Assembly (NCBI RefSeq): GCF_010993705.1
Contig: NZ_WOFO01000007.1
Location: 1-64,000 of the forward strand
Length of the DNA stretch: 64,000 nucleotides
Origin: Cyclobacterium sp. SYSU L10401
GTDB lineage: Bacteria; Bacteroidota; Bacteroidia; Cytophagales; Cyclobacteriaceae
Direction: 5' to 3'
Part shown: positions 1 through 64,000 of the stretch, piece after piece
Layout of the letters: each line of letters opens with the position of its first letter
Position numbering within the stretch: the first letter of the stretch is position 1
The notes under the pieces: model-generated
Seen by the model: only the letters and a program-made list of their open reading frames with translations
Databases searched by the model: none
Told to the model about the DNA's origin: nothing
Translations under genes and position numbers: made by a program

Positions 1-17
1 TTTCGCCCTTTTTTCAT
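1..17 (-). CDS. possible 5' end of a gene running off the left edge
   Basis: On the minus strand an ATG at 17-15 opens a reading frame that begins M-K-K-G-R and leaves the window. Just upstream of it lies AGGAGG, an almost ideal Shine-Dalgarno sequence, which is unusual in Bacteroidota. Only five codons are visible, so neither the reality nor the function of the gene can be judged. Confidence 0.25.
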
Positions 18-382
18 TCCCTCCTTTCCGGTACTTGTTTCAAATTTAGCGTGAGAAAATTCATTTTTATCTCCACCAAATAAAGGATGGTTTTATTTCA
101 TAAAACCATCCAAAAATTATTTTTTTAGACAATTTGCAAATTCAAATTTTATTCTATTATTTATAAAAATATAACACAATTTAAGCATATCATTAAAAGG
201 TGTTTCAATTACATAAAATAATATTTCAAAAAGCAAATTGCAAAAAAGGCTTTGCATAGAACAAAAATACTAGTTTGTAATAGAGAGGCAGTCAATTTTT
301 TGATTGGTAGAATTTGGGTTGGGTATCAATTACCCGAGAGGTACGATAAAACAGATAATTTAACTTTCAACATAGCATAGAA
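18..382. other. AT-rich intergenic region with a 12-bp perfect inverted repeat
   Basis: No gene is supported here. The region is strongly AT-rich and separates the possible leftward gene from the small gene at 383. It holds a perfect 12-bp stem with a 3-nt loop at 85-111. Near 251-277 the pattern TTTG, 16 nt, TAGTTTG loosely resembles a Bacteroidota promoter but has the wrong spacing. Confidence 0.5.
85..111. repeat. perfect inverted repeat, operator or terminator candidate
   Basis: GGATGGTTTTAT at 85-96 pairs perfectly with ATAAAACCATCC at 100-111, with loop TTC. A T-rich run follows at 117-127, so on the plus strand it could terminate transcription. No plus-strand gene precedes it within the window, so it could equally be an operator for the leftward gene. 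Confidence 0.5.
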
Positions 383-622
383 ATGATGGCGTCCAAAACA
401 AAGGCAATCATGCAGATCCATCTTGACCAAAAAGATGTAACTATCATAGGAAAAGACCTGCTGGAATATGCCGAGACATTAAGTGAAGCGTTGGGAATGG
501 ATACCTTAAGCATCCAGGAGGAAATGAAGTCCGGTGATCTGAATCACCTGATCATCACTTTCAATCACTATTTCAGTGACTACATAGAACTGCTCGATTC
601 CGATCACAGGATGAGTTCCTGA
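383..622 (+). CDS. small hypothetical protein
   Basis: A 79-residue reading frame that begins with two consecutive ATGs (383 and 386). The product is acidic in its second half and has no membrane segment, signal peptide or recognisable motif. It looks like a compact alpha/beta protein, with a strand-like stretch near residues 17-22 followed by a helix (LLEYAETLSEAL). It stands 92 bp upstream of the photolyase gene on the same strand and could share its transcript. I do not recognise the family. The coding-like composition and lack of overlap with other genes favour a real gene, but this is not certain. Confidence 0.5.
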   Translation: MMASKTKAIMQIHLDQKDVTIIGKDLLEYAETLSEALGMDTLSIQEEMKSGDLNHLIITFNHYFSDYIELLDSDHRMSS

Positions 623-714
623 TTTTTAGCTCATATGCATACATGTTAATGGCTGATATTATGTAAACAATTGGAGAAAAAGGATGCTTTATTGGGTAGA
701 CCAAAAAAGCGAAA

Positions 715-2244
715 ATGGAAAAAACCTTAAGACTCATTTTGGGTGACCAGCTGAACCGGCAGCATTCCTGGTTTAAAAAAAAGGATGCGGCAGTGGTTTA
801 CCTGATCATGGAAATGAAGCAGGAAACGGATTATGTCCGGCACCACATACAGAAAGTGCTGGCCTTTTTTCAATCCATGCGGATGTTTGCCGAATGGCTA
901 AAAAAAGAAGGGCATCAGGTAATCTACCTGAAAATAGATCAAACCGAAAACCGGCAGGAGCTGGAAAAAAACATCCGCTTTATTATCCAACGGGATAATT
1001 TCAAACATTTTAATTATATCCTTCCTGACGAATACAGGTTGGATAGGCAACTCAATGACATCTGTAAACAGCTGGATATCGAAACAAAAAGTTTTGATGC
1101 CGAACACTTTTTAAGCGACAGGCAGGCCGTAAAATCATTCTTTTCGGGTAAAAAAACTTTCCTGATGGAATCATTTTACCGGTCTATGCGTGTCAAACAT
1201 GACATCCTCATGCAGGGCAAAAAGCCGGCGGAGGGAAAATGGAACTTTGACCAGGAAAACAGGAACAAATACCGGGAAGAGGTAAAAATCCCGCCACCCC
1301 CCGTTTTCAAGCGAGACTTGAGCCAGCTGCACGATAGCATCAAAGCTGCCGGTATTAAAACCATCGGAGAAGCAGACCCCAAAAACTTTCAATGGCCCTG
1401 TTGCAGGGAAGAGGCCATGGAATTGCTGGAGCATTTTTGCGACAAGTTGTTGCCCCATTTTGGCCAGTATCAGGATGCCATGCATTCCCAACACCCATTC
1501 CTGTTCCACAGTAGGCTCAGCTTTGCCCTAAACAGCAAAATGCTGCATCCCCTGGAAGTGATCCGAAAGGCTGCTGCCTACAGGGAGGAGGCTCCGGAAA
1601 AGTATGGGATGGCACAGGTAGAGGGCTTTATCCGTCAGATACTCGGCTGGAGGGAATTTATGCGGGGGATCTATTGGGCGAAGATGCCGGATTATGCTCT
1701 GATGAACTTCTTTTCCCACAAACGGCCCCTGCCGGCATTTTTTTGGGATGGGAACACCAAAATGAATTGCCTCAAACATGCCATCGGACAATCCCTGGAG
1801 CATGCCTATGCGCACCACATTCAGCGGCTGATGGTCACTGGAAATTTTGCCTTGCTGGCCGGAGTTGATCCGGATGAGGTGGACCAATGGTACCTGGGGA
1901 TTTATGTAGATGCCATTGAATGGGTGGAAATCACCAATACCCGGGGCATGAGTCAGTTTGCGGATGGCGGCATTGCAGGTACCAAGCCCTATGTATCTAC
2001 TGCCAACTACATCGACAAAATGAGTGACTATTGTGGTAGCTGCCATTATTCCAAAACCAAAAAAACAGGAGATAAGGCATGCCCTTTTAATAGCTTGTAC
2101 TGGGCATTTTATGAAAGGAACCGGGACAAACTTGAAAAAAATCCCCGTATCGGCTTCGTATATAAAACCCTTTCGAAAATGAAGCAAAAGGATGAAATCC
2201 TGGCGCAGGCGGAAAGTTATTTGGAGAACCTGGATGAGCTTTAA
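715..2244 (+). CDS. Fe-S cluster photolyase/cryptochrome (CryB/PhrB-type, (6-4) photolyase-like)
   Basis: This 509-residue protein belongs to the deoxyribodipyrimidine photolyase-related family (FeS-BCP). Its N-terminal Rossmann domain opens with LILGDQLN, followed by a long helical FAD-binding domain. Four cysteines (C352, C440, C443 and C456; last three in the pattern C-x2-C-x12-C) correspond, shifted by two residues, to the [4Fe-4S] ligands described for Agrobacterium PhrB. Members use blue light, FAD and a ribolumazine antenna to repair (6-4) photoproducts; signalling roles are also known in this family. The ATG at 715 gives full family length. It appears monocistronic. No other light-related gene is nearby, so whether it repairs DNA or acts as a sensor cannot be decided here. 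Confidence 0.92.
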   Translation: MEKTLRLILGDQLNRQHSWFKKKDAAVVYLIMEMKQETDYVRHHIQKVLAFFQSMRMFAEWLKKEGHQVIYLKIDQTENRQELEKNIRFIIQRDNFKHFNYILPDEYRLDRQLNDICKQLDIETKSFDAEHFLSDRQAVKSFFSGKKTFLMESFYRSMRVKHDILMQGKKPAEGKWNFDQENRNKYREEVKIPPPPVFKRDLSQLHDSIKAAGIKTIGEADPKNFQWPCCREEAMELLEHFCDKLLPHFGQYQDAMHSQHPFLFHSRLSFALNSKMLHPLEVIRKAAAYREEAPEKYGMAQVEGFIRQILGWREFMRGIYWAKMPDYALMNFFSHKRPLPAFFWDGNTKMNCLKHAIGQSLEHAYAHHIQRLMVTGNFALLAGVDPDEVDQWYLGIYVDAIEWVEITNTRGMSQFADGGIAGTKPYVSTANYIDKMSDYCGSCHYSKTKKTGDKACPFNSLYWAFYERNRDKLEKNPRIGFVYKTLSKMKQKDEILAQAESYLENLDEL

Positions 2245-2695
2245 CCCGCTCCTCGAAATTTGTAATTCCGAGGTTTAGATAGAAGGGATTTGTAATCCCT
2301 GGTAGCGATCTATTTACCCGTACCGGGTGGAGTTTGAAACTACATCCCAGATTTCCGATTAGTTACCCCATCGAGGCATTTATAATGCTGGAAACCAAAG
2401 ACCAGCCGTAAAAAAACATTCTTTAAAACCCACAGAGTTAGCAATACAAGCGGCTTTTTTACAGGTTTTATCTGTTTATGACTCCGGAAATAACTAGGTG
2501 ATTGGCATAGGCCCCCGGTAGCATTTTATTTATCTGTGCTAATCGGTGTAATCTGTGGTGACTCAACTGCGTGTAGATTACATCCTTATCGCATATTAAA
2601 TGATCTAATGCCAGGTATGAGAAAAATTTATAGGTTGGTTAAACAAATTATTCAGAAAACCCGTTATATTTAATGTTAAATAAACATTTAAAAAA
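2245..2695. other. intergenic region with degenerate repeat-like sequence
   Basis: No gene of normal length is supported. The segment contains small palindromes: GGGATT-TGT-AATCCC at 2285-2299 and ACCCG-TAC-CGGGT at 2316-2328. It also contains three imperfect 9-10 bp tandem units of the form TCTGTGnTAA at 2533-2561. Text of this kind is familiar from Bacteroidota intergenic repeats, some of them REP-like elements mobilised by RAYT transposases. No transposase is present, so these look like remnants. Confidence 0.45.
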
Positions 2696-2815
2696 ATGTA
2701 CTGGAGTCTGGACACGTTTTTTCAGCAAAATTTAAGGCTGAATGAAAACGAAAAATTAAAACTGATAAAAACATATATCAAAAATTTAAAAAGTGAGAAA
2801 ATAAAAAGGGGCTAA
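2696..2815 (+). CDS. candidate small protein (39 aa)
   Basis: An ATG at 2696 opens a 39-codon frame that ends at TAA 2813-2815. The product is lysine-rich, with an amphipathic helical second half, and starts MYWSLDTFF. The stop codon lies in the loop of a strong rho-independent terminator, the arrangement expected for a short independent transcript. The leader is very AT-rich, with an approximate palindrome around 2669-2691. The terminator also serves the convergent siroheme operon, so its position is not independent proof. Function unknown. Confidence 0.3.
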   Translation: MYWSLDTFFQQNLRLNENEKLKLIKTYIKNLKSEKIKRG

Positions 2816-2828
2816 ACGCCCCTTTTTT
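2803..2828 (-). terminator. bidirectional rho-independent terminator
   Basis: The GGGGC/GCCCC stem (2808-2812 and 2818-2822) with loop TAAAC is flanked by A5 on the left and T6 on the right, so it works in both directions. On the minus strand it ends the sulfite reductase/siroheme operon 14 bp after the last stop codon. Confidence 0.85.
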
Positions 2829-2841
2829 GTCTATTATTCCT

Positions 2842-3417
2842 TTAATCTTTTTTGATCAATCCTTCTGTCAACTTATTCAGCGCCTCCACCTTGTATTCAA
2901 AGTCTCCCTTCAGGGTATCCCGGTACCGGTTGATGTTCTCCACCATTTCGTTGATGTCCTCCGGAATGGTTTCTTCCAGCAATTGCCTCAGGCGCTTTGC
3001 CGTAGTGGGGCTTTTACCATTGGTGCTAATAGCAATTTTTACATTTCCCTTGGTCACAATCCCACCCAAATAGAAGTCGCAATATTCAGGCGTATCTGCC
3101 ACATTGACCAGCAAATACCTGCTCTTCGCCTCCTGGTAGATCGTCTTATTGACCTCTGGAAAGTTGGTCGCAGCAATCACCATGTGCTTGCGCTCCAGGT
3201 AGCGTGGATGGTAGGCATTCTGGACCAGCTGAATATTGGCATTTTTTTCAGCTATTTCCCTGATTTCATCGGATATTTCTATAGATACTACCGTCACTTT
3301 GGCCTGAGGGCTGGATTTGAGCAGAAAGGTTAACTTTTCCAGACCCACAAAACCAGCCCCTACCAGCAAGGTTTCCAGCTGATGTACTTTCAGAAAAATG
3401 GGATACAATTCATTCAT
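2842..3417 (-). CDS. precorrin-2 dehydrogenase / sirohydrochlorin ferrochelatase (CysG N-terminal type)
   Basis: This 191-residue protein matches the stand-alone Met8/SirC type. An N-terminal NAD-binding fold carries the motif VGAGFVGLEK near residues 19-28, and the later segment ISTNGKSPTTAKRLR is the conserved region following the NAD domain. It oxidises precorrin-2 to sirohydrochlorin and, in bifunctional members, inserts iron to give siroheme. It is the last gene of the operon, 4 bp after cobA; together they supply siroheme to the sulfite reductase encoded just upstream. Whether the iron-insertion step is also carried out by this protein is inferred from Met8 and not visible directly. Stop and terminator follow closely. 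Confidence 0.9.
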   Translation of the reverse strand: MNELYPIFLKVHQLETLLVGAGFVGLEKLTFLLKSSPQAKVTVVSIEISDEIREIAEKNANIQLVQNAYHPRYLERKHMVIAATNFPEVNKTIYQEAKSRYLLVNVADTPEYCDFYLGGIVTKGNVKIAISTNGKSPTTAKRLRQLLEETIPEDINEMVENINRYRDTLKGDFEYKVEALNKLTEGLIKKD

Positions 3418-3421
3418 TGGC

Positions 3422-4201
3422 TCAGGAAATCATCTTATGGTCGTACACAACTTCTTCAAATAGGGCTTTTAATTGGGGACTTTCTTTGACCACTTCACCG
3501 ATAATGATAACGGCCGGAGCACCAACCTTGTTTTCCCTTACCTTTTTTTGAATGTCCGAGATGGTACCGGCTACCACCTTTTCTTCCCGGGTAGTACCCC
3601 TTTCGATGATGGCGATGGCCTTATCGGCCATGCCCTGATCTTCATATACCCCTACAATCTCATCCAGCTTTCTGGTACCCATCAACAAAACCACCGTTGC
3701 ACTGGATTGGCTGGCAAGTTTCAGGTCATTGGATAAGGCCCCACTAGAGGTAGTTCCGGTTATCACCCAGTAACTTTCTGAAACCCCTCTTTTGGTCACC
3801 GGTATGCCTGCAGATGCCGGCACGGCTACCGTGGAGGAAATGCCGGGAACAACATCCGTGGCAATCCCAAACTGGTGGATATAATCCAGCTCTTCTGCCC
3901 CTCTGCCAAAGACAAAGGGATCTCCACCCTTCAGCCGGACCACATGCCCATATCTCTGTGCATAATACACACACTGCTTGTTGGTTTCATCCTGTGGATG
4001 TTGCCTGCTGCCATGCCTTTTTCCCACAAAAACCTTGATGGCTTTATCCGGAGCGTGGTTGAGCAGGGTCCGGTCTATCAGGGCGTCATACAAGACCACA
4101 TCGGCCTTGTTCAATGCCAACACCCCCTTTAAGGTTATCAATTCCGGATCTCCGGGACCCGCTCCTACCAATGTCACCCTTGGTCTGATCTCATTCATCA
4201 C
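3422..4201 (-). CDS. cobA: uroporphyrinogen-III C-methyltransferase
   Basis: A single-domain SAM-dependent methyltransferase of 259 residues, the normal length for CobA/SumT. Family motifs are clear: VGAGPGDPEL near residues 12-21, the GGDPFVFGRGAEE loop near residue 90, and VPGISS near 115. It converts uroporphyrinogen III to precorrin-2 with two SAM molecules, the branch point to siroheme. Two ATGs are possible (4201 and 4198); the first overlaps the end of the sulfite reductase gene by 4 bp, indicating translational coupling. Its position between sulfite reductase and the precorrin-2 dehydrogenase argues for a role in siroheme and not in cobalamin synthesis. Confidence 0.95.
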   Translation of the reverse strand: MMNEIRPRVTLVGAGPGDPELITLKGVLALNKADVVLYDALIDRTLLNHAPDKAIKVFVGKRHGSRQHPQDETNKQCVYYAQRYGHVVRLKGGDPFVFGRGAEELDYIHQFGIATDVVPGISSTVAVPASAGIPVTKRGVSESYWVITGTTSSGALSNDLKLASQSSATVVLLMGTRKLDEIVGVYEDQGMADKAIAIIERGTTREEKVVAGTISDIQKKVRENKVGAPAVIIIGEVVKESPQLKALFEEVVYDHKMIS

Positions 4202-6300
4202 GCATGTACTTCTTTTGACCTGAATTCACTGATCGCTTCAAATACGCTTTCAGCTGTTTTATAATATTCACCTGCAAAAGTGGCTGTAGGTGGATTTTGC
4301 CTGATTTGATAAACCAGATCTGCAAAGGTAGCATTCAGTTTGATTTTATCACTCTCAATGAAATGCTTGTCAAATTCGGAAACAATATTGGCGTAGCTAT
4401 TGGTATTTACTCCCTCAGCCGTTAAAATCGCCTTTGCCGCATTCACCATACTGGTGTAGGCCTGATAAATCCCATCCGCCCACTTTTCTGCATTCAAACT
4501 ATCTTCTGCATCGGCCAGTTTCTCCCTGGCTTCCAGTAGTAAGGTGGATACCAAATCTATGACCACACCGGCACATTCTCCTACTCCAATGGCTTTTACA
4601 TAAGGCTCCTCATTGCCCCAGTCTATGAAATCAGAATCTGTGATATTATCTGTACCGGCCAGTGGCTTGAGCATTTCGTAGAAATACATCTGCCCTTTTC
4701 TCTCATAATAGAAGGCATATTTTTCTCCTATTTCAGCCTGGGATTTGAAATCGTCCAAAAGCATCTTTAAGGCCTGGGGGCCTCTTTTGCTCGGAATTTT
4801 GATTACCTTATCGGCAAACCTGCCCTGCCCTTCTCCCAGGGTAGCTCCCCCGAGCAGTACCTGTAAAGCCGGCAATACCGATTTACCCACCTTCATGGAC
4901 ATGCCCTGAAAGCCTATGGAGGCCATGTTGTGCTGTCCGCAGGCATTCATACAGCCCGAGATCTTGATGGTAAGGTCCTTGTCCAGCAATAAATCCGGAT
5001 ATTCATCAATGATAAGCTTGCCCATCACGTCTGCTGCTCCGGTACTGCTGGCAATGCCCAGGTTACAGGTATCGGTGCCGGGGCAAGCCGTAATGTCTCC
5101 TATGGAATTGTAACCATAGTCTGCCAATCCAAGTTTTTTGAGCTCCTGATAGAAAAAGGGAAGCAATTCTTCCTTTACATCCCTGATCAGAAAGTTCTGC
5201 CGCAGGGTAAACCGCAGTTCGTCATTGGCATAATCTCTGATTAGCGTTGCCAGCTGACGGGCCTCTTTGGTATAGAAATCACCCAAATGAACTTTAACGC
5301 CCACTGCAAAATATCCCGGCTGCTTTTGAGGCAGCACGTTCGTTAATTTCCACCGCCTGTAATCTTCATCTGTGGGTACAGTAAAATCAGGCAGCACCGG
5401 TTCAGGCAATGATTTTGATGCTTCAAAATCCGTTACATCTATCGGGTATGACTGGTGCTGCAGGGCAGCTTGTTCTTCTTTCACCAATTGCAAGAATTCT
5501 TCAACTCCCAATTTGGTGATTAGAAACTTCATTCGGGCTTTCATTCGCTTGGCCCTTTCTCCATGCCGGTCAAAAACACGAACCACTCCTTCTATAAACG
5601 GAATCAACTGATTCGTGGGCAGGAACTCGTGGACCACATCTCCATGGCGGGGTTGTGAGCCCAAACCTCCGCCCAAAAGCACCTTAAAGCCCCTTTCAGC
5701 CGACTTGCCTTCGCCTTTTACCCTGGCAATAAACCCCAGGTCATGCATATAGGAAAGGGCCGTATCTTCGTCACTGGAAGAAAAGCTGATCTTAAATTTT
5801 CTACCCATTTCCTGGCTAATGGGGTTACGCAACATGTACTTGAAGGTAGCATCTGCATAGGGCGTCACATCAAAGGGCTCACTGGGGTCAATGCCCGCTG
5901 TTTCCGAGGCGGTTACATTCCTTACGGTATTGCCGCAAGCTTCACGGATGGTGACATCGTCCTTTTCCAGTTCGGACCAAAGTTCAGGTGTCCTGTCCAG
6001 GCTGACATAGTGAATTTGAATGTCCTGCCGGGTGGTAATGTGCAATCTTCCGGTAGAATATTTTTCAGAAACATCGCAGATTCGGTTGAGCTGTGAGGAC
6101 GTCACCCGGCCAAATGGAAGTTTGATCCGGATCATTTGCACGCCTTCCTGCCGTTGCCCGTAAACTCCCCGGGCTAACCGTAGGCTTCTGAATTTTTCTT
6201 CGTCTATTTTTCCGTTTCGAAAAAGGTTGATTTTATCCGCCAATTCGACGATATCTTTTTCTACAACTGGATTTTCTATTTCGGTTCTGAAACTTTGCAT
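4198..6300 (-). CDS. ferredoxin-type sulfite (or nitrite) reductase with C-terminal helical extension
   Basis: This 700-residue enzyme contains two pseudo-repeats typical of siroheme sulfite/nitrite reductases. The siroheme/[4Fe-4S] ligands are C406-x5-C412 and C450-x3-C454 (CPGTDTC and CMNAC). The N-terminal half carries the substrate and cofactor segments, including HITTRQDIQIH. The family reduces sulfite to sulfide with six electrons. The APS reductase just upstream makes sulfite the likely substrate. From about residue 575 a 126-residue all-helical tail follows the catalytic core; it resembles a HEPN-type four-helix fold and lacks the RNase Rx4-6H motif. Ordinary NirA/Sir proteins end before this point. 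ATG at 6300; the 3' end overlaps cobA. Nitrite reduction cannot be excluded from sequence. Confidence 0.88.
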   Translation of the reverse strand: MQSFRTEIENPVVEKDIVELADKINLFRNGKIDEEKFRSLRLARGVYGQRQEGVQMIRIKLPFGRVTSSQLNRICDVSEKYSTGRLHITTRQDIQIHYVSLDRTPELWSELEKDDVTIREACGNTVRNVTASETAGIDPSEPFDVTPYADATFKYMLRNPISQEMGRKFKISFSSSDEDTALSYMHDLGFIARVKGEGKSAERGFKVLLGGGLGSQPRHGDVVHEFLPTNQLIPFIEGVVRVFDRHGERAKRMKARMKFLITKLGVEEFLQLVKEEQAALQHQSYPIDVTDFEASKSLPEPVLPDFTVPTDEDYRRWKLTNVLPQKQPGYFAVGVKVHLGDFYTKEARQLATLIRDYANDELRFTLRQNFLIRDVKEELLPFFYQELKKLGLADYGYNSIGDITACPGTDTCNLGIASSTGAADVMGKLIIDEYPDLLLDKDLTIKISGCMNACGQHNMASIGFQGMSMKVGKSVLPALQVLLGGATLGEGQGRFADKVIKIPSKRGPQALKMLLDDFKSQAEIGEKYAFYYERKGQMYFYEMLKPLAGTDNITDSDFIDWGNEEPYVKAIGVGECAGVVIDLVSTLLLEAREKLADAEDSLNAEKWADGIYQAYTSMVNAAKAILTAEGVNTNSYANIVSEFDKHFIESDKIKLNATFADLVYQIRQNPPTATFAGEYYKTAESVFEAISEFRSKEVHA

Positions 6301-6339
6301 GGTACTGATATTTCGGTTTTTAACCTGTTTTTTTGTTGA

Positions 6340-7065
6340 TTAGGATTTGTTGGCCACCTGTTTCTCTTGCTCATGAAGGCCACATTCTTTGTGTGAAGCT
6401 TCCCACCACCATCTTCCGGCGCGTGGATCTTCACCGGGTTCAATCGCCCGGGTACAGGGAGCACAACCAATGCTGACGAATCCCTTGTCGTGCAGGGGAT
6501 TGTAAGGAATCTTTTGGGTATGGATATAAGAAAGCATTTCTTCCATGGTCCAATGCAGCAGGGGATTGTATTTCAGGATCTGGTTTCCCTCATCCCATTC
6601 CAGGAGCTGCATGTTTTCCCGGTTTGGACTTTGCTCTGCCCGCAATCCCGTAATCCAGACATTATTGCCTTTCAAAGCACGCTTGAGGGGCTCCACTTTT
6701 CTTACATAGCAACAAGATTTCCTGTTTTCTATGGAATGGTAAAAGCCATTGATGCCATTTTTGGTGACCAGGTCCTGAACGGCCTGTGTATCCGGATAGA
6801 AAGGCTTGATGTCCACGCCATATTTGACGATGGTCCGGGCAAGCAGATCATAGGTCTCGTAAAATAACCGGCCGGTATCCAGGGTGAATATTTCTACCGG
6901 CAGGTTATTATTGGCGATGATTTGGGTAATCACCTGATCTTCCTGCCCAAGAGAAGTGGAGAATACCACTTTCTCGGGAAAAAGATCTGTCAGCAAAGCC
7001 ATTGCCTGCTCAATGGACAGACTTTCCATTCTATGGATCAGTTCCTTAATTTTATTTGCTTCCAT
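6340..7065 (-). CDS. cysH: adenylyl-sulfate (APS) reductase, Fe-S type
   Basis: Starting at the ATG 7065 the protein has 241 residues, normal for CysH; an upstream in-frame ATG at 7128 would add 21 residues with no family match. It has the PAPS-reductase fold with STSLGQEDQV near 36-45 and LDTGRLFYET near 62-71. Paired cysteines C118-C119 and C201-x2-C204 bind the [4Fe-4S] cluster that marks APS-specific enzymes; the catalytic cysteine is C228 in KECGLH near the C terminus. It reduces APS to sulfite with thioredoxin as donor. It leads the operon cysH, sulfite reductase, cobA and precorrin-2 dehydrogenase. ATP sulfurylase genes are not in this window. An Rrf2 regulator lies directly upstream. 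Confidence 0.93.
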   Translation of the reverse strand: MEANKIKELIHRMESLSIEQAMALLTDLFPEKVVFSTSLGQEDQVITQIIANNNLPVEIFTLDTGRLFYETYDLLARTIVKYGVDIKPFYPDTQAVQDLVTKNGINGFYHSIENRKSCCYVRKVEPLKRALKGNNVWITGLRAEQSPNRENMQLLEWDEGNQILKYNPLLHWTMEEMLSYIHTQKIPYNPLHDKGFVSIGCAPCTRAIEPGEDPRAGRWWWEASHKECGLHEQEKQVANKS

Positions 7066-7148
7066 TACGTATTTCAATTTGCTTTTTTGCTGGGATCTGT
7101 ACCCCCCACCGCATATCAATGGCCCCACAATATACAGGGCTGCAAATA

Positions 7149-7156
7149 CAAAAGTA
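7149..7156 (-). promoter_or_regulatory. putative -7 promoter element of the cysH operon
   Basis: On the minus strand TACTTTTG matches the Bacteroidota -7 consensus TAnnTTTG. It would place the transcript start about 75 nt before the cysH ATG at 7065, between cysH and the Rrf2 gene. No good -33 TTTG is found at 19 nt, so support is partial. Confidence 0.35.
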
Positions 7157-7196
7157 CATAAAACCTACAAATTATATAGAGTAAATGGAAAAAAAT

Positions 7197-7613
7197 TTAT
7201 TCGTTGGATAAAATATCCTGCAGGGTCTTCATTTCCAGTATTTTGAGTGTTTCATCCCTGACTTCTATCATCACCTTGTTTAAGCCACATTGCTCCTGAT
7301 TTTCGCATTCTTCACAAGGCTCGTAATAATTGAGACTCACACAAGGCAGCAGGGCAATGGGGCCGTCCAGCAATCTGATGATGCGTGAAAGGGGAATTTC
7401 TCTGGGCTCCTTGATGAGGTAATATCCCCCTCCCTTGCCCTTTTTACTTCCTAAGAAACCGGCTTTTTTCAGCTCTAGCAGGATATTTTCTAAAAATTTA
7501 TGGGAAATATTGTGTTTTTCAGATATCTCGGAAATCAATATGGCCCCCTGATCCTTGTTTTTTCCCAGATAAGTCAGGGCATGAAAAGCATATTTGGTTT
7601 TTTTTGAAAGCAT
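7197..7613 (-). CDS. Rrf2-family transcriptional regulator
   Basis: A 138-residue winged-helix protein with the Rrf2 start (KKTKYAFHALTYL), a recognition-helix region SEKHNISHKFLENIL and the wing KKGKGGGYYL at 57-66. Four cysteines (C91, C100, C103 and C109) occupy the region where IscR and NsrR bind an Fe-S cluster, so cluster binding is plausible. CymR, another Rrf2 member, controls cysteine metabolism without a cluster. The gene precedes the sulfate-reduction operon on the same strand with 131 bp between its stop and the cysH ATG, which suggests that it regulates that operon. ATG at 7613. The sensed signal is an inference only. Confidence 0.9.
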   Translation of the reverse strand: MLSKKTKYAFHALTYLGKNKDQGAILISEISEKHNISHKFLENILLELKKAGFLGSKKGKGGGYYLIKEPREIPLSRIIRLLDGPIALLPCVSLNYYEPCEECENQEQCGLNKVMIEVRDETLKILEMKTLQDILSNE

Positions 7614-7835
7614 GCGTCGTGCAAAAATGGTTGTATTGATTAAAGATAATCACTTTCATTAAAAATGAGCAGTTTATCGGATGATTTATGAAAAAAGAGG
7701 CGATCTTATGGAATTTAATCCTTCCAAGATGATATAAAACCGGATGATTGATAATTTCCAATGGAGGTAAAAAGGCAAGTATTTTTTACATTGAATCAGC
7801 AGGTTATTGTTTGATTTCACACGTTTTAAAAAAGA

Positions 7836-8759
7836 TTATTCCAAAGAAAAGGTGGTCACCACAAATCCATGGTCTGAGGGGTACGGTATTTCCTTTTGGT
7901 TAATCCGAATGGTATCACCAATATAGGCCATGTACGACGTAGATGCCAGCGGTTTTAAATCCCCTTTATAAAAAATGTAATCGATGCGGTGGGAATCCAT
8001 TTTTTCCTTTACATCCCAGGTAATGCCGGGATGCCAGATGGGATTGGGATGCACTTCCCGAAACGAATCCCTCAAGCCCATTTCCTCCAATACTTTCGTG
8101 GCATACCAGGGGACGATCAGTCCGTTGTGTCGCATCTGGGTTTCCTCGTTCCAGTCAAGGTGGGAGGGGGAATTCATGTCCCCGCCCAAAATCATGGGAA
8201 CCGAATCGGTGGCAGCAGCATATTTTTTGAGGTAGGGCAGCACGTTTTGGATCATTTCGGTTCGTTTTCCCGCAGCTTCCCAGGCCAGCAGTTCATCGAC
8301 TGATTTCCCCATCTGCTCCGGGGCGTCATCCCAGGGCAAATAGTAAAACCAGTTCGAAAAAACATTGATTTTTTGCTCATCGATCAGGACTTCCCGGCCG
8401 CCCAGATAAAACGGATATCCGGTATCGATTCGCTCCCCAAAAGGGTATTTGGAATAGATGGAAAGGTTGACGCTTTCGTCATCCGGGTCGGTGCCCTCAG
8501 GTGCTATCAGATGAAAATGATACCCTAAGGTCTCCGCTATATGGGGTCCGGAGCCGTAGGTTTCAACCATAAGTACCAGGTCCGGGTCAATTTCCCGGAT
8601 GATGTCTATCACCCGGTCGGGGCCGTCGGGAAGGTCGTTTCCGCCGTGCAAAATGTTCCAGGCCATCACCTTCAGCGTCTTTGTATCGGATTGCGCCCAG
8701 GCAGCTGTTTCCATAAGTAGAAAGGCGGCAAGGCAGGCATAGAGGATTAGTCGTTTCAT
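7836..8759 (-). CDS. secreted endonuclease/exonuclease/phosphatase (EEP) family protein
   Basis: 307 residues with an N-terminal signal peptide (about residues 1-22, ending AAWAQ). The EEP fold is shown by MAWNILHGG near residue 32, an acidic LVMVETYG segment near 62 that supplies the metal-binding glutamate, GGDMNS near 192, a DSHRIDYIF segment near 258 and the terminal SDHG histidine motif near 294. Members hydrolyse phosphodiester or phosphomonoester bonds with Mg2+; substrates include nucleic acids, inositol phosphates and sphingomyelin. Secretion without a nucleic-acid-binding add-on suggests scavenging of an extracellular phosphoester, but the substrate cannot be told. The ATG at 8759 fits the signal peptide. 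The gene stands alone. Confidence 0.88.
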   Translation of the reverse strand: MKRLILYACLAAFLLMETAAWAQSDTKTLKVMAWNILHGGNDLPDGPDRVIDIIREIDPDLVLMVETYGSGPHIAETLGYHFHLIAPEGTDPDDESVNLSIYSKYPFGERIDTGYPFYLGGREVLIDEQKINVFSNWFYYLPWDDAPEQMGKSVDELLAWEAAGKRTEMIQNVLPYLKKYAAATDSVPMILGGDMNSPSHLDWNEETQMRHNGLIVPWYATKVLEEMGLRDSFREVHPNPIWHPGITWDVKEKMDSHRIDYIFYKGDLKPLASTSYMAYIGDTIRINQKEIPYPSDHGFVVTTFSLE

Positions 8760-9059
8760 TGGTTGCTGTCATTAAGAAATTGGGGAGGAGATGTGCAGCC
8801 GATTTGGATTAAATGGGTCTGAGATAATGGTAAATATAAACAGCTAATCCGTTTCTACCAATCACTGTTTTTTAATTTCATCCCGGTGGCAAGAGGGATT
8901 GTATATCGTTCGAGTTTTCAGGTACGATATTACACCTGGTTAATCCTAAATTCCTGAAACAAATCGCATTGATATAAACGAACCTAACAACCCAACTTGA
9001 ACTAATTCCCCTTTTAAGGGGGCGAGGGGGATTTTTTCGAGAACATTTAGATGTTTAGC
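8760..9059. other. intergenic region with a dispersed GC-rich repeat
   Basis: No coding capacity is supported. At 9020-9039 there is a G-rich segment followed by ATTTTTTCG. The same 20-mer, with one mismatch and in inverted orientation, recurs at 18359-18378. The remaining sequence shows nothing I can assign. Confidence 0.45.
9020..9039 (-). repeat. dispersed 20-bp repeat, copy 1
   Basis: The reverse complement of this segment matches 18359-18378 at 19 of 20 positions (CGAAAAAATCCCCC then CTCGCCC here and TTGCCC in the other copy). It lies beside the broken DUF559 gene. Identity over this length 9.3 kb apart is unlikely by chance. Confidence 0.5.
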
Positions 9060-9308
9060 TTAAAAATCCGCTCTGGAAACACCATTTTTTACTTCCCAAT
9101 CATCGATAAAGGCGCCAATTTCCTGAAGGACAAAAGGCATGGATTTCTTAACTTCTCTATCCAAAAATCGTAAAAAAAACCAACCCATTTTTTCCAAGAT
9201 CAGTTGTCTGCTTTGATCTTCAACAACAGACTCAGCATAAAAGTGGCTATCCCCATCAATCTCGATTACCAATTTAAGTTTCCTGCAATAGAACGTACGG
9301 ATTTACGG
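9060..9308 (-). pseudogene. 5'-truncated DUF559 (endonuclease-fold) remnant
   Basis: The minus-strand frame reads FYCRKLKLVIEIDG and then a conserved-looking tail with GWFFLRF; this is the C-terminal half of DUF559, a PD-(D/E)xK (Vsr-like) domain that is normally about 115-120 residues. The homologous frame extends upstream of the ATG at 9272 to about 9305, where an in-frame TAA cuts it. The N-terminal half, including the usual LR...E..LW region, is absent. The active-site motif IEIDGDSH is retained. Such genes are short, common and mobile in Bacteroidota. Most likely a decayed copy; a shortened functional 70-residue protein starting at 9272 is possible but improbable. Confidence 0.7.
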
Positions 9309-9414
9309 TTAGGATATTACCGTGAGACTTTCTAAGCCCGTTGAAATGGCACCAATTCAGCTTTATGCTGCCATTCAGCAACTCCAATCTTTCTACGATC
9401 GACGTGTAAACAAA

Positions 9415-9450
9415 AAAGGGAAAGCAAGGCACTGTCCCCGCTTTCCCTTT
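9415..9450 (-). terminator. rho-independent terminator of htpG
   Basis: Arms AAAGGGAAAGC (9415-9425) and GCTTTCCCTTT (9440-9450) form an 11-bp stem with a 14-nt loop. On the minus strand the stem is followed by T residues. It lies 20 bp downstream of the htpG stop. Confidence 0.8.
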
Positions 9451-9469
9451 CTACGAATATATTTTACGC

Positions 9470-11350
9470 TCAGATCAACTCAACGCTTCTTTTCACAAAG
9501 GCGGTAAGCTCCTTGCCTTTCAGCAATCCCTGAGAAAGCAAGGCCAGATCAAATGCCTGCTTGGCCAGTCTTTCCTGCTCCGCAGCGTCTTCTGATTTCA
9601 AAATCCGGTCAATAACCGGATGATTGCCATTTACGCCCACCTTATAATTGTCTGGCATGGCACCATAGAATCCCATGCCTCCATTTTGGGCCATGTCCTT
9701 CATCCTTCTCATGAACTCGTCCATGGTTACTGTGACGGGCAATTCCTCCGGACTGGAACCTTGAACTTCCACCGAATAGGTTTTGCTGTCGATGGCCTTT
9801 TCAAAGATCTCCTTCACCTTGTTGGATTGCTCCTCGGTAAGCAGGTTTTCATATCCGCCTTCCTTCTCGATCAGTTTGTCCACCACATCAGCATCCACCC
9901 GCTTCAGACTGGCATTTTCCAATTTGCCTTCCAAGTGCTGGATAAAATGGCTGTCAATAGGCGAATCCATCAGCAACACGTCGTAATCTTTTTTATTGGC
10001 CGATTGGATAAAAGTGTCTTGCTTGTCCGTATCGGTAGCATACAGGTATACCAACTTATCGTCTTTACCGGTTTGGAAGGGCTTTACCTTTTCCCGGTAT
10101 TCTTCCAGGGTATAAAACTCCCCTTTTGTGTTCGTAAACAGGGCAAAATCCTTTGCTTTTTCGTAAAACTTATCTTCTGAAATCATGCCATATTTCACAA
10201 AAAGACCAATGTCACCCCATTTGCTTTCATAAATCTTTCTGTCTTTTTTGAACAATTCACCCAGCTTGTCCGCCACTTTTTTGGTGATGTAGTTGTTGAT
10301 TTTCTTGACGTTGCTGTCGGCCTGCAGGAAGCTACGGGAAACGTTCAGCGGAATGTCCGGAGAATCGATCACCCCGTGCAATAGCATCAGGAATTCCGGT
10401 ACGATATCCTTTACCTCATCGGTAATGAACACCTGCCGGCTGAATAATTTGATCTTATTGCGTTGCAGTTCAAAATCTTTTTTAACCTTGGGAAAATACA
10501 AGACTCCGGTAAGGTTAAATGGATAGTCCACATTCAGATGGATCCAGAAAAGCGGATCCTCGCTCATGGGGTACAGTTCCTTGTAGAATTTCAGGTAGTC
10601 CTCGTCTTTTAACTCGCTTGGTGCCTGTGTCCAGATGGGATTGGTGGTATTGATGATATTGTCCACCTCTACTGATTTCCATTTTTTCTCCCCCTTATCG
10701 TCCACGCCGTCTTCTACACTTTCGGTTTTGGTTTCAAAGCGAATAGGTACGGGCAGGAACTTGGCGTATTTGTCCAAAATTTCCTGCAGCTTCCACTTGT
10801 CCAAAAACTCCTCGGACTCGCTATTGATGTGCAGGATCACATCCGTTCCCCGGTCGGTTTTGTCGCCTGGGCTGATTTCAAATTCTGTACTGCCATCACA
10901 GACCCATTTGGCCGGCTCCGCTCCTTCCTTGCGGGAGAGGGAATGGATTTCCACCGTATCGGCCACCATAAAGGCCGAATAAAAACCAAGACCAAATTTA
11001 CCAATGATCTCATTGGCATCCTTGGCATCTTTAAACTTCTCCACGAATTCGGAGGCTCCGGAAAAGGCAATCTGGTTGATGTATTTTTTGATTTCTTCGG
11101 CGGTCATGCCCAGTCCCTTATCTGAGACGGTAATGGTCTTTTTGTCTTTATCAAAACTGACGTCGATGGTCAGATCACCCAGTTCTCCTTTGTACTCGCC
11201 CAAAGCGGCCAACCTTTTGATTTTCTGGGTGGCATCCACCGCATTGGACACCAATTCCCTGAGAAAAATTTCATTATCCGAATAGAGAAACTTCTTGATA
11301 ATGGGGAAAATATTTTCGGTATGAATCGAAATGGTACCTTTTTCCTGCAT
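9470..11350 (-). CDS. htpG: molecular chaperone HtpG (Hsp90)
   Basis: 626 residues, the full bacterial Hsp90 length. The N-terminal GHKL ATPase shows LRELVSNAVDA near residue 30, SDKGLGMT near 77 and GKFGLGFYSAF near 118. The middle domain contains the catalytic arginine segment (LNVSRSFLQ near 340), followed by the C-terminal dimerisation region. It acts in the cytosol on late folding intermediates and stressed proteins. The ATG at 11350 gives the usual start QEKGTISIHTENIF. Its own terminator follows and it is divergent from the GH95 gene. Its direct upstream sequence contains CTTGTTC repeats near 11397-11413 on the plus strand that could be regulatory, but no clear heat-shock element is visible. 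Confidence 0.98.
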   Translation of the reverse strand: MQEKGTISIHTENIFPIIKKFLYSDNEIFLRELVSNAVDATQKIKRLAALGEYKGELGDLTIDVSFDKDKKTITVSDKGLGMTAEEIKKYINQIAFSGASEFVEKFKDAKDANEIIGKFGLGFYSAFMVADTVEIHSLSRKEGAEPAKWVCDGSTEFEISPGDKTDRGTDVILHINSESEEFLDKWKLQEILDKYAKFLPVPIRFETKTESVEDGVDDKGEKKWKSVEVDNIINTTNPIWTQAPSELKDEDYLKFYKELYPMSEDPLFWIHLNVDYPFNLTGVLYFPKVKKDFELQRNKIKLFSRQVFITDEVKDIVPEFLMLLHGVIDSPDIPLNVSRSFLQADSNVKKINNYITKKVADKLGELFKKDRKIYESKWGDIGLFVKYGMISEDKFYEKAKDFALFTNTKGEFYTLEEYREKVKPFQTGKDDKLVYLYATDTDKQDTFIQSANKKDYDVLLMDSPIDSHFIQHLEGKLENASLKRVDADVVDKLIEKEGGYENLLTEEQSNKVKEIFEKAIDSKTYSVEVQGSSPEELPVTVTMDEFMRRMKDMAQNGGMGFYGAMPDNYKVGVNGNHPVIDRILKSEDAAEQERLAKQAFDLALLSQGLLKGKELTAFVKRSVELI

Positions 11351-11443
11351 GGTATTTTTTATTTTTATGTAAACAAAGTCTTTATTGTAATCTTGCCTTG
11401 TTCAAGTCTTGTTCCAATTTTATTTTCGTGTCAAATTGTCAGT

Positions 11444-11455
11444 ACCGGATCCGGT
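11444..11455. promoter_or_regulatory. 12-bp perfect palindrome between divergent htpG and GH95 genes
   Basis: ACCGGATCCGGT is a perfect palindrome about 70 bp before the GH95 start and 95 bp before htpG. It is a candidate operator for either gene; no regulator is known. Confidence 0.3.
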
Positions 11456-11526
11456 TTAATAAATCCCCTGCCGATTGCAGGAAAAGTTAACAGATTTCCT
11501 TAAACTATTCATCCTATTTTGGTAGT

Positions 11527-13947
11527 ATGCGAAATCATCAAAACCAACCCAACATGCGACAGCTGCTCCTGCTGCTATTCATCAGCCTCACTCCCCTTGC
11601 CAGTACCTGCCAAATAGCAGGTAATGAAGTAGATCCCGCACCAAGGATGGAACTTTGGTACACTTCCCCTGCCGAAGACTGGCTGGAAGCCCTTCCCATT
11701 GGCAATGGGAGATTGGGTGCCATGGTATATGGAGGGCTGCAGGAGGAGCGTGTTCAGCTCAATGAAGAAAGCCTTTGGGCCGGTATGCCGGAAGACCCGT
11801 ACCCCGAAAACGTGCGCCAGCATTATGCTGAATTTCAGCGGTTAAACCTGGAAGGAAACTACCAGGAGGCCCTGGACTACGCCATGGAATACCTGGCCGT
11901 CTCCCCTACCTCCATACGTTCCTATGAGCCTCTGGGTGAATTGTATATTTCTTTTGACCATCAACGTTCCCCGGAGAATTACCGCCGATCACTGAATATG
12001 GAAACGGGCCTGGTCACGGCTACTTATTCCATAGCAGGGAAAAGGTACCGCCGAGAGGCTTTTTCCTCCAACAAAAAAAATGTCATTTTTTATCGCTTTG
12101 AGAGTTTGGATGGGGTGCCTGTTAGCAGCACGATTCGTTTTGAACGGGAGAAAGACATCGTCCAACGCGTCGGAGAAGAAGATATTCTATTCATGGACGG
12201 ACAGGTATTTGATGATCCCGATGGTTACGATGACAATGTGGGCGGTTCCGGAAAACCGGGGCATCACATGAAGTTTTCTTCCCAAATCGCAGCCGTTTTG
12301 GATAATGGAAAGATATGCGGAAATGAAAAAACGCTTACCATTGAAAACAGTACCGGCTTTACCCTGATCCTAAGTGCAGCGACGGATTACAATGTAGCCA
12401 AGCTGAATTTTGACCGCAACATAAACGCCAAAGCGACTGCTTTACAGCTACTGGAAGAAGCAAAAGCAACACCATACGAGACAGCCCGGGAAATGCATGT
12501 TTCTGAGCACCGTGACATGTTTAACCGGGTTACGCTTTCCTTAGGCAGCCCGCATCGGGACAGCCTTCCGACCGATAAGCGGCTGGAGCAGGTGCGGGAA
12601 GGGACGAATGACAACCACATTACGGAACTGTTTTTTCAATACGGAAGGTACCTCCTGATGGGAAGTTCTGTCAACAGGGCCGTTCTACCTGCAAACCTTC
12701 AGGGCATCTGGAACAAGGAAATGTGGGCTCCCTGGGAATCGGATTTTCACCTGAACATCAATTTACAGATGAACTACTGGCCTGCCGACCTGACCAATTT
12801 ATCCGAGGCCTTTGTTCCCCTGTCTAATTTTATGGTAAAATTGGCGGAAAACGGCAGCACTACCGCAAAAAATTTTATTGGCTCCTCCGGCTGGATGGCC
12901 CATCACGTAAGCAATCCGTTTGGACGAACCACCCCCTCCGGGTCGACCAAGGAATCTCAGGTTACCAATGGTTATTCCAATCCGCTGGCAGGCGCCTGGA
13001 TGTCCCTTTCCTTATGGAGGCACTATGAATTTACCCAGGATCAGCATTATTTAAAGGAAACGGCCTACCCGGTCATTGCCGGTGCAGCCCGGTTTATTTT
13101 AGACTTTCTGAAAGAGAACGATAAAGGGGAACTGGTCACGTCTCCTTCCTACTCACCGGAGAACGCCTATATAGATCCAACTACCGGTAAGCCAACGAGA
13201 AACACCACGGCTGCCAGCATGGACATCCAAATAATAAATGACATCTTTAAGGCCTGCCTGGAAGCAGAAGAAATCCTGGGAGCGCAGCAATTGACAGCGG
13301 AAATAGAAAAAGCAAGCGCTAAATTACCCCCAATAAAAATTGGCAAGGACGGCACCCTTCAGGAGTGGTACGAGGACTATGAGGAGGCGGAGCCGGGCCA
13401 CCGGCACATGTCTCACTTGTATGCCTTGTACCCGTCCAATCAAATCACCGCAGCAACACCCGAATTGTTCAAGGCGGCCGAAAAAACCATCGAAAGACGA
13501 CTGGCCTTTGGTGGCGGCGGACAAACCGGCTGGAGCAGGGCATGGATTATCAATTTTTATGCGCGTTTACAGCAGGGAGACGAGGCCCTGGATCACATCC
13601 ATCAAATGATGGCCACCCAACTGGCTCCCAATATGTTTGATCTGCTCGGAAAGATTTTCCAGATTGAGGGCAATTTTGGGGCCACAGCAGGTATTGCCGA
13701 AATGCTCCTGCAGTCGCATGAAGATGGAATCATCCGCTTATTACCGGCACTACCCGAAGCATGGGCTAGGGGCCAGGTAACCGGACTGAAAGCAAGGGGG
13801 GATTTTGAGGTAAGTATGGAATGGGAAAACTGGGTACTTAAACAAGCTGAAATTCTGGCAATTACTGGTGGAAAGACTAAGGTATTATATCAGGGAAAGG
13901 AATGGGAAATAGACCTGGAAAAAGGGGAGTCAAAATCGCTTTTTTAA
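11527..13947 (+). CDS. secreted glycoside hydrolase family 95 (alpha-L-fucosidase or alpha-L-galactosidase)
   Basis: 806 residues including a signal peptide ending near LASTCQ. ATG 11527 and ATG 11554 are both possible; the second gives a more standard signal peptide. The GH95 layout is complete: an N-terminal beta domain with WLEALPIGNGRLGAMVYGG, then the (alpha/alpha)6 barrel with LPANLQGIWN and LNINLQMNYWPA (catalytic Asn region), SYSPENAY (probable general acid Glu), and HRHMSHLYALYP. Inverting GH95 enzymes release alpha-1,2-linked L-fucose or, in some subfamilies, L-galactose from plant or algal glycans. No SusC/SusD pair or other glycosidase adjoins it, so it is not part of a visible polysaccharide-utilisation locus. 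Confidence 0.92.
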   Translation: MRNHQNQPNMRQLLLLLFISLTPLASTCQIAGNEVDPAPRMELWYTSPAEDWLEALPIGNGRLGAMVYGGLQEERVQLNEESLWAGMPEDPYPENVRQHYAEFQRLNLEGNYQEALDYAMEYLAVSPTSIRSYEPLGELYISFDHQRSPENYRRSLNMETGLVTATYSIAGKRYRREAFSSNKKNVIFYRFESLDGVPVSSTIRFEREKDIVQRVGEEDILFMDGQVFDDPDGYDDNVGGSGKPGHHMKFSSQIAAVLDNGKICGNEKTLTIENSTGFTLILSAATDYNVAKLNFDRNINAKATALQLLEEAKATPYETAREMHVSEHRDMFNRVTLSLGSPHRDSLPTDKRLEQVREGTNDNHITELFFQYGRYLLMGSSVNRAVLPANLQGIWNKEMWAPWESDFHLNINLQMNYWPADLTNLSEAFVPLSNFMVKLAENGSTTAKNFIGSSGWMAHHVSNPFGRTTPSGSTKESQVTNGYSNPLAGAWMSLSLWRHYEFTQDQHYLKETAYPVIAGAARFILDFLKENDKGELVTSPSYSPENAYIDPTTGKPTRNTTAASMDIQIINDIFKACLEAEEILGAQQLTAEIEKASAKLPPIKIGKDGTLQEWYEDYEEAEPGHRHMSHLYALYPSNQITAATPELFKAAEKTIERRLAFGGGGQTGWSRAWIINFYARLQQGDEALDHIHQMMATQLAPNMFDLLGKIFQIEGNFGATAGIAEMLLQSHEDGIIRLLPALPEAWARGQVTGLKARGDFEVSMEWENWVLKQAEILAITGGKTKVLYQGKEWEIDLEKGESKSLF

Positions 13948-14541
13948 CCAGGATGGTGCCATTGCAAAATCGTTATTTTCTTTTTTCCCATTTTTCCGAA
14001 TCCTGAGAAGTATGAAAAATGGCCAAAATCAGGATTTGATTTTCATTAATTTAAAAATGAATTCCATATGGGAATTTCCTTAGGAAGGAAATCCTTGTGC
14101 TACCATATCGAATTGGAAATTTAATCCTAACAAACAAGTCCCTTTTTACCCAACCTCCTATCTTAAATGAAGCTCCAAAAAAGTTATAAAGCGGGTGGGC
14201 CGTCAAAAAACCGGGGGTGCGGGGGGATGTGGGGAGAAGGATTTTTTTGTCTTGATCTTTTGGTACTCTTTTGGATCAAGCCAAAAGTACGACAAGAATT
14301 AGCACTTACTAGCCACACTGCCTTCAAAATTGCCTTTCACTCCCCTTCACCGCCTATATTTATTACAATCTGCAAGGCAAAAATAAAATACCTTCAGGAT
14401 TGCTCCAATGCGTAGGCTTACCCACAGGAATTATCATAATAACACCCCGTGCGACCCGAATTAAACTTTAATCGTTAAAGTCGGTTTATCCCTTTTTCAA
14501 TTTATAAGAAAGTTAATCCAATTTTTCCGAATAGCTTACTA
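13948..14541. other. intergenic region with palindromic interspersed sequence
   Basis: No convincing gene. A frame at 14167-14415 is judged spurious (low-complexity, glycine-rich start and translation of a repeat). The notable content is a nested inverted repeat at 14251-14290. A symmetric TCCT-T-AGGA occurs near 14078-14090. This marks the left side of the accessory island. Confidence 0.5.
14251..14290. repeat. nested inverted repeat, intergenic palindromic element
   Basis: CTTGATC (14251-14257) pairs with GATCAAG (14274-14280), and GTACTCTTTTGG (14263-14274) pairs imperfectly with CCAAAAGTAC (14281-14290). Similar palindromic text recurs between genes in other Bacteroidota; in this window I see one copy. 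Confidence 0.5.
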
Positions 14542-15066
14542 TTACAATACTGCACTTACCCGAATATCCTTTTCGATTTCAGGTCGCCATTCTTTTTGAT
14601 TGGACATGGTATTACATATCTTTTCATGATAGTAAACCTGATACCAGATTTCCTTGGGAAACGCACAAAAACCCGCATAAACCTTCTCCGAATGTATCAT
14701 TAATTTCAGGAGAAACTCCTCTTTAGGTTCCCTATGCTTGTTAATTACCTGACTCAAACTTACCGAAGTAACCGCTATATCTCGTGCAAAATCACTTCTC
14801 TTTGAGTATAAGGTATCGATATACGATTTTAAAAACTCTAAAAAATTGCTGTGATTATCATGCGCCGGGTGCTTAATGTATTCGTCCATCCTTAATTTCA
14901 ATTGCATAAGTTTTGCCTTGGTAATTTTCTCTTTTGACAAATTTTTCATCCTCCTTAACCTGGCTTCCATCAAAGCAGCAGCATCGGATTTACGCTCCTT
15001 TTCAGAGCTGTATCTTGAATCTACACCAAACTCTGTATCCAACTTATCTTTGGTATTTTCAGTCAT
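14542..15066 (-). CDS. HTH protein, putative antitoxin of a GNAT-like/HTH pair
   Basis: 174 residues in three parts: a charged, helical N terminus (1-65, coiled-coil-like, KSDAAALMEARLRRMKNLSKE); a helix-turn-helix of XRE/HigA character near 90-125 (SDFARDIAVTSVSLSQVINKHREP, quoted in pieces); and a C-terminal part rich in aromatic residues. The ATG at 15066 overlaps the preceding gene by 8 bp, so translation is probably coupled. Order toxin first, DNA-binding antitoxin second, as in HigBA. I do not know a characterised homologue. It could also be a simple two-gene regulatory unit with an acetyltransferase. An inverted repeat upstream of the pair could be its operator. Confidence 0.6.
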   Translation of the reverse strand: MTENTKDKLDTEFGVDSRYSSEKERKSDAAALMEARLRRMKNLSKEKITKAKLMQLKLRMDEYIKHPAHDNHSNFLEFLKSYIDTLYSKRSDFARDIAVTSVSLSQVINKHREPKEEFLLKLMIHSEKVYAGFCAFPKEIWYQVYYHEKICNTMSNQKEWRPEIEKDIRVSAVL

Positions 15067-15526
15067 TGTCGTATAAATTTATTAAGGCTAAAATTTGAGG
15101 AATTTCCATACTCAATGTCAATCCAGTTAAATTCATGTTATATGTCTCCATATAGTGTCGGGCAATTTGACTTTTAGGTCTCAGGGAAACACATGCCAAT
15201 TCTCCGAATTCCCGAAGCGCTATTTTTGCTACAAATGCCATCAGATTTCCTATGATTTTGTCGTATTTTTTCTCCTTTCCTTTGTTTTCCTTTGAGACTG
15301 TCAATAGTCTGATATGTATTCTCCATTCTTCAGGAATCCTTTCAATAGAGACAAGCCCAAAAACGTCACTCATACCTTTAATCTGCAATTTGTATACCTC
15401 CTGATGCTTCTCCTTTTTCCAGTCAAAAAAGTACCGTTCCTTTTTAAATGTTTTAAATTCGTCTATTTCAACCGGTAAAATGTCCACTAAACGTTTTTCA
15501 CCAGTTGACGTTTCTATGATTTTCAT
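15059..15526 (-). CDS. GNAT-like N-acetyltransferase, putative toxin
   Basis: 155 residues with a secondary-structure pattern that fits a small GNAT domain: strands VFGLVSIERI and WRIHIRLLTVS, then a basic loop NKGKEKKYDK where acetyl-CoA pyrophosphate would bind, a long helix (IIGNLMAFVAKIALREF), strand ACVSLRP, and the terminal helix with HYMETYNM, typical of the GNAT end. The usual Q/RxxGxG/A motif is degenerate. Known GNAT toxins (TacT, AtaT) acetylate aminoacyl-tRNA, but are normally paired with ribbon-helix-helix antitoxins; here the partner is an HTH protein encoded downstream with 8 bp overlap. ATG at 15526. Family assignment by fold pattern only. Confidence 0.5.
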   Translation of the reverse strand: MKIIETSTGEKRLVDILPVEIDEFKTFKKERYFFDWKKEKHQEVYKLQIKGMSDVFGLVSIERIPEEWRIHIRLLTVSKENKGKEKKYDKIIGNLMAFVAKIALREFGELACVSLRPKSQIARHYMETYNMNLTGLTLSMEIPQILALINLYDND

Positions 15527-15539
15527 ACGATAAAACTAG

Positions 15540-15570
15540 AAAAAAGTTTACATTAATTGGAAACTTTTTT
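15540..15570 (-). promoter_or_regulatory. inverted repeat upstream of the GNAT/HTH pair, candidate operator
   Basis: AAAAAAGTTT (15540-15549) and AAACTTTTTT (15561-15570) form a perfect 10-bp inverted repeat with an 11-nt spacer, starting 14 nt before the ATG at 15526. A second perfect palindrome, ATAGTTTAACTAT, lies at 15638-15650. Position fits autoregulation by the HTH protein. Confidence 0.45.
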
Positions 15571-15709
15571 TACGAAATTTACCATTTATGGAAATACAGC
15601 TCTGGACTTTTAAGAAAAACTAACCTATTTATCACGAATAGTTTAACTATTGATACAAATTAAAAAACGGGTGGGAATCACGAATGGATTCACTCGTTGG
15701 TTTACCCCA

Positions 15710-16204
15710 TTATTCCTCGGTCAAAGCCTCAAGCCTCGTCTGAAAGTTGGGAAAGGAGGGATTTCCCATTTCTACCTTGCGATCATCTTTTAGCAAAAAC
15801 GAAATAAAAGACACCTCCCCGATACCGTTCGCTTTAAAAAATTCTTTATTCGGATCGTGAATTACGGGGTGCGAAAAATTGTTCTCCCTCAATTGCCGAA
15901 TCAATTTGGAAGGGTCTTCTTCTGAGATATAGAAAAGGAAGGCCACCTCCTTGTTGTTTGATATCGCAGGTTGCCAGTCCAAGGTTGTTATGGACCGGCC
16001 GACATTATTCATATACACGGCCACTTTGTATTTACTGTCAAACCAACTGGTATCAAATTTAACCGAATCGCTTGGCTCAATTACGGTTAAATCGGTAGGG
16101 AAAACCATTTGTTTTCCGTCCTTACCGGATGAATTACAGCCTATAGTACTAGTCAGAACAAACCAAAAAAAGATGAGTTTTACGATCAGATAGTTGGTTT
16201 TCAT
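15710..16204 (-). CDS. predicted lipoprotein, thioredoxin-like fold without CxxC
   Basis: 164 residues. A lipoprotein signal ends at the lipobox STIGC (C23). The mature part, with KEVAFLFYISEED, a helix KLIRQLRENNF, HPVIHDPNKEF and ISFLLKDDRKVEMGNP, has the order of strands and helices of the thioredoxin-like proteins common in Bacteroidota, but there is no redox-active CxxC. It may bind, not reduce, a partner. ATG at 16204. It sits alone between the GNAT/HTH pair and hipT on the same strand, with gaps on both sides; no link to either module is evident. Function unknown. Confidence 0.65.
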   Translation of the reverse strand: MKTNYLIVKLIFFWFVLTSTIGCNSSGKDGKQMVFPTDLTVIEPSDSVKFDTSWFDSKYKVAVYMNNVGRSITTLDWQPAISNNKEVAFLFYISEEDPSKLIRQLRENNFSHPVIHDPNKEFFKANGIGEVSFISFLLKDDRKVEMGNPSFPNFQTRLEALTEE

Positions 16205-16306
16205 TGGGTATTGGTTTTAATATTAAATTCTAGGCTGGAATAGATCAAAACCGGATTGTCCTGGTTTTCAGTATTTTTTGAAGCTGATGTCACAACCTGA
16301 TTTCCG

Positions 16307-17299
16307 TCAAAAAATGCCGTATTCCGAATCAGATTTAGGCATGGGCTGAAATAATCCTATCTGTCTGGCTTTTTTATCAATCATTACTTGATAAGCATCT
16401 TTCATTTCATCCGGAAGAAAGCTTTTTTCAACGAAAGCATACCATTCAGGTATCGTCTTTTTGAAACGCTCGAAGATATTATCGAATGCTTTCTGATCGA
16501 TTTCAAACCTTCTCATAGCGGCTTCAAAATCCCTTCTTGTTATTTTCCTTTTTTTTCCGTTAAGGGTGAGTGCCAATTCTTCGTTATCTCCTTCAACCAC
16601 CAATTGGGCAGCTACCATGTCATAAGCGGGACTCAGGTTGTATCCCCTTTTCGGATCCTTAAACAGGGAGAAGTTTTTCAGGTGCATGTCATTGTTACCG
16701 GTGAGGAAACAAAATACAACCTGCTCAAAAAAGTTGATGATGTCAAATCCGGGATTGGTCGAAAAGTGAACCAGTGCTTTTCCAATCTGTTCATAGGAAC
16801 CCCGATACTTCGATTCTGTTAACCGTTCGGTCAGTTGGCACATGTCTTCCATATGGAATTTTTGCTTTCCTTTTCTATCTATTCGTTTGGTGATGTAAGA
16901 AAGCTCACCTGACTTTAACCGGATCAGTGAATGCGGAACAGTCCTTATTCCGGCTATGGCTGCCAGGTGCATCGTCAGGTCTTCCAGCTCGGGTAAACAT
17001 GGAAAATGTTCACTCGGCGGTTTCAATATGTATCCGCCCCAAACACCCATAATCGTCAGTTTTTGAGGCGTATCTTTTTCAGTCATGGTTTCCAGCCCTA
17101 AGGAAAGCTTTGCCTGTACGCCGGTTACGGACGACTGCCGCTGTATAACCTTTTCAGCCAGTTCCAGCATCTGATCATTGGTATATTCCAATAGGGGAGG
17201 AACAGGCTTGCCGAATAGTTTCTTGCTGCATTTTGAGTGAAAATCCATTTCGCCTCCATCCAGTTCCTTATAGCAATATAGACAGCAATTTTTACTCAT
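16307..17299 (-). CDS. hipT: HipT kinase toxin (HipA C-terminal type) with N-terminal zinc-knuckle
   Basis: The likely ATG is 17299 (330 residues); an earlier ATG at 17326 adds nine basic residues. It has the HipA kinase fold without the N-subdomain 1, which is encoded separately by the preceding gene. The phosphate-binding loop contains S57-V58-T59-G60, matching in number the autophosphorylated S57-I-S59 of EPEC HipT. Catalytic D204 in NNDMHLKNF and metal-binding D227 in YDMV have the same 23-residue spacing as in EPEC HipT. HipA/HipT kinases phosphorylate aminoacyl-tRNA synthetases (GltX or TrpS) and halt growth. Unusual feature: the first 25 residues carry C6-x2-C9 and H21-x2-C24, a probable zinc knuckle. 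Overlaps hipS by 8 bp. Confidence 0.88.
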   Translation of the reverse strand: MSKNCCLYCYKELDGGEMDFHSKCSKKLFGKPVPPLLEYTNDQMLELAEKVIQRQSSVTGVQAKLSLGLETMTEKDTPQKLTIMGVWGGYILKPPSEHFPCLPELEDLTMHLAAIAGIRTVPHSLIRLKSGELSYITKRIDRKGKQKFHMEDMCQLTERLTESKYRGSYEQIGKALVHFSTNPGFDIINFFEQVVFCFLTGNNDMHLKNFSLFKDPKRGYNLSPAYDMVAAQLVVEGDNEELALTLNGKKRKITRRDFEAAMRRFEIDQKAFDNIFERFKKTIPEWYAFVEKSFLPDEMKDAYQVMIDKKARQIGLFQPMPKSDSEYGIF

Positions 17300-17627
17300 C
17301 TTCTTTTTCCTCTTCCATTGGTTCAATGCTCACTGCACCTATGCAATCTTGACATGTTTTAAGTAACAAACCCATCCGGTCACGTGCACTTAGTTTCCAG
17401 TTTTTTTCAGCGATATCCAATAACCAACCCTCCGGTATCAGACCGTCAAAAAACGGAAAGAGCACTTTATCCTGAAATGGTTTTTCCTGTAGCGGAAGTG
17501 TCAAACTTACCGGCTCGGCATTATCTTTTTTCAGATAAACATCCCTGTATTGGAAACGATATCCTTCCTCATCTTCTTGCAGGATTCCTGCCCAATCGGT
17601 GTACATATACACTTTAGCCTTTCTCAT
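17292..17627 (-). CDS. hipS: HipS, HipA N-subdomain 1 protein (antitoxin of HipT)
   Basis: 111 residues equal to the N-terminal subdomain found fused in classical HipA. Visible motifs are the two-strand start VYMYTDWAGIL, VSLTLPL near 40-46, and FPFFDGLIPEGW near 57-68, the hallmark of this domain. The tryptophan W68 lies where EPEC HipS has the residue described as blocking the HipT active site. In HipBST systems HipS and not HipB neutralises the kinase. ATG 17627 overlaps the end of hipB by 14 bp and its stop overlaps hipT, so all three genes are coupled. The acidic tail (EEEKEDE) is a local feature. Confidence 0.88.
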   Translation of the reverse strand: MRKAKVYMYTDWAGILQEDEEGYRFQYRDVYLKKDNAEPVSLTLPLQEKPFQDKVLFPFFDGLIPEGWLLDIAEKNWKLSARDRMGLLLKTCQDCIGAVSIEPMEEEKEDE

Positions 17628-17859
17628 GGATCAGTTTATTGCGATTAATTGGCACCGGGCCGAGTTCAAAACCAAACAAAACCAAAACCTGGTTGACCTT
17701 ATCCTTTTGCAGGGTAGGTTTATCTCGTTCTAATTCACGTACAAAACGTAAGCCTACGCCCGCTTTATCTGCCAGCTCCTGCTGGGTAAGCCCTAGTGCC
17801 TTTCGCTTCTCTTTTACGAAATGGCTTAACGGTTGCCCATATTTATTTACTGTATTCAT
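17614..17859 (-). CDS. hipB: HipB, XRE-family DNA-binding autorepressor
   Basis: From the ATG at 17859 the product has 81 residues: a Cro/C1-type HTH (VKEKRKALGLTQQELADKAG, quoted in part, near 14-33; recognition helix GLRFVRELERDKPTL) and a short C-terminal strand/tail VLFGFELGPVPI. An in-frame ATG 87 bp further upstream (17946) is rejected because the extra codons cover two palindromic operators and the predicted promoter. It should repress the hipBST operon by binding the TACCC-n4-GGGTA sites just upstream. First gene of the operon; overlaps hipS. Confidence 0.9.
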   Translation of the reverse strand: MNTVNKYGQPLSHFVKEKRKALGLTQQELADKAGVGLRFVRELERDKPTLQKDKVNQVLVLFGFELGPVPINRNKLIHEKG

Positions 17860-17871
17860 TCGTATGGTATT

Positions 17872-18006
17872 TACCCTTTCGGGTACAAAGATATAAAATA
17901 AGGTGATAATATACCCCTTCGGGTACAAATTAAAGCACCCATTCATTTATTATACCCTTTCGGGTGTAATTCTTTATTTTATCTAGAAATTGCACCCGTA
18001 TGGATA
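17872..18006 (-). promoter_or_regulatory. array of four HipB operators, 40-bp spacing
   Basis: Four copies of the 14-bp palindrome TACCC-n4-GGGTA: 17872-17885 (perfect), 17912-17925 (perfect), 17953-17966 (last base G), and 17993-18006 (CACCC-n4-GGATA). Centres are 40, 41 and 40 bp apart, about four helical turns, so bound dimers would lie on the same DNA face. E. coli hipBA also uses four operators. The first copy covers the predicted transcription start and the second lies at the -33 region. Confidence 0.85.
17886..17893 (-). promoter_or_regulatory. -7 promoter element of hipBST
   Basis: On the minus strand TATCTTTG matches TAnnTTTG exactly. It lies directly beside operator 1, so transcription would begin inside that operator about 20 nt before the hipB ATG. 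A -33 element is not recognisable at the usual spacing; operator 2 sits there. Confidence 0.5.
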
Positions 18007-18203
18007 CAATAAAAAGAGAGCAGGATCTACTTCTTAATCGAAATTTCAGAAAATTGAACGCAGAAGCGCACATTTTGCAAGCAGAAAAAATAATGGAAAA
18101 TACCCGAACCCTACAAAAGCGGTTTTTCATGGAAAGGAGCATAAAATTGAATCGATTCAACAAAAATAACCCCGAGCGAAACCCGGGGTCTTGGAGCCGT
18201 TAA
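18000..18203 (+). CDS. doubtful small ORF divergent from hipBST
   Basis: A 67-codon frame whose ATG lies inside the fourth hip operator. The product would be basic and helical (NAEAHILQAEKIMENTRTLQ) with a low-complexity end that is translated from a hairpin. No signal peptide or known motif. Its placement would make it a target of HipB, but the frame may be fortuitous. Confidence 0.22.
   Translation: MDTIKREQDLLLNRNFRKLNAEAHILQAEKIMENTRTLQKRFFMERSIKLNRFNKNNPERNPGSWSR
18169..18189 (-). terminator. candidate terminator read leftward
   Basis: ACCCCG (18169-18174) pairs with CGGGGT (18184-18189), loop of 9 nt. On the minus strand the hairpin is followed by TTATTTTTG. It could end a transcript coming from the alkaline phosphatase gene 330 bp upstream and so insulate the hip promoter. 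Confidence 0.5.
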
Positions 18204-18520
18204 ATCCTACCCCCAACCCCGGAGTGGGTTGAACTCCAATTTCCTATAACACGGCACTGTTTGAACCGACCGCTGCTTCGAAAAAAGTAGCGCACCATGG
18301 GCCTGCTGGCTTGGGATTGGTTCAATTTCTTAACAACCTGTCGAATTATTTTTATGAACGAAAAAATCCCCCTTGCCCTCCGCCGCAGCGGAGGGATTTC
18401 GTCAGCGGTTGGATTTCCATATACGTAAATACCAGCCAGCTGCCGTACGTTATGAAAGGTGCTGACCTTTCCCAATTCAGCCATAAGGAAATCTCGAAAG
18501 CAAATCCTCCTTATAGACAA
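18204..18520. other. non-coding region with repeat-like segments
   Basis: No supported gene; a 106-codon minus-strand frame here has no family features. Contents: copy 2 of the 20-bp dispersed repeat at 18359-18378 and an adjoining GC-rich palindrome (CCCTCCGC-CGCA-GCGGAGGG, 18376-18395). The remainder may be degraded mobile-element sequence and marks the right side of the accessory island. Confidence 0.45.
18359..18378 (+). repeat. dispersed 20-bp repeat, copy 2
   Basis: 19 of 20 positions match the reverse complement of 9020-9039. It is followed at once by a GC-rich hairpin that is absent from copy 1. Confidence 0.5.
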
Positions 18521-20161
18521 TCATTTTGTATCCAAAATCTCGCCAATCGGCTGACCTGAAGCTCCATTGGGGAGCCTGGTTTTTAGCAGCATGGCCAGTG
18601 TGGGGGCAATATCGGTAATGGTGGCATAGCGGCTGCTGCTTCCGGCCGGAACGCCCCAACCGTAAAATACAATCGGCACATGGGTATCATAGGTGTAACC
18701 CGTCCCATGGGTGGTGCCCCGGACGGAATTGGTCAGCCAGGCCGGTTCCAATATGACCAGCACATCCCCGGAAGCCTTGTGGTTGAAGCCCATCTGCAGC
18801 AAATGCTTTCTTCCATGGTTGTATTCCAATCGCTTCAAGTCCTCCGCTGTGTAGGTTTCCTTGATCCCGTCAAAGCGCAGCAGGAAATCGGCCACTTCTT
18901 TTTGCATATCGGCCAGCACCAGGCCCTTTTCTTTGGCCAGCTCCCGGTTTAAGAATACCTGCTCGTTGGAGTAATTGGAAACCCAGTCTCCCTCCCCGAA
19001 TTGCTGATTGGTAAATCCTTTTAATTGGGTCAGCACGAAACGCGTATCCAAACTTCCTGCGGCCACTCGTTCGCTCTGCATGTAACTGACCACATCCGCC
19101 ACGCCATGATCTGCCGTCAGAAACACCAGGTATTCGCCCTCGCCGATCTCCCGGTCCAGGTAATCAAAAAATTCCGCCAATTCCCGGTCCAGGCGTAGGT
19201 AATTGTCCTCCACCTCTACCGAAGAGGGGCCAAACCGGTGTCCGATATAATCGGTAGAAGAAAAACTCACGGCCAGAAAGTCCGTCTCTCCTCTTTTGCC
19301 CAATTGCTCCCCTTCCAGGGCGGCATAGGCCAGGTCCAGGGTGAGGGTATTGCCGTAGGGAGTGGTACTGATCAGACCCAGTCCTCCATTATCCGCTGTC
19401 AAAGCGGGCAGATCATAGGGAAAAGTAGGTGTTTCCATGCCGATAAAGGGGGATTCAAATTCATTGTCATCGGCTGCCCCCTGCACATAGGTTTCTACCG
19501 GAAATAGTGGTTCCCAGGTTTGGGACAAATATTTCTGAGGTAATTTTCTGTCGTTAAACGCCTTGGCCCAATCCGGCAAGGCATCGTAGTAATAAGTGGA
19601 AGTCATGAATTCCCCGGTTTTGGCATCGTACCAGTAGGCATCCCCCATGTGTCCGGCTGGCAAGGCTGCCCCTCGATCCTTAATGGCGATCCCAACCACT
19701 TTCGACCGCTTTCCGGTAGCAAACATCAGCTCGTCCGTAATGGTGCTGCTCAACAGGTTTCTGGGAGAAATCTCGCCGTTTGAAGCAGTTCCGGCCACTC
19801 CTGTAACGGTACTGTCTTCGGCGCAATAGATGGACCGTCCTAAGGACCTTACATACCAGTTATTACCAATAATCCCATGGGTAGCAGGCGTGGTGCCTGA
19901 GTAGACAGAGGCATGCCCCGGTCCGGTGTAGGTAGGGATATAATTATAATGCCCATTTTCCATCACAAAGCCGGCTTTCAACAGGCGTTTAAAACCGTTT
20001 TCTACAAACCTATCCTGGTAACGGTAAAAATATTCCTGACGCATTTGATCCACCACGATCCCTACGACCAGTTTGGGCCGTTGCAAAGAACCTGATTTCT
20101 CCTCCTGGGCAAACCCCACTTGAGAAAGGATCAATAATCCCAGGACAACTAATTTTTTCAT
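18521..20161 (-). CDS. pafA: PafA-type secreted alkaline phosphatase
   Basis: From the ATG at 20161 the protein has 546 residues with a signal peptide ending GFAQ. The active site follows the numbering of the Elizabethkingia PafA enzyme very closely: D38 (metal), nucleophile T79 in TYTGPGHAS, N100 in GIIGNN, and K161-D162-R163 (K162/R164 in PafA). Later metal ligands occur in SSTDYIGHRFG, LTADHG and TTHGTGY. The Lys/Arg pair marks phosphomonoesterases over NPP diesterases. PafA works in the periplasm and is not repressed by phosphate, allowing use of organophosphates as carbon source. An in-frame start at 20188 would add nine residues before the signal peptide and is less likely. Confidence 0.93.
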   Translation of the reverse strand: MKKLVVLGLLILSQVGFAQEEKSGSLQRPKLVVGIVVDQMRQEYFYRYQDRFVENGFKRLLKAGFVMENGHYNYIPTYTGPGHASVYSGTTPATHGIIGNNWYVRSLGRSIYCAEDSTVTGVAGTASNGEISPRNLLSSTITDELMFATGKRSKVVGIAIKDRGAALPAGHMGDAYWYDAKTGEFMTSTYYYDALPDWAKAFNDRKLPQKYLSQTWEPLFPVETYVQGAADDNEFESPFIGMETPTFPYDLPALTADNGGLGLISTTPYGNTLTLDLAYAALEGEQLGKRGETDFLAVSFSSTDYIGHRFGPSSVEVEDNYLRLDRELAEFFDYLDREIGEGEYLVFLTADHGVADVVSYMQSERVAAGSLDTRFVLTQLKGFTNQQFGEGDWVSNYSNEQVFLNRELAKEKGLVLADMQKEVADFLLRFDGIKETYTAEDLKRLEYNHGRKHLLQMGFNHKASGDVLVILEPAWLTNSVRGTTHGTGYTYDTHVPIVFYGWGVPAGSSSRYATITDIAPTLAMLLKTRLPNGASGQPIGEILDTK

Positions 20162-20284
20162 AATACTATTGGTTTCTGATTTGCACAAATATACCGGATT
20201 GCCCCTTCAAGAAATGCATCAAAGGTGCTGCAATTCCAAAAATTTGGATTAACGGACGGAAAGTGATTCAAAGCTTTGTCGGAA

Positions 20285-20929
20285 TCAATCCCTGTTTCTC
20301 AGGTCTCCGTTTTTGATGGATTTAATAAATTGAGCCCAGGCAAAAGGGTTAAGCAAGGGCAAGGGTCTTGGCCCATACCGGTCCATGGTTTGCTGGGTTT
20401 GTTGGTTGGTAAATTGTCGGAAATTCTCGTTGCCGGATGCGGGCATTTCTTCGGCCCAGCGCAGAAGCAATTGCGGACTCAGGTTGCCCCGGTTGAGCGG
20501 TGGTTCTGCATCTACATTTACGGCCAGAATGGCATTTTTGAATTCTTCTTCTGTAGGATAGGGCATGACCTGTACCTCCTGAAGGGCTATTTCATCCTGA
20601 ATCATGGTCAGGATATAACTGACCTTGTCTTCGTCAATATCTTCCGGGATCTTCAAGGTTTGTCGTTTCAGGCCTATGTAGGAAAATACCACACTGTCTC
20701 CTGCCACTACCGGCATGGAAAAATAGCCAAAGCGGTTACTGCTCGTGCCTCTTCCCTTTTTGGGGACATAAATATTTACACCCGGAATGGCCGTGGTACT
20801 GTCTGCATTCAGGATCACACCTGAAAGCTGAACCACTTTCCGATCGGAGGTGTCCTGTGCTTCGGCAGACCGGTGAATTCCTAAAAATCCGACTACAAAA
20901 AGGATCAGTATTGCGGTAATTTTTTTCAC
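20285..20929 (-). CDS. secreted carboxypeptidase-regulatory-like (CarboxypepD_reg) domain protein
   Basis: 214 residues beginning with GTG at 20929. Signal peptide about 1-25 ending AEAQ. Residues 34-115 form a CarboxypepD_reg-like beta-sandwich (VQLSGVILNADSTTAIPGVNIYV, quoted in part; FGYFSMPVVAGDSVVFSYIGLKR), the domain found at the N terminus of many TonB-dependent receptors. The rest is a helical, proline-rich C-terminal part with no known function. There is no TonB box or barrel, so it is a stand-alone member, possibly periplasmic or attached to the outer membrane. 124 bp upstream of pafA and in the same direction. Confidence 0.85.
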   Translation of the reverse strand: MKKITAILILFVVGFLGIHRSAEAQDTSDRKVVQLSGVILNADSTTAIPGVNIYVPKKGRGTSSNRFGYFSMPVVAGDSVVFSYIGLKRQTLKIPEDIDEDKVSYILTMIQDEIALQEVQVMPYPTEEEFKNAILAVNVDAEPPLNRGNLSPQLLLRWAEEMPASGNENFRQFTNQQTQQTMDRYGPRPLPLLNPFAWAQFIKSIKNGDLRNRD

Positions 20930-21002
20930 TTCTTTTATTTTTCAGTAGACTTACTCCTTTAATTATTACGGTAGAAAATCAAGCCGGTTTGGTTATAAAG
21001 CC

Positions 21003-21075
21003 AATGATTTCACGATAATAAGTGAAATACAGCTGAAATCATTAACTTCAACATGTTTTATTTGTTAAAGTTAAT
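21003..21075 (+). promoter_or_regulatory. nested inverted repeats upstream of the ArsR-family gene
   Basis: Three inverted repeats overlap: AATGATTTCA (21003-21012) with TGAAATCATT (21034-21043); inside it ATTTCAC (21007-21013) with GTGAAAT (21022-21028); and ATTAACTT (21041-21048) with AAGTTAAT (21068-21075), which ends 3 bp before the ATG. They are good candidates for autoregulatory binding sites. Confidence 0.5.
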
Positions 21076-21078
21076 TAA

Positions 21079-21462
21079 ATGCGCTTAAAAAACATAAGTT
21101 TGAATTATGGTATGCGGGTATTTAAAGCCCTCTCGGAGGAAGCGAGGGTGAGAATCCTGCATTTACTGATGCAAAATCAGGAGTTGTGTATTTCTGATCT
21201 GGAACATATACTGGATTTTACCCAAACCAAAACCAGCCGGCACGTAACATATTTAAAGCATGCGGGTTTAATAGGCAGTAGAAAAACAGATCAATGGACT
21301 TTCTATTATGTATTGGAAGAAGCCCAGGAAATACTGGGACAGATCCTGAAGTTCATTCAGAAAGACCAAAACCTGTTGAGAGACCAGGAGATCTATGAAA
21401 TCCTTTACTCCAACAGGGAGCTGGCCAAAAATAAAATTCAAAACAACCCCTATAGAAAATAA
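21079..21462 (+). CDS. ArsR-family winged-helix regulator
   Basis: 127 residues with the ArsR layout: MRVFKALSEEARVRILHLL near 12-30, recognition region ISDLEHILDFTQTKTSRHVTYLKHAGLI, and wing SRKTDQWTFYYVL. Only one cysteine occurs where metal sensors have CxC (ELCISDL), so arsenic or zinc sensing is unlikely and the ligand is unknown. The start codon follows a set of inverted repeats that probably serve as its operator. The stop is 6 bp before the GTG start of the HAD nucleotidase gene, so the two form one operon, an unusual partner for an ArsR protein. Confidence 0.9.
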   Translation: MRLKNISLNYGMRVFKALSEEARVRILHLLMQNQELCISDLEHILDFTQTKTSRHVTYLKHAGLIGSRKTDQWTFYYVLEEAQEILGQILKFIQKDQNLLRDQEIYEILYSNRELAKNKIQNNPYRK

Positions 21463-21468
21463 AAAAAC

Positions 21469-22164
21469 GTGAAAAAGTACCAACATATTTTTTTTGACCT
21501 GGACCACACACTTTGGGATTACGACAGCAATGTCAGAGAAACCCTATCCGAATTATTTTCACATTACCGCCTGGGAGATTTGGGAGGAATTCCTTTTGAA
21601 GCGTTTTTTGAGGCCTTTCTGTTCACCAATTACGAGCTTTGGGATCAGTTTAATCAGGGCAAGGTAGACCAGGCCGAAATGCAGCAAAGTCGCTTCATCA
21701 AGGTTTTCACCAGAGCAAAGTTGCCTGCTGAGTCTCTACCCGGTACTTTCGAAAGAGATTTTGTAACCCAAACCTCTTCCAAATCCAAAGTCATGGATCA
21801 CAGCTTTGAAATCCTGGACTATCTGAACGATGACTATGCCTTGCACATCATCACCAACGGTTTCAATGAAAGTCAATATTCCAAATTAAAATGTTCGGGG
21901 CTGGCTCCTTATTTTGATTTGATTGTAACTTCAGAGAGCTCTGGCTTCAGAAAGCCGGACAAAAGAATTTTTGCTCATGCATTACAAAAGCTGGGCACCA
22001 AACCATCAAATTGTCTGATGATAGGAGACAACCCTGATTCAGATATTTTAGGCGCAAAAAATGCGGCCATCGACCAGGTTTATTATAATCCCCGGGGAGT
22101 AACCCATCAGGTTGAACCCACCTTTACCATCAGACACCTATCCGAACTCAGGGCCATCCTTTGA
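21469..22164 (+). CDS. YjjG-family pyrimidine nucleotidase (HAD superfamily)
   Basis: 231 residues with GTG start at 21469. HAD motif I is FFDLDHTLWD (residues 8-17, nucleophile Asp), motif II IITNGF near 121, the motif III lysine occurs in SSGFRKPDKRIF near 159-170, and motif IV is MIGDNPDSD near 184-192. The W-D after motif I and overall length match the YjjG/YfnB type of 5'-nucleotidases that dephosphorylate noncanonical or excess pyrimidine nucleoside monophosphates, a house-cleaning role. It is the second gene of an operon with an ArsR regulator. Substrate inferred from the family only. Confidence 0.88.
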   Translation: MKKYQHIFFDLDHTLWDYDSNVRETLSELFSHYRLGDLGGIPFEAFFEAFLFTNYELWDQFNQGKVDQAEMQQSRFIKVFTRAKLPAESLPGTFERDFVTQTSSKSKVMDHSFEILDYLNDDYALHIITNGFNESQYSKLKCSGLAPYFDLIVTSESSGFRKPDKRIFAHALQKLGTKPSNCLMIGDNPDSDILGAKNAAIDQVYYNPRGVTHQVEPTFTIRHLSELRAIL

Positions 22165-22196
22165 ACCCTCCTTTCTTTTAAGCCGTTGTTAATTTG

Positions 22197-22204
22197 TATA
22201 TTTG
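22197..22204 (+). promoter_or_regulatory. putative -7 promoter element of pruA
   Basis: TATATTTG matches TAnnTTTG exactly and would start the transcript about 30 nt before the pruA ATG. No TTTG is found at the exact -33 distance. Confidence 0.42.
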
Positions 22205-22240
22205 TTATAATTAAACTAACCAAGAAAACGACTTAATGGT

Positions 22241-23875
22241 ATGCTAAAAGGCTTTTTTAATGTTCCGGAACCAGCGAATGAACCTGTCAAAAACTATGCT
22301 CCAGGGTCCCCTGAGCGCACTTCCCTTCAGGAAGCCATTGCTACGGCGAGGGCTCAGCAAGTGGATATTCCCATGTATATCGGTAGTGATGAGGTAAGGA
22401 CGGGCAATACATCATCCCTTCACCCGCCACATGATCACCAGCACCTGTTGGGTCATTTTCATGAAGGAGACAAGGGTCATGTGACCCAAGCCATCAATGC
22501 CGCTTTGGGAGCAAAGCCGGCCTGGGAAAACATGCAATGGGAACAAAGAGCTGCCATCTTTCTTAAAATAGCAGACTTATTGGCAGGGCCCTACAGGGAC
22601 AGGATCAATGCCGCCACCATGTTGGGTCAGTCAAAAAATGCCTTCCAGGCAGAAATCGATGCAGCCTGTGAGTTGATTGATTTCTTGCGGTTCAATGTAA
22701 AATTCATGACAGAAATCTATGCCCAGCAACCTCCCATCAGTGGACAAGGTGTCTGGAACAGGCTGGAGCAAAGGCCATTGGAGGGCTTTATTTTTGCCAT
22801 TACCCCTTTTAATTTTACAGCCATTGCAGGAAATCTCCCTACGGCACCAGCCATGATGGGCAATACGGTCATCTGGAAACCGGCACATACCCAAATTTAT
22901 GCGGCCCATGTATTGATGCAGGTTTTTAAGGAGGCCGGACTTCCTGATGGGGTGATCAACCTGATCTATGTGGATGGACCCCAGGCAGGAGAAGTGATCT
23001 TTTCCCATCCCGATTTTGCAGGGTTACATTTCACAGGATCTACCGGAGTGTTCCAACATTTATGGAAAACCATCGGACAAAATATCTCCAGGTACAAAAC
23101 CTACCCCAGAATAGTAGGCGAAACAGGTGGTAAGGATTTTGTCATTGCCCATAAATCTGCCCACCCCAAAGCCGTAGCCACAGCCCTCAGCAGGGGGGCT
23201 TTTGAATATCAGGGACAAAAATGTAGTGCTGCATCCCGTGCCTATATCCCTTCCGGTATCTGGGAAGAGGTAAAAGGGCATTTGCTACAGGACCTGGCTT
23301 CCATGAAAATGGGGGGAACCGAAGACTTTGGCAACTTTATCAATGCAGTAATCGATGAAAAAGCTTTTGATAAAATCAGCGGATATATCGAGGCGGCTAA
23401 AAAAGCTCCCCATGTGGAAATAATAGCAGGAGGAAATTACGATAAATCCAAGGGGTACTTCATTGAGCCTACTGTGATATTGGTTGAGGATCCTCTTTAC
23501 AAAACCATGGTAGAGGAAATTTTCGGACCTGTATTGACCATTTATGTCTATCAGGGAGATCATTTTGAAGAGGCATTGGAGCTGGTAGACCAAACCTCCC
23601 CCTATGCCCTTACCGGAGCCGTCTTTTCCACCGATCGTTATGCCATAGAAATGGCTACTTCCAAATTGCGCCATGCGGCAGGAAACTTCTATGTCAATGA
23701 CAAGCCCACCGGAGCTGTGGTAGGGCAACAGCCGTTTGGCGGGTCCAGGGCATCTGGCACCAATGACAAAGCAGGCTCCATGATCAACCTGCTGCGTTGG
23801 GTTTCCCCCAGGACTATCAAGGAAACCTTCGTCAGTGCGACGGACTACCGATACCCTTTTCTGGGAGAATCCTGA
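22241..23875 (+). CDS. pruA: L-glutamate gamma-semialdehyde dehydrogenase (1-pyrroline-5-carboxylate dehydrogenase)
   Basis: 544 residues, the usual length of the monofunctional P5C dehydrogenase. Rossmann-type NAD-binding part with FNFTAIAGNLPTAPA near 188-202 and HFTGSTGVF near 263; catalytic Glu in ETGGKD near 294-299 and catalytic Cys in YQGQKCSAASR near 325-335. It oxidises glutamate semialdehyde to glutamate, the second step of proline breakdown. No proline dehydrogenase gene adjoins it. ATG at 22241; convergent with the GH32 gene, with 42 bp between stops and no clear terminator hairpin. Confidence 0.96.
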   Translation: MLKGFFNVPEPANEPVKNYAPGSPERTSLQEAIATARAQQVDIPMYIGSDEVRTGNTSSLHPPHDHQHLLGHFHEGDKGHVTQAINAALGAKPAWENMQWEQRAAIFLKIADLLAGPYRDRINAATMLGQSKNAFQAEIDAACELIDFLRFNVKFMTEIYAQQPPISGQGVWNRLEQRPLEGFIFAITPFNFTAIAGNLPTAPAMMGNTVIWKPAHTQIYAAHVLMQVFKEAGLPDGVINLIYVDGPQAGEVIFSHPDFAGLHFTGSTGVFQHLWKTIGQNISRYKTYPRIVGETGGKDFVIAHKSAHPKAVATALSRGAFEYQGQKCSAASRAYIPSGIWEEVKGHLLQDLASMKMGGTEDFGNFINAVIDEKAFDKISGYIEAAKKAPHVEIIAGGNYDKSKGYFIEPTVILVEDPLYKTMVEEIFGPVLTIYVYQGDHFEEALELVDQTSPYALTGAVFSTDRYAIEMATSKLRHAAGNFYVNDKPTGAVVGQQPFGGSRASGTNDKAGSMINLLRWVSPRTIKETFVSATDYRYPFLGES

Positions 23876-23917
23876 TGTAAACCGACAGCAAGGCATGGCC
23901 TTCTCCGGCATGTTTGC

Positions 23918-25423
23918 TTACCAAATGGAATTCAGGTAATGCAGTTGGTTTTTATTTTCAAATCCCTGCAGCTGGAGCTGGGAATAGCTTTCCCTGGGAA
24001 ATACAAGCTCAGTCATCACCAGCTCCCCCTGATTGATGAAAATTTCTATAGAGGACCTGTCCAGAAATATTTGGAGGTCCTCTATTTCCAGGTCACCGAG
24101 CGGGGCGCTGTGCTTAGCAGGAAATTCCTTGTTGAAATCCACCAATCCGGATTGGGTCCGGTCCAGAAAAAACGTTTTCCTTTTCTTTTCCAGGCTTACC
24201 CGTTCTCCGGCAGGATTGCTGAATTCAAGCATGAAATCAGCCGCATTGGTACGCAGCTGCAGTTCCACCAGTTCCTGTTCCAGTGCTATGGTTTGCCCGG
24301 AAATTTCCTGACTTTCTACTCTGAGCATCTCCAGTTCTTTTACCGGCCTGGAGGCAAGGTGGTATTCCTGATCGACTGAATACAATTCAAGACTCCTGGG
24401 CAAGGTATTGGCTGAGCGCCAGACCTGTGTAGGCACCACATTGGCGTACATCCAGTTACTCATCCAGCCGATAAACAGTCTTCGTCCGTCAGAATCAGGG
24501 ATATTGGACCAGGTAACTCCCGCATAATTGTCCGCACCATAATCCAGCCACTTCACGGAAGCTTGGTCGGTGGTAAACCGCTCTCCATCAAAATCACCAA
24601 CGAAATATTGTGTAGCTGACCCTCTGTTTGGTCCACCAGGATTGATACTGACCAATAAAACCCACTTTTGCTCTCCCTCCGGGCTTGTCAAGGGAAACAG
24701 GTCAGGGCATTCCCATACCCCACCATAGGCTGCCCAGTCGGGGTTAAAATCACTTTCATGCTTCCAGTCAAGGAGGTTATCCGAAGAATAGAAACTGATC
24801 TTGTCCTTTACGGCCAATGACATGATCCACTTATCCTCCCCAGAGGAAGTGATCTGGGTCACTTTCGGATCCCGAAAGTCCCTGATCCCAGGGTTATCCA
24901 GCACGGGATTATTTGGGTATTTCTCCCAGGTTCTGCCCTTGTCCAGGCTGTAGGCGATGCCCTGGGTTTGAAAGTCATTTCTTCCGGCATCTGCACCTTC
25001 CGGGTCATGGTAGGTATAGATGGCCAGTAGTGGAGGATTTTCCGGTGTTCCAAGGCCACTACTGTTGGCAGCATCAAAGACGGCGGAGCCTGAAAATATC
25101 CACCCCAGGCTATCCGGCTCAATGGCTACAGGCAAATGTTCCCAATAAACCATGTCCTTTGAAACGGCATGCCCCCAATGCATAGGGCCCCAAACATTGC
25201 TATCCGGGTAATATTGGTAAAACAAATGGTATTCGCCATCATGATAAACCATTCCATTCGGGTCGTTCATCCAGTTGGCCTGTGGACTAAAATGAAACTG
25301 TGGCCTGTGTGCTTCATTGTAATTTTTTGAGGCAGGAGCCTTTTCTGAGCCATCAGTTACCTTTGAATGGCAGGAAAGCAAAACAGTTGCAATCAACAAG
25401 CCCCAAATGATAGATTTATTCAT
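23918..25423 (-). CDS. glycoside hydrolase family 32 lipoprotein (levanase/inulinase-type)
   Basis: Starting at ATG 25423 the protein has 501 residues and a lipoprotein signal with lipobox VLLSC (C18); an ATG at 25435 is also possible, while one at 25492 would destroy the signal. The GH32 catalytic triad is visible: nucleophile D54 in WMNDPNG, transition-state Asp in FRDPK, and acid/base Glu in WECPDLF. A C-terminal beta-sandwich follows (SSIEIFINQGE). It hydrolyses beta-fructosides such as levan, inulin or sucrose, probably at the cell surface. No fructokinase, transporter or SusCD partner is next to it. Confidence 0.93.
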   Translation of the reverse strand: MNKSIIWGLLIATVLLSCHSKVTDGSEKAPASKNYNEAHRPQFHFSPQANWMNDPNGMVYHDGEYHLFYQYYPDSNVWGPMHWGHAVSKDMVYWEHLPVAIEPDSLGWIFSGSAVFDAANSSGLGTPENPPLLAIYTYHDPEGADAGRNDFQTQGIAYSLDKGRTWEKYPNNPVLDNPGIRDFRDPKVTQITSSGEDKWIMSLAVKDKISFYSSDNLLDWKHESDFNPDWAAYGGVWECPDLFPLTSPEGEQKWVLLVSINPGGPNRGSATQYFVGDFDGERFTTDQASVKWLDYGADNYAGVTWSNIPDSDGRRLFIGWMSNWMYANVVPTQVWRSANTLPRSLELYSVDQEYHLASRPVKELEMLRVESQEISGQTIALEQELVELQLRTNAADFMLEFSNPAGERVSLEKKRKTFFLDRTQSGLVDFNKEFPAKHSAPLGDLEIEDLQIFLDRSSIEIFINQGELVMTELVFPRESYSQLQLQGFENKNQLHYLNSIW

Positions 25424-25540
25424 GATGCATTTCATGTGTTTATAATTGATTTTTAATGGCCACATGGAATCTTTGACGATTAAAATAATCATTGCCCTGT
25501 GTTTTTAATGATGATTTTAATCGTGTCGATTTCTTTTGGT

Positions 25541-26743
25541 TTATTCTACATTGTCCCTCACCCCCAGCAATACAATCCTAAAGGTACTGCCTTTTCCCAG
25601 TTCTGAGGAACTGACGAATATTCTGCCCTTGTGGTACCCTTCGATGATGCGCTTGGCCAGGGTAAGTCCTAATCCCCATCCCCGCTGCCGGGTAGTAAAT
25701 CCAGGGTTGAATACTTTGCCAAACATTTTTTTCTCTATGCCTTTACCTGTGTCACTGATATCAATCAGAACATATTTTTCACTTTCTTTCACGATATTTA
25801 TGCTGATGGCTCCCTGTCCTTTCATGGCATCCACTGCATTTTTACAAATGTTTTCGATCACCCATTCAAACAAAGAGCGATTCATTTGAGCATAAATGAA
25901 TTCTGCATGGGAGTTGAGCTCAATGGAAACCTTGCTCGAAATACGAGGCCTGAGGTAATTGATCGCATCCCCAATCACCTGATAGACATTTTCAGGTTTG
26001 ATTACAGGGCTGCTCCCTATATTGCTAAACCTTTCGGTCACCATGCTCAGTTTTTTAATATCCTTTTCAATCTCAACGATTACTTCCTTGTTTTCATCGA
26101 AAACAGGGGAGTTTTTCAGGTAATCAATCCAGGCCATCAAAGAGGCCAGGGGAGTTCCCAGCTGATGAGCCGTTTCTTTCGTAAGGCCTGCCCAAAGCCT
26201 GTTCTGTTCGGCCACTTTGCTTTGATTGAAAAAAGCATAAGCGAGAATCCCAAACACCAAAATAACAGACAATTGCACATACGGGTAGTACTGTAAGCGG
26301 GTCAGCAGGTCTGAATTTCTATAAAAAATAAAAGCATCATCAGAAAGTCGTATGGGGTCATACAAAGCTTTCATCGTTTCCAGCTCTTCAAGTAATTGCT
26401 GTCTTTCCTCTTCCTCTGAGCTATTTTTTTTGAAGTTTATGTTCTTGTATTCAATTGGCTCGCCCTCAGCATTTACGGTGATCACGGGGATTGATTTGTT
26501 TTCCTGAATGATCACCTGAAAAACAAAGGTGAGGTTATCGGAGTTGACAGAAGCATACTCCAGGGCTTCAGCATAAAGATCCACCTGTCTCTTTTCCCTG
26601 ATTTTGAGTTCCTCTACCAGGGTATTGGTATAATAAATGGATCCGAGCCCAATGATGATGGAAAAAACAAATACGCCCCATTTTACCTTTCCCCTGTTTT
26701 GGTACAGGTCCAAAGATGTCAGGTCTTGAAATTTTTTATTCAT
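25541..26743 (-). CDS. sensor histidine kinase
   Basis: 400 residues from ATG 26743 (an in-frame TTG six bases earlier is possible). A transmembrane segment near 22-42, an extracytoplasmic sensor of about 120 residues, and a second membrane segment near 155-175 precede the kinase. The H-box is KETAHQLGTPLASL near 190, the N-box NICKNAVDAM near 304, and G-boxes DTGKGI and RGWGLGLTLAKRI follow. No receiver domain and no response-regulator gene adjoin, so its partner is encoded elsewhere. HxLGTPL H-boxes of this kind are common in Cytophagales. Signal unknown. Confidence 0.93.
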   Translation of the reverse strand: MNKKFQDLTSLDLYQNRGKVKWGVFVFSIIIGLGSIYYTNTLVEELKIREKRQVDLYAEALEYASVNSDNLTFVFQVIIQENKSIPVITVNAEGEPIEYKNINFKKNSSEEEERQQLLEELETMKALYDPIRLSDDAFIFYRNSDLLTRLQYYPYVQLSVILVFGILAYAFFNQSKVAEQNRLWAGLTKETAHQLGTPLASLMAWIDYLKNSPVFDENKEVIVEIEKDIKKLSMVTERFSNIGSSPVIKPENVYQVIGDAINYLRPRISSKVSIELNSHAEFIYAQMNRSLFEWVIENICKNAVDAMKGQGAISINIVKESEKYVLIDISDTGKGIEKKMFGKVFNPGFTTRQRGWGLGLTLAKRIIEGYHKGRIFVSSSELGKGSTFRIVLLGVRDNVE

Positions 26744-26867
26744 TGCCAATTAATGATTCCGAACTTAAGGAAGTTCATAATGAGAAACAATAGAAAACAA
26801 TCATTATTGCCTCCCGAAAAATAAAAATTAATGCCAGGCCAAAGACAAGTGGTGGGAGGCACCTGCC

Positions 26868-28190
26868 TTACCCATTATCTTTCATCCATTTCCACAACAC
26901 TTTATACCCCACTTTCGTGCCGTGGACCAGAATGCCAATTCGATAGATTTTACCTGCCAACCAGGTAGTAAATAAAAAACCCGTGACCAACAATCCTATA
27001 GAAAGGGCCAAATGGTGCCAGGGCACACCAAAGCTCACCCTTCCCATCATGGCTACCGGAGAAGTAAAAGGAATCACGGAAAGCCAAAAAGAAACCTTGC
27101 TATTGGGATCATCGAGCACAAAAATAAATAGCCCCATATAGGCAATCAATAAGGGAATGGTAACCGGAAACATGAATTGCTGGGCATCGGAAGGACTATC
27201 CACCGCCGCTCCTATTGCGGCAAAGAAAGCTCCATACAACAAATACCCCCCTATAAAATAAATTAAAAAGGTCAGGGTAAGCTGAATAAAATCTATTCCC
27301 TGCACCATTTGGAGGATTTCTACCATCCCCTCCTGACTTGCACCTGAAAATAACTCCTGCTGCCCGGACATCTCCATCAATTCCTGTTGTGGCATTTTCA
27401 TTCCAAAATACCCTACCACCAATGAAGATATGGCACTGATCAGTAATATCCAGATCAAAAACTGGGTCAAGCCCACGGCCCCTATCCCAATGATTTTGCC
27501 CATCATTAACTGAAATGGCTTTAGGGAGGATACCAGGATTTCTATGATTCTACTTGATTTCTCTTCTATGACCCCTTGCATGATCTGGTTGCCATACACA
27601 AAAATAAAAGTATAAATGAGGATTCCAGCCAAAAAGCCTACCGCATAGTTGATTACAGAATTGGAAACCCTCTCCCCTCCGGGTTCCCCCACGATGACAG
27701 CCCTTATTTTGATATTGGTTTTCAGGGAAGAAAGGACATCAGGGTCTATACCGGAGGCGAAAAGTCTGAATTCCTCAATTTTATTTTTGAGGGCAGCCTC
27801 CAAACTTGTAATCATAGATATCGGGGCTGTTTCCTCGCTATAAAAAGTTATCCCCGTGGGTTGTTCTAAATTCAATTCAGGAATGTACAAAAGCCCAAAA
27901 CGGGTTCCCTCCTGAACCAATTTCCTGCCCTCTTCACGGTTCAATCCACCGTAAGAGAAAGCAAAAGACTCATTGCTTTCTAAAAAATAAGCATTGTTTT
28001 CGTCCACTACTTCAATAAATTTTCGAGCATCCGGAGAAACGTCCGACATGGCTATCCATAAGAACAGCCCCAGGATAGTAGGGAATATGAGAGGGGTAAT
28101 GATGGTTGCCAGCAGAAAGGATCTTTTTTTCACCCTGGCCAGGTATTCTCTTTTAATTACTAAAAAAATTTTACCCCTCATGACTCTCAT
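26868..28190 (-). CDS. ABC transporter permease (NatB/ABC-2 type)
   Basis: 440 residues. The N-terminal membrane helix near 25-47 is followed by a large extracytoplasmic domain (about 50-180) and five further hydrophobic helices between 185 and 425, the layout of NatB-like ABC-2 exporters. The start is ATG 28190 or 28181; both overlap the end of the ATPase gene, so the two are co-translated. The conserved segment EEKSSRIIEILVSSLKPFQLMMGKIIG supports NatB-type assignment (quoted in pieces as EEKSSRIIEIL and GKIIG). Substrate unknown; Na+ export is known for Bacillus NatAB but cannot be assumed here. Confidence 0.9.
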   Translation of the reverse strand: MRVMRGKIFLVIKREYLARVKKRSFLLATIITPLIFPTILGLFLWIAMSDVSPDARKFIEVVDENNAYFLESNESFAFSYGGLNREEGRKLVQEGTRFGLLYIPELNLEQPTGITFYSEETAPISMITSLEAALKNKIEEFRLFASGIDPDVLSSLKTNIKIRAVIVGEPGGERVSNSVINYAVGFLAGILIYTFIFVYGNQIMQGVIEEKSSRIIEILVSSLKPFQLMMGKIIGIGAVGLTQFLIWILLISAISSLVVGYFGMKMPQQELMEMSGQQELFSGASQEGMVEILQMVQGIDFIQLTLTFLIYFIGGYLLYGAFFAAIGAAVDSPSDAQQFMFPVTIPLLIAYMGLFIFVLDDPNSKVSFWLSVIPFTSPVAMMGRVSFGVPWHHLALSIGLLVTGFLFTTWLAGKIYRIGILVHGTKVGYKVLWKWMKDNG

Positions 28191-29073
28191 TAATTTTTTG
28201 TATAAAAATTTCCTCTATACTGGGGACGATTTCTTCAAAGCCCAGGATTTCTCCATACTGCATGAGATCGTTCAGGAGTGCATTGGGAGCTTGTCCATTA
28301 AGACTTGTGGTAAATTCTACCTGTCCTTCAGCTGCTATCACATCTCCCCAGGGAGGCATATTGGTCTGGTCCTCAACCATCATTTTTACCTTAAACTGAT
28401 TGGTTTTGGACTCATTTTTAATCGCTTTGACCGGCCCGTCCAATATTTTCCTGGCCTGATTGATCATAGCGATGTGGTCACAAAGCAATTCCACAGATTC
28501 CATCCTATGGGTAGACAGGATTATGGTGGTGCCCTGCCGTTTCAATTCGAGAATTTCATTTTTGATGATTTCCGCATTTACCGGATCAAACCCGGAAAAG
28601 GGCTCATCCAAAATCAGCAGGTCCGGCTGGTGGATGACAGTAGCAATAAACTGAACTTTCTGGGCCATTCCTTTGGAAAGGTCCTGAATCTTATTGTCTT
28701 TCCACTTAGTCAGGTTCAACTTTTCCAGCCAACTGGTAATTTTTTTAATGGCATCCTGTTTCCCAAGGCCTTTTATGCGGGCAAAGTATAGCAGCTGTTC
28801 CTTAACCTTCATGGTCTTGTACAAGCCCCTCTCCTCTGGCAAATAGCCAATATTCCTAACATGCCGCATTTTAAGAGGCTGTCCCTTGATAAATATTTCT
28901 CCCGAATCCTGGTCAATAATCTGGTTTACGATCCTGATAAAAGTAGTCTTGCCCGCCCCATTGGGGCCCAAAAGTCCGAAAACAAGGCCCTCTGCCACCG
29001 AAAGATTAAAATCTTTCAACGCAACATGTGTCCCGTAGGACTTATTCAATGATTGGACGCTTAAAATTTCCAA
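28171..29073 (-). CDS. ABC transporter ATP-binding protein (NatA type)
   Basis: 300 residues, TTG start at 29073 (a stop codon lies nine codons upstream and no ATG precedes the conserved region). Walker A is GPNGAGKTT near 37, signature LSKGMAQKVQ near 133 (Lys replacing the second Gly position), Walker B LLILDEP near 153, and the switch histidine STHR near 187. A C-terminal extension of about 80 residues (DUF4162-like) is typical of exporters of this class. Forms a transporter with the permease encoded by the overlapping next gene. Confidence 0.92.
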   Translation of the reverse strand: MEILSVQSLNKSYGTHVALKDFNLSVAEGLVFGLLGPNGAGKTTFIRIVNQIIDQDSGEIFIKGQPLKMRHVRNIGYLPEERGLYKTMKVKEQLLYFARIKGLGKQDAIKKITSWLEKLNLTKWKDNKIQDLSKGMAQKVQFIATVIHQPDLLILDEPFSGFDPVNAEIIKNEILELKRQGTTIILSTHRMESVELLCDHIAMINQARKILDGPVKAIKNESKTNQFKVKMMVEDQTNMPPWGDVIAAEGQVEFTTSLNGQAPNALLNDLMQYGEILGFEEIVPSIEEIFIQKINESHEG

Positions 29074-29130
29074 ATAGATCGCTAGGTTTAAAATTGGCTA
29101 TAATAAACAAAAAGCCTTTTGAAAGGATCT

Positions 29131-30018
29131 TTATTCCAAAGATACTGAACCCACAGAAACATCTATCATAAAGGTCATGAGATTTTCGGCGTCTGCCTGA
29201 TACCCCCTGCTGATATAGGTTTTTTCTGCTATTTCTTTCAGGTGACCCGGCACTTTGGTCCTGCACATGGCCGTAGACTTTATTTTCACCATATAGGGAA
29301 GACTTGCGGAGGGCAATTTAATATTTACTGCACCTGCCCCCACCATTGCATTCACCGTGGTAGCACCGGCCATGGTGTCGCCAAAGGATAAATTAACAGA
29401 GCCGTAGTTGACATCAAACATCAGGTGCCTGGCATTGGACATTTGCAAATCATCTGCATATAAGGATCCCATATTGATGGCAACTGACATGGTGTCCATG
29501 TGGACTGTATTGGGTACCTGCTTGGAATAATTCAAAAAAACATCGGCTGAAGCTGTTTTTACGAAGCAATTGGAAACCGGGAGATTTGAAAGGTCCAGGG
29601 TAGCTTTTCCAATCCCAAAATGAAGCCTCAAATCATAGAGGAAGTTGGCATCCAAACCGACTTCCCATTTGTGATCATAATCATCCTCTCCACTTGAAAA
29701 AAGTCTGTGAGAAAGGTTTTTGCTCAGGCTTTCTGACTCCACATTTTTATGCTCCAACAGGGCATAAAGGACCCCATCCGACTGTCTATGCGTAAATGTG
29801 GGCAGAATATTTACCTTTCCCAGCTCCGCATCAGCAATAAATGGAAATCCCTTGTATTCCCTTTGGATAGTAGACACCCCTTTGTAACTGGAAAAGTTTA
29901 GATGAACCAAATTGATCCCTTCCCTTTCTTTCACCTCAAAATGCCTTACAATCTGTGCTTCGGAAGTAATGACGAGACAAATAACCAGACAAATGGCAAA
30001 ATTCAATTCCTTAAACAT
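29131..30018 (-). CDS. secreted beta-rich protein of unknown function
   Basis: 295 residues with a signal peptide ending TSEAQ (about 1-21). The mature protein is almost wholly beta, with repeated short strands of the type VAINMGSLYADDLQM, FDVNYGSVNLSFGD, VGAGAVNIKLP. This pattern resembles the single-stranded beta-helix (toastrack, DUF4097-like) of Bacteroidota surface proteins. Two cysteines could form a disulfide. It lies upstream of the ABC ATPase gene on the same strand, with 57 bp between them, and downstream of dnaJ. Transcription with the exporter genes is possible, but a link in function is a guess. I do not recognise a named family with certainty. Confidence 0.7.
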   Translation of the reverse strand: MFKELNFAICLVICLVITSEAQIVRHFEVKEREGINLVHLNFSSYKGVSTIQREYKGFPFIADAELGKVNILPTFTHRQSDGVLYALLEHKNVESESLSKNLSHRLFSSGEDDYDHKWEVGLDANFLYDLRLHFGIGKATLDLSNLPVSNCFVKTASADVFLNYSKQVPNTVHMDTMSVAINMGSLYADDLQMSNARHLMFDVNYGSVNLSFGDTMAGATTVNAMVGAGAVNIKLPSASLPYMVKIKSTAMCRTKVPGHLKEIAEKTYISRGYQADAENLMTFMIDVSVGSVSLE

Positions 30019-30057
30019 ACCGAATTAATACGGTTGGGGATATCAAAAGGTTTCTTT

Positions 30058-30081
30058 AAAAAAAAAAGCCGTGGTCCGGCC
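30058..30081 (-). terminator. terminator downstream of dnaJ
   Basis: On the minus strand GCCG-GACCA-CGGC is followed by ten T residues (plus-strand A-tract 30058-30067). The stem is short but the T-run is strong; it lies just after the dnaJ stop at 30089. Confidence 0.5.
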
Positions 30082-30088
30082 ATTTCTT

Positions 30089-31198
30089 TTAAAAGAATTC
30101 TTTTACTTTATCAAATATGCTTTTTTCTGATTTACCCGGATTGGGTTTAAAATTCTCTGAGTCCCTTAGTGATTCCAATTTTTCCCTTTCCTCCCTGGTC
30201 ACTTCTTTGGGGGTCCAGACATTTACATGGATCAACTGGTCTCCCCTGCCATATCCGTTCAACTCTTTTATTCCTTTTCCTTTCAGGCGCAGAATTTTAC
30301 CTGCCTGAGTTCCGGGTTCAATTTTTATTTTGACCTTCCCGTCAATGGTAGGCACTTCCAGAGAAGCACCCAAAGCTACATCTACAAAGCTCAGGTACAA
30401 GTCATAAACCACATTATTGCCATCCCGAACCAAAACCTCATCAGGTATTTCTTCAATCAGGATCAAAAGATCACCGGGAACTCCCCCAGGTATTTCGTTT
30501 CCTTTACTGGAAAGGCTTAGCTGCATGCCATCGGCAACACCTGCAGGAATATTGATGGGTATGATTTCTTCCTTTATGACCAGCCCTCTGGCATCTGCGT
30601 TTGGCGGCCTTTTGTCTACAATCTGTCCACTTCCCTCACAGGCAGGACAAGTACTGGCCGAAACCATTTGCCCAAGCATGGTATTGACTACCTTTTTTAC
30701 CTGACCGCTTCCCTGGCAGGTAGCGCAGTTTTTGAAGGTAACGCCATCGGCGATCATGTGGCGCTTCACTTTGATCTTCTTCTCTACGCCATTAGCCAGT
30801 TCCCGAAGGTTCAATTTAAGTTTTACACGAAGATTAGTTCCTTTTTTGGTCCTGCGGCCGCTTCTGCCACCTCCACCAAAGAAAGAGTCGAAACCTCCTC
30901 CACCAAAAATATCTCCAAACTGAGAAAAGATGTCATCCATGTTCATGCCACCTCCTCCAAATCCGCCATTGCCTCCCAGGCCCTGATGACCGAATTGGTC
31001 GTATCTTTGTTTTTTCTCCGGATTGCTCAACACTTCATAGGCTTCGGCCGCTTCCTTAAACCTGTCTTCTGCAGAGGGATCACCCGGATTTTTATCCGGG
31101 TGATATTTGATGGCCAGCTTTCTATAGGCCTTTTTTATTTCTTCCGGGCTGGCATTCTTTTCAATACCCAGCACCTCATAATAATCTCTTTTTGCCAT
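30089..31198 (-). CDS. dnaJ: molecular chaperone DnaJ with reduced zinc-binding domain
   Basis: 369 residues. J domain at 1-70 with HPD (YHPDKNPGD), Gly/Phe region at 74-115, and C-terminal substrate domains. The cysteine-rich region keeps only two of four CxxCxGxG motifs: C158-x2-C161 and C184-x2-C187. These correspond to motifs II and III, which make the Zn2 site; the expected motifs I and IV (Zn1) are replaced by ordinary sequence (ADGVTFKN and [11 protein letters not shown]). In E. coli, Zn2 is the site needed for DnaK locking and Zn1 for DnaK-independent chaperone activity. Overall length is correct, so this is a lineage change and not damage. 6 bp after grpE. Confidence 0.95.
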
Positions 31199-31204
31199 AA
31201 ATCT

Positions 31205-31792
31205 TTATTTTCCAATTACCACTTTAGCAAATCGAACCACTTTTCCACCCATTGTATAGCCCTTTTCCACTACGTCCACTATCTTCCCTTTCAACGCTTC
31301 AGATGGGGCCGGGATCTGCGTGATTGCTTCATGGTATTCTGCATCAAAATTTTCTCCTACCAGTCCCTCCATAGGTTCCAATCCTTTGGAAGTAAGCACC
31401 CGCAGTAATTTATTATAGATCAACCTACTTCCTGCCTGCTTTTGTTCATCCTCCCCGGAATCTTCCTGTGCTTTAAAAGATCTTTCAAAATCGTCTAAAA
31501 CAGGCAGTATTTCCTGAATCAAGTCCAAGGAAGCAGTGTTGACCAGGTCAAGCCTTTCCTTGGCCGTTCTTCTTCGGAAATTTTCAAACTCAGAATATAA
31601 CCTGACATATTTGTCCTTCAATTCCTGATTTTCCTTTGACAAATTGTCTTCAGGTCCCTTGTCTTCCGAATCTATCTCTTCCTGAACATCCAAATCAGCA
31701 TCCTTGTTCACATCCCCTTCATTGACAGGGTTTTCTGCTGTTTCTGTTCGTTCCAGGTCCAATTCCTTTTCTTCTTTTGCTTTATCTGTCAT
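31205..31792 (-). CDS. grpE: nucleotide exchange factor GrpE
   Basis: 195 residues. A long acidic N-terminal tail (1-60, very rich in Glu/Asp), a coiled coil (NQELKDKYVRLYSEFENFRRR quoted in part; residues 58-90), and the compact C-terminal beta domain ending in GYTMGGKVVRFAKVVI, the family signature. It stimulates ADP release from DnaK. It precedes dnaJ by 6 bp in the same operon; dnaK itself is not in the window. ATG at 31792. A CIRCE element or HrcA gene is not seen. Confidence 0.96.
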   Translation of the reverse strand: MTDKAKEEKELDLERTETAENPVNEGDVNKDADLDVQEEIDSEDKGPEDNLSKENQELKDKYVRLYSEFENFRRRTAKERLDLVNTASLDLIQEILPVLDDFERSFKAQEDSGEDEQKQAGSRLIYNKLLRVLTSKGLEPMEGLVGENFDAEYHEAITQIPAPSEALKGKIVDVVEKGYTMGGKVVRFAKVVIGK

Positions 31793-31872
31793 GTCTATTT
31801 CCGTTTTTCAAAAATCCATTTCATGAAAACAATTAACTTGCCATTATCCCAATGTATGCCATTCTGACACAG

Positions 31873-32862
31873 TTATTGCAAGGACTTCCAAATCAAGTCC
31901 TTAAGCAATGGCAGTTGAAATCCGCTTACCGATGAAATGAAAAGGTGAGGAATGTCTTTAGGAATTTCAGCTTCCAGGGCCTTCATCAGTTCAGCATCCA
32001 GCAGGTCTGCCTTCGAAATGGCCAGAATACGCTTCTTGTCAAGTAATTCTGGGTTATAACGTTCCAGTTCAGCCAATAAAATCGCATACTGCTCTCCTAT
32101 ATGAGTGGCATCTGCTGGGACCAAAAACAATAAAATGGAATTGCGTTCGATGTGCCTGAGGAACCTTAGCCCCAGACCCTTTCCTTCCGCCGCCCCTTCA
32201 ATGATTCCGGGGATATCCGCCATTACAAAGGATTTTTCGTCCCTGTAGGCTACCACTCCCAAATTGGGGACCAGGGTAGTAAAGGCATAATCGGCAATCT
32301 CCGGCCGGGCCGCAGATAAGCTGGCAAGCAAGGTGGACTTGCCTGCATTGGGAAAGCCTACCAATCCAACATCTGCCAATAGCTTCAATTCCAGAATGAT
32401 CCATTCCTCTATTCCATCCTCCCCTGGCTGGGCATAATGGGGGGCTTGATTGGTAGATGTCTTGAAGTGGTCGTTACCCAGACCTCCCCTACCTCCTGGG
32501 GTTAAAATAAATTCCTGTCCATCTGCTGTGATTTCACACCTGGACTCACCAGACTCAGCCACCTTGGCGACCGTACCTATAGGAACCTCCAGAATGATGT
32601 CCTGCCCGTCAGCACCCTTTCTTCTTCCTCCCTCTCCATTTTTGCCCCGCTCAGCAATGACATGTTTCTTGTATTTAAGGTGAAGCAAAGTCCAAAGTTG
32701 TGCGTTTCCCTTCAAAATGATATGGCCCCCTCTACCTCCATCACCTCCGTCAGGACCTCCTTTGGGTACGTGCTTCTCCCTTCTGAAATGGACTGATCCA
32801 TTTCCTCCTGCTCCGGAACGGGAACAAAATTTCACATAATCTATAAAGTTAGATGCTGCCAC
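31873..32862 (-). CDS. obgE: Obg-family ribosome-associated GTPase
   Basis: 329 residues from a GTG start at 32862. The N-terminal Obg fold (1-158) is glycine-rich with the repeated type II turns seen in [12 protein letters not shown]. The G domain follows: G1 GFPNAGKST near 168, G2/G3 region DIPGIIEG near 212, G4 SKAD near 283 and G5 ISSVSG near 312. The protein ends just after the G domain without the variable C-terminal OCT domain, as usual in Bacteroidota. It binds the 50S subunit and links ribosome assembly to growth and (p)ppGpp. Downstream of adk on the same strand. Confidence 0.97.
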
Positions 32863-32926
32863 TGTAATTTTGGTTTTAACTTTCCGCTCCGAATTCCTTT
32901 AGCCGAAGTCCGGCCTTAAAATAAAA

Positions 32927-32950
32927 TGGCTAAGCCGTTACGCTTAGCCA
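32927..32950 (-). terminator. rho-independent terminator after adk
   Basis: TGGCTAAGC (32927-32935) pairs perfectly with GCTTAGCCA (32942-32950). On the minus strand the stem is followed by ATTTTATTTT. It lies 26 bp after the adk stop and separates adk from obgE. Confidence 0.75.
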
Positions 32951-32975
32951 CAATCAGAGTACACAAAGGTACACA

Positions 32976-33548
32976 TTAATATTTATCTATAACAGCACAA
33001 ATTTTGCCAAATATCTCATCTATGGCCCCCACACCGTGAATTTTGGATAATTTACCCTGGTTTTGATAATATTCGGCCACAGGTAGGGTCTCTTCATTAT
33101 ACACCTTTATCCTGTTTTGGATTTTTACCTCATCCTGGTCATCAGATCTGCCGGAGGTTTTTCCTCTTTCCCTGATGCGCTGCTTCAGTTCCTCCTCCGG
33201 AACTTCCAAAGCTATCATTCCGGAAATACTGGTGCCCTTTTGCAACAATAAATCATCCAATGCCCTGGCCTGGGCCACCGTTCTCGGAAATCCATCAAAA
33301 ATGAAGCCGGTCAGGTCAGTAGAAGAATTGATCTTATCGTCCACCATGCCAATCACCACTTCATCTGGCACCAGGTTACCTTCATCCATGTATTTCTGCG
33401 CCAACTTTCCCAGTTCGGTACCCTCTCCCAAATGCTTCCTGAATAAATCCCCGGTAGAGATGTGGGCCACCTTATATTTTTCAATTAACTTTTCACTTTG
33501 AGTCCCTTTTCCTGCTCCTGGAGGGCCAAACAAAACAATATTTAACAT
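32976..33548 (-). CDS. adk: adenylate kinase
   Basis: 190 residues, the short form without the zinc-binding LID insertion. Walker A GPPGAGKGT at 7-15, AMP-binding STGDLFR near 31 and FDGFPRTVAQA near 84, and the LID arginines in RIRERGKTSGRSDD near 127. It interconverts ATP + AMP and 2 ADP. ATG at 33548, 27 bp downstream of hpt and probably in one transcript with it; an independent terminator follows. Confidence 0.97.
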   Translation of the reverse strand: MLNIVLFGPPGAGKGTQSEKLIEKYKVAHISTGDLFRKHLGEGTELGKLAQKYMDEGNLVPDEVVIGMVDDKINSSTDLTGFIFDGFPRTVAQARALDDLLLQKGTSISGMIALEVPEEELKQRIRERGKTSGRSDDQDEVKIQNRIKVYNEETLPVAEYYQNQGKLSKIHGVGAIDEIFGKICAVIDKY

Positions 33549-33575
33549 AGATTATTCTTTAAAATGTATGGAATT

Positions 33576-34109
33576 TTATTTTTCTTTTTTCTGGTACAAA
33601 TGCCTGATATTTCTTCCCTTTCCACAATAATCCAGGCCGTAGCCTACCACAAACAGGTCAGGGATATCAAATCCCCGGTACTTTATGCTTACGTCTTCTT
33701 CCAATGCGTCCGGCTTCACCAATAGGCTGACAATTTCCACACTTTTAGGATTTTCCCTTTGTATCAGATCCATTAGAAAAACCATGCTTTTGCCTGTGTC
33801 TACGATGTCTTCAATTATGATCACATCCTTGTCCTTTAAGGATGTATTCAATCCCAATAAACTGGTAACCAAACCTGTACTCCTTGTGCCGGAATAGGAG
33901 GCCAATTTGATGAAGGAAACATCCACTTCCAGATCAATATGCTTGCAAATATCAGACATAAACATAAAACTACCGTTTAAAACTGCCAATAAAATCGGAT
34001 TTTTTCCGGAATAATCCTTATTTACGGCTTCGGCAAGGGTGCTAACTTTCTCCAAAAGCTGCTCTTCAGGTATAAAAAGTTCAAAATACAGGTCTTCTAT
34101 CTTGATCAT
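33576..34109 (-). CDS. hpt: hypoxanthine phosphoribosyltransferase
   Basis: 177 residues with the type I PRTase fold. The PRPP-binding motif is IIIEDIVDTGKS near 96-107; LAVLNGSFMFM near 42 provides the pyrophosphate loop, and LFVVGYGLDYCGKGRN near 151 is the purine-recognition hood segment. It salvages hypoxanthine and guanine to IMP and GMP. Located upstream of adk, so purine salvage and nucleotide charging appear to be co-expressed. ATG at 34109. Confidence 0.96.
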   Translation of the reverse strand: MIKIEDLYFELFIPEEQLLEKVSTLAEAVNKDYSGKNPILLAVLNGSFMFMSDICKHIDLEVDVSFIKLASYSGTRSTGLVTSLLGLNTSLKDKDVIIIEDIVDTGKSMVFLMDLIQRENPKSVEIVSLLVKPDALEEDVSIKYRGFDIPDLFVVGYGLDYCGKGRNIRHLYQKKEK

Positions 34110-34184
34110 GTTACATTTTCCCCCGCTCAGAATCCGGTGGCTTTGGACTTTATTTTTTCCGAATAAAAGACATTTTATAAACCA

Positions 34185-35096
34185 TTACAAATTTTGCATC
34201 AAATATTGGTACAATTTAACCATGCTTTCCAGATCCCTTAAACTGGCTTTTTCGTGCGGGGTGTGGGGATTTTCTTCTCCAACGCCTATAAAGCACCAAT
34301 CAATCGGGTAAGGGCTCATCTGAATTTCCCTGCCATCACTTCCTCCATGGGCTTCAACCTCCAATTGAAATGGGATTCCGGATGCTTCTGCCATTTCCAA
34401 TATTCTATCGAGAAACGTTTTCCTGGGTATGAAACTGTCTCGCAAAGAAATTACAGCCCCTTTATTGAAATGAATTCCTTCTGTAATCCAGGTTACATCC
34501 GCCACCAAGGCTTGTCGGATCCCCCAATTCTCATAAATGAATCGTATCAGAAATGGCATGGAACCTCCTCCATGCTCCTCGTAGGTACTGAATACCAGGA
34601 TCCCATCAGATAGGTTTTCGCATAATTCCATCAATGTATAAATACCCAGGCGATTGTCCAGATAAGCGGCTTCAAGGAATTCATTTTCTACATTGATTTT
34701 TTGTTCGAATGAAAGCATTGTCCCTCTTTGAATTCCTCTGGGAAAATCATGAAAGACATTTCCATCTTTTTCTTGGGCCTTGCATCGTATGGGCCCTACC
34801 TGATCTATCCCCTGCAGCCAGACTTCTTCGGATATTTCCGGTCCACCTATAGGCACAAGTTGATTCTCATACCTGACGGTAAAACCCACGGTATCCATGT
34901 GGGCAAACGCTGCAGTTTTGGGATTTCCGAAAACAAGTAGTATATTATCCTGGAATTCATCACCTGAATAAATCCTGGGCGAAACTTTCCAGGATGATCT
35001 TCGTTCTACTATCATATTGAGCAGAAATGAGGAAATTGCTGATTCATCACCGGAAACGCTATTGATGTTTAGAATTTCTTTTAATAAAATATTCAT
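34185..35096 (-). CDS. M42-like metallopeptidase (M20/M25/M42 superfamily)
   Basis: 303 residues from ATG 35096 (ATG 35102 is also possible). Metal ligands of the MH clan are seen in order: AHMDTVGF near 66 (His, Asp), bridging Asp in AYLDNRLG near 145, catalytic and metal Glu in YEEHGGG near 170, Asp in VADVTW near 194, and the terminal His in HEKAS near 280. The protein is shorter than typical M42 aminopeptidases (about 350) with a condensed lid region. It likely trims peptides in the cytosol. Divergent from the OmpA-family gene and close to hpt. Confidence 0.8.
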   Translation of the reverse strand: MNILLKEILNINSVSGDESAISSFLLNMIVERRSSWKVSPRIYSGDEFQDNILLVFGNPKTAAFAHMDTVGFTVRYENQLVPIGGPEISEEVWLQGIDQVGPIRCKAQEKDGNVFHDFPRGIQRGTMLSFEQKINVENEFLEAAYLDNRLGIYTLMELCENLSDGILVFSTYEEHGGGSMPFLIRFIYENWGIRQALVADVTWITEGIHFNKGAVISLRDSFIPRKTFLDRILEMAEASGIPFQLEVEAHGGSDGREIQMSPYPIDWCFIGVGEENPHTPHEKASLRDLESMVKLYQYLMQNL

Positions 35097-35171
35097 TGGC
35101 ATAGTTTATGTTAAATAATTTTATAAATTTCGGGTTCAAAATCGATTTTATTGAAACAATTGAGATAGATG

Positions 35172-35202
35172 TTTAAAGTTCCCATAAATTAATATACATT
35201 TG
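35172..35202 (+). promoter_or_regulatory. promoter of the OmpA-family gene
   Basis: TTTA (35172-35175), exactly 19 nt, then TACATTTG (35195-35202) matches the Bacteroidota consensus TTTG-n19-TAnnTTTG with one mismatch. The transcript would start near 35209, leaving an AT-rich leader of about 70 nt before the ATG at 35278, as for highly expressed outer-membrane proteins. Confidence 0.65.
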
Positions 35203-35277
35203 TATCATATAACCGAGTAATAACTAATAGCAATCAAAATCAATTAAAACACTGAATGTTGTAAAAAATTTTTTATC

Positions 35278-36552
35278 ATGAAAAAAATAATACTATCAAC
35301 ACTAATGGTTGGTGCTTTAGCTTTAGGTGCTAATGCTCAAGACGATTTCAACAAATGGTCCGTCGAAGTTAATGGAGGGTTCAATAAACCAATGGCACCA
35401 ATGACGCCGGGTTATTTTTCTCCTACTTTAAATTTGGGCCATGCTGACCTGGGCGTCAGGTACATGTTTAACGAGAAATTTGGGACCAAGCTGGATTTTG
35501 GTTTTGGTGGCTTCAGCAATGCAAGTGACACCCCTGATTTCTCTTCAAATTACTACCGCCTGAATTTACAGGGAGTAGCTAATCTTGGAAGGATCATGGA
35601 TTGGCAGACTTTCTCCCAAACCTTTAACTTATTGGGTCACTTCGGTGGAGGAATCGGAAGATTAACTCCTCAGGAAAACCAGTGGGCTGATTTTCAGGAT
35701 AACCAGTACAACATCATCACGGGTTTAACGCTTCAGGTAAGGCTTAGTGACAAAATTGCTCTTAATGGAGACATTAGCAACATTGTAGCCGGAAGACAGG
35801 ATGTAGCATTTGATGGAGCTTCTTCTATCAATCCTGCAACAGATAATGGTTATTATGGAGCAAATTCTGTTTGGTGGACAGGTACTTTAGGACTTAGTTT
35901 CTATCTGGGAAGCAGTGACTCTCACGCAGACTGGTATTTGAGAGAAAACAAGTATGCTACCAAAGAAGAGTTAGCTACTCAGATCGGAGAGATCAAGGAC
36001 ATGCTTAAAGATTCTGACGGGGACGGTGTTCCTGACTATCTGGACAAAGAGCCTAACACTCCAGCAGGTGCCAGGGTTGATTCTCAAGGTACAACCATGG
36101 ATTCTGATGGCGACGGGATTCCTGATCATGTAGATAAGTGTCCGTTCGTTCCAGGTCCAGCCTCTTTGGATGGTTGTGCTCCTGACGATACAGAAGAAGT
36201 CGATTACCTTGCCAAAGCGATCAATGATGGTTATGTGAATGTATACTTCGCCTTCGATAGCTCCAAGCCACTTGGATACTCTGCCTCTTCCGCTCATTAT
36301 GTTTCTAACTTTATGAAAAGAAATCCAGGTGTTCAGGTAGAACTAAAAGGTTATGCTGATGAGTTGGGCCCTGAAGATTACAACATGAAGCTATCTGAAA
36401 GTAGAGCAAAATCTGTTTATGACTTGCTAGTGGCCTCAGGGATATCTGAATCCAGATTAAGCTACAAAGGCTATGGTGAGGATACCAGTGTAGACAAATC
36501 ATCTGCTGATGCCAGACAAATGGCAAGGAGAGTAAGCTTTGAAATCAAATAG
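35278..36552 (+). CDS. OmpA-family outer-membrane protein with calcium-binding repeats
   Basis: 424 residues. Signal peptide 1-20 ending GANAQ; an N-terminal beta-barrel domain (about 25-220) with alternating aromatic strands; a linker of thrombospondin type 3-like calcium repeats (DSDGDGVPDYLDKEP and DSDGDGIPDHVDKCP near 244-293); and a C-terminal OmpA domain (about 315-424) with the peptidoglycan-binding signature YADELGPEDYNMKLSESRA. It anchors the outer membrane to the cell wall. Strong promoter and strong terminator point to a major envelope protein. Codon use is notably AT-richer and more biased than neighbours, as expected for high expression. Confidence 0.94.
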   Translation: MKKIILSTLMVGALALGANAQDDFNKWSVEVNGGFNKPMAPMTPGYFSPTLNLGHADLGVRYMFNEKFGTKLDFGFGGFSNASDTPDFSSNYYRLNLQGVANLGRIMDWQTFSQTFNLLGHFGGGIGRLTPQENQWADFQDNQYNIITGLTLQVRLSDKIALNGDISNIVAGRQDVAFDGASSINPATDNGYYGANSVWWTGTLGLSFYLGSSDSHADWYLRENKYATKEELATQIGEIKDMLKDSDGDGVPDYLDKEPNTPAGARVDSQGTTMDSDGDGIPDHVDKCPFVPGPASLDGCAPDDTEEVDYLAKAINDGYVNVYFAFDSSKPLGYSASSAHYVSNFMKRNPGVQVELKGYADELGPEDYNMKLSESRAKSVYDLLVASGISESRLSYKGYGEDTSVDKSSADARQMARRVSFEIK

Positions 36553-36572
36553 GCTACTAAAATGATAATATT

Positions 36573-36604
36573 AAAACCCGATCTTAAAAGATCGGGTTTT
36601 TTTG
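36573..36604 (+). terminator. strong rho-independent terminator after the OmpA-family gene
   Basis: AAAACCCGATCTT and AAGATCGGGTTTT form a perfect 13-bp stem with a 2-nt loop, followed by a T-run. It lies 20 bp after the stop codon. Confidence 0.95.
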
Positions 36605-36621
36605 TTTTAATTTGCCCTATC

Positions 36622-37272
36622 ATGTTTATCCTTAACCAAAAAGATTCGATTGCCAATCATTTTCTGGCTGAACTCAGGGATGTCTCGGTCCAAAAGGACA
36701 GGATGCGCTTTAGAAAAAATCTGGAACGATTAGGTGAAATTTTAGCCTATGAAATTTCAAAGTCTCTACCCTATTCAATACGTGAAATTGAGGGGCCTTT
36801 TGGAAAAACCAACTCCAATCTTTTGTCTGAACAACCCGTAATCATCTCGGTTTTGCGGGCAGCTGTACCCTTTTACCAAGGAATAATTAATTTTTTTGAC
36901 CGTGCTGATAGCGGGTTTATTGGCGCATATCGGAATGAAAGCCAGGAAAACGGAGCCCCGGTAACCATCAGCTTGAATTATATGGCCGCTCCGGATATCA
37001 CAGATAAAACAGTCATTCTGGTAGATCCCATGCTGGCAACCGGCAAATCCTTTATCAAAAGCATGCAACATCTTCTGTCCAATGGGAGTCCCAGGCAGGT
37101 AGAAATCGTGAGTGCGATTGCAGCTCCTGAGGGTGTAGCGTTTATCGATGAAAACCTGGAAATTCCTCACCGCATCTGGACTGGGGCTTTGGATGAGAAA
37201 TTAAATACACAATCCTATATTATACCTGGCCTGGGCGATGCCGGAGACCTATCTTTCGGCCCAAAAATTTAA
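36622..37272 (+). CDS. upp: uracil phosphoribosyltransferase
   Basis: 216 residues from the ATG at 36622; an upstream in-frame ATG at 36562 is rejected because it lies before, and its codons would cross, the terminator of the preceding gene. PRPP-binding motif VDPMLATGKSF near 133-143, ISVLRAAVPF near 74, and the UPRT C-terminal uracil-binding segment YIIPGLGDAGD near 199-209. It converts uracil and PRPP to UMP. Followed by an antiporter gene after 14 bp. Confidence 0.95.
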   Translation: MFILNQKDSIANHFLAELRDVSVQKDRMRFRKNLERLGEILAYEISKSLPYSIREIEGPFGKTNSNLLSEQPVIISVLRAAVPFYQGIINFFDRADSGFIGAYRNESQENGAPVTISLNYMAAPDITDKTVILVDPMLATGKSFIKSMQHLLSNGSPRQVEIVSAIAAPEGVAFIDENLEIPHRIWTGALDEKLNTQSYIIPGLGDAGDLSFGPKI

Positions 37273-37286
37273 TAACTCTTCAGAAA

Positions 37287-38210
37287 ATGAGCTATCTGTT
37301 ATTGGTCTTGGGATTGGTTGTCCTGCTTTTTGGGGGGAAATTTCTGGTAGATGGAGCCTCTTCGATTGCAGCCAGATTGGGATTAAGTCCCGGATTGATT
37401 GGCTTAACCGTTGTCGCATTTGGTACTTCTGCTCCGGAACTATTGGTAAGCGTAACTGCTGCGCTGAAGGGCTCCAGCGACATCGCCATAGGGAATGTTA
37501 TTGGGAGCAATATATCGAACATTACATTGGTACTGGGAATAAGTGTGGTGATATTTCCCATTTACATTCAAAAATCCACATTAAAACTTGACTACCCCTT
37601 CACGGTAATCAGTTCTCTGATGTTTTATGCTTTTGCATTTAATGGTTGGATATCCTTGTTGGAAGGCATTGTTTTGTTGATCTGTTTTGTTTCTTTAAAC
37701 CTGTATTTTTTCAAGACAATTGAGCGGGTGGAATTTTCGGAAGAGGATGCTGTCAAAATGAAAAAACAACCTGTAGCCCTTGCCATTGTACAGTTAATTG
37801 GTGGCGCAGCAGGATTGTATTTCGGGTCCGATCTGGTGGTAGGAAATGGTACCAGCATTGCTGAGGCCCTGGGAGTAAGCGAGCGCATCATCGGAGTGAC
37901 CATTATAGCCATAGGCACCAGCCTCCCCGAATTGGTCACTTCTGTTTTGGCTGCCTTAAAAAAAGAAACCGAATTGGCCCTGGGTAATATTCTGGGCAGC
38001 AATATCATGAATGTTTTTTCCATTATAGGATTTACTGCATTGATCAAGCCTATTGGGGTAGGTTCTGAATTTATAAATACGGACTTTATCTGGATGCTGG
38101 GTTTTACCATTCTCCTTTTCCCAATCATGCGGATCAATTATGTCATCAGCCGGATCAATGGCATTGCCCTTTTAATTGGTTACCTACTCTACCTTTATTT
38201 CCTGATTTGA
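37287..38210 (+). CDS. calcium/sodium antiporter (CaCA family, YrbG-like)
   Basis: 307 residues with about ten membrane helices in two inverted halves. Each half carries the alpha-repeat signature: AFGTSAPELLVS near 50-61 and AIGTSLPELVTS near 210-221; the glutamates bind the cation. Both repeats are followed by the GNVIGSNI and GNILGSNI sequence. It exchanges Ca2+ and Na+ (or K+) across the inner membrane. ATG at 37287, 14 bp after upp; the stop overlaps the start of the next gene in a TGATG junction. Confidence 0.94.
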   Translation: MSYLLLVLGLVVLLFGGKFLVDGASSIAARLGLSPGLIGLTVVAFGTSAPELLVSVTAALKGSSDIAIGNVIGSNISNITLVLGISVVIFPIYIQKSTLKLDYPFTVISSLMFYAFAFNGWISLLEGIVLLICFVSLNLYFFKTIERVEFSEEDAVKMKKQPVALAIVQLIGGAAGLYFGSDLVVGNGTSIAEALGVSERIIGVTIIAIGTSLPELVTSVLAALKKETELALGNILGSNIMNVFSIIGFTALIKPIGVGSEFINTDFIWMLGFTILLFPIMRINYVISRINGIALLIGYLLYLYFLI

Positions 38211-38668
38211 TGAGTGATTACCTGATTACTTTTTTTGGCATATACTTCCTATGCCTTTTCAAGTTCATTGCAGGCCCATTATTAGGCTCTGCAGCAGGTT
38301 ATGGTTTATGGGAAATTGTGTCTGTGACGGTGTCCGGAATGATGACTTCTGTACTTATTTTTACTTTTCTGGGAGAGTGGTTTAAAAAAAACTGGCCCAT
38401 CATTATCAAAAAAAAGAAAAATAAATTTTCTAAAAGGACAAGAAACATCATTAAGGTATGGCAAAAATTTGGTGTTTTTGGAATTGCGTTCCTCACACCG
38501 GTGATCCTCACTCCCATCGGTGGGACGGTGGTACTTACTTCATTTGGCATTGCAAAAAGGAAAATTATAGGAGCCATGTTGGTGAGTTCATTTTTCTGGT
38601 CCATTGTTATGGCCGTCAGTATTGAAAAGCTGCTTGAAATACCCTTTTTTAAAAATATTTGGACATAA
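38210..38668 (+). CDS. small integral membrane protein of unknown function
   Basis: 152 residues from the ATG at 38210, which overlaps the antiporter stop by one base. Three or four hydrophobic helices (about 3-25, 30-50, 90-112 and 118-138) flank a very basic cytoplasmic loop (KKKKNKFSKRTRN). The segment FLTPVILTPIGGTVVLTSFG, quoted in part as TPIGGTVV, resembles small multi-drug export/SNARE-associated-type membrane proteins only weakly. Translational coupling suggests it is made together with the antiporter. A strong terminator follows. I do not recognise the family. Confidence 0.8.
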   Translation: MSDYLITFFGIYFLCLFKFIAGPLLGSAAGYGLWEIVSVTVSGMMTSVLIFTFLGEWFKKNWPIIIKKKKNKFSKRTRNIIKVWQKFGVFGIAFLTPVILTPIGGTVVLTSFGIAKRKIIGAMLVSSFFWSIVMAVSIEKLLEIPFFKNIWT

Positions 38669-38698
38669 AAAAGAGCCCGATCAGGGCTCTTTTTTTTA
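38667..38698. terminator. bidirectional rho-independent terminator
   Basis: AAAAAAGAGCCC-GATCA-GGGCTCTTTTTTTT: a GC core with A and T runs on each side, placed between convergent genes ending at 38668 (+) and 38712 (-). Confidence 0.92.
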
Positions 38699-38711
38699 CC
38701 CTTTTCTTATT

Positions 38712-39668
38712 TTATTGTATGGCTAGCACTTCTCCTTTAAACCAAACCGGGGTAAAAGGTTTGATCAAATCAATCTGCTCCCCTTTTTCTACTAAGTCCA
38801 GCCTGATATCTTCAGGAATTATTTGTATGGAATTATCATAAGCAGAAAAGGAAGTGGCCAAAATCTCTACTTTTTCATCAGGCAAAACTCCTTTCAAGCC
38901 TTCATCCAAAAATACTAGCCCAGAATTTCCGATAGAAAAGGTAATGGGTTGGTTGGAAGAATAAGACTCAAAAGTAGGCTCCTCATCACCCATTTCAAAC
39001 AGTTCAAAATCTATGGAAACGTTACTTCCCAATTGGGATTCAGATTTGGAATCGTCACCTGCCTCCACAGATTTAAAAAATATCCCATCGGCAATTTCTT
39101 CAAATCCTTCCAGTTCATTTTCTTCGATAAAAGCCTGGATCATTTCTATTTCTCTTTGCTCTAACTCCTCCTCTGTATACTTCTTTACAAATTTCAATTG
39201 AATCACCAGGTTAGATGCTGGTAAAATCAATTGCTCATACCCATAGTTACCAAATGCCAGGTAGGAAGGGGTATACACCATCATTTCCTCTCCTTCACGC
39301 GCCAGTCCGGCTGCATAGGTAATCGCAATGGGCCACAAGCCATCCTGGCTGTACTTAAAATACTTGGGCTCTTTGGACTCGTCCAGGTAGGAATCGATCA
39401 ACTGCCCATCAATGGTCTTCACCTCATAATAAATGCCAATATAGTCTGCATTCACAAATTGGGGGGCATCTGGCTGGCTAAGGGTTTTTTCATAATAAAA
39501 GCCAGACTGTGCTTTGGTCGCCTGGATATTATTCGAAGCAATGTATTCCTCCATAATGAGGTTATCCCTATTCATCGCCCTATCCAGATCTGTTTCTGAT
39601 TCCTCCATACAGGAAGCCATTAAAATAACCAACCCAAAGAGCCAGCCTGTTCTACTCGTTACAATCAT
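38712..39668 (-). CDS. lipoprotein with two FKBP-type peptidyl-prolyl isomerase domains (GldI-like)
   Basis: 318 residues. Lipobox LMASC (C20). The first FKBP-like domain (about 55-160) has DYIGIYYEV, an LAFGNYGY segment and LVIQLKFVK; the second (about 185-318) has ISF/IDFELFEMG, LKGVLPDEKVEILA and a SAYDNS loop in place of the usual AYG. Proline isomerases of this type help fold outer-membrane and gliding proteins in Bacteroidota. The second domain is diverged, perhaps a chaperone domain. The gene is isolated between a terminator and the sigma/anti-sigma-like pair and oriented like the latter. Confidence 0.85.
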   Translation of the reverse strand: MIVTSRTGWLFGLVILMASCMEESETDLDRAMNRDNLIMEEYIASNNIQATKAQSGFYYEKTLSQPDAPQFVNADYIGIYYEVKTIDGQLIDSYLDESKEPKYFKYSQDGLWPIAITYAAGLAREGEEMMVYTPSYLAFGNYGYEQLILPASNLVIQLKFVKKYTEEELEQREIEMIQAFIEENELEGFEEIADGIFFKSVEAGDDSKSESQLGSNVSIDFELFEMGDEEPTFESYSSNQPITFSIGNSGLVFLDEGLKGVLPDEKVEILATSFSAYDNSIQIIPEDIRLDLVEKGEQIDLIKPFTPVWFKGEVLAIQ

Positions 39669-39697
39669 GGTAATTTTTTAATTTATTATTAATTGGT

Positions 39698-41020
39698 TTA
39701 CTTATTTTTCAAGTTAAAATTCATGCGCAGGTTAATTCCACCGATGGAAAACTGCTGGTCTGCAAATGTCAATCCTCCCAGAGGTACTTTATAGAAAGGC
39801 TCAAATGACAGGTAAAACTCATCGTTCAATTGGTATTCATAGCCAAACGAAAGGTTAAGCAGTCCTGCCACATCGGTATTTTTGTCACCGGATTGGGGAG
39901 AAACAACATTGCTGAATTTTTGAACATTGGGAGCATATTCCAGGTCCCCGCTAAAACTGTTGGTACTAAAAAGGGACTGTGCTTCAATGGTTTCGACTGT
40001 ATTTTGATCCAGGTACACCATACTGGAAAGACCCGTAATCAAATAAATACCCGTTTGCTTTTTGTCGTAAACCTTGTATTTCAGATTTACGGGAAAATCC
40101 AGGGAAGCAAAATTAAGCTGGTAATCGGAATCAATAATATTGCTGTTTGCCCTCATGTCAAAGCCAGGTGATGCATTTTGTGGCATGGCCTGCATATTTT
40201 GAGGGGCCATACTTTGATTGGCATAAGCTAGTCCAAAATCCAATTTAAATTTACTGGAAAGCGAAATTTCAGACATCAACCCTGCGCCCAGGTTCATTCC
40301 AGAAACAGGATTTGAACTGGCCTGGGGACTGAGCATGACACCCAGCTTAAAAGGCCTCGTCTCCTTGCCAGCATCCGCTGCTTCATTTTCTGCTTCACCA
40401 GCTTTCCATTCTTCAATGATTTTTGCTGCATCATTTTCAGATATGGCCTTCCCGGTTGGCGTTTCCGAAAGAGACTGATCTGCCAAAAAGGGAACATTTT
40501 CCAGCTTTTTTGCCATATCCGTCTGAAAGTTTTCCCAGGATTCGGCAAGGGTCTTAACCAATGAAGGCAATGGGGAAACCGCGGGTATGTTTTCAGACAA
40601 CCTATCGGAAGCAGAAGCCTCCGGGTTTTCAGGATCAATAGCCATGCTGTCTGATAACGAACCCGTTTCAGACCTGCCTGAAGCATTTGCTAAAGATTCG
40701 GAATCGGTCTTAGCACTGTCATCCGGCTTATCTTTTTCCGTTTTGCTTTGAAAAGGCGCATTCCCTATGGTGATGGAATCAGAAAATGATTTCACCTGCT
40801 GATCAATTTTTTCCTGTTTAGGAAAATAAACAAAAAAGAAGAGTAAGCTGGCTGCAATACCTGCCGAAAAAAATGGCCAATAAACCAACCAAGCCTTTTT
40901 CTTTGGCTTGAAATAGGCACGGGAAAATTTCTCCCAGGCCTGGGGGTCATAAGGCTCCTCATGCTTGCTGAAGGAGGCTTTTATTTTCTCCGCAAGTTTC
41001 TTATCGAACTGCTCCTTCAT
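39698..41020 (-). CDS. membrane-anchored protein with C-terminal beta-barrel-like domain, sigma-factor partner
   Basis: 440 residues. Residues 1-45 are cytoplasmic and charged (W-E-K-F, YFKPKKKAW), followed by one membrane helix near 47-66. A low-complexity Ser/Asp/Glu-rich linker runs to about 225, and a domain with alternating hydrophobic strands of outer-membrane beta-barrel type (PorT-like) ends with an aromatic strand (LRMNFNLKNK). There is no signal peptide. It overlaps the ECF sigma-factor gene by 20 bp, the standard position of an anti-sigma factor, so the N-terminal part may bind the sigma factor. How a barrel-like domain sits on an inner-membrane anchor is unclear. Confidence 0.75.
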   Translation of the reverse strand: MKEQFDKKLAEKIKASFSKHEEPYDPQAWEKFSRAYFKPKKKAWLVYWPFFSAGIAASLLFFFVYFPKQEKIDQQVKSFSDSITIGNAPFQSKTEKDKPDDSAKTDSESLANASGRSETGSLSDSMAIDPENPEASASDRLSENIPAVSPLPSLVKTLAESWENFQTDMAKKLENVPFLADQSLSETPTGKAISENDAAKIIEEWKAGEAENEAADAGKETRPFKLGVMLSPQASSNPVSGMNLGAGLMSEISLSSKFKLDFGLAYANQSMAPQNMQAMPQNASPGFDMRANSNIIDSDYQLNFASLDFPVNLKYKVYDKKQTGIYLITGLSSMVYLDQNTVETIEAQSLFSTNSFSGDLEYAPNVQKFSNVVSPQSGDKNTDVAGLLNLSFGYEYQLNDEFYLSFEPFYKVPLGGLTFADQQFSIGGINLRMNFNLKNK

Positions 41021-41549
41021 TTTTAATTTGATTTATAGCGATAATTTTTTCTCTCAATTTCTCTTTTGCCCTGGCCAGGTATGTCCTGCAGGTACTGGCC
41101 GGAATACCCAGTTTTTCACTGATCTCATTGTGCCGGTACCCTTCTATTTCATACATGTTGAAGATCACCCGTAATATTTCAGGTAATTCTCCCAGCGCCC
41201 TTAAAATATCGGCTCTGGATAATTCATCTATGATATTTGAATCATATGTCTCTGTTTCGGCTTTTTCGATATTCATGGCGGAATAATGTTTGAAATTCTT
41301 CCTGTAATAATCCACCGAAGTATTGATTATTATTCTCCTGAACCAGCCCTTAAAGGAATTTTCGGGAGAAAACTGCTCCAACTTATCAAAGGCTTTCATA
41401 AAGCTGTCATTGACGATTTCGCAAGCCTCTTCCCTGCTTCCGGAATACCTCAGTGCAATGCTCATAGCATAGCCATAAAAATGCTTATAAAGCTTTTCCA
41501 ACGATTTTTTATCTCGCTTCTGCGCTTCCTGTATGAGATCTTTCTCCAA
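41001..41549 (-). CDS. ECF sigma-70 family RNA polymerase sigma factor
   Basis: 182 residues with a TTG start at 41549 (no ATG is present between the upstream stop and the conserved region). Region 2 holds LYKHFYGYAMSIALRY, DSFMKAFDKL and FKGWFRRIIINTSVDYYRK; region 4 holds LPEILRVIFNMYEIEGYRHNEISEKLGIPASTCRTYLARAKEKLR (quoted as pieces: GYRHNEISEKLG, STCRTYLARAKEKL). It directs polymerase to an unknown envelope-stress or surface regulon. The 3' end overlaps its partner gene, so the two are translationally coupled. Confidence 0.93.
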   Translation of the reverse strand: MEKDLIQEAQKRDKKSLEKLYKHFYGYAMSIALRYSGSREEACEIVNDSFMKAFDKLEQFSPENSFKGWFRRIIINTSVDYYRKNFKHYSAMNIEKAETETYDSNIIDELSRADILRALGELPEILRVIFNMYEIEGYRHNEISEKLGIPASTCRTYLARAKEKLREKIIAINQIKNEGAVR

Positions 41550-41757
41550 AAGCCTTTCTTTAATAGGATAGGTTCCCTACCCAGACGATACACTTGACCA
41601 AAACGCTACAAGGGCATCCAAATTTTTTTTATCCTGCCATAATCTACCAGATATTGCCTATCAACCAAGTCAGCCTGAACGGCGGACCACTCAACAGATG
41701 CGTTTATCTCAGGCTGCTGGCCGAAATAAATCAATTATCCTGCCTGACCGGTTTTTG

Positions 41758-41790
41758 TTTGTTGGCATAATCTGATTATTTTTAATCTTG
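41758..41790 (+). promoter_or_regulatory. possible promoter of the outer-membrane protein gene
   Basis: TTTG at 41758-41761 is followed after 21 nt by TAATCTTG (41783-41790), one mismatch from TAnnTTTG. Spacing is slightly long. Confidence 0.35.
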
Positions 41791-41839
41791 CAACGGTAAC
41801 AATGCGCACAAATTTAGCGTTAAAATCATGATCATATAT

Positions 41840-42574
41840 ATGAGAAAGAATATGAAATATTACATTTTCCTGGGTTTGATTTTTGTCGGTATTAACACCT
41901 CATTCGGGCAAAGGGGAGACGCAGGTGACTATGATTATGATAATGAGGTCCTTTTTGGCATCAATAAAAACACCAACGGGGGATTGATCGGAGGAGTCAG
42001 CTTTAAATTAGGATCCAGAATAGATGATAATCTATTTCAATTCTTCAACCTCGAACTGGCCAATGTGAAAAACCCCAAGGAAGTCCGGTACCCTACGGTA
42101 TTGGGCAATAGCTACATCTTTGGCAAGTCTAATTATCTTTATGCCATACGCCCGCAATATGGTCGAGAAATCCTCGTATTTAAGAAAGCTCCTCATCAGG
42201 GGGTGCAAATTTCTCTTTTAGGCGCCATTGGTCCTACGATTGGACTCATTGCACCTTATTATATAGAATACTCCCTGAACCGTACAGAAACGGTGCGGGA
42301 ACAATACGATCCCGAAGTACACCAGAGCCGCTTCAATGTATTGGGGCCTGGAAGGCTATTTGAGGGTATAGGTAGTTCAGAAATTGCCTTTGGTGGAAAT
42401 GCAAAAGCAGCCATGGCCTTCGAATTCGGCTTTTTCAAGTCAAACGTTACCGGAGTGGAACTTGGATACCAATTAGAGGGTTTTACCAAAGAGATCGTGC
42501 TGATGCCCACTACTGAAAACAGACAGGTTTTTCAGTCCGTATATTTTACCCTTTTTTATGGGTTTAGAAAATAG
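41840..42574 (+). CDS. predicted outer-membrane beta-barrel protein
   Basis: 244 residues from ATG 41840 (41852 is equally possible; 41828 less so). Signal peptide ends SFGQ. The mature chain has about ten amphipathic strands ending in YFTLFYGFRK, an aromatic C terminus typical of outer-membrane insertion, and long acidic loops (RTETVREQYDPEVHQ). It has the length and pattern of the small eight- to ten-stranded barrels of Bacteroidota; no enzyme signature is seen. Divergent from the ECF sigma factor and 61 bp upstream of lipA. Confidence 0.72.
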   Translation: MRKNMKYYIFLGLIFVGINTSFGQRGDAGDYDYDNEVLFGINKNTNGGLIGGVSFKLGSRIDDNLFQFFNLELANVKNPKEVRYPTVLGNSYIFGKSNYLYAIRPQYGREILVFKKAPHQGVQISLLGAIGPTIGLIAPYYIEYSLNRTETVREQYDPEVHQSRFNVLGPGRLFEGIGSSEIAFGGNAKAAMAFEFGFFKSNVTGVELGYQLEGFTKEIVLMPTTENRQVFQSVYFTLFYGFRK

Positions 42575-42607
42575 TCTGGCTACCTGGGACAACTCATGAA
42601 AAACCGC

Positions 42608-42615
42608 TAATTTTG
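42608..42615 (+). promoter_or_regulatory. putative -7 promoter element of lipA
   Basis: TAATTTTG fits TAnnTTTG and would place the start about 14 nt before the lipA ATG at 42636. No clear -33 match. Confidence 0.33.
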
Positions 42616-42635
42616 AATGGAATTAAACAACCGAT

Positions 42636-43514
42636 ATGATAGAACTTCCGGTAATCTCCAAAGAACAAACGAAAACAAAAAAACCTAACTGGTTGAGGGT
42701 AAAGCTTCCTATAGGTAAAGAATACGCTAAAGTCCGCAAGTTGGTTGATGAACACAAGTTGCATACCATCTGCGAAAGTGGCAATTGTCCCAATATGGGA
42801 GAATGCTGGGGTGCCGGTACCGCAACATTCATGATTTTGGGAAATGTATGTACCCGGTCCTGTTCATTCTGTGCAGTGGCTACTGGCAGGCCTCCCGAAT
42901 ATGACCAGGATGAGCCCCGAAGGGTGGCAGAAGCCATCCAACTGATGGGGGTAAAGCATGCCGTCATCACCTCAGTCAACCGGGATGAATTGAAAGACAG
43001 AGGGGCTGATGTTTGGTACAGAACGGTTACCGAAACCAAAAAGCTTTCCCCGCAAACTACCATCGAAACATTAATTCCAGATGTTAAAGGCAACTGGGAG
43101 GCATTATACAAAATGATCAGCGCCGGACAGGAAGTAGTCTCCCATAACGTGGAAACCGTAGAAAGGCTTTACAGAAGGGTGAGGCCCCAGGCCAAATACA
43201 AACGGTCTCTGGAACAAATCAAGCTGACCAAGGAATATGGAAAAAGAACCAAAACAGGCATCATGCTTGGTCTGGGCGAAAAAGAGGAAGAAATTTATCA
43301 GGCCATGGATGATCTGGTCGCACATGGCTGTGACATTTTGACTTTGGGCCAATACCTGCAGCCTACCCGAAGACACATAGAAGTAGCCGAATTCATACAT
43401 CCTGAGCAATTTGACATCTACAGGGAAGAAGGGCTAAAAAGAGGACTTAAGTATGTCGAGTCGGGTCCCCTGGTTCGCTCTTCCTATCATGCTGAAAGAC
43501 ATGTAAATGTTTAA
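42636..43514 (+). CDS. lipA: lipoyl synthase
   Basis: 292 residues. Two [4Fe-4S] clusters are evident: the auxiliary cluster motif C-x4-C-x5-C in [12 protein letters not shown] near 46-57 and the radical-SAM motif C-x3-C-x2-C in CTRSCSFC near 72-79. The essential serine lies in [10 protein letters not shown] near the C terminus. It inserts two sulfur atoms into protein-bound octanoate to make lipoyl groups for 2-oxoacid dehydrogenases and the glycine cleavage system. ATG at 42636. LipB is not adjacent. Confidence 0.97.
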
Positions 43515-43647
43515 ATCTGGTGTCCTTTTTACGTAGGCGTTCATAAAAACTGTTTTTTTTGACAAAAAAAAGGATAATGGTTTATTTTTCGTAATTTAAG
43601 GATGTCGTTGATTTACCAGAAAGACAAAGTATAAAATAGGCATCAAA

Positions 43648-44244
43648 ATGGCTTTAATCAAAACGTTTTTAGTATTGGGCATTGCAGGGCTTCTTTTCAA
43701 TTGCTCCCCAAAATCCATTGGTGGTTTGAGCAAGGAAGAGTATAGCAGTTGGAAGGAAAGAAAAAAGGAGATGAGCCCTGAGGAGTTCAAGTCCCTGGTA
43801 GAAGATAAGGAGAAGCTAACCGAAGCGCAAGCCGATTTGTCTGAGAAGGAGGCTTACCTGAATCAGGTAATCGAAAGAAAAGACAATGAAATCAGTCGGT
43901 TAATGAGTCAGGTATCTAAGATGAATAATGAAATGGAAGCTTCAAAAACGGATTCAGACCGAACCCAAAGGAATGAATGGGACAATGGAGTAGTCTTCAG
44001 GGTTCAATTGGCCGCTTTTGATGATTTTGATTTGCGGGACCTTACGGAAAACGGCAGCGACCTGAAAATCATTGATCAGGACGGCTATATCAAATATGTT
44101 CTTGGACAGTTCAGAGATTATGATATGGCGGATAAATTTAAAAAGAAACTCCGCAAACTGGGTGTGAAGGAAGCCTGGATTGTACCCTACAAGGATGGAC
44201 AAAGGGTTCCCCTAAAAGATGTTTTGACGGAAGCCATTGACTAA
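43648..44244 (+). CDS. lipoprotein with coiled coil and SPOR-like C-terminal domain
   Basis: 198 residues. Lipobox-like LLFNC (C19). Residues 40-105 form a charged coiled coil (EDKEKLTEAQADLSEKEAYL, quoted as one 20-residue stretch). The C-terminal 75 residues, with VVFRVQLAAFDDFD, GYIKYVLGQFRDYDMADKFKKKLRKLG and AWIVPYKDG, follow the SPOR-domain pattern: VQLAAF start, GxFxxxxxAxxxxxxL middle, and A-F/W-V end. SPOR domains bind denuded glycan strands at division sites. The protein is probably anchored in the outer membrane and faces the periplasm. ATG at 43648; monocistronic. Confidence 0.78.
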   Translation: MALIKTFLVLGIAGLLFNCSPKSIGGLSKEEYSSWKERKKEMSPEEFKSLVEDKEKLTEAQADLSEKEAYLNQVIERKDNEISRLMSQVSKMNNEMEASKTDSDRTQRNEWDNGVVFRVQLAAFDDFDLRDLTENGSDLKIIDQDGYIKYVLGQFRDYDMADKFKKKLRKLGVKEAWIVPYKDGQRVPLKDVLTEAID

Positions 44245-44352
44245 TGGCAATCTGTTCATAAACTGACATTTAGGTATCCCTGGAATTTTTTTATTAAAAC
44301 TAATAAAGCTGTTTTATCTTTAAACGACTGTTTGTTTTGTAATTTACGCCCT

Positions 44353-46053
44353 ATGGATTTTAGATGGAAGCTTAAGGACAAAGCAAAAGCCGAAACAGTC
44401 GCTTACCTCAGCCATGAAATAAATGTAAATACTACTTTGGCCAACATGCTGGTCAATAGGGATATCCATGATTTTCAGCAGGCAAAGGATTTTTTTCGCC
44501 CGGATTTGGATAAGCTCCATGATCCCATGCTCATGAAAGACATGGATAAGGCGGTAAAAAGGCTGGTGAAAGCCATTGAAAATCAAGAAAACATATTGGT
44601 TTACGGTGACTATGATGTGGATGGGACCACTTCAGTCGCCCTTTTTTATGGTTTTTTCAAAGCCTTTTATGACAGGGTGGCATTCTATATTCCGGACCGC
44701 TACAAGGAGGGATATGGGATTTCTGATAAAGGAGTCAGGTATGCTGCTGAAAACCATTACAGTCTGGTAGTATCCTTAGACTGCGGAATAAAGGCCATAG
44801 ATAAAATCAACCTGGCCAATGAATTAGGCGTAGACTTTATCATATGTGATCACCACACTCCGGGCGAAAAGCTCCCAGAGGCAGTTGCGGTGCTGGATCC
44901 AAAACGAAAAGACTGCTCCTATCCATACAAAGAGTTGAGTGGTTGTGGAGTGGGTTTCAAGCTGGTGCAAGCCTTTTCGGAATACACGAAAAAGAGCCAG
45001 GCAAACCTTTATACCTACCTTGACCTGGTTGCCATCAGTATAGCTTCAGATATTGTACCGATTACAGGTGAAAACCGGATACTGGCCTATTATGGTTTGG
45101 ACCGGCTAAACAACAATCCCAGGCCAGGTATCAAGGCATTGATATTAAAAGGGAGAATAGAAAAAGAACTGAATATCACAGATATTGTATTCAAGATAGG
45201 TCCCCGTATCAATGCCTCTGGAAGATTGGAACATGCCAAAGCATCAGTAGCCTTATTGATATCCAAAGACCTTGATGAGGGTGTCAGGAGAGCAGAATTG
45301 GTAGAAGACGTCAATGCGGCACGAAAAAATTTTGATGAAAACATTACCAGGGAGGCCCTGGAAATGATAGAGAACCGCGAGCATTCAGGTGTTTTTAAAA
45401 GTACGGTTTTATTTAAAGAAGACTGGCACAAGGGAGTGATAGGCATAGTGGCTTCCCGGTGCATAGAAAAATTTTACCGACCGACGATTATATTGACCGA
45501 ATCCAACAATAAAGCTACCGGCAGTGCACGGTCCGTTTTCGATTTCGATATTTATGAGGCAATAGAGGCCTGCAGCGACTTACTGGAACAATTCGGTGGT
45601 CATAAATATGCAGCAGGACTCACCCTTTCGGTTGAAAATGTACCGGCATTTCAGGAAAAATTTGAGCAGGTAGTCAGTGAGCGGGTAAAGGAAATTCACC
45701 TGAAACCCATACTTGAAATTGATGATGAGCTGATATTGGATCAGATCAATTATAAGTTTTATAATATCCTCAAGCAAATGGCACCCTTTGGACCGGGCAA
45801 TCCGGAACCAGTATTCTGTGTCAATCAGGTGCATGCCGAAAATGTAAGGATATTAAAAGACAAACACCTTCGTTTTGAGATCATACAGGACGGGCAAAAT
45901 ACCAGACCGGTATGTATCGGTTTTGGTTTTGCGAAATATTATGAAATGCTAAACAGTAAAATGCGTTTTAATATCGCATTCGAAATCAGAGAAAACACCT
46001 TCAGGAACACAAGCAGCCTTCAGCTGTATGTGAAAGATATCAAATTTGATTAA
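44353..46053 (+). CDS. recJ: single-stranded-DNA-specific exonuclease RecJ
   Basis: 566 residues from ATG 44353; an earlier ATG at 44332 is less likely because it lies within the probable promoter/leader. DHH phosphoesterase motifs are clear: [12 protein letters not shown] near 83-94 (motif I), SLDCG near 140, CDHHTPG near 162 (the DHH motif) and, in the DHHA1 part, [11 protein letters not shown] near 357 and GGHKYAAG near 416. The C-terminal OB-like domain follows. RecJ degrades 5'-ended single strands in recombination and mismatch repair. One base separates its stop from the ATG of lptB, so the genes are coupled. Confidence 0.96.
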
Positions 46054-46054
46054 A

Positions 46055-46786
46055 ATGATTTTAAGGGCAGAAAACCTGGTTAAAATTTACAAGAAAAAAC
46101 GGGTAGTCAACGACATATCCGTTTCCGTATCCCAAGGGGAAATCGTGGGTTTACTGGGACCCAATGGGGCAGGAAAAACGACCTCATTTTACATGATAGT
46201 AGGTTTAATCAAACCCAATGCCGGAACCGTCTACCTGGACAATGAAAACATTACCCCCTTGCCCATGTACAAACGGGCAAAACTTGGGATTGGCTACCTG
46301 GCTCAGGAAGCTTCTGTTTTCCGTAAGCTTACCGTAGAAGAAAATATTTTGGCTGTTTTGGAAATGAGCAAAATTCCCAAAAAAGAGCAAAAAGAAAAAG
46401 TGGATCAGTTGTTGGAGGAATTTAGCCTTACCCATGTAAGGAAGAACCTGGGCATGGTGCTCTCGGGTGGAGAAAGGAGAAGAACTGAGATCGCCAGGGC
46501 CCTATCGGTAGATCCGAAATTCGTGCTTTTGGATGAACCATTCGCCGGAGTGGACCCCATAGCTGTAGAAGAAATCCAATTTATCGTAGCCAAACTAAAG
46601 GATAAAAATATAGGCATTCTGATTACTGATCATAATGTCAATGAAACCCTTTCCATTACAGACCGTGCTTACCTGATGTTTGAAGGAAGACTTCTAAAAG
46701 CAGGGACAGCGGAAGAACTTGCCGCCGATGAACAAGTCAGAAAAGTTTATCTCGGTAAGAATTTCGAGTTGAAAAGAAAGATTTAA
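46055..46786 (+). CDS. lptB: LPS export ABC transporter ATP-binding protein
   Basis: 243 residues from the ATG at 46055; an in-frame TTG nine bases upstream would overlap recJ. Walker [10 protein letters not shown] near 35, Q-loop [13 protein letters not shown] (the VF/KLT pattern is typical of LptB), signature LSGGERRR near 137, Walker [13 protein letters not shown] near 157, and switch His in ITDHN near 193. It powers LptFG extraction of lipopolysaccharide from the inner membrane. No other lpt gene is present here. Coupled to recJ. Confidence 0.94.
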
Positions 46787-46802
46787 ACAGAAATCCTCAC
46801 TA

Positions 46803-48320
46803 ATGGAAGTCATCAATACTTTTATGACCTGGATATTCAAAAACCGGATAGGCCAGATTGAAAAATTCAAAAATAACCCCCTGGAAATACAACGGGAAAT
46901 TTTATTTAAATTGGTTCATACCGCCAAAGACACCGAATTTGGCAAAAAATACCATTTCAGGAAGATCTCCTCCTACAAAGATTATAACCAATGGATCCCT
47001 GTGCATGACTATGAAGCCATCATGCCTTATATTCAACAAACCATGAAAGGTCAGCAAAATGTAATATGGCCCACACCCATTCATTGGTTTTCTAAATCTT
47101 CTGGTACTACCTCCTCTAGAAGCAAGTTTATACCCGTATCCCCTGAAAGTTTGGAGGACTGCCATTTCAAAGGAGGAAAAGACATGCTTTCCTTATATGT
47201 GAACAATTACCCGGAAACAAAATTATTTACTGGAAAAAGCCTTTCTATAGGAGGAAGCCTGCAAACAAACCCGCTGGATTTTAATAAAAATAGTTCTTCC
47301 GGGGACATATCTGCCGTCATCATGCGCAATCTCCCCAAATGGGCCCAACTGGCCAGAACCCCAAGTCTGGAGGTCGCTTTGATGAGTGAATGGGAAGAGA
47401 AAATTGAAAAAATGGCGCAGGAAACCATCAAGGAAAACGTTACCAGCCTCACAGGAGTACCTACCTGGACCCTGGTCCTCATTAAAAAGGTTTTGGAAAT
47501 TACCAAGAGCAACAACATCCTGGAGATTTGGCCCAATTTAGAGGTCTTTTTCCATGGCGCAGTGGCATTTGGTCCCTACAGGAACCTCTTCCAAAACCTC
47601 ATTAACTCAAAAAACATGCATTACATGGAAACTTATAATGCATCGGAGGGCTTCTTTGGAATTCAAGACCAGAAAAACAGTGAGGAGCTGTTGTTGATGT
47701 TGGATTACGGGATCTTTTATGAATTTATCCCCATGGATGGGCACAATAGCCATGAGCCGGAAATCATCCCATTGGATCAGGTGGAAACCGGTAAAAATTA
47801 TGCCATTTTGATCAGCACCAATGCTGGGCTATGGCGTTACAAAATAGGAGATACCGTAAAGTTTACTTCCACACGTCCCTACCGTTTTAAAATTTCCGGT
47901 AGAACCAAGCATTTCATCAATGCATTTGGGGAAGAGTTGATCGTGGAAAATGCAGAAAAAGCCATAGAAACCACCTGCAAACTTACCCGGTCAAGCATCA
48001 GTAACTTTACTGCTGCCCCCATTTATTTTGGAGAAAATCAGGAACAGGGCACCCATGAATGGATCATAGAATTCGTCGAATTCCCTGAGGATAATGAACT
48101 TTTTACCCGCTTGCTGGATGAAGAGCTGCGAAAGGTAAATTCGGATTACGATGCCAAGCGTTACCGTGACATGGTGCTCAAACTTCCAATCGTCCACTTC
48201 GCTGCCGAGGGTCTTTTTGAAAAATGGCTGAAATCCAAAGGAAAATTGGGTGGGCAAAATAAGGTGCCCCGACTGTCCAACAACCGGGACTACCTGGAAG
48301 AAATCTCCAAATTGCTGTAA
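46803..48320 (+). CDS. GH3-family (auxin-responsive promoter family) acyl-amido synthetase-like protein
   Basis: 505 residues across the full GH3 fold of the adenylate-forming superfamily. ATP-binding loop SSGTTSSRSKFIP near 99-111, second motif YNASEGFFGIQ near 279-289, and the third motif WRYKIGDTVKF near 344, with RTKHFINAFGEEL beginning the mobile C-terminal domain. Plant GH3 enzymes join amino acids to jasmonate or auxin; bacterial homologues are widespread in Bacteroidota with unknown substrates. ATG 46803 lies 17 bp after lptB, so it may belong to the same operon. It borders the candidate replication origin. Confidence 0.9.
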   Translation: MEVINTFMTWIFKNRIGQIEKFKNNPLEIQREILFKLVHTAKDTEFGKKYHFRKISSYKDYNQWIPVHDYEAIMPYIQQTMKGQQNVIWPTPIHWFSKSSGTTSSRSKFIPVSPESLEDCHFKGGKDMLSLYVNNYPETKLFTGKSLSIGGSLQTNPLDFNKNSSSGDISAVIMRNLPKWAQLARTPSLEVALMSEWEEKIEKMAQETIKENVTSLTGVPTWTLVLIKKVLEITKSNNILEIWPNLEVFFHGAVAFGPYRNLFQNLINSKNMHYMETYNASEGFFGIQDQKNSEELLLMLDYGIFYEFIPMDGHNSHEPEIIPLDQVETGKNYAILISTNAGLWRYKIGDTVKFTSTRPYRFKISGRTKHFINAFGEELIVENAEKAIETTCKLTRSSISNFTAAPIYFGENQEQGTHEWIIEFVEFPEDNELFTRLLDEELRKVNSDYDAKRYRDMVLKLPIVHFAAEGLFEKWLKSKGKLGGQNKVPRLSNNRDYLEEISKLL

Positions 48321-48471
48321 AGCACACTTCGATACAAGATCCTTTTTCTGAATTTGAAGGTCCATCAATCCAGGCCTATAAATATACAGACAGGCACCCA
48401 CCTTTTAACCCAAATGCACCAAAAAAAGGGGGTTATTTGGCTGCATTTGAGGAATGAAAAAAGCAAGTTTT

Positions 48472-48500
48472 TTATCCACATTTTTACATAGTTATCCACA
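48472..48500 (+). promoter_or_regulatory. two tandem perfect DnaA boxes
   Basis: TTATCCACA at 48472-48480 and again at 48492-48500, 20 bp apart, so both face the same side of the helix. Confidence 0.75.
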
Positions 48501-48567
48501 GAGGTTTTTAACATTGATTTAACTCATTGATTTTTAATTACTTACTACAAATTAAAAAAATACAATT

Positions 48568-48576
48568 TGTGGACAA
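48568..48576 (-). promoter_or_regulatory. near-consensus DnaA box
   Basis: Minus strand TTGTCCACA differs from TTATCCACA at one position. It flanks the AT-rich stretch on the side opposite to the tandem boxes. Confidence 0.55.
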
Positions 48577-48658
48577 AGTTTAAAATGGACATTTTGTAAA
48601 AGCTTATGTTACAGGCAAATTGCAAGTGTATTCAAGTAATTTTTTTTTGATGCTACCA

Positions 48659-49480
48659 TCATTTGCTCTTGCTTTCAAAAGGTTCACTTTTCGCTTTTTC
48701 CCAATGAATGTCCATTTCGGCCAGCGTCATATCAGCCAAAGATTTGCCGGATGCTTTTGCCGCTTTTTCGAGAAACTGGAAGCGATGGATAAATTTTCTG
48801 TTGGTGCGCTCCAGTGCTTCCTCCGGATTGATATCGATAAACCTGGCGTAATTGATGAGTGAAAAAAGCAAGTCTCCAAATTCCCCTTTGGCTTCCTCCT
48901 TTTCCATGTCTGCATCAGGCACCTCATCAAAAGCCGCTTTAAATTCCTGCATTTCCTCCTCTACCTTCTCCCATACTTGCTTCTTTTCTTCCCAATCAAA
49001 CCCTACTCCCCTGGCCTTTTCCTGTATCCGCATGGCTTTGATCAAGGCGGGCAATGACCTGGGCACGCCACCCAATACACTTTTATTTCCTTTTTCCCCC
49101 AGCTTAATTTTCTCCCAATTTTGTTTGACCGCTTCTTCATCATCTGCCTGGGTATCCCCATAGATATGGGGATGTCTTCTGATGAGCTTTTCGTTGAGCT
49201 GATGGATCACATCTCCTATATCAAATACCTGACTTTCTGACCCTATCCTGGCATAAAAAACGATGTGCAATAAAATGTCACCCAGTTCCTTACTTACTGA
49301 TTCCAGGTCATTATCCAGAATCGCATCAGAAAGTTCAAAGGTTTCTTCTATGGTCAGGTGCCTCAGGCTCTCAATGGTTTGCTTTTTATCCCAGGGGCAT
49401 TGCTCTCTGAGTTCATCCATGATGGTGAGCAAACGGTCAAAGGCAGCCAGTTGGGATTTCCTTTTTTCGGACTTGTTCAT
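48659..49480 (-). CDS. mazG: nucleoside triphosphate pyrophosphohydrolase MazG
   Basis: 273 residues with two tandem MazG helical domains. The first contains the start CPWDKKQTIESLRHL and the metal-binding EETFELSDAI / KELGDILLHIVFYA pairs (Glu-x3-Glu and Glu-x2-Asp); the second has EKVEEEMQEFKAAF and KGEFGDLLFSLINYAR. It hydrolyses NTPs, including damaged or ppGpp-related pools, to the monophosphate. ATG at 49480. It is the right-hand neighbour of the candidate origin and is divergent from the NqrM-like gene. Confidence 0.95.
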   Translation of the reverse strand: MNKSEKRKSQLAAFDRLLTIMDELREQCPWDKKQTIESLRHLTIEETFELSDAILDNDLESVSKELGDILLHIVFYARIGSESQVFDIGDVIHQLNEKLIRRHPHIYGDTQADDEEAVKQNWEKIKLGEKGNKSVLGGVPRSLPALIKAMRIQEKARGVGFDWEEKKQVWEKVEEEMQEFKAAFDEVPDADMEKEEAKGEFGDLLFSLINYARFIDINPEEALERTNRKFIHRFQFLEKAAKASGKSLADMTLAEMDIHWEKAKSEPFESKSK

Positions 49481-49530
49481 AAATTGGCAGGAAACTTAAA
49501 ATTGGGTATCAACGTTTTGAAAGTAATACG

Positions 49531-49538
49531 TAAATTTG
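49531..49538 (+). promoter_or_regulatory. putative -7 element of the NqrM-like gene
   Basis: TAAATTTG matches TAnnTTTG; the leader would be only about 10 nt. No -33 match. Confidence 0.3.
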
Positions 49539-49554
49539 CAGAAATAATATTGAT

Positions 49555-49785
49555 ATGACAACCGTATATTTAACATTGGCATTTCTGGCTTTGTTTTTCA
49601 TTTTAATGTCCGTAAGATTGATCTTTCTAAAAAACGGGCAGTTTAAAGGGACCTGTGCCTCTCAAAACCCATACTTGAACAAAGAAGGGGAAACATGTGG
49701 CTACTGCGGCAAGAAAGTAGATACCGATGCTTCCTGTGGCAACCCTGACAATGAAGTAGACAAAGTATTGGCTAAATTCAAATAA
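49555..49785 (+). CDS. small Cys-rich membrane protein, NqrM-like
   Basis: 76 residues: one N-terminal membrane helix (about 4-25) followed by a short hydrophilic tail with C34, C48, C51 and C61. The sequence FKGTCAS just after the helix, then a C-x2-C pair, resembles NqrM, the small protein that delivers iron to the Na+-translocating NADH:quinone reductase. NqrM proteins share this size, topology and cysteine-rich tail. No nqr genes are in the window, so the function rests on resemblance alone; an alternative is an unrelated small metal-binding membrane protein. ATG 49555; glmM begins 51 bp after its stop. Confidence 0.6.
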   Translation: MTTVYLTLAFLALFFILMSVRLIFLKNGQFKGTCASQNPYLNKEGETCGYCGKKVDTDASCGNPDNEVDKVLAKFK

Positions 49786-49835
49786 ATCATCCCCATTGTA
49801 GCCTATTTTTATATTTTCTCACCAAATTCTTTTAC

Positions 49836-51227
49836 GTGGCATTAATCAAATCAATTTCTGGTATCAGGGGAACCATTGGGGGAAAACCCGGTGAAGGCTT
49901 ATCTCCATTGGACATCGTCAAATTTTCTGCTGCCTATGGCGCCTGGGTTTTGGAAAAATCTGATAACAAAAAGGTAGTCATCGGCAGGGATGCAAGGCTT
50001 TCAGGGGAAATGGTCTCCAGCCTGGTAGCCAGTACTCTTCAGGGAATGGGCATACAGGTGGTTGACCTGGGGCTTAGCACCACTCCTACCGTAGAGCTAG
50101 CCGTACCCAGAGAAGCTGCAGGGGGAGGCATCATCGTCACCGCCAGCCACAATCCCATTCACTGGAATGCCCTAAAGCTGCTAAATGCTGATGGGGAATT
50201 TATCTCCGACCAGGAAGGCAAAGATATATTAGAAAAGGCTGATGCTGGGGATTTTCAATTTGCTGAAGTCCGGAAATTAGGCAGTTACAACCTGCGTGAA
50301 GACTACCTGGATTTACACATTCAACATGTACTGGATCTGGAACTGGTGGATCCGGCAGCCATTGCTAATCGAAAATTTAAAATTGTGGTCGATGGAGTCA
50401 ATTCCACGGGTGGTTTGGTGGTACCTAAATTGCTTCAGGCTTTGGGTGTCGAAATCATCGAGGAGATGTACTGCGAGCCCAACGGTAATTTCCCTCATAA
50501 TCCTGAGCCCCTTCCGGAACACCTTAGGGATATTTCCTTAAAACTAAAAAATGGGAGTTATGACCTGGGTATTGTGGTTGATCCGGACGTAGATAGGTTG
50601 GCCTTTCTGAACGAGGATGGTAGTTTTTTTGGAGAAGAATACACCCTGGTAGCCGTGGCTGACTACGTACTTTCCCAACGTCCGGGAAATACTGTCTCCA
50701 ATCTGAGCTCCACACGGGCACTTAGAGACGTTACAGAAATGCGCAAAGGCGTCTATCATGCATCCGCCGTAGGGGAAGTAAATGTAGTCAACCAAATGAA
50801 GGCGGTAGATGCTGTTATCGGTGGCGAAGGAAATGGTGGTATCATTTACCCGGCCTCCCATTATGGTAGGGATGCTTTGGTAGGGATAGGTTTATTCCTT
50901 ACCCACCTGGCCAAATTTGGTAAAACAGCCAGCCGTTTAAGGGCGACCTACCCCAACTACTTTATTTCCAAAAACAAAATAGAACTGACTCCGGGGATCA
51001 ATGTGGATCACATCCTGGAGAAGGTGAAACTCAAATACCAAAAGTACCCCATCAATACCATAGATGGGGTTAAGATAGAGTTTGATAAAGAATGGGTTCA
51101 TCTTAGAAAATCCAATACCGAACCCATCATACGCATCTATTCGGAATCAGAAACAGCTTCTACAGCAGAACACCTTGCCATGAAAATCATGCTGGATATC
51201 AAGGAAATAATTGCTGAAAAAGACTAA
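49836..51227 (+). CDS. glmM: phosphoglucosamine mutase
   Basis: 463 residues with a GTG start at 49836. Alpha-D-phosphohexomutase motifs: SGIRGTIGG near 7-15, phosphoserine loop TASHNP near 103-108, metal-binding DPDVDRL near 250-256, sugar-binding GEGNGG near 329-334, and phosphate-binding RKSNTEPIIRIY near 429-440. It makes glucosamine-1-phosphate for UDP-GlcNAc synthesis. The GEGN sugar loop and the length agree with Bacteroidota GlmM; a phosphomannomutase role cannot be excluded from sequence alone. Followed after 14 bp by a cysteine desulfurase gene on the same strand. Confidence 0.9.
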   Translation: MALIKSISGIRGTIGGKPGEGLSPLDIVKFSAAYGAWVLEKSDNKKVVIGRDARLSGEMVSSLVASTLQGMGIQVVDLGLSTTPTVELAVPREAAGGGIIVTASHNPIHWNALKLLNADGEFISDQEGKDILEKADAGDFQFAEVRKLGSYNLREDYLDLHIQHVLDLELVDPAAIANRKFKIVVDGVNSTGGLVVPKLLQALGVEIIEEMYCEPNGNFPHNPEPLPEHLRDISLKLKNGSYDLGIVVDPDVDRLAFLNEDGSFFGEEYTLVAVADYVLSQRPGNTVSNLSSTRALRDVTEMRKGVYHASAVGEVNVVNQMKAVDAVIGGEGNGGIIYPASHYGRDALVGIGLFLTHLAKFGKTASRLRATYPNYFISKNKIELTPGINVDHILEKVKLKYQKYPINTIDGVKIEFDKEWVHLRKSNTEPIIRIYSESETASTAEHLAMKIMLDIKEIIAEKD

Positions 51228-51241
51228 ACAGATTCTTTTTT

Positions 51242-52387
51242 ATGCCCATCCAACCATCCATCTATTTAGACAATGCGGCTACCACCCCAATGGATGAGCG
51301 TGTACTGGAAGCCATGCTGCCCTTCTTTACTTCTCATTTTGGCAACCCATCCTCTGTACACAGTCACGGCAGAAATGCCAGGGTAGCATTGGAAAAAGCC
51401 AGAAAGAAGGTCGCCGGGCTGCTCCACGTAAGCCCGGGGGAAATAACTTTTACATCCGGTGGCACCGAAGCAGATAACACAGCCATTTGGGGTGCCATTG
51501 CAGCATATGACATTCAGCATATCATCACTTCACCTTTGGAGCACCACGCTGTATTGCATGTAGTAGAGCAGGCTGCAAAAAGCAACAACATCAAGCTGAG
51601 CCTACTGAAGGTGGATGCACAGGGCAGCATAGACCTGAATGAATTGGAAAAATTGCTTGACCAAAAGGTCAGCACCATGGTAAGCCTGATGCACGGTAAC
51701 AATGAAATAGGAAATATACTGGACCTCAAAGCCATATCTGACTTGTGTCAGCAGTATTCAGCCTATTTTCACTCCGACACTGTCCAGACCATAGGACATT
51801 ACCCATTGGATTTGCAGCAGCTCAGCGTTCATGCCATTGCGGGTTCTGCCCATAAGTTTCATGGGCCAAAGGGAGTTGGATTTTTGTATACCAATAAAAA
51901 CAAAAAAATCCCCCCGATGATCGGTGGTGGGTCGCAGGAAAGAAACATGCGGGGTGGTACTGAAAATATCGCCGCCATTATCGGCATGGCCCAGGCCTTG
52001 GAAATTGCCGGGCAAAACCAGGAACATCACCGAAAAGAAGTAGAAGCATTGAAACAATATTTTAAGGAAAAAATAAAGGCGGCCATTCCAGGAGTATCGT
52101 TCAACGGCTTGTCAGGAAACCTGTCAAAAAGCCTTTACACGGTATTAAATGTCAGTTTTCCTCCATCCGACAACAACCAAGGCATGTTGTTGTTTCAGCT
52201 GGATTTGGCAGGGATATCTGCTTCAGGAGGATCTGCCTGCAGTAGTGGAGCCAGGCTGGGTTCACATGTATTGCAGGAGATTGGAGCCGACCCTTCCCGT
52301 GAAAATGTTCGTTTTTCCTTCAGCCGTTTCAATACCCGGGAAGAAATTGATTATACCATCAACAAATTGAGGGAATTATATGCTTGA
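51242..52387 (+). CDS. cysteine desulfurase (NifS/IscS family)
   Basis: 381 residues of class V aminotransferase fold. The start YLDNAATTPMDERV is diagnostic. Cofactor residues include the TSGGTEADN loop near 71, the H-x-D-x-V-Q segment HSDTVQTIGH near 175, and the PLP lysine in GSAHKFHGPKG near 200-210. The catalytic cysteine is in the SGGSACSSG loop near 325-333, the group I (IscS/NifS) arrangement. It supplies sulfur for Fe-S clusters and tRNA thiolation. ATG at 51242. No IscU or SufU gene adjoins. Confidence 0.92.
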   Translation: MPIQPSIYLDNAATTPMDERVLEAMLPFFTSHFGNPSSVHSHGRNARVALEKARKKVAGLLHVSPGEITFTSGGTEADNTAIWGAIAAYDIQHIITSPLEHHAVLHVVEQAAKSNNIKLSLLKVDAQGSIDLNELEKLLDQKVSTMVSLMHGNNEIGNILDLKAISDLCQQYSAYFHSDTVQTIGHYPLDLQQLSVHAIAGSAHKFHGPKGVGFLYTNKNKKIPPMIGGGSQERNMRGGTENIAAIIGMAQALEIAGQNQEHHRKEVEALKQYFKEKIKAAIPGVSFNGLSGNLSKSLYTVLNVSFPPSDNNQGMLLFQLDLAGISASGGSACSSGARLGSHVLQEIGADPSRENVRFSFSRFNTREEIDYTINKLRELYA

Positions 52388-52406
52388 TGCATGGTTTACA
52401 CGTGTT

Positions 52407-53378
52407 TTACCCAAAAGGCAGCTTACTTAAATCCACATTTCCTCCGGATAAAATGATCCCAACTTCCTTGCCCTGAAAAAGGGATTTGTTTTTCAATAAA
52501 ACAGCCAGGGGAACCGCACAACTGGGCTCGATCACTATCTTCATCCTTTCATAAATCAATTTCATGGCTGCAATTATCTCCTCATCATTTGCCGTGAGGA
52601 TATCCGCCACATATTGGGAAATAATTTCAAAATTAATTTCGCCCAAAGAGGTAAGTAAGCCATCGGCAATGGTATCGGGATTTTCCATGGGAATTCTTTT
52701 TCCTGCCTTAAAGGATCTTTTGGCATCGTCAGCACCTTCTGGTTCAGCACCGATCACCGCTGTCTCAGGGGAATAAAACTGACTGGCCAAAGCAGTGCCC
52801 GATAGCAGGCCTCCCCCTCCAACCGGTGCCATCAAGACATCCAAAGACAAACCCTCCTCGAAAATTTCAAAAGCACAGGTGGCCTGACCCTCGATAACGT
52901 CACAATGATTGTACGGGGGAATAAAGATGGCCTGATAACTTTTGACCAATGCTTTCAGGCGATCTTCCCTTGCCTGAAGGCTTGGGGCGCATTCAAAAAT
53001 CTGTCCTCCATATTCTCTTACGGCCTGTTTCTTGATTTCAGGTGCCGTAGAAGGCATGACGATATAAGCAGGAATCCCGGCTTCGGCAGCGGCCCTGGCC
53101 AGGGCCGCTGCATGGTTTCCCGAAGAGTGGGTGGCTACCCCATTTTTACGATCAGTAGCGGATAAATTCAGGACCGCATTAGCTGCCCCCCTGGCTTTAA
53201 AAGCACCCACTTTCTGAAAATTCTCACATTTAAAAAAAACCTGGCATCCCGCCAGTTTGTTTATTGCCGAAGAGCGCAACAAGGGTGTCCAGTGAATCAT
53301 GTGGTCAATTCTGGCCCTGGTTTCTTTTATAGTTTGCTTGTCTATATCTTGCCATTTTCCCATTGACCAAAATTGCAT
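52407..53378 (-). CDS. threonine/serine dehydratase, PLP-dependent (or serine racemase)
   Basis: 323 residues; ATG 53378 or 53363 may start it. PLP lysine in GAFKARGA near 57-64, asparagine/serine loop HSSGNHAAA near 84-92, and the phosphate-binding loop PVGGGGLLSG near 180-189. There is no C-terminal ACT regulatory domain, so it is the catabolic or short form. It deaminates threonine or serine to 2-oxobutyrate or pyruvate; serine racemases share this layout and cannot be told apart. Convergent with the cysteine desulfurase gene (19 bp between stops). Confidence 0.88.
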   Translation of the reverse strand: MQFWSMGKWQDIDKQTIKETRARIDHMIHWTPLLRSSAINKLAGCQVFFKCENFQKVGAFKARGAANAVLNLSATDRKNGVATHSSGNHAAALARAAAEAGIPAYIVMPSTAPEIKKQAVREYGGQIFECAPSLQAREDRLKALVKSYQAIFIPPYNHCDVIEGQATCAFEIFEEGLSLDVLMAPVGGGGLLSGTALASQFYSPETAVIGAEPEGADDAKRSFKAGKRIPMENPDTIADGLLTSLGEINFEIISQYVADILTANDEEIIAAMKLIYERMKIVIEPSCAVPLAVLLKNKSLFQGKEVGIILSGGNVDLSKLPFG

Positions 53379-53520
53379 ATAATTTGAATAACCAACAATA
53401 GCAAGAGGAGATTATGTAATCCGAGCAAAAAGATAGGGCCGGAATATTTTGATTTGACTATAATCCCTATATTGACAATTTATTTTCAACCAGCAAACAG
53501 CTGAATTGTTAAAAGGTAAA

Positions 53521-54195
53521 ATGCACCAAATTACTTCATCCTTTTTCCCTGTCATGGGAGAATGCCTGAATGAATCCAACGCCATGTATATGGACATGAG
53601 TGCCGGAAATATGGCATTGCAGGAAATCGATCTGATGGATAGCCATGCTTTTTCTTCTCATATCCAACGAATTCTGGCAAGTAAACAAAAAAAATACGCC
53701 TTGGGTGGATATGCTGAAAACAGGGCCATATACAGGAGAAGCCAGGTTTTTGCTCAGGCTGATTCCCTTTTCAGAAACATCCACCTGGGGGTGGACATAT
53801 GGTCAGGATCCGGTACCAGCGTTTATTGTCCACTGGAAGGCAGGGTTCATAGTTTTAAAGATAACATGGGTTTTGGAAATTACGGCCCAACCCTTATATT
53901 GGAGCACCAATGGCAGCAAAAGGTTATCTACAGTCTTTACGGCCACCTCAGCAGAAAAGACTTAAAACACCTTAGACCCGGTCAGGTTTTTTTCGGCGGA
54001 GAAAAAATCGGACATTTGGGTGATACGGAAGAAAATGGCCACTGGCCTCCCCATTTACACTTCCAACTGATCCATGATATGCAAAATATGGAAGGAGATT
54101 ACCCTGGTGTGTGTGCGGAAAAAGAAATCGAAAAGTACCTGAACAATTGCCCTGACCCTAACCTATGGCTTGGGCCTCCGGTACTTTCTTTTTAA
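53521..54195 (+). CDS. M23-family peptidase
   Basis: 224 residues from ATG 53521; the in-frame TTG at 53506 is less likely. The LytM/lysostaphin-like domain occupies about 85-195: HLGVDIW supplies the first zinc His and Asp (HxxxD), YGHLS contributes a further His, and PHLHFQL is the HxH motif. It should cleave peptidoglycan cross-bridges or act as a bound activator. No signal peptide or membrane anchor is visible, which is odd for a cell-wall enzyme and raises the question of where it acts. Followed after 19 bp by an M20 amidohydrolase gene and alr. Confidence 0.85.
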   Translation: MHQITSSFFPVMGECLNESNAMYMDMSAGNMALQEIDLMDSHAFSSHIQRILASKQKKYALGGYAENRAIYRRSQVFAQADSLFRNIHLGVDIWSGSGTSVYCPLEGRVHSFKDNMGFGNYGPTLILEHQWQQKVIYSLYGHLSRKDLKHLRPGQVFFGGEKIGHLGDTEENGHWPPHLHFQLIHDMQNMEGDYPGVCAEKEIEKYLNNCPDPNLWLGPPVLSF

Positions 54196-54214
54196 AAATT
54201 AAAATGAATGGTTG

Positions 54215-55351
54215 ATGAAAGATTCTGATATTTTAAAAAAAATAATTGCCTTTAGAAAAAAACTCCATCAGGAACCTGAAATTTCAGGTGGTGAAAAGAA
54301 CACTTCTGCTACCATAAAAGGCTTCCTTCAGGATTTGAAACCGGATGCCCTCATTGAAGATCTTGGTCCATATGGTATTGCTGCAGTTTTCAATGGTACA
54401 CAAAAAGGACCCACCACCCTTCTCAGGGCGGAACTGGATGCACTTCCCATCCCTGAAGAAGGGAAAATTGCTCATAAGAGTATCAATCCCGGGATATCTC
54501 ATACTTGTGGCCATGATGGTCATATGGCCATTGTTTGTGGGGTAGGGATGCACCTGGCCAAAACCCGCCCAAAGAAAGGGCGGGTGGTACTTGTCTTTCA
54601 ACCTTCAGAAGAAACGGGTTTGGGTGCAGCGCAGGTTATTCGCTCTGAAAATTACAAAAAGATCAAACCGGATTATGCTTTTGCCTTGCATAACTTGCCC
54701 GGGTATGAAAAAAATGAAATTGTTTTAAAAAAAGGGGCTTTTACAGCTGCATCTAAAGGCATGACCATACAACTCAAAGGCCGAACCAGTCATGCAGCCC
54801 ATCCTGAGGATGGCCTGAGCCCCGCGGAAGCCATGTGTAAGTTGATCATCGGCCTGCAAAAAATACCTGAGAGCCTACCGGATTTTTCTCTGGTTACCAT
54901 CATTCATGCCCAATTGGGTGAAGTAGCCTTTGGTACTACACCGGGTAATGGCCGGGTAATGGCCACCTTAAGGACCTTTGAAAACGAAGCCATGGCCAGC
55001 CTGACCCATCATGCCGAAAGACTCACCGAACTGATCGTTAAAGAAAGTGGACTTGAACATACCATCAGCTATTGTGAGGAATTTGAAGCCGTGGTCAATG
55101 ACATTGCCCCCTGGGAATTGGTCAATGAAGCAGCAAAGGAATTGCAATTAAAAACGAAACATATCCGGAACCCCTTCCGTTGGTCTGAAGATTTCGGCAA
55201 ATTTTCTAACCTCACCAACAGCCTGCTGTTTGGCATTGGAGCAGGAAAAAAGCAACCCCAATTGCACGAGGGGCATTATGACTTCCCTGATGAAATTATT
55301 CCGGCAGGTATAGCCATCTTTAACAGGGTAATCGAAAAATTAAACCACTAA
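54215..55351 (+). CDS. M20D-family amidohydrolase
   Basis: 378 residues from ATG 54215. Metal and catalytic segments: HTCGHDGHMA near 92-101, FQPSEETGLGA near 126-136, ALHNLPG near 157-163, and the terminal EDFGKF near 325. A dimerisation domain with TSHAAHPEDG is in the middle. M20D enzymes remove acyl or amino groups from N-acyl amino acids and related amides (hippurate hydrolase, IAA-amino-acid hydrolase type). Substrate unknown. It is interesting that a GH3-family amide-forming enzyme and an amide-cleaving M20D enzyme of the auxin-conjugate type occur in the same window, though they are 6 kb apart. Followed by alr after 4 bp. Confidence 0.88.
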   Translation: MKDSDILKKIIAFRKKLHQEPEISGGEKNTSATIKGFLQDLKPDALIEDLGPYGIAAVFNGTQKGPTTLLRAELDALPIPEEGKIAHKSINPGISHTCGHDGHMAIVCGVGMHLAKTRPKKGRVVLVFQPSEETGLGAAQVIRSENYKKIKPDYAFALHNLPGYEKNEIVLKKGAFTAASKGMTIQLKGRTSHAAHPEDGLSPAEAMCKLIIGLQKIPESLPDFSLVTIIHAQLGEVAFGTTPGNGRVMATLRTFENEAMASLTHHAERLTELIVKESGLEHTISYCEEFEAVVNDIAPWELVNEAAKELQLKTKHIRNPFRWSEDFGKFSNLTNSLLFGIGAGKKQPQLHEGHYDFPDEIIPAGIAIFNRVIEKLNH

Positions 55352-55355
55352 CCGC

Positions 55356-56510
55356 ATGGTGCATACCTCCTACATTGAAATCAGCAAAAGTGCCTATAGA
55401 AACAATATCAAATTTATTAAAAGCCAGATCGGATCTCATGTGACCATATCCTCCGTAGTGAAAGGGAATGCTTATGGGCATGGGATAGAAAACGCAGTGA
55501 AAATAGCTGAAGCTGCAGGAATACGGCATTTCAGTACTTTCAGCACCGATGAAGCCATTCGTGTGAAAGATTCGTCTACCAAAGGAAGCGACATCATGAT
55601 CATGGGCATGGTGGAGAACGAAAACATGGCTTATCTAATCGACAATGAGATCAGTTTTTATGTTTTCGAAATGGACCGACTACAGGCTGCCATCCATACC
55701 AGTAAGGTATTGGGAAAGAAAGCTAAAATCCATGTAGAGGTAGAAACCGGGTTTCACAGAACTGGGTTCGAATGGGAAGAACGGACTGTATTGGCTGAAA
55801 CGCTGCTTAAAAATAAGGAGAGTTTACAACTTTGCGGTCTTTGCACCCATTATGCTGGTGCAGAAAGCATTGCCAATTACGTAAGGATACAGGAACAGAT
55901 CAAAACCTATCATGAATTTAAACAATGGTTTCATGAAAAGGGCTTGTATTTTGACAAGTACCATACCGCCTGTTCTGCAGCATCCCTGAGCTATCCGGAG
56001 ACCATCATGGATATGGTCCGGATCGGCATCGCTCAATATGGGTTCTGGCCCAGCCAGGAGACCTATATGCTTAAATTCAAACAGCTGGCCCCAAATATGA
56101 AAAATCCGCTAAAAAGACTGATCAGCTGGAAAAGCCATGTCATGAGTATCAAAAAAGTTAAAATCGGGGATTTTGTTGGTTATGGCAACAGCTACATGGC
56201 TTCCAGAAACATGACCATTGCCCTGGTACCCATAGGGTATTGTCATGGTTTTAGCCGCAACCTGAGCAACTTAGGCAAGGTCCTGATTCAGGGTAAAATT
56301 CTGCCCGTAGTGGGTACGGTTACCATGAATGCCATCTCGGTAGATGCAACAGATTTGAAATCCGTCAAAAAAGGAGATGAGGTGGTCATTATTGGAAGGC
56401 AAAGGAGAAATGAAATTACCGTGGCTTCCTTTGGGGAGTCAGTCCAACAGGTGAATTACGAACTTCTGACCAGGCTTCCACACGATATTCCAAGAAAAAT
56501 TATTTCCTGA
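55356..56510 (+). CDS. alr: alanine racemase
   Basis: 384 residues. The PLP lysine is K36 in SVVKGNAYGHG, at the N-terminal end of the TIM barrel; the second catalytic base is the Tyr in VGYGNSYMA near 269. The C-terminal beta domain contains PIGYCHGF and MNAISVDAT. It makes D-alanine for peptidoglycan. The barrel carries an unusual QYGFWPSQETY region where other family members have IALYG. It starts 4 bp after the M20D gene and is co-expressed with it and the M23 peptidase, giving a cell-wall-flavoured operon. Confidence 0.92.
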   Translation: MVHTSYIEISKSAYRNNIKFIKSQIGSHVTISSVVKGNAYGHGIENAVKIAEAAGIRHFSTFSTDEAIRVKDSSTKGSDIMIMGMVENENMAYLIDNEISFYVFEMDRLQAAIHTSKVLGKKAKIHVEVETGFHRTGFEWEERTVLAETLLKNKESLQLCGLCTHYAGAESIANYVRIQEQIKTYHEFKQWFHEKGLYFDKYHTACSAASLSYPETIMDMVRIGIAQYGFWPSQETYMLKFKQLAPNMKNPLKRLISWKSHVMSIKKVKIGDFVGYGNSYMASRNMTIALVPIGYCHGFSRNLSNLGKVLIQGKILPVVGTVTMNAISVDATDLKSVKKGDEVVIIGRQRRNEITVASFGESVQQVNYELLTRLPHDIPRKIIS

Positions 56511-56587
56511 CCCCTTTTTAGAATGGTATTTGTGGGATCATAGTGAAATTTAGATCTTTTTACATGTTAACCAAAGTCTATATCATT

Positions 56588-56992
56588 ATGAAATACCTTC
56601 AAAAATCTTTCGTATTGTTCTCCATTGTCAGCCTTTTGTTTTCCTGCGGTTCAGAGCCTGTAGAGTTATCTGAACATGATTGGAAGGTGACTAACCTGAC
56701 GGGATCATCAGCTACCAAAGAAAAACTCGGAAACCTATCCCTTATCTTTGAGGAAGGACAGGAAATTGGAGGTTTTGCCGGATGTAATGACTATAGGGGA
56801 GGAGCAACCTATAACAGGGAACAAATCAAATTTTCCACCTTATATGCAGATAATGAATCCTGTGACGACAGCACTTTAGAAAAAAGGTTCCTCTCCAATC
56901 TTGAATCCAGTGTCAGGTATACCTACAGTGCCGGTATATTGATACTTTATGATGAGGAAGGAAATATTCTGGTAGAAATGGAAAAGAGCTAA
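56588..56992 (+). CDS. META-domain lipoprotein
   Basis: 134 residues from ATG 56588; an upstream ATG at 56543 would place 15 residues before the signal and is rejected. Lipobox LLFSC (C20). The rest is a single META domain: HDWKVTNLTG start, LSLIFEEGQEIGGFAGCNDYRGGATY, quoted by its core GFAGCNDYRG near 73, and the end ILILYDEEGNILVEM. META domains occur in HslJ-type heat-shock lipoproteins; function not established. Short gap from alr, may be co-transcribed. Confidence 0.85.
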   Translation: MKYLQKSFVLFSIVSLLFSCGSEPVELSEHDWKVTNLTGSSATKEKLGNLSLIFEEGQEIGGFAGCNDYRGGATYNREQIKFSTLYADNESCDDSTLEKRFLSNLESSVRYTYSAGILILYDEEGNILVEMEKS

Positions 56993-57035
56993 AGCAGCCC
57001 TCAATCTCTGCTTTTAAAGGTATGGGAGGGACCAA

Positions 57036-57914
57036 TTAGCTAAAAATAATTGTCCTGTTTCCCACTACCTTTATTTTTTGTGCCAAGTGGTATTTGATGG
57101 CTTTGGAAAGGACCACCTTCTCCACATCCTGTCCGATCTGCACCAACTCATCTACGGTATTGTGGTGTCGGACCCTGGCGACTTCCTGCTCAATGATGGG
57201 CCCCGCATCAAGCTCCTCCGTAACATAATGGGCAGTGGCACCGATGATTTTCACCCCACGTTTGTAGGCTGCATGGTAAGGTTTGGCCCCCACAAATGCC
57301 GGCAGAAAGGAATGGTGTATATTAATGATCCGATTGGGATAATTTTTAATAAATTCAGCAGACAATATTTGCATGTATCTGGCCAAGACAATAAAGTCAA
57401 CACCATTTTCCTTCAGCAAATGAATCTGCTTTTCTTCCTGCGATGCTTTGTTGGATTTGTCGATGGGAAGATAGATAAAGGGAATTCCGAAAGCCTTTAC
57501 TACAGGTTCCAGATCCGGATGATTTGAAATCACCAAAGGAATGTCTACATCAAACTGCCCTGAGTAATACCTGCTCAGAATATCAAAGAGGCAATGCGAT
57601 AATTTTGAAACAAATAATGCCATTCTGGGTTTGGGGAAGTTGAAAAACAAGGAATAATCCATTCCAAACCGATCTCCCACCTGTCGGCCAAATGCTCCAA
57701 GAATATCATCTTTCCGGATATCAAAGGAATCGAGCTCCCATTCAGCCCGCATAAAAAAATCTCCCAGTTCCTCATCAATGTATTGGTCAATCGCTAAAAT
57801 ATTCCCATTATTCTCATAAAGAAATTGGGAAACTGCGGCAACAATCCCTTTGCTGTCCTTGCATTGAATGATAAGTATGGCGGTATGCATGGTTAATTTT
57901 TTTGCTTCAATCAT
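57036..57914 (-). CDS. purU: formyltetrahydrofolate deformylase
   Basis: 292 residues from ATG 57914 (ATG 57890 would give 284 residues and fits the family better). N-terminal ACT domain (about 10-85; CKDSKGIVAAVSQFL) and C-terminal formyltransferase fold with the catalytic Asn-His-Asp: ARYMQILS, INIHHSFLPAFVGAKPYHAA and GATAHYVTEELDAGPII (given as key segments HHSFLPAF and LDAGPII). It hydrolyses 10-formyl-THF to formate and THF, balancing one-carbon pools for purine synthesis. 24 bp downstream of the SNF2 helicase gene. Confidence 0.93.
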   Translation of the reverse strand: MIEAKKLTMHTAILIIQCKDSKGIVAAVSQFLYENNGNILAIDQYIDEELGDFFMRAEWELDSFDIRKDDILGAFGRQVGDRFGMDYSLFFNFPKPRMALFVSKLSHCLFDILSRYYSGQFDVDIPLVISNHPDLEPVVKAFGIPFIYLPIDKSNKASQEEKQIHLLKENGVDFIVLARYMQILSAEFIKNYPNRIINIHHSFLPAFVGAKPYHAAYKRGVKIIGATAHYVTEELDAGPIIEQEVARVRHHNTVDELVQIGQDVEKVVLSKAIKYHLAQKIKVVGNRTIIFS

Positions 57915-57940
57915 GAAATAAAATATCGGTAATTCGGGGA

Positions 57941-60877
57941 TCAGGCAAGCAAAGCAGAAATATCTTCCTGGCTGAGGCTTTTTATAAAGCTTTCTTCTGT
58001 GCTGATCAGCTCACCTGCCAGTGCCATTTTCCTCTCCTGAAGTGCCATGATTTTTTCCTCTACCGTATTTCTGGTAATAAATTTGTAAATGATAACTTTA
58101 TTTTGCTGCCCAATCCGATGGGCCCTGTCTATGGCCTGAGATTCTACTGCAGGATTCCACCAGGGATCCAAAAGAAAAACGTATTCCGCCTTAGTCAGGT
58201 TAAGGCCTACCCCACCTGCCTTCAAAGAAATAAGAAAAACCTGTATGGAGGGATCTTCCTGAAAAGCAGTAACTTGAGCCTGCCGGTCTTTTGTTGCGCC
58301 ATCCAGGTAGGCAAACGGGATTTGTTCTTCCTGTAGATAGGACTTCACTATGGATAAATGCCGGACAAACTGACTAAAAATCAACACCTTATGCCCCTCA
58401 CTGACGGTAGATTTTATCATATGGGTGATGTCCTCCAGTTTTCCGGAGTCACCAGAATAATGTTCATCAGCCATTTTGGGATGATTGGCCATCTGCCGGA
58501 GCTGCATCAAGCCTTTAAGTAAGGTCAGGGATTTTTGCGACAATCCGGGCATGGACATTTCATTGATGATTTTCTCCCGATAGTAGGTTTTGACTTCCTC
58601 ATAGGCTTGCTCCTGCGCATCTGTCATCGTAGAATATTGAACATTGATTACCTTCTCCGGAAGATCGGTAGCCACCTGGGACTTTAATCTCCTTAAGATA
58701 AAGGGTTTAATCAGCACATTTAATTTCTGAATTTTATCCTTGTCATTTTTCTTTTCAATGGGCAATAAAAATTGCTTCTTAAAAGCCGTCTGACCACCCA
58801 AAAGCCCCCTGTTGATAAAATTCATCTGTGACCAAAGGTCCATTGTCCCATTCTCAACCGGAGTACCTGTCAGGATCAATTTATGCTTGCTCTTCAGTTG
58901 AATAACTGCTTTTGAAATGATACTGTCAGGGTTTTTAATGGCCTGTGACTCATCGAGAATAATGTAATTGAAATAAAACTCCTTCAATACATCGATATCC
59001 AAACGAGTAATGCCATAGGAGGTCAACACCAGGTCAAATTGTCCAAATTGTGAACAATCTTTGATCCTTTGGGTACCTGTATAGATCAAAATTTTAAGCT
59101 TTGGGGTAAACTTCCTGGCCTCTAGCTCCCAGTTATATATCAATGAAGTGGGCATTACCAGCAGGGAAGTGGTTCCTTCAGACCTTTCTTTCTCCATGGC
59201 TAGCAATGCCAGTGTCTGTACGGTCTTACCCAATCCCATATCATCTGCCAGGCAGCCCCCAAAATTGTATTCATTCAAAAACCGCATCCAATTGTATCCG
59301 GCCTTTTGGTAAGGCCGGAGCTTTCCCTTGAAATAATCGGATAATTGGTAATCATCAATAGTGGAAAAATCTTTTAGCTTCTGCAGTCTTTCACTAAGGG
59401 ACAAATGAATTAAATTACCCTTTTCAAGCTCCTGCGCCAGCGCAATGTGGTGCTTTTTTAATTTAAAACTTCCATTATCTGCCTCACTTTCTTCCATAAA
59501 GGAAAAAATCTCTCCATAATTCACAAACCAGGATTTGGGGATAATGGCAATTTCATTGTTTGGAAGCTCAATCTCCGTTTTACCTTTCATCAGTAGCTTT
59601 CTGAATTTCAAAAAAGAAATTTCATGATCTCCGAAGGTTACGGTAGCCTCCACATCGAACCAGTCGATTTTTTCCTTAATATTGACACTGATTTTAGCAG
59701 AACCGATAAAATATTTTTTTCCTTTTTCATTACTGGTTTGCTGTATTTTAACTCCCAGGTCGTCTAAGTCCGGCCGATGGTTGATGATCCAGTCATAAGC
59801 CTCTCTCTTCTTCATGGAGTGCCGTCCATGTTTTACAGGTAGCCCATTATTTTTGAGAAAATCCCCATAAAACCCTTCTTTGGGTAAGTCCCTGACTACC
59901 TTGTAGAAGGTATAATCATCCCCATTTTTTTCCAGCTCCACATTGCTGGGTTTGGCCTGATCTGCACGGAAGGTAAAGTCCCCATAGTTAAACCGAAGGT
60001 CAAAAACCATTTTTTCCTCCTCCTCATCTGCGATTTTCTTTCCAAACATGTCCACGGTGGGATTACCTGGCAAGTCTCCTAAAAAAAGTACAGGCTGTGG
60101 ATTGGACCTTTCTACCTTTATTTCAAAGCCCTTGGCAAAAACATCAAAGGAGGCGACCAATTGGGTTACGAATTTCTTATAATAGGACTCTTCTACTTTT
60201 TTGGGAATTACGATAAATTTTTTATTCAGAAAAGGCATTAATTTTTTACCATCTACATCTTTTTCAAAACTAAAAAGACGAGATTCCACAACCAGCCAGG
60301 CAGGTTGATGGCAAATTAAATAGCTTCCTTTGTATTGCCATTCCAGTTTTTCATTTTGGTACTTCAGGGTGGGGAAATAATGGGTATTTTCCTCATTTCT
60401 ACGAAAATGAAACAAAACTGAGGCCTTTTCCGGCATAACCGAGATCTCTTTCCAGACCGGATTTCCATCATTACCCATTTCAAAAAGCCTTTTGCCTTTG
60501 ATTTTTTCCAGAATGTTAGATCGGGTCAACTCCAGCCTTCCTTCTATAAGTTTCTGGATTTCCTTGTTTGCCTGTGTGGGATTTCCATCATCAAATACCT
60601 TTCTCAAGAATTCCTTAGGCTTGTGATTTTTGGCGTTAAACTTTTTGACAACGGCTTCCTGTTGCATGCTATCCATCAGCCGTATCAATTCAAGATCTGT
60701 TTCATCTATCTTATCCCCAAATTCGCTGGCATTTTGGTAGGAAATATTTTGATAGGCAAATGATAACCTGCCCTTTTCATCCAATTGAACTGCAAATGAT
60801 TCAAAAAGAATCCCCAAAAACTCATGGCTAAACAAGGAATATACGATTTCAAATGGCTTATCAGCAGCTACTTTCAT
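57941..60877 (-). CDS. SNF2-family DEAD/DEAH-box helicase
   Basis: 978 residues. The N-terminal 500 residues are beta-rich and lineage-specific. The SNF2 ATPase follows: motif I DDMGLGKTVQT near 548, motif Ia LLVMPTSLIYNWE, motif II DESQ near 640 (in place of DEAH), motif III TGTPVENG near 665, then the helicase C domain with LIFSQFVRHL, SLKAGGVGLNLT near 890 and QAIDRAHRIGQ near 918. Bacterial members (RapA/HepA-like) translocate on double-stranded DNA, remodelling polymerase or other complexes. No SWIM zinc finger is seen at the N terminus. ATG at 60877; upstream of purU. Confidence 0.93.
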   Translation of the reverse strand: MKVAADKPFEIVYSLFSHEFLGILFESFAVQLDEKGRLSFAYQNISYQNASEFGDKIDETDLELIRLMDSMQQEAVVKKFNAKNHKPKEFLRKVFDDGNPTQANKEIQKLIEGRLELTRSNILEKIKGKRLFEMGNDGNPVWKEISVMPEKASVLFHFRRNEENTHYFPTLKYQNEKLEWQYKGSYLICHQPAWLVVESRLFSFEKDVDGKKLMPFLNKKFIVIPKKVEESYYKKFVTQLVASFDVFAKGFEIKVERSNPQPVLFLGDLPGNPTVDMFGKKIADEEEEKMVFDLRFNYGDFTFRADQAKPSNVELEKNGDDYTFYKVVRDLPKEGFYGDFLKNNGLPVKHGRHSMKKREAYDWIINHRPDLDDLGVKIQQTSNEKGKKYFIGSAKISVNIKEKIDWFDVEATVTFGDHEISFLKFRKLLMKGKTEIELPNNEIAIIPKSWFVNYGEIFSFMEESEADNGSFKLKKHHIALAQELEKGNLIHLSLSERLQKLKDFSTIDDYQLSDYFKGKLRPYQKAGYNWMRFLNEYNFGGCLADDMGLGKTVQTLALLAMEKERSEGTTSLLVMPTSLIYNWELEARKFTPKLKILIYTGTQRIKDCSQFGQFDLVLTSYGITRLDIDVLKEFYFNYIILDESQAIKNPDSIISKAVIQLKSKHKLILTGTPVENGTMDLWSQMNFINRGLLGGQTAFKKQFLLPIEKKNDKDKIQKLNVLIKPFILRRLKSQVATDLPEKVINVQYSTMTDAQEQAYEEVKTYYREKIINEMSMPGLSQKSLTLLKGLMQLRQMANHPKMADEHYSGDSGKLEDITHMIKSTVSEGHKVLIFSQFVRHLSIVKSYLQEEQIPFAYLDGATKDRQAQVTAFQEDPSIQVFLISLKAGGVGLNLTKAEYVFLLDPWWNPAVESQAIDRAHRIGQQNKVIIYKFITRNTVEEKIMALQERKMALAGELISTEESFIKSLSQEDISALLA

Positions 60878-60987
60878 TTACACATTTTTTGAACAAAGTC
60901 GAACTTATTGGTTGCTGTTTTTGAAATTGGCAGTTTGCAAATTACGGAAATATTTAAAAAAAATAAATAAATCCTACACTTATTCCG

Positions 60988-62211
60988 CTACAAATGCATG
61001 GTAGTTTTAACCCTTGAAGCAATCAAAGCTGGTCTGTAAGAGGCCATCAGGGTGATAACTACCACACTGAGACTGGTATAAAAAAAATCGGTCCATCTCA
61101 TCTTCACAGGATAAGCGTCTACAATGGAGGAAGTAACGCCCAATGAAACCAGACCATAATTATCCTGTACCCAACAGATCACAAAACCAAGTAATAGTCC
61201 CATCAAAGCCCCGGAAAAAGCAATGATTGCCCCCTCTTTCAAATAAATGGATCTGATAAAATTCCTAGTTCCCCCCATGGCCATTAACACCGCAATATCT
61301 TTCTTCTTTTCAATGGCCAGCATACTCAATGAAAAAAAGATATTAAAGGAGGCAACTGCCAAAATGAACGTAAGCGTCAAAAAAACAAATAATTTCTCCA
61401 GCCTTATGGTCATCAACAGGCTGGCATGCTGCTCATTGCTATCATTGACTATAAAATCCTTCCCCAGATGTTCCCGAAGGCTGGTCTTAACCTTTTCAAT
61501 GGAATACCCATCTGCCACTTTTATCTCCAGGGCTGACCTCCTGTTTCCATATTCTAAAAGGTCTGCAGCAAAATCCAGAGGAACGATCAGGTATTCATCG
61601 TCATACTGCTTTTCTATACTAAAAATACCTGCTGGTCGAATGACACTCCTATTATACATGCTACTGGGGTCAATGCTTCCGGCTCTCGGCTCCCTTGGAT
61701 AAAAAACCTGCATGAGTTCAAAATCATCATCCAAATCCAATAACAAAAAATAAGAGAGCCCCCGGCCCAGAATGGCCTGCGGTCTTCCGTCCTCGCCCAA
61801 ACTCATCGTTCCTGAAAAATACCCTTTTTCGAAACGATTTTGCAATAGAAAATTTTCAGAAACCCCCTTCAGGGTGGCTACAACCTGATGCTCCCCGTAC
61901 CTCACAAGGGCATTATCTTCAATGACTTCTGTCAAAATCTCTACACCTTCCACACTGCTTATTGCCGATAAAAAATCATCTTCTACTTCAAATGATTTCC
62001 CCATAAGCGGCATGACTTTTAGGTCGGCATCAAATGAAGCATATAAGCCTTTAATGAGCCCTTCAAGTCCGTTAAACACAGACAAAACTACCACCAAGGC
62101 CATGGTACCCACCGCCACACCGATCATAGAAATCCTGGATAGGACGGTAATGAAGTTCTTCTTCTCCTTACTTCTGAAGTACCGGGCCGCTATAAAATAT
62201 GAAAGGTTCAA
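60988..62211 (-). CDS. FtsX-like permease (LolC/LolE family)
   Basis: 407 residues with TTG start at 62211 (stop codon just upstream, no ATG). Four membrane helices: one near 25-47 and three near 270-295, 320-345 and 375-395, with a large periplasmic domain (about 50-260) in between, the MacB/LolC topology. The start YFIAARYFRSKEKKNFITVLSRIS, quoted as RYFRSKEKKNF, is the family signature. It probably works with a LolD-type ATPase encoded elsewhere in lipoprotein release to the outer membrane. 14 bp after the rbfA stop, so they share a transcript. Confidence 0.9.
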   Translation of the reverse strand: MNLSYFIAARYFRSKEKKNFITVLSRISMIGVAVGTMALVVVLSVFNGLEGLIKGLYASFDADLKVMPLMGKSFEVEDDFLSAISSVEGVEILTEVIEDNALVRYGEHQVVATLKGVSENFLLQNRFEKGYFSGTMSLGEDGRPQAILGRGLSYFLLLDLDDDFELMQVFYPREPRAGSIDPSSMYNRSVIRPAGIFSIEKQYDDEYLIVPLDFAADLLEYGNRRSALEIKVADGYSIEKVKTSLREHLGKDFIVNDSNEQHASLLMTIRLEKLFVFLTLTFILAVASFNIFFSLSMLAIEKKKDIAVLMAMGGTRNFIRSIYLKEGAIIAFSGALMGLLLGFVICWVQDNYGLVSLGVTSSIVDAYPVKMRWTDFFYTSLSVVVITLMASYRPALIASRVKTTMHL

Positions 62212-62224
62212 AGATTTACTTCAG

Positions 62225-62617
62225 TTAATCATTATTAGGTGCATCATCTTCCTCATCTTCATCTGAAGGATCAGGAATGTCCAAATTGGAAATCACCTCA
62301 TCCATGTGCTGGGCGTAGGCGGCGGATTCATCCAGATAAAAAACCAGCTCCGGAATAATCCTTACGGATTTACCAATCCTATTCCCTAAAAACTTCCTTA
62401 TCTGCCCTTTGTTTTCATTTATTTTGGTAAAAAGAGCCTCATTATCAGCCAACAAAAAACTTAAATTGATTTTGGCCACACCCAGGTCCGGACTCATCAA
62501 AACCCTTGTAACGGTTACCATTGCCCTACCTACCAGGGGTTTACCTTCACGTTGAAATATTTCTCCCAATTCCTTCTGGATCAATTTGGAATATTTCTGT
62601 TGTCGCTTACTTTCCAT
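62225..62617 (-). CDS. rbfA: 30S ribosome-binding factor A
   Basis: 130 residues, KH-like fold. Family features: SKLIQKELGEIFQRE near the start, VTVTRVLMSPDLGVAKINLSFL in the middle (quoted as VLMSPDLGVAKI) and RIIPELVFYLDESAAYAQHMDEVI near the end. The C-terminal tail is very acidic (SDEDEEDDAPNND). It matures the 5' end of 16S rRNA and is needed for cold growth. ATG at 62617. First gene of a transcript with the LolC/E-like permease; divergent from the edge gene. Confidence 0.95.
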   Translation of the reverse strand: MESKRQQKYSKLIQKELGEIFQREGKPLVGRAMVTVTRVLMSPDLGVAKINLSFLLADNEALFTKINENKGQIRKFLGNRIGKSVRIIPELVFYLDESAAYAQHMDEVISNLDIPDPSDEDEEDDAPNND

Positions 62618-62678
62618 TTTAAATTATTTATTCCTCACAAATTTAGTGAAATATACGGGTAACCTTTAATTTCGTACA

Positions 62679-64000
62679 TTGAGTTTTAAACAACTACGAA
62701 TCTTGCTGGAATTTTTCAAAATAAATGATCCTTTTCGGATGATTGGAATTTTTTTCCTTTTCATTATACTCCGTATACCCTATTACCTGATGGATATACC
62801 CATCACCCAACCAGAGCTGCTTTGGCAATTATTGGGTGAGAGACTGGCTGCCGGAAACCTGCATTTCGCAGATACCATCGACAGTACCGGCCCCTTTTCT
62901 GCTTTGGTTTATGGTATAAACCATGTCATTTTCAACAATTCCCTCACTTCTTTTTCCATCCTTTCCTTTTTACTTATATCCTTTCAGATTTATTATACCA
63001 ATGAATTGTTGATCAGAATCAATGCCTTTGAGGAAGCCAACTACCTGCCCGCATTTATCATGGTCGTTCTCTACCAACTTTCCTTTGACTTCATGACCTT
63101 ATCTCCGGCCTTGATGGGAAATACCTTTATCTTATTGGCTATTGGACAACTGCTGCGATTGACTGCGATTAATGCCAACCCTGTCCCATCCATCTTGTTG
63201 ATGGGGTTTTGGGGTGGAGTTGCTTTCTGCTTTCATTACCCTTATCTGGCACTGCTCCCCTTCCTCATTCTGACAGGCCTATTGGTAAACAGATTTTCTT
63301 TTCAACAATTAAATTTATTGCTAACCTCTTACCTCTTACCGGTGGCTTTTTGTGCCGTATACTACTTCTGGAGAGACGGTCTATCAGCGTTTATCCACCT
63401 TTACCTTATTTTAGTTCCAAAAATAGAAAGACTATTTCATGTAGGCATCAAAGATCTGCTTTACATTTTTTCTCTCCCCTTGGTCCTGGCATTGATGGGG
63501 TATTTTTTGAATAACATGATGCACCGAATGAATGTGAACCAGCAAAAGCAAAATCAATTGTTTTTATTCTTATTGCTATTCAATATCGCTTCCTTCTTTC
63601 TAATGGAAAGGGTCAGCCCTTACCAGTTTGTAGCCATGCTACCTCCCCTTACCTATTTTACAGCTCATTTGTTTACCATAAGTGAAAAGCGATTGGTTCG
63701 GCAGACCATTGCCTATGGCTTTTTCCTGATAGTCCCTTTAATCGGTTACAGTTGGGTGTTTTATCAGAAAAATGAGCCCTCTTTTGATAAGTATAAAATC
63801 GATATTACGACCGATACTTCCATTCCCGTGGAAACAGCTGTAATGGTCCTGGGAGAAAATCAAAATATTTATTACCAAACCGAGGCAGCAAGTCCCTACC
63901 TGAATTTCAGATTAACCCGTTTGTATTTTGAAGGGATGGATGAAATGGAAAGGACGGTAGGGATCTACAAAGACCTGCAAAAGGAGTCCCCGGACCTGAT
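62679..64000 (+). CDS. polytopic membrane protein, DUF6427-like, truncated by window edge
   Basis: An open frame of at least 440 codons runs from the TTG at 62679 (or ATG 62739) to the window edge without a stop. The product starts L-S-F-K-Q-L-R and has many membrane helices (IGIFFLFIILRIPYYL near 22-37, FSILSFLLISFQIYY near 92, FIMVVLYQL near 122, ILLMGFWGGVAF near 175, YIFSLPLVLALMGYFL near 258), then a soluble region with GENQNIYYQTEAASPYLNFRL near the end. It fits the Bacteroidota DUF6427 family by topology. Function unknown. Only starts without upstream ATG are available; TTG fits frequent use of this codon here. Confidence 0.8.
   Translation, partial: MSFKQLRILLEFFKINDPFRMIGIFFLFIILRIPYYLMDIPITQPELLWQLLGERLAAGNLHFADTIDSTGPFSALVYGINHVIFNNSLTSFSILSFLLISFQIYYTNELLIRINAFEEANYLPAFIMVVLYQLSFDFMTLSPALMGNTFILLAIGQLLRLTAINANPVPSILLMGFWGGVAFCFHYPYLALLPFLILTGLLVNRFSFQQLNLLLTSYLLPVAFCAVYYFWRDGLSAFIHLYLILVPKIERLFHVGIKDLLYIFSLPLVLALMGYFLNNMMHRMNVNQQKQNQLFLFLLLFNIASFFLMERVSPYQFVAMLPPLTYFTAHLFTISEKRLVRQTIAYGFFLIVPLIGYSWVFYQKNEPSFDKYKIDITTDTSIPVETAVMVLGENQNIYYQTEAASPYLNFRLTRLYFEGMDEMERTVGIYKDLQKESPDL

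Follow-up and report, generated by a model that had tools for sequence, protein, structure and literature searches.

A ladder of evenly spaced 18-bp dyads as the predicted HipB operator array of a Bacteroidota hipBST operon

A 64,000-nucleotide stretch of DNA from Cyclobacterium sp. SYSU L10401 (hereafter the window) was analyzed and found to carry a hipBST operon preceded by four dyads, O1 to O4, spaced 40, 41 and 40 bp apart. This ladder is very probably the autoregulatory operator array of the operon, bound by HipB. Binding of HipB to the rungs is inferred from the conservation of the sites in relatives and from their covariation with the recognition helix of the protein.

The hipBST operon of the window and its ladder

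The genes and promoter elements concerned are the following, the core sequences of O1–O4 being given as read towards hipB.

hipB, 17614-17859, minus strand, ATG at 17859: HTH_3 and TIGR03070 (couple_hipB), a Y4mF-family HTH repressor; recognition helix at residues 34-44, GVGLRFVRELE
hipS, 17292-17627, minus strand: PF13657/TIGR03071 (Couple_hipA), HipA N-subdomain-1-like
hipT, 16307-17299, minus strand: PF07804 (HipA_C), Ser/Thr kinase toxin family
Predicted Bacteroidota −7 promoter element, 17886..17893, minus strand: TATCTTTG (TAnnTTTG), abutting O1
O1, 17870..17887, minus strand: 18 bp TGTACCCGAAAGGGTAAA, core 17872-17885 TACCCGAAAGGGTA; no mismatch to TACCC-N4-GGGTA, matrix score 19.9, rank 3; over the predicted transcription start
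O2, 17910..17927, minus strand: 18 bp TGTACCCGAAGGGGTATA, core 17912-17925 TACCCGAAGGGGTA; no mismatch, score 23.8, rank 2; over the −33 region
O3, 17951..17968, minus strand: 18 bp TACACCCGAAAGGGTATA, core 17953-17966 CACCCGAAAGGGTA; one mismatch, score 26.4, the best in the window
O4, 17991..18008, minus strand: 18 bp TGTATCCATACGGGTGCA, core 17993-18006 TATCCATACGGGTG; two mismatches, score 12.4, rank 4; the weakest rung, yet in register

An earlier sequence-only reading of this DNA had described a complete hipB-hipS-hipT order with overlapping frames, and this was borne out: the overlap is 14 bp between hipB and hipS and 8 bp between hipS and hipT, and all family matches of the three genes lie above the Pfam and NCBIfam cut-offs (for TIGR03070 on hipB, 77.6 bits against 71.65). 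PF13657 is confined to hipS and PF07804 to hipT, so that HipT lacks N-subdomain 1 and HipS is a separate protein. The window hipT is the sole HipA_C gene detected in its own genome. By sequence, the nearest solved structure is HipT(Lp) for HipT (E 3e-49), and HI_0666 followed by HipS(Lp) for HipS; for HipB a molecule named DBP48 comes first (E 1e-5) and HipB(Lp) second (E 5e-4).

HipS, which by its sequence is the expected neutraliser of HipT, carries the motif E66-G67-W68 at the wedge position, with W68 present in 149 of 151 aligned rows. The kinase motifs of HipT (Gly-rich loop, catalytic Asp and metal Asp, including D204 and D227) were all found in the window protein, and conservation in the aligned rows is nearly complete (G60 and K64 in 147/147, D204 in 144/144, D227 in 141/143). 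At the place in the Gly-rich loop where a Ser/Thr pair (S-x-S) would be expected, the window protein has S57 and T59. Over 147 aligned rows, T is the commonest residue at position 57 (85 rows), ahead of A (42) and S (18), while at position 59 T occurs 97 times and P 44 times. Position 57 aligns with the autophosphorylation serine of HipA and, since it is T or A in most rows, that phosphoserine may not control many of these HipTs. The N-terminus of HipT contains a C6-x2-C9 ... H21-x2-C24 cluster (window 17228-17284, residues 6-24) that is invariant in the aligned rows (C6 in 146/146; C9, H21 and C24 each in 148/148). Judged from sequence, it looks like a small zinc site in an N-terminal mini-domain, and the first 50 residues of HipT gave no match in PDB.

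The four TACCC-N4-GGGTA palindromes of the sequence-only reading lie at the places and at the 40–41-bp spacing that it gave, but they are not of equal quality, O3 and O4 departing from the pattern and O4 being weaker than had been implied. When the window was scored with a matrix whose training loci came from other genomes, including those of two close relatives (L001 and L002, Lunatimonas), O1–O4 were the four top-scoring of 63,983 positions, the fifth scoring 7.9. The single pattern is not rare: window-wide, TACCC-N4-GGGTA with at most one mismatch gave 4 matches versus 1.49 expected, and 8 of 100 shuffles reached 4. The 333-bp promoter was dinucleotide-shuffled 20,000 times without yielding a pair of such sites 39–42 bp apart. 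A degenerate two-site pattern, allowing 26–56 bp between sites, matched the genome at the window ladder only, with no match in the reversed control. Lone TACCC palindromes were also considered as a genome-wide regulon and rejected: TACCC-N4-GGGTR has 41 matches elsewhere in the genome versus 40 in the reversed control, which indicates that solitary palindromes are due to chance.

Operators in relatives and the recognition helix of HipB

Relatives were collected by a HipS search, from which the best 80 of 571 confirmed loci were taken, 79 of them with a hipB match. The locus without such a match (L035) was left out of the promoter analysis, and L029, with 5 bp upstream, out of the promoter shuffle test. 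These 80 are mostly from Bacteroidota; six (L006, L032, L042, L068, L076 and L078) come from assemblies labelled otherwise, some of them perhaps misbinned. In 79 loci, namely the window and 78 relatives from the best 80 of 571, sites departing from TACCY-N4-RGGTA at no more than one base numbered 227, versus a shuffle mean of 3.15, and 140 of the 149 adjacent spacings measured 39–42 bp (2, 45, 85 and 8). The array was in the 39–42-bp register in 76 of these 79 loci, the remaining three (L019, L060 and L069) having degenerate sites in register or 50–51 bp apart. A matrix of 242 sites, from loci among the same best 80 of 571, yielded an operator consensus of 18 bp, TATACCC-N4-RGGTATA; this dyad replaced the 14-bp TACCC-N4-GGGTA as the entire operator. 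The number of operators, which the sequence-only reading had supposed to be preserved at four, was rejected as a conserved trait, since ladders hold 2–5 rungs, most often 3.

In two further searches neither HipS nor a narrow spacing was used for selection. The two-site pattern with 26–56 bp allowed was run on 296 Bacteroidota genomes. It matched 16 places in 15 genomes, of which 14, counting that of the window, lie beside hipB; each of the 23 spacings linked to hipB was 40 or 41 bp, and the reversed control matched in three of the 296 genomes. Searching 395 genomes for HipB protein yielded 74 places, spread over 69 genomes and including every hipB found by the array pattern. From 213 HipB loci, 39 with less than 150 bp upstream or with an identical promoter were removed, leaving 174 non-redundant loci, among which near-identical promoters may remain, so that the held-out loci used below are not all independent.

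HipB loci without a TACCC array mostly have the helix GVALTV instead of GxGLRF, plus another ladder. Two classes of HipB, A (GxGLRF) and B (GVALTV), were accordingly defined by positions 36 and 38. The class B operator is TATATGY-N4-RCATATA, in ladders of 39–41 bp, and the half-sites of the two classes, from −9 to −3, read TATACCC (A) versus TATATGY (B). Motif A, trained on 77 loci, was tested on 60 held-out class A loci, one of them the window; 57 had at least two sites, with 108 of 109 spacings at 39–42 bp. Motif B was trained on 8 loci, and a class-wide search supplied 24 more for testing it (6 of 36 search places were without a locus and left out). All 24 held-out class B loci had at least two sites, with 45 of 47 spacings at 39–41 bp, and motif A was found in none of these 24. 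As both operators have the outer TATA, motif B also obtains weak scores in class A loci; the converse does not hold for motif A in class B.

Between residues 11 and 70 of HipB, only positions 36, 38, 39 and 42 fully separate the two classes; all four lie in the recognition helix, and 39 and 42 were not used in the class definition. They align with T27, Q29, S30 and Q33 of the 434 repressor, of which we take T27, Q29 and Q33 to be DNA-contact positions. Class B forms one clade of 32 tips (support 0.997; FastTree, 62 columns), so the change of helix and operator counts as one event. A single further locus, L144, has the helix GISLRL and TATATCA sites 40 bp apart; the switch thus comprises one clade plus one locus, that is, few independent events. 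This covariation of helix and operator, as far as sequence comparison can establish it, ties HipB to the ladder sites.

Both flavours occur in the genome of the window. Besides the window HipB, a second HipB with helix GVALTV lies at C19:212669-212881 (L153: 495-710), behind a three-rung class B ladder with spacings of 40 and 40 bp. This second gene is without hipST, and a Vsr endonuclease and a C5 cytosine methylase are encoded downstream (L153: 1069-2488). This genome also has, at C13:514582-514722 (L162), a remnant resembling HipB that is interrupted by in-frame stops and lacks a ladder.

Spacing geometry and ladders beyond hipBST

Spacing was analyzed across the 174 non-redundant HipB loci, a ladder being defined as an adjacent pair of class-matched sites 39–42 or 50–51 bp apart. 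All 148 class A or B loci with both hipS and hipT have a ladder, and 331 of the 342 pooled adjacent spacings are 39–42 bp (271/280 in class A, 60/62 in class B). The palindromes and their phasing of about 40 bp are thus kept upstream of orthologous hipB genes, and the outcome by which the sequence-only reading would have been refuted, a lack of such conservation, did not occur. Longer rungs occur in L065 (51 and 51 bp, with one of 39 bp) and L069 (51 and 50 bp). No adjacent pair fell at 43–49 bp save one low-complexity pair at 44; other odd distances were skipped rungs, or weak or low-complexity matches. In 101 class A loci with 41-bp pairs, identity was 75% in the operators and 34% in the spacer (31% expected): the spacer DNA is nearly random while sites and distance stay fixed.

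The last observation bears on whether the spacing could be a relic of common descent that is not under selection. The loci come mostly from one phylum and class B is a single clade, as such a relic would have it; nevertheless, fixed sites and distances around near-random spacers, the retention of about 40 bp in both operator classes and the occurrence of 50–51-bp variants in two loci all argue against it, and we regard mere descent as very improbable.

The sequence-only reading had placed all four operators on one face of the DNA, about four helical turns apart. At 10.5 bp per turn, each step of 40–41 bp rotates by −69 to −34 degrees, so the claim is approximately right for neighbouring rungs. 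It fails for the ladder as a whole: O1 and O4 are 121 bp or 11.5 turns apart and lie on nearly opposite faces, the offsets summing to about half a turn, and a strict same-face arrangement of the full ladder was rejected on this arithmetic. Steps of 28, 39–41, 50–51 and 71 bp each end before a full turn is completed, which indicates that neighbouring rungs are offset from one another rather than strictly on one face.

Ladders were also found in 18 of the 21 class A or B loci without both hipS and hipT. Since HipB genes lacking hipST are preceded by ladders, hipST is not required for the geometry. The class A loci without a ladder are L157, L159 and L161, none of which has both hipS and hipT. 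Among the neighbours of such HipBs, L082 has three perfect sites at hipB and then, in place of hipST, an ORF (760-1125, minus strand) with a sub-cut-off MqsR_toxin match (E 3e-4), and in L137 an Eco57I/MmeI-like restriction-modification enzyme (843-2498) lies downstream of a HipB with a ladder.

Arrays away from hipB were found by the two-site pattern in L083 (spacing 38) and L090 (spacing 37) among the 296 genomes; in L090 the spacers repeat too, which points to a tandem repeat. These two arrays are what would be expected if another host-encoded DNA-binding protein used the ladder and HipB were a passenger. However, the ladder tracks HipB and not HipS or HipT, the site sequence changes together with the HipB recognition helix, the genome of the window has only one class A ladder by the degenerate pattern, and its solitary TACCC-N4-GGGTR matches do not exceed the reversed control. 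On this evidence, use by another host protein is very improbable, a little more so than unselected descent, and HipB is the most probable ligand of the ladder.

Viral contigs were inspected with two HipBs as queries, which gave 13 loci, and an unsupervised dyad search. Weak dyad pairs were present in L222 (41 bp), L226 (28 bp), L227 (65 bp) and L228 (56 bp), none of the four containing motif A or B half-sites, and no ladder was found in L218, L219 and L223–L225, which have a class A- or B-like helix. In these last five, 117–133 in-frame open codons precede the HTH, which therefore resembles part of a larger protein more than a free-standing HipB. This counter-evidence applies to fused domains, and the probability given to the HipB reading of the ladder was left as it stood.

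Promoter, proposed autoregulation and known systems

The Bacteroidota −7 consensus is quoted as TAnnTTTG in PMC7366714, according to which the −33 motif was not recovered in Flavobacterium. Among the best 80 of 571 relatives, a −7-like TAnnTTT[GAT] adjoins O1 in 56 of 76 loci, O2 in 16 of 76 and O3 in 6 of 66; for strict TAnnTTTG the counts are 21, 3 and 0 loci. The enrichment at O1 upholds the earlier view, in which O1 spans the predicted start and O2 lies at −33. A rival idea is that the palindromes act as RNA hairpins or attenuators rather than operators. They are short GC inverted repeats within an AT-rich leader, as that idea would have it; O2–O4, however, lie upstream of the predicted transcription start, and the symmetry of the flanking TATA and the covariation with the HTH helix fit DNA recognition by a protein, which makes RNA structures extremely improbable.

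As operators, the rungs would each take up a HipB dimer or, alternatively, a complex of HipB with HipS and HipT. With O1 over the probable start and O2 over the −33 region, HipB bound at these two rungs should keep RNA polymerase off the promoter. The roughly constant angular offset of rungs 40–41 bp apart, or one turn more, would let neighbouring complexes touch and bind cooperatively. Additional rungs could steepen the repression response and act as a reservoir of HipB, and a drop in HipB level would let the operon be expressed again. The HipT kinase would be neutralised by HipS, probably via a Glu-Gly-Trp wedge as described for E. coli HipS. The E. coli hipBST promoter is repressed by HipB alone at high level, while leaky hipBST or hipBT suffices (PMC10627512), a difference suggesting that binding is strengthened by HipT or the complex.

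Evenly spaced operators are already known for Legionella hipBST, and several operators for hipBA, four in E. coli and three for each of Caulobacter hipBA1 and hipBA2 (PMC8545095). In Legionella, HipB binds three evenly spaced 18-nt sites, O1–O3, with 53-bp gaps and 6-nt repeats; these operators are called the first for a HipBST system, and homologues of HipBST-Lp are said to be widely distributed, particularly in the FCB superphylum, which includes Bacteroidota (PMC10653801). The window system resembles this one in having several evenly spaced 18-bp sites at the promoter and a HipT closest to HipT(Lp) among solved structures. It differs in spacing, about 71 bp centre to centre there and 40–41 bp here, with a −7-like element abutting O1; the comparison is one of spacing.

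The bicistronic hipBA operon of E. coli K-12 has four 18-bp sites of consensus TATCC-N8-GGATA, bound cooperatively by HipB (PMC3376134), with O1 and O2 28 bp apart as counted on the oligonucleotide printed there. The claim that half-site and spacer here are unlike those of E. coli stands in that the half-site is TATACCC rather than TATCC and the window system does not fit TATCC-N8-GGATA. The extent of the difference had been overstated: both operators are 18 bp long and share T, A, T and C at −9, −8, −7 and −5 (4/5 outer bases per half), and hence differ less than first stated. The hipBST system of E. coli O127 is like that of the window in its overlapping gene order, its HipS antitoxin (predicted as such in the window) and the E-G-W at the HipS wedge, where Glu63 and Trp65 have been described (PMC6581861, PMC10627512). 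It is a weaker sequence match to the window (HipT E about 1e-16), and the Legionella operator motifs are reported in PMC10653801 to be absent from its promoter.

Y4mF-family hipBA loci on Pseudomonadota plasmids (L231–L240), ten loci hand-chosen among the matches listed (40 of 99 records), contain 24 sites versus a shuffle mean of 1.3. They share with the window repeated dyads upstream of hipB, CCC at −5 to −3 and a GxGxRF-type helix; unlike the window, their core is TCCCG-N2-CGGGA without a TATA frame, and the spacing is 48–50 bp in 8 of the 10. L238 has a spacing of 38 bp, L239 is without a site, the two copies in L231 are identical, far upstream and may be a duplication, and hipA is missing from some of the ten, e.g. 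L239 and L240.

A literature search that covered few subscription papers found no report of HipB operators from Bacteroidota. In the literature searched, a Bacteroidota operator, the 40-bp ladder, the matched switch of helix and operator and ladders before non-hipST genes did not appear. HipB operators for hipBST are predicted here from sequence alone in many Bacteroidota. The presence in a single genome of two HipB paralogues, equally spaced in their ladders but different in operator flavour, constitutes a natural helix swap and makes two questions directly testable, namely how paralogous toxin-antitoxin repressors are insulated and whether cooperativity in HipB repression is set by rung spacing rather than by site sequence.

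We tentatively consider, as a possibility somewhat short of even, that HipB and its ladder are a portable repressor cassette with two separable codes, which also fronts other selfish systems. A helix/half-site code (GxGLRF/CCC, GVALTV/TGY and possibly GISLRL/TCA) would insulate paralogues within a common TATA frame. A geometry code would set rungs at whole turns minus a roughly constant fraction (28, 40–41, 48–51 and 71 bp being 2.7, 3.8–3.9, 4.6–4.9 and 6.8 turns), thereby giving repressor complexes a similar angle of encounter. The other systems fronted would be the restriction-modification enzyme, the Vsr/cytosine-methylase pair and the MqsR-like gene.

Downstream of hipT, the window also contains two overlapping ORFs, of 174 aa (14542-15066, minus strand) and 155 aa (15059-15526, minus strand). 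The pair gave no Pfam, NCBIfam or PADLOC match; by eye, the 174-aa ORF looks HTH-like, and the two are possibly an undescribed two-gene module.
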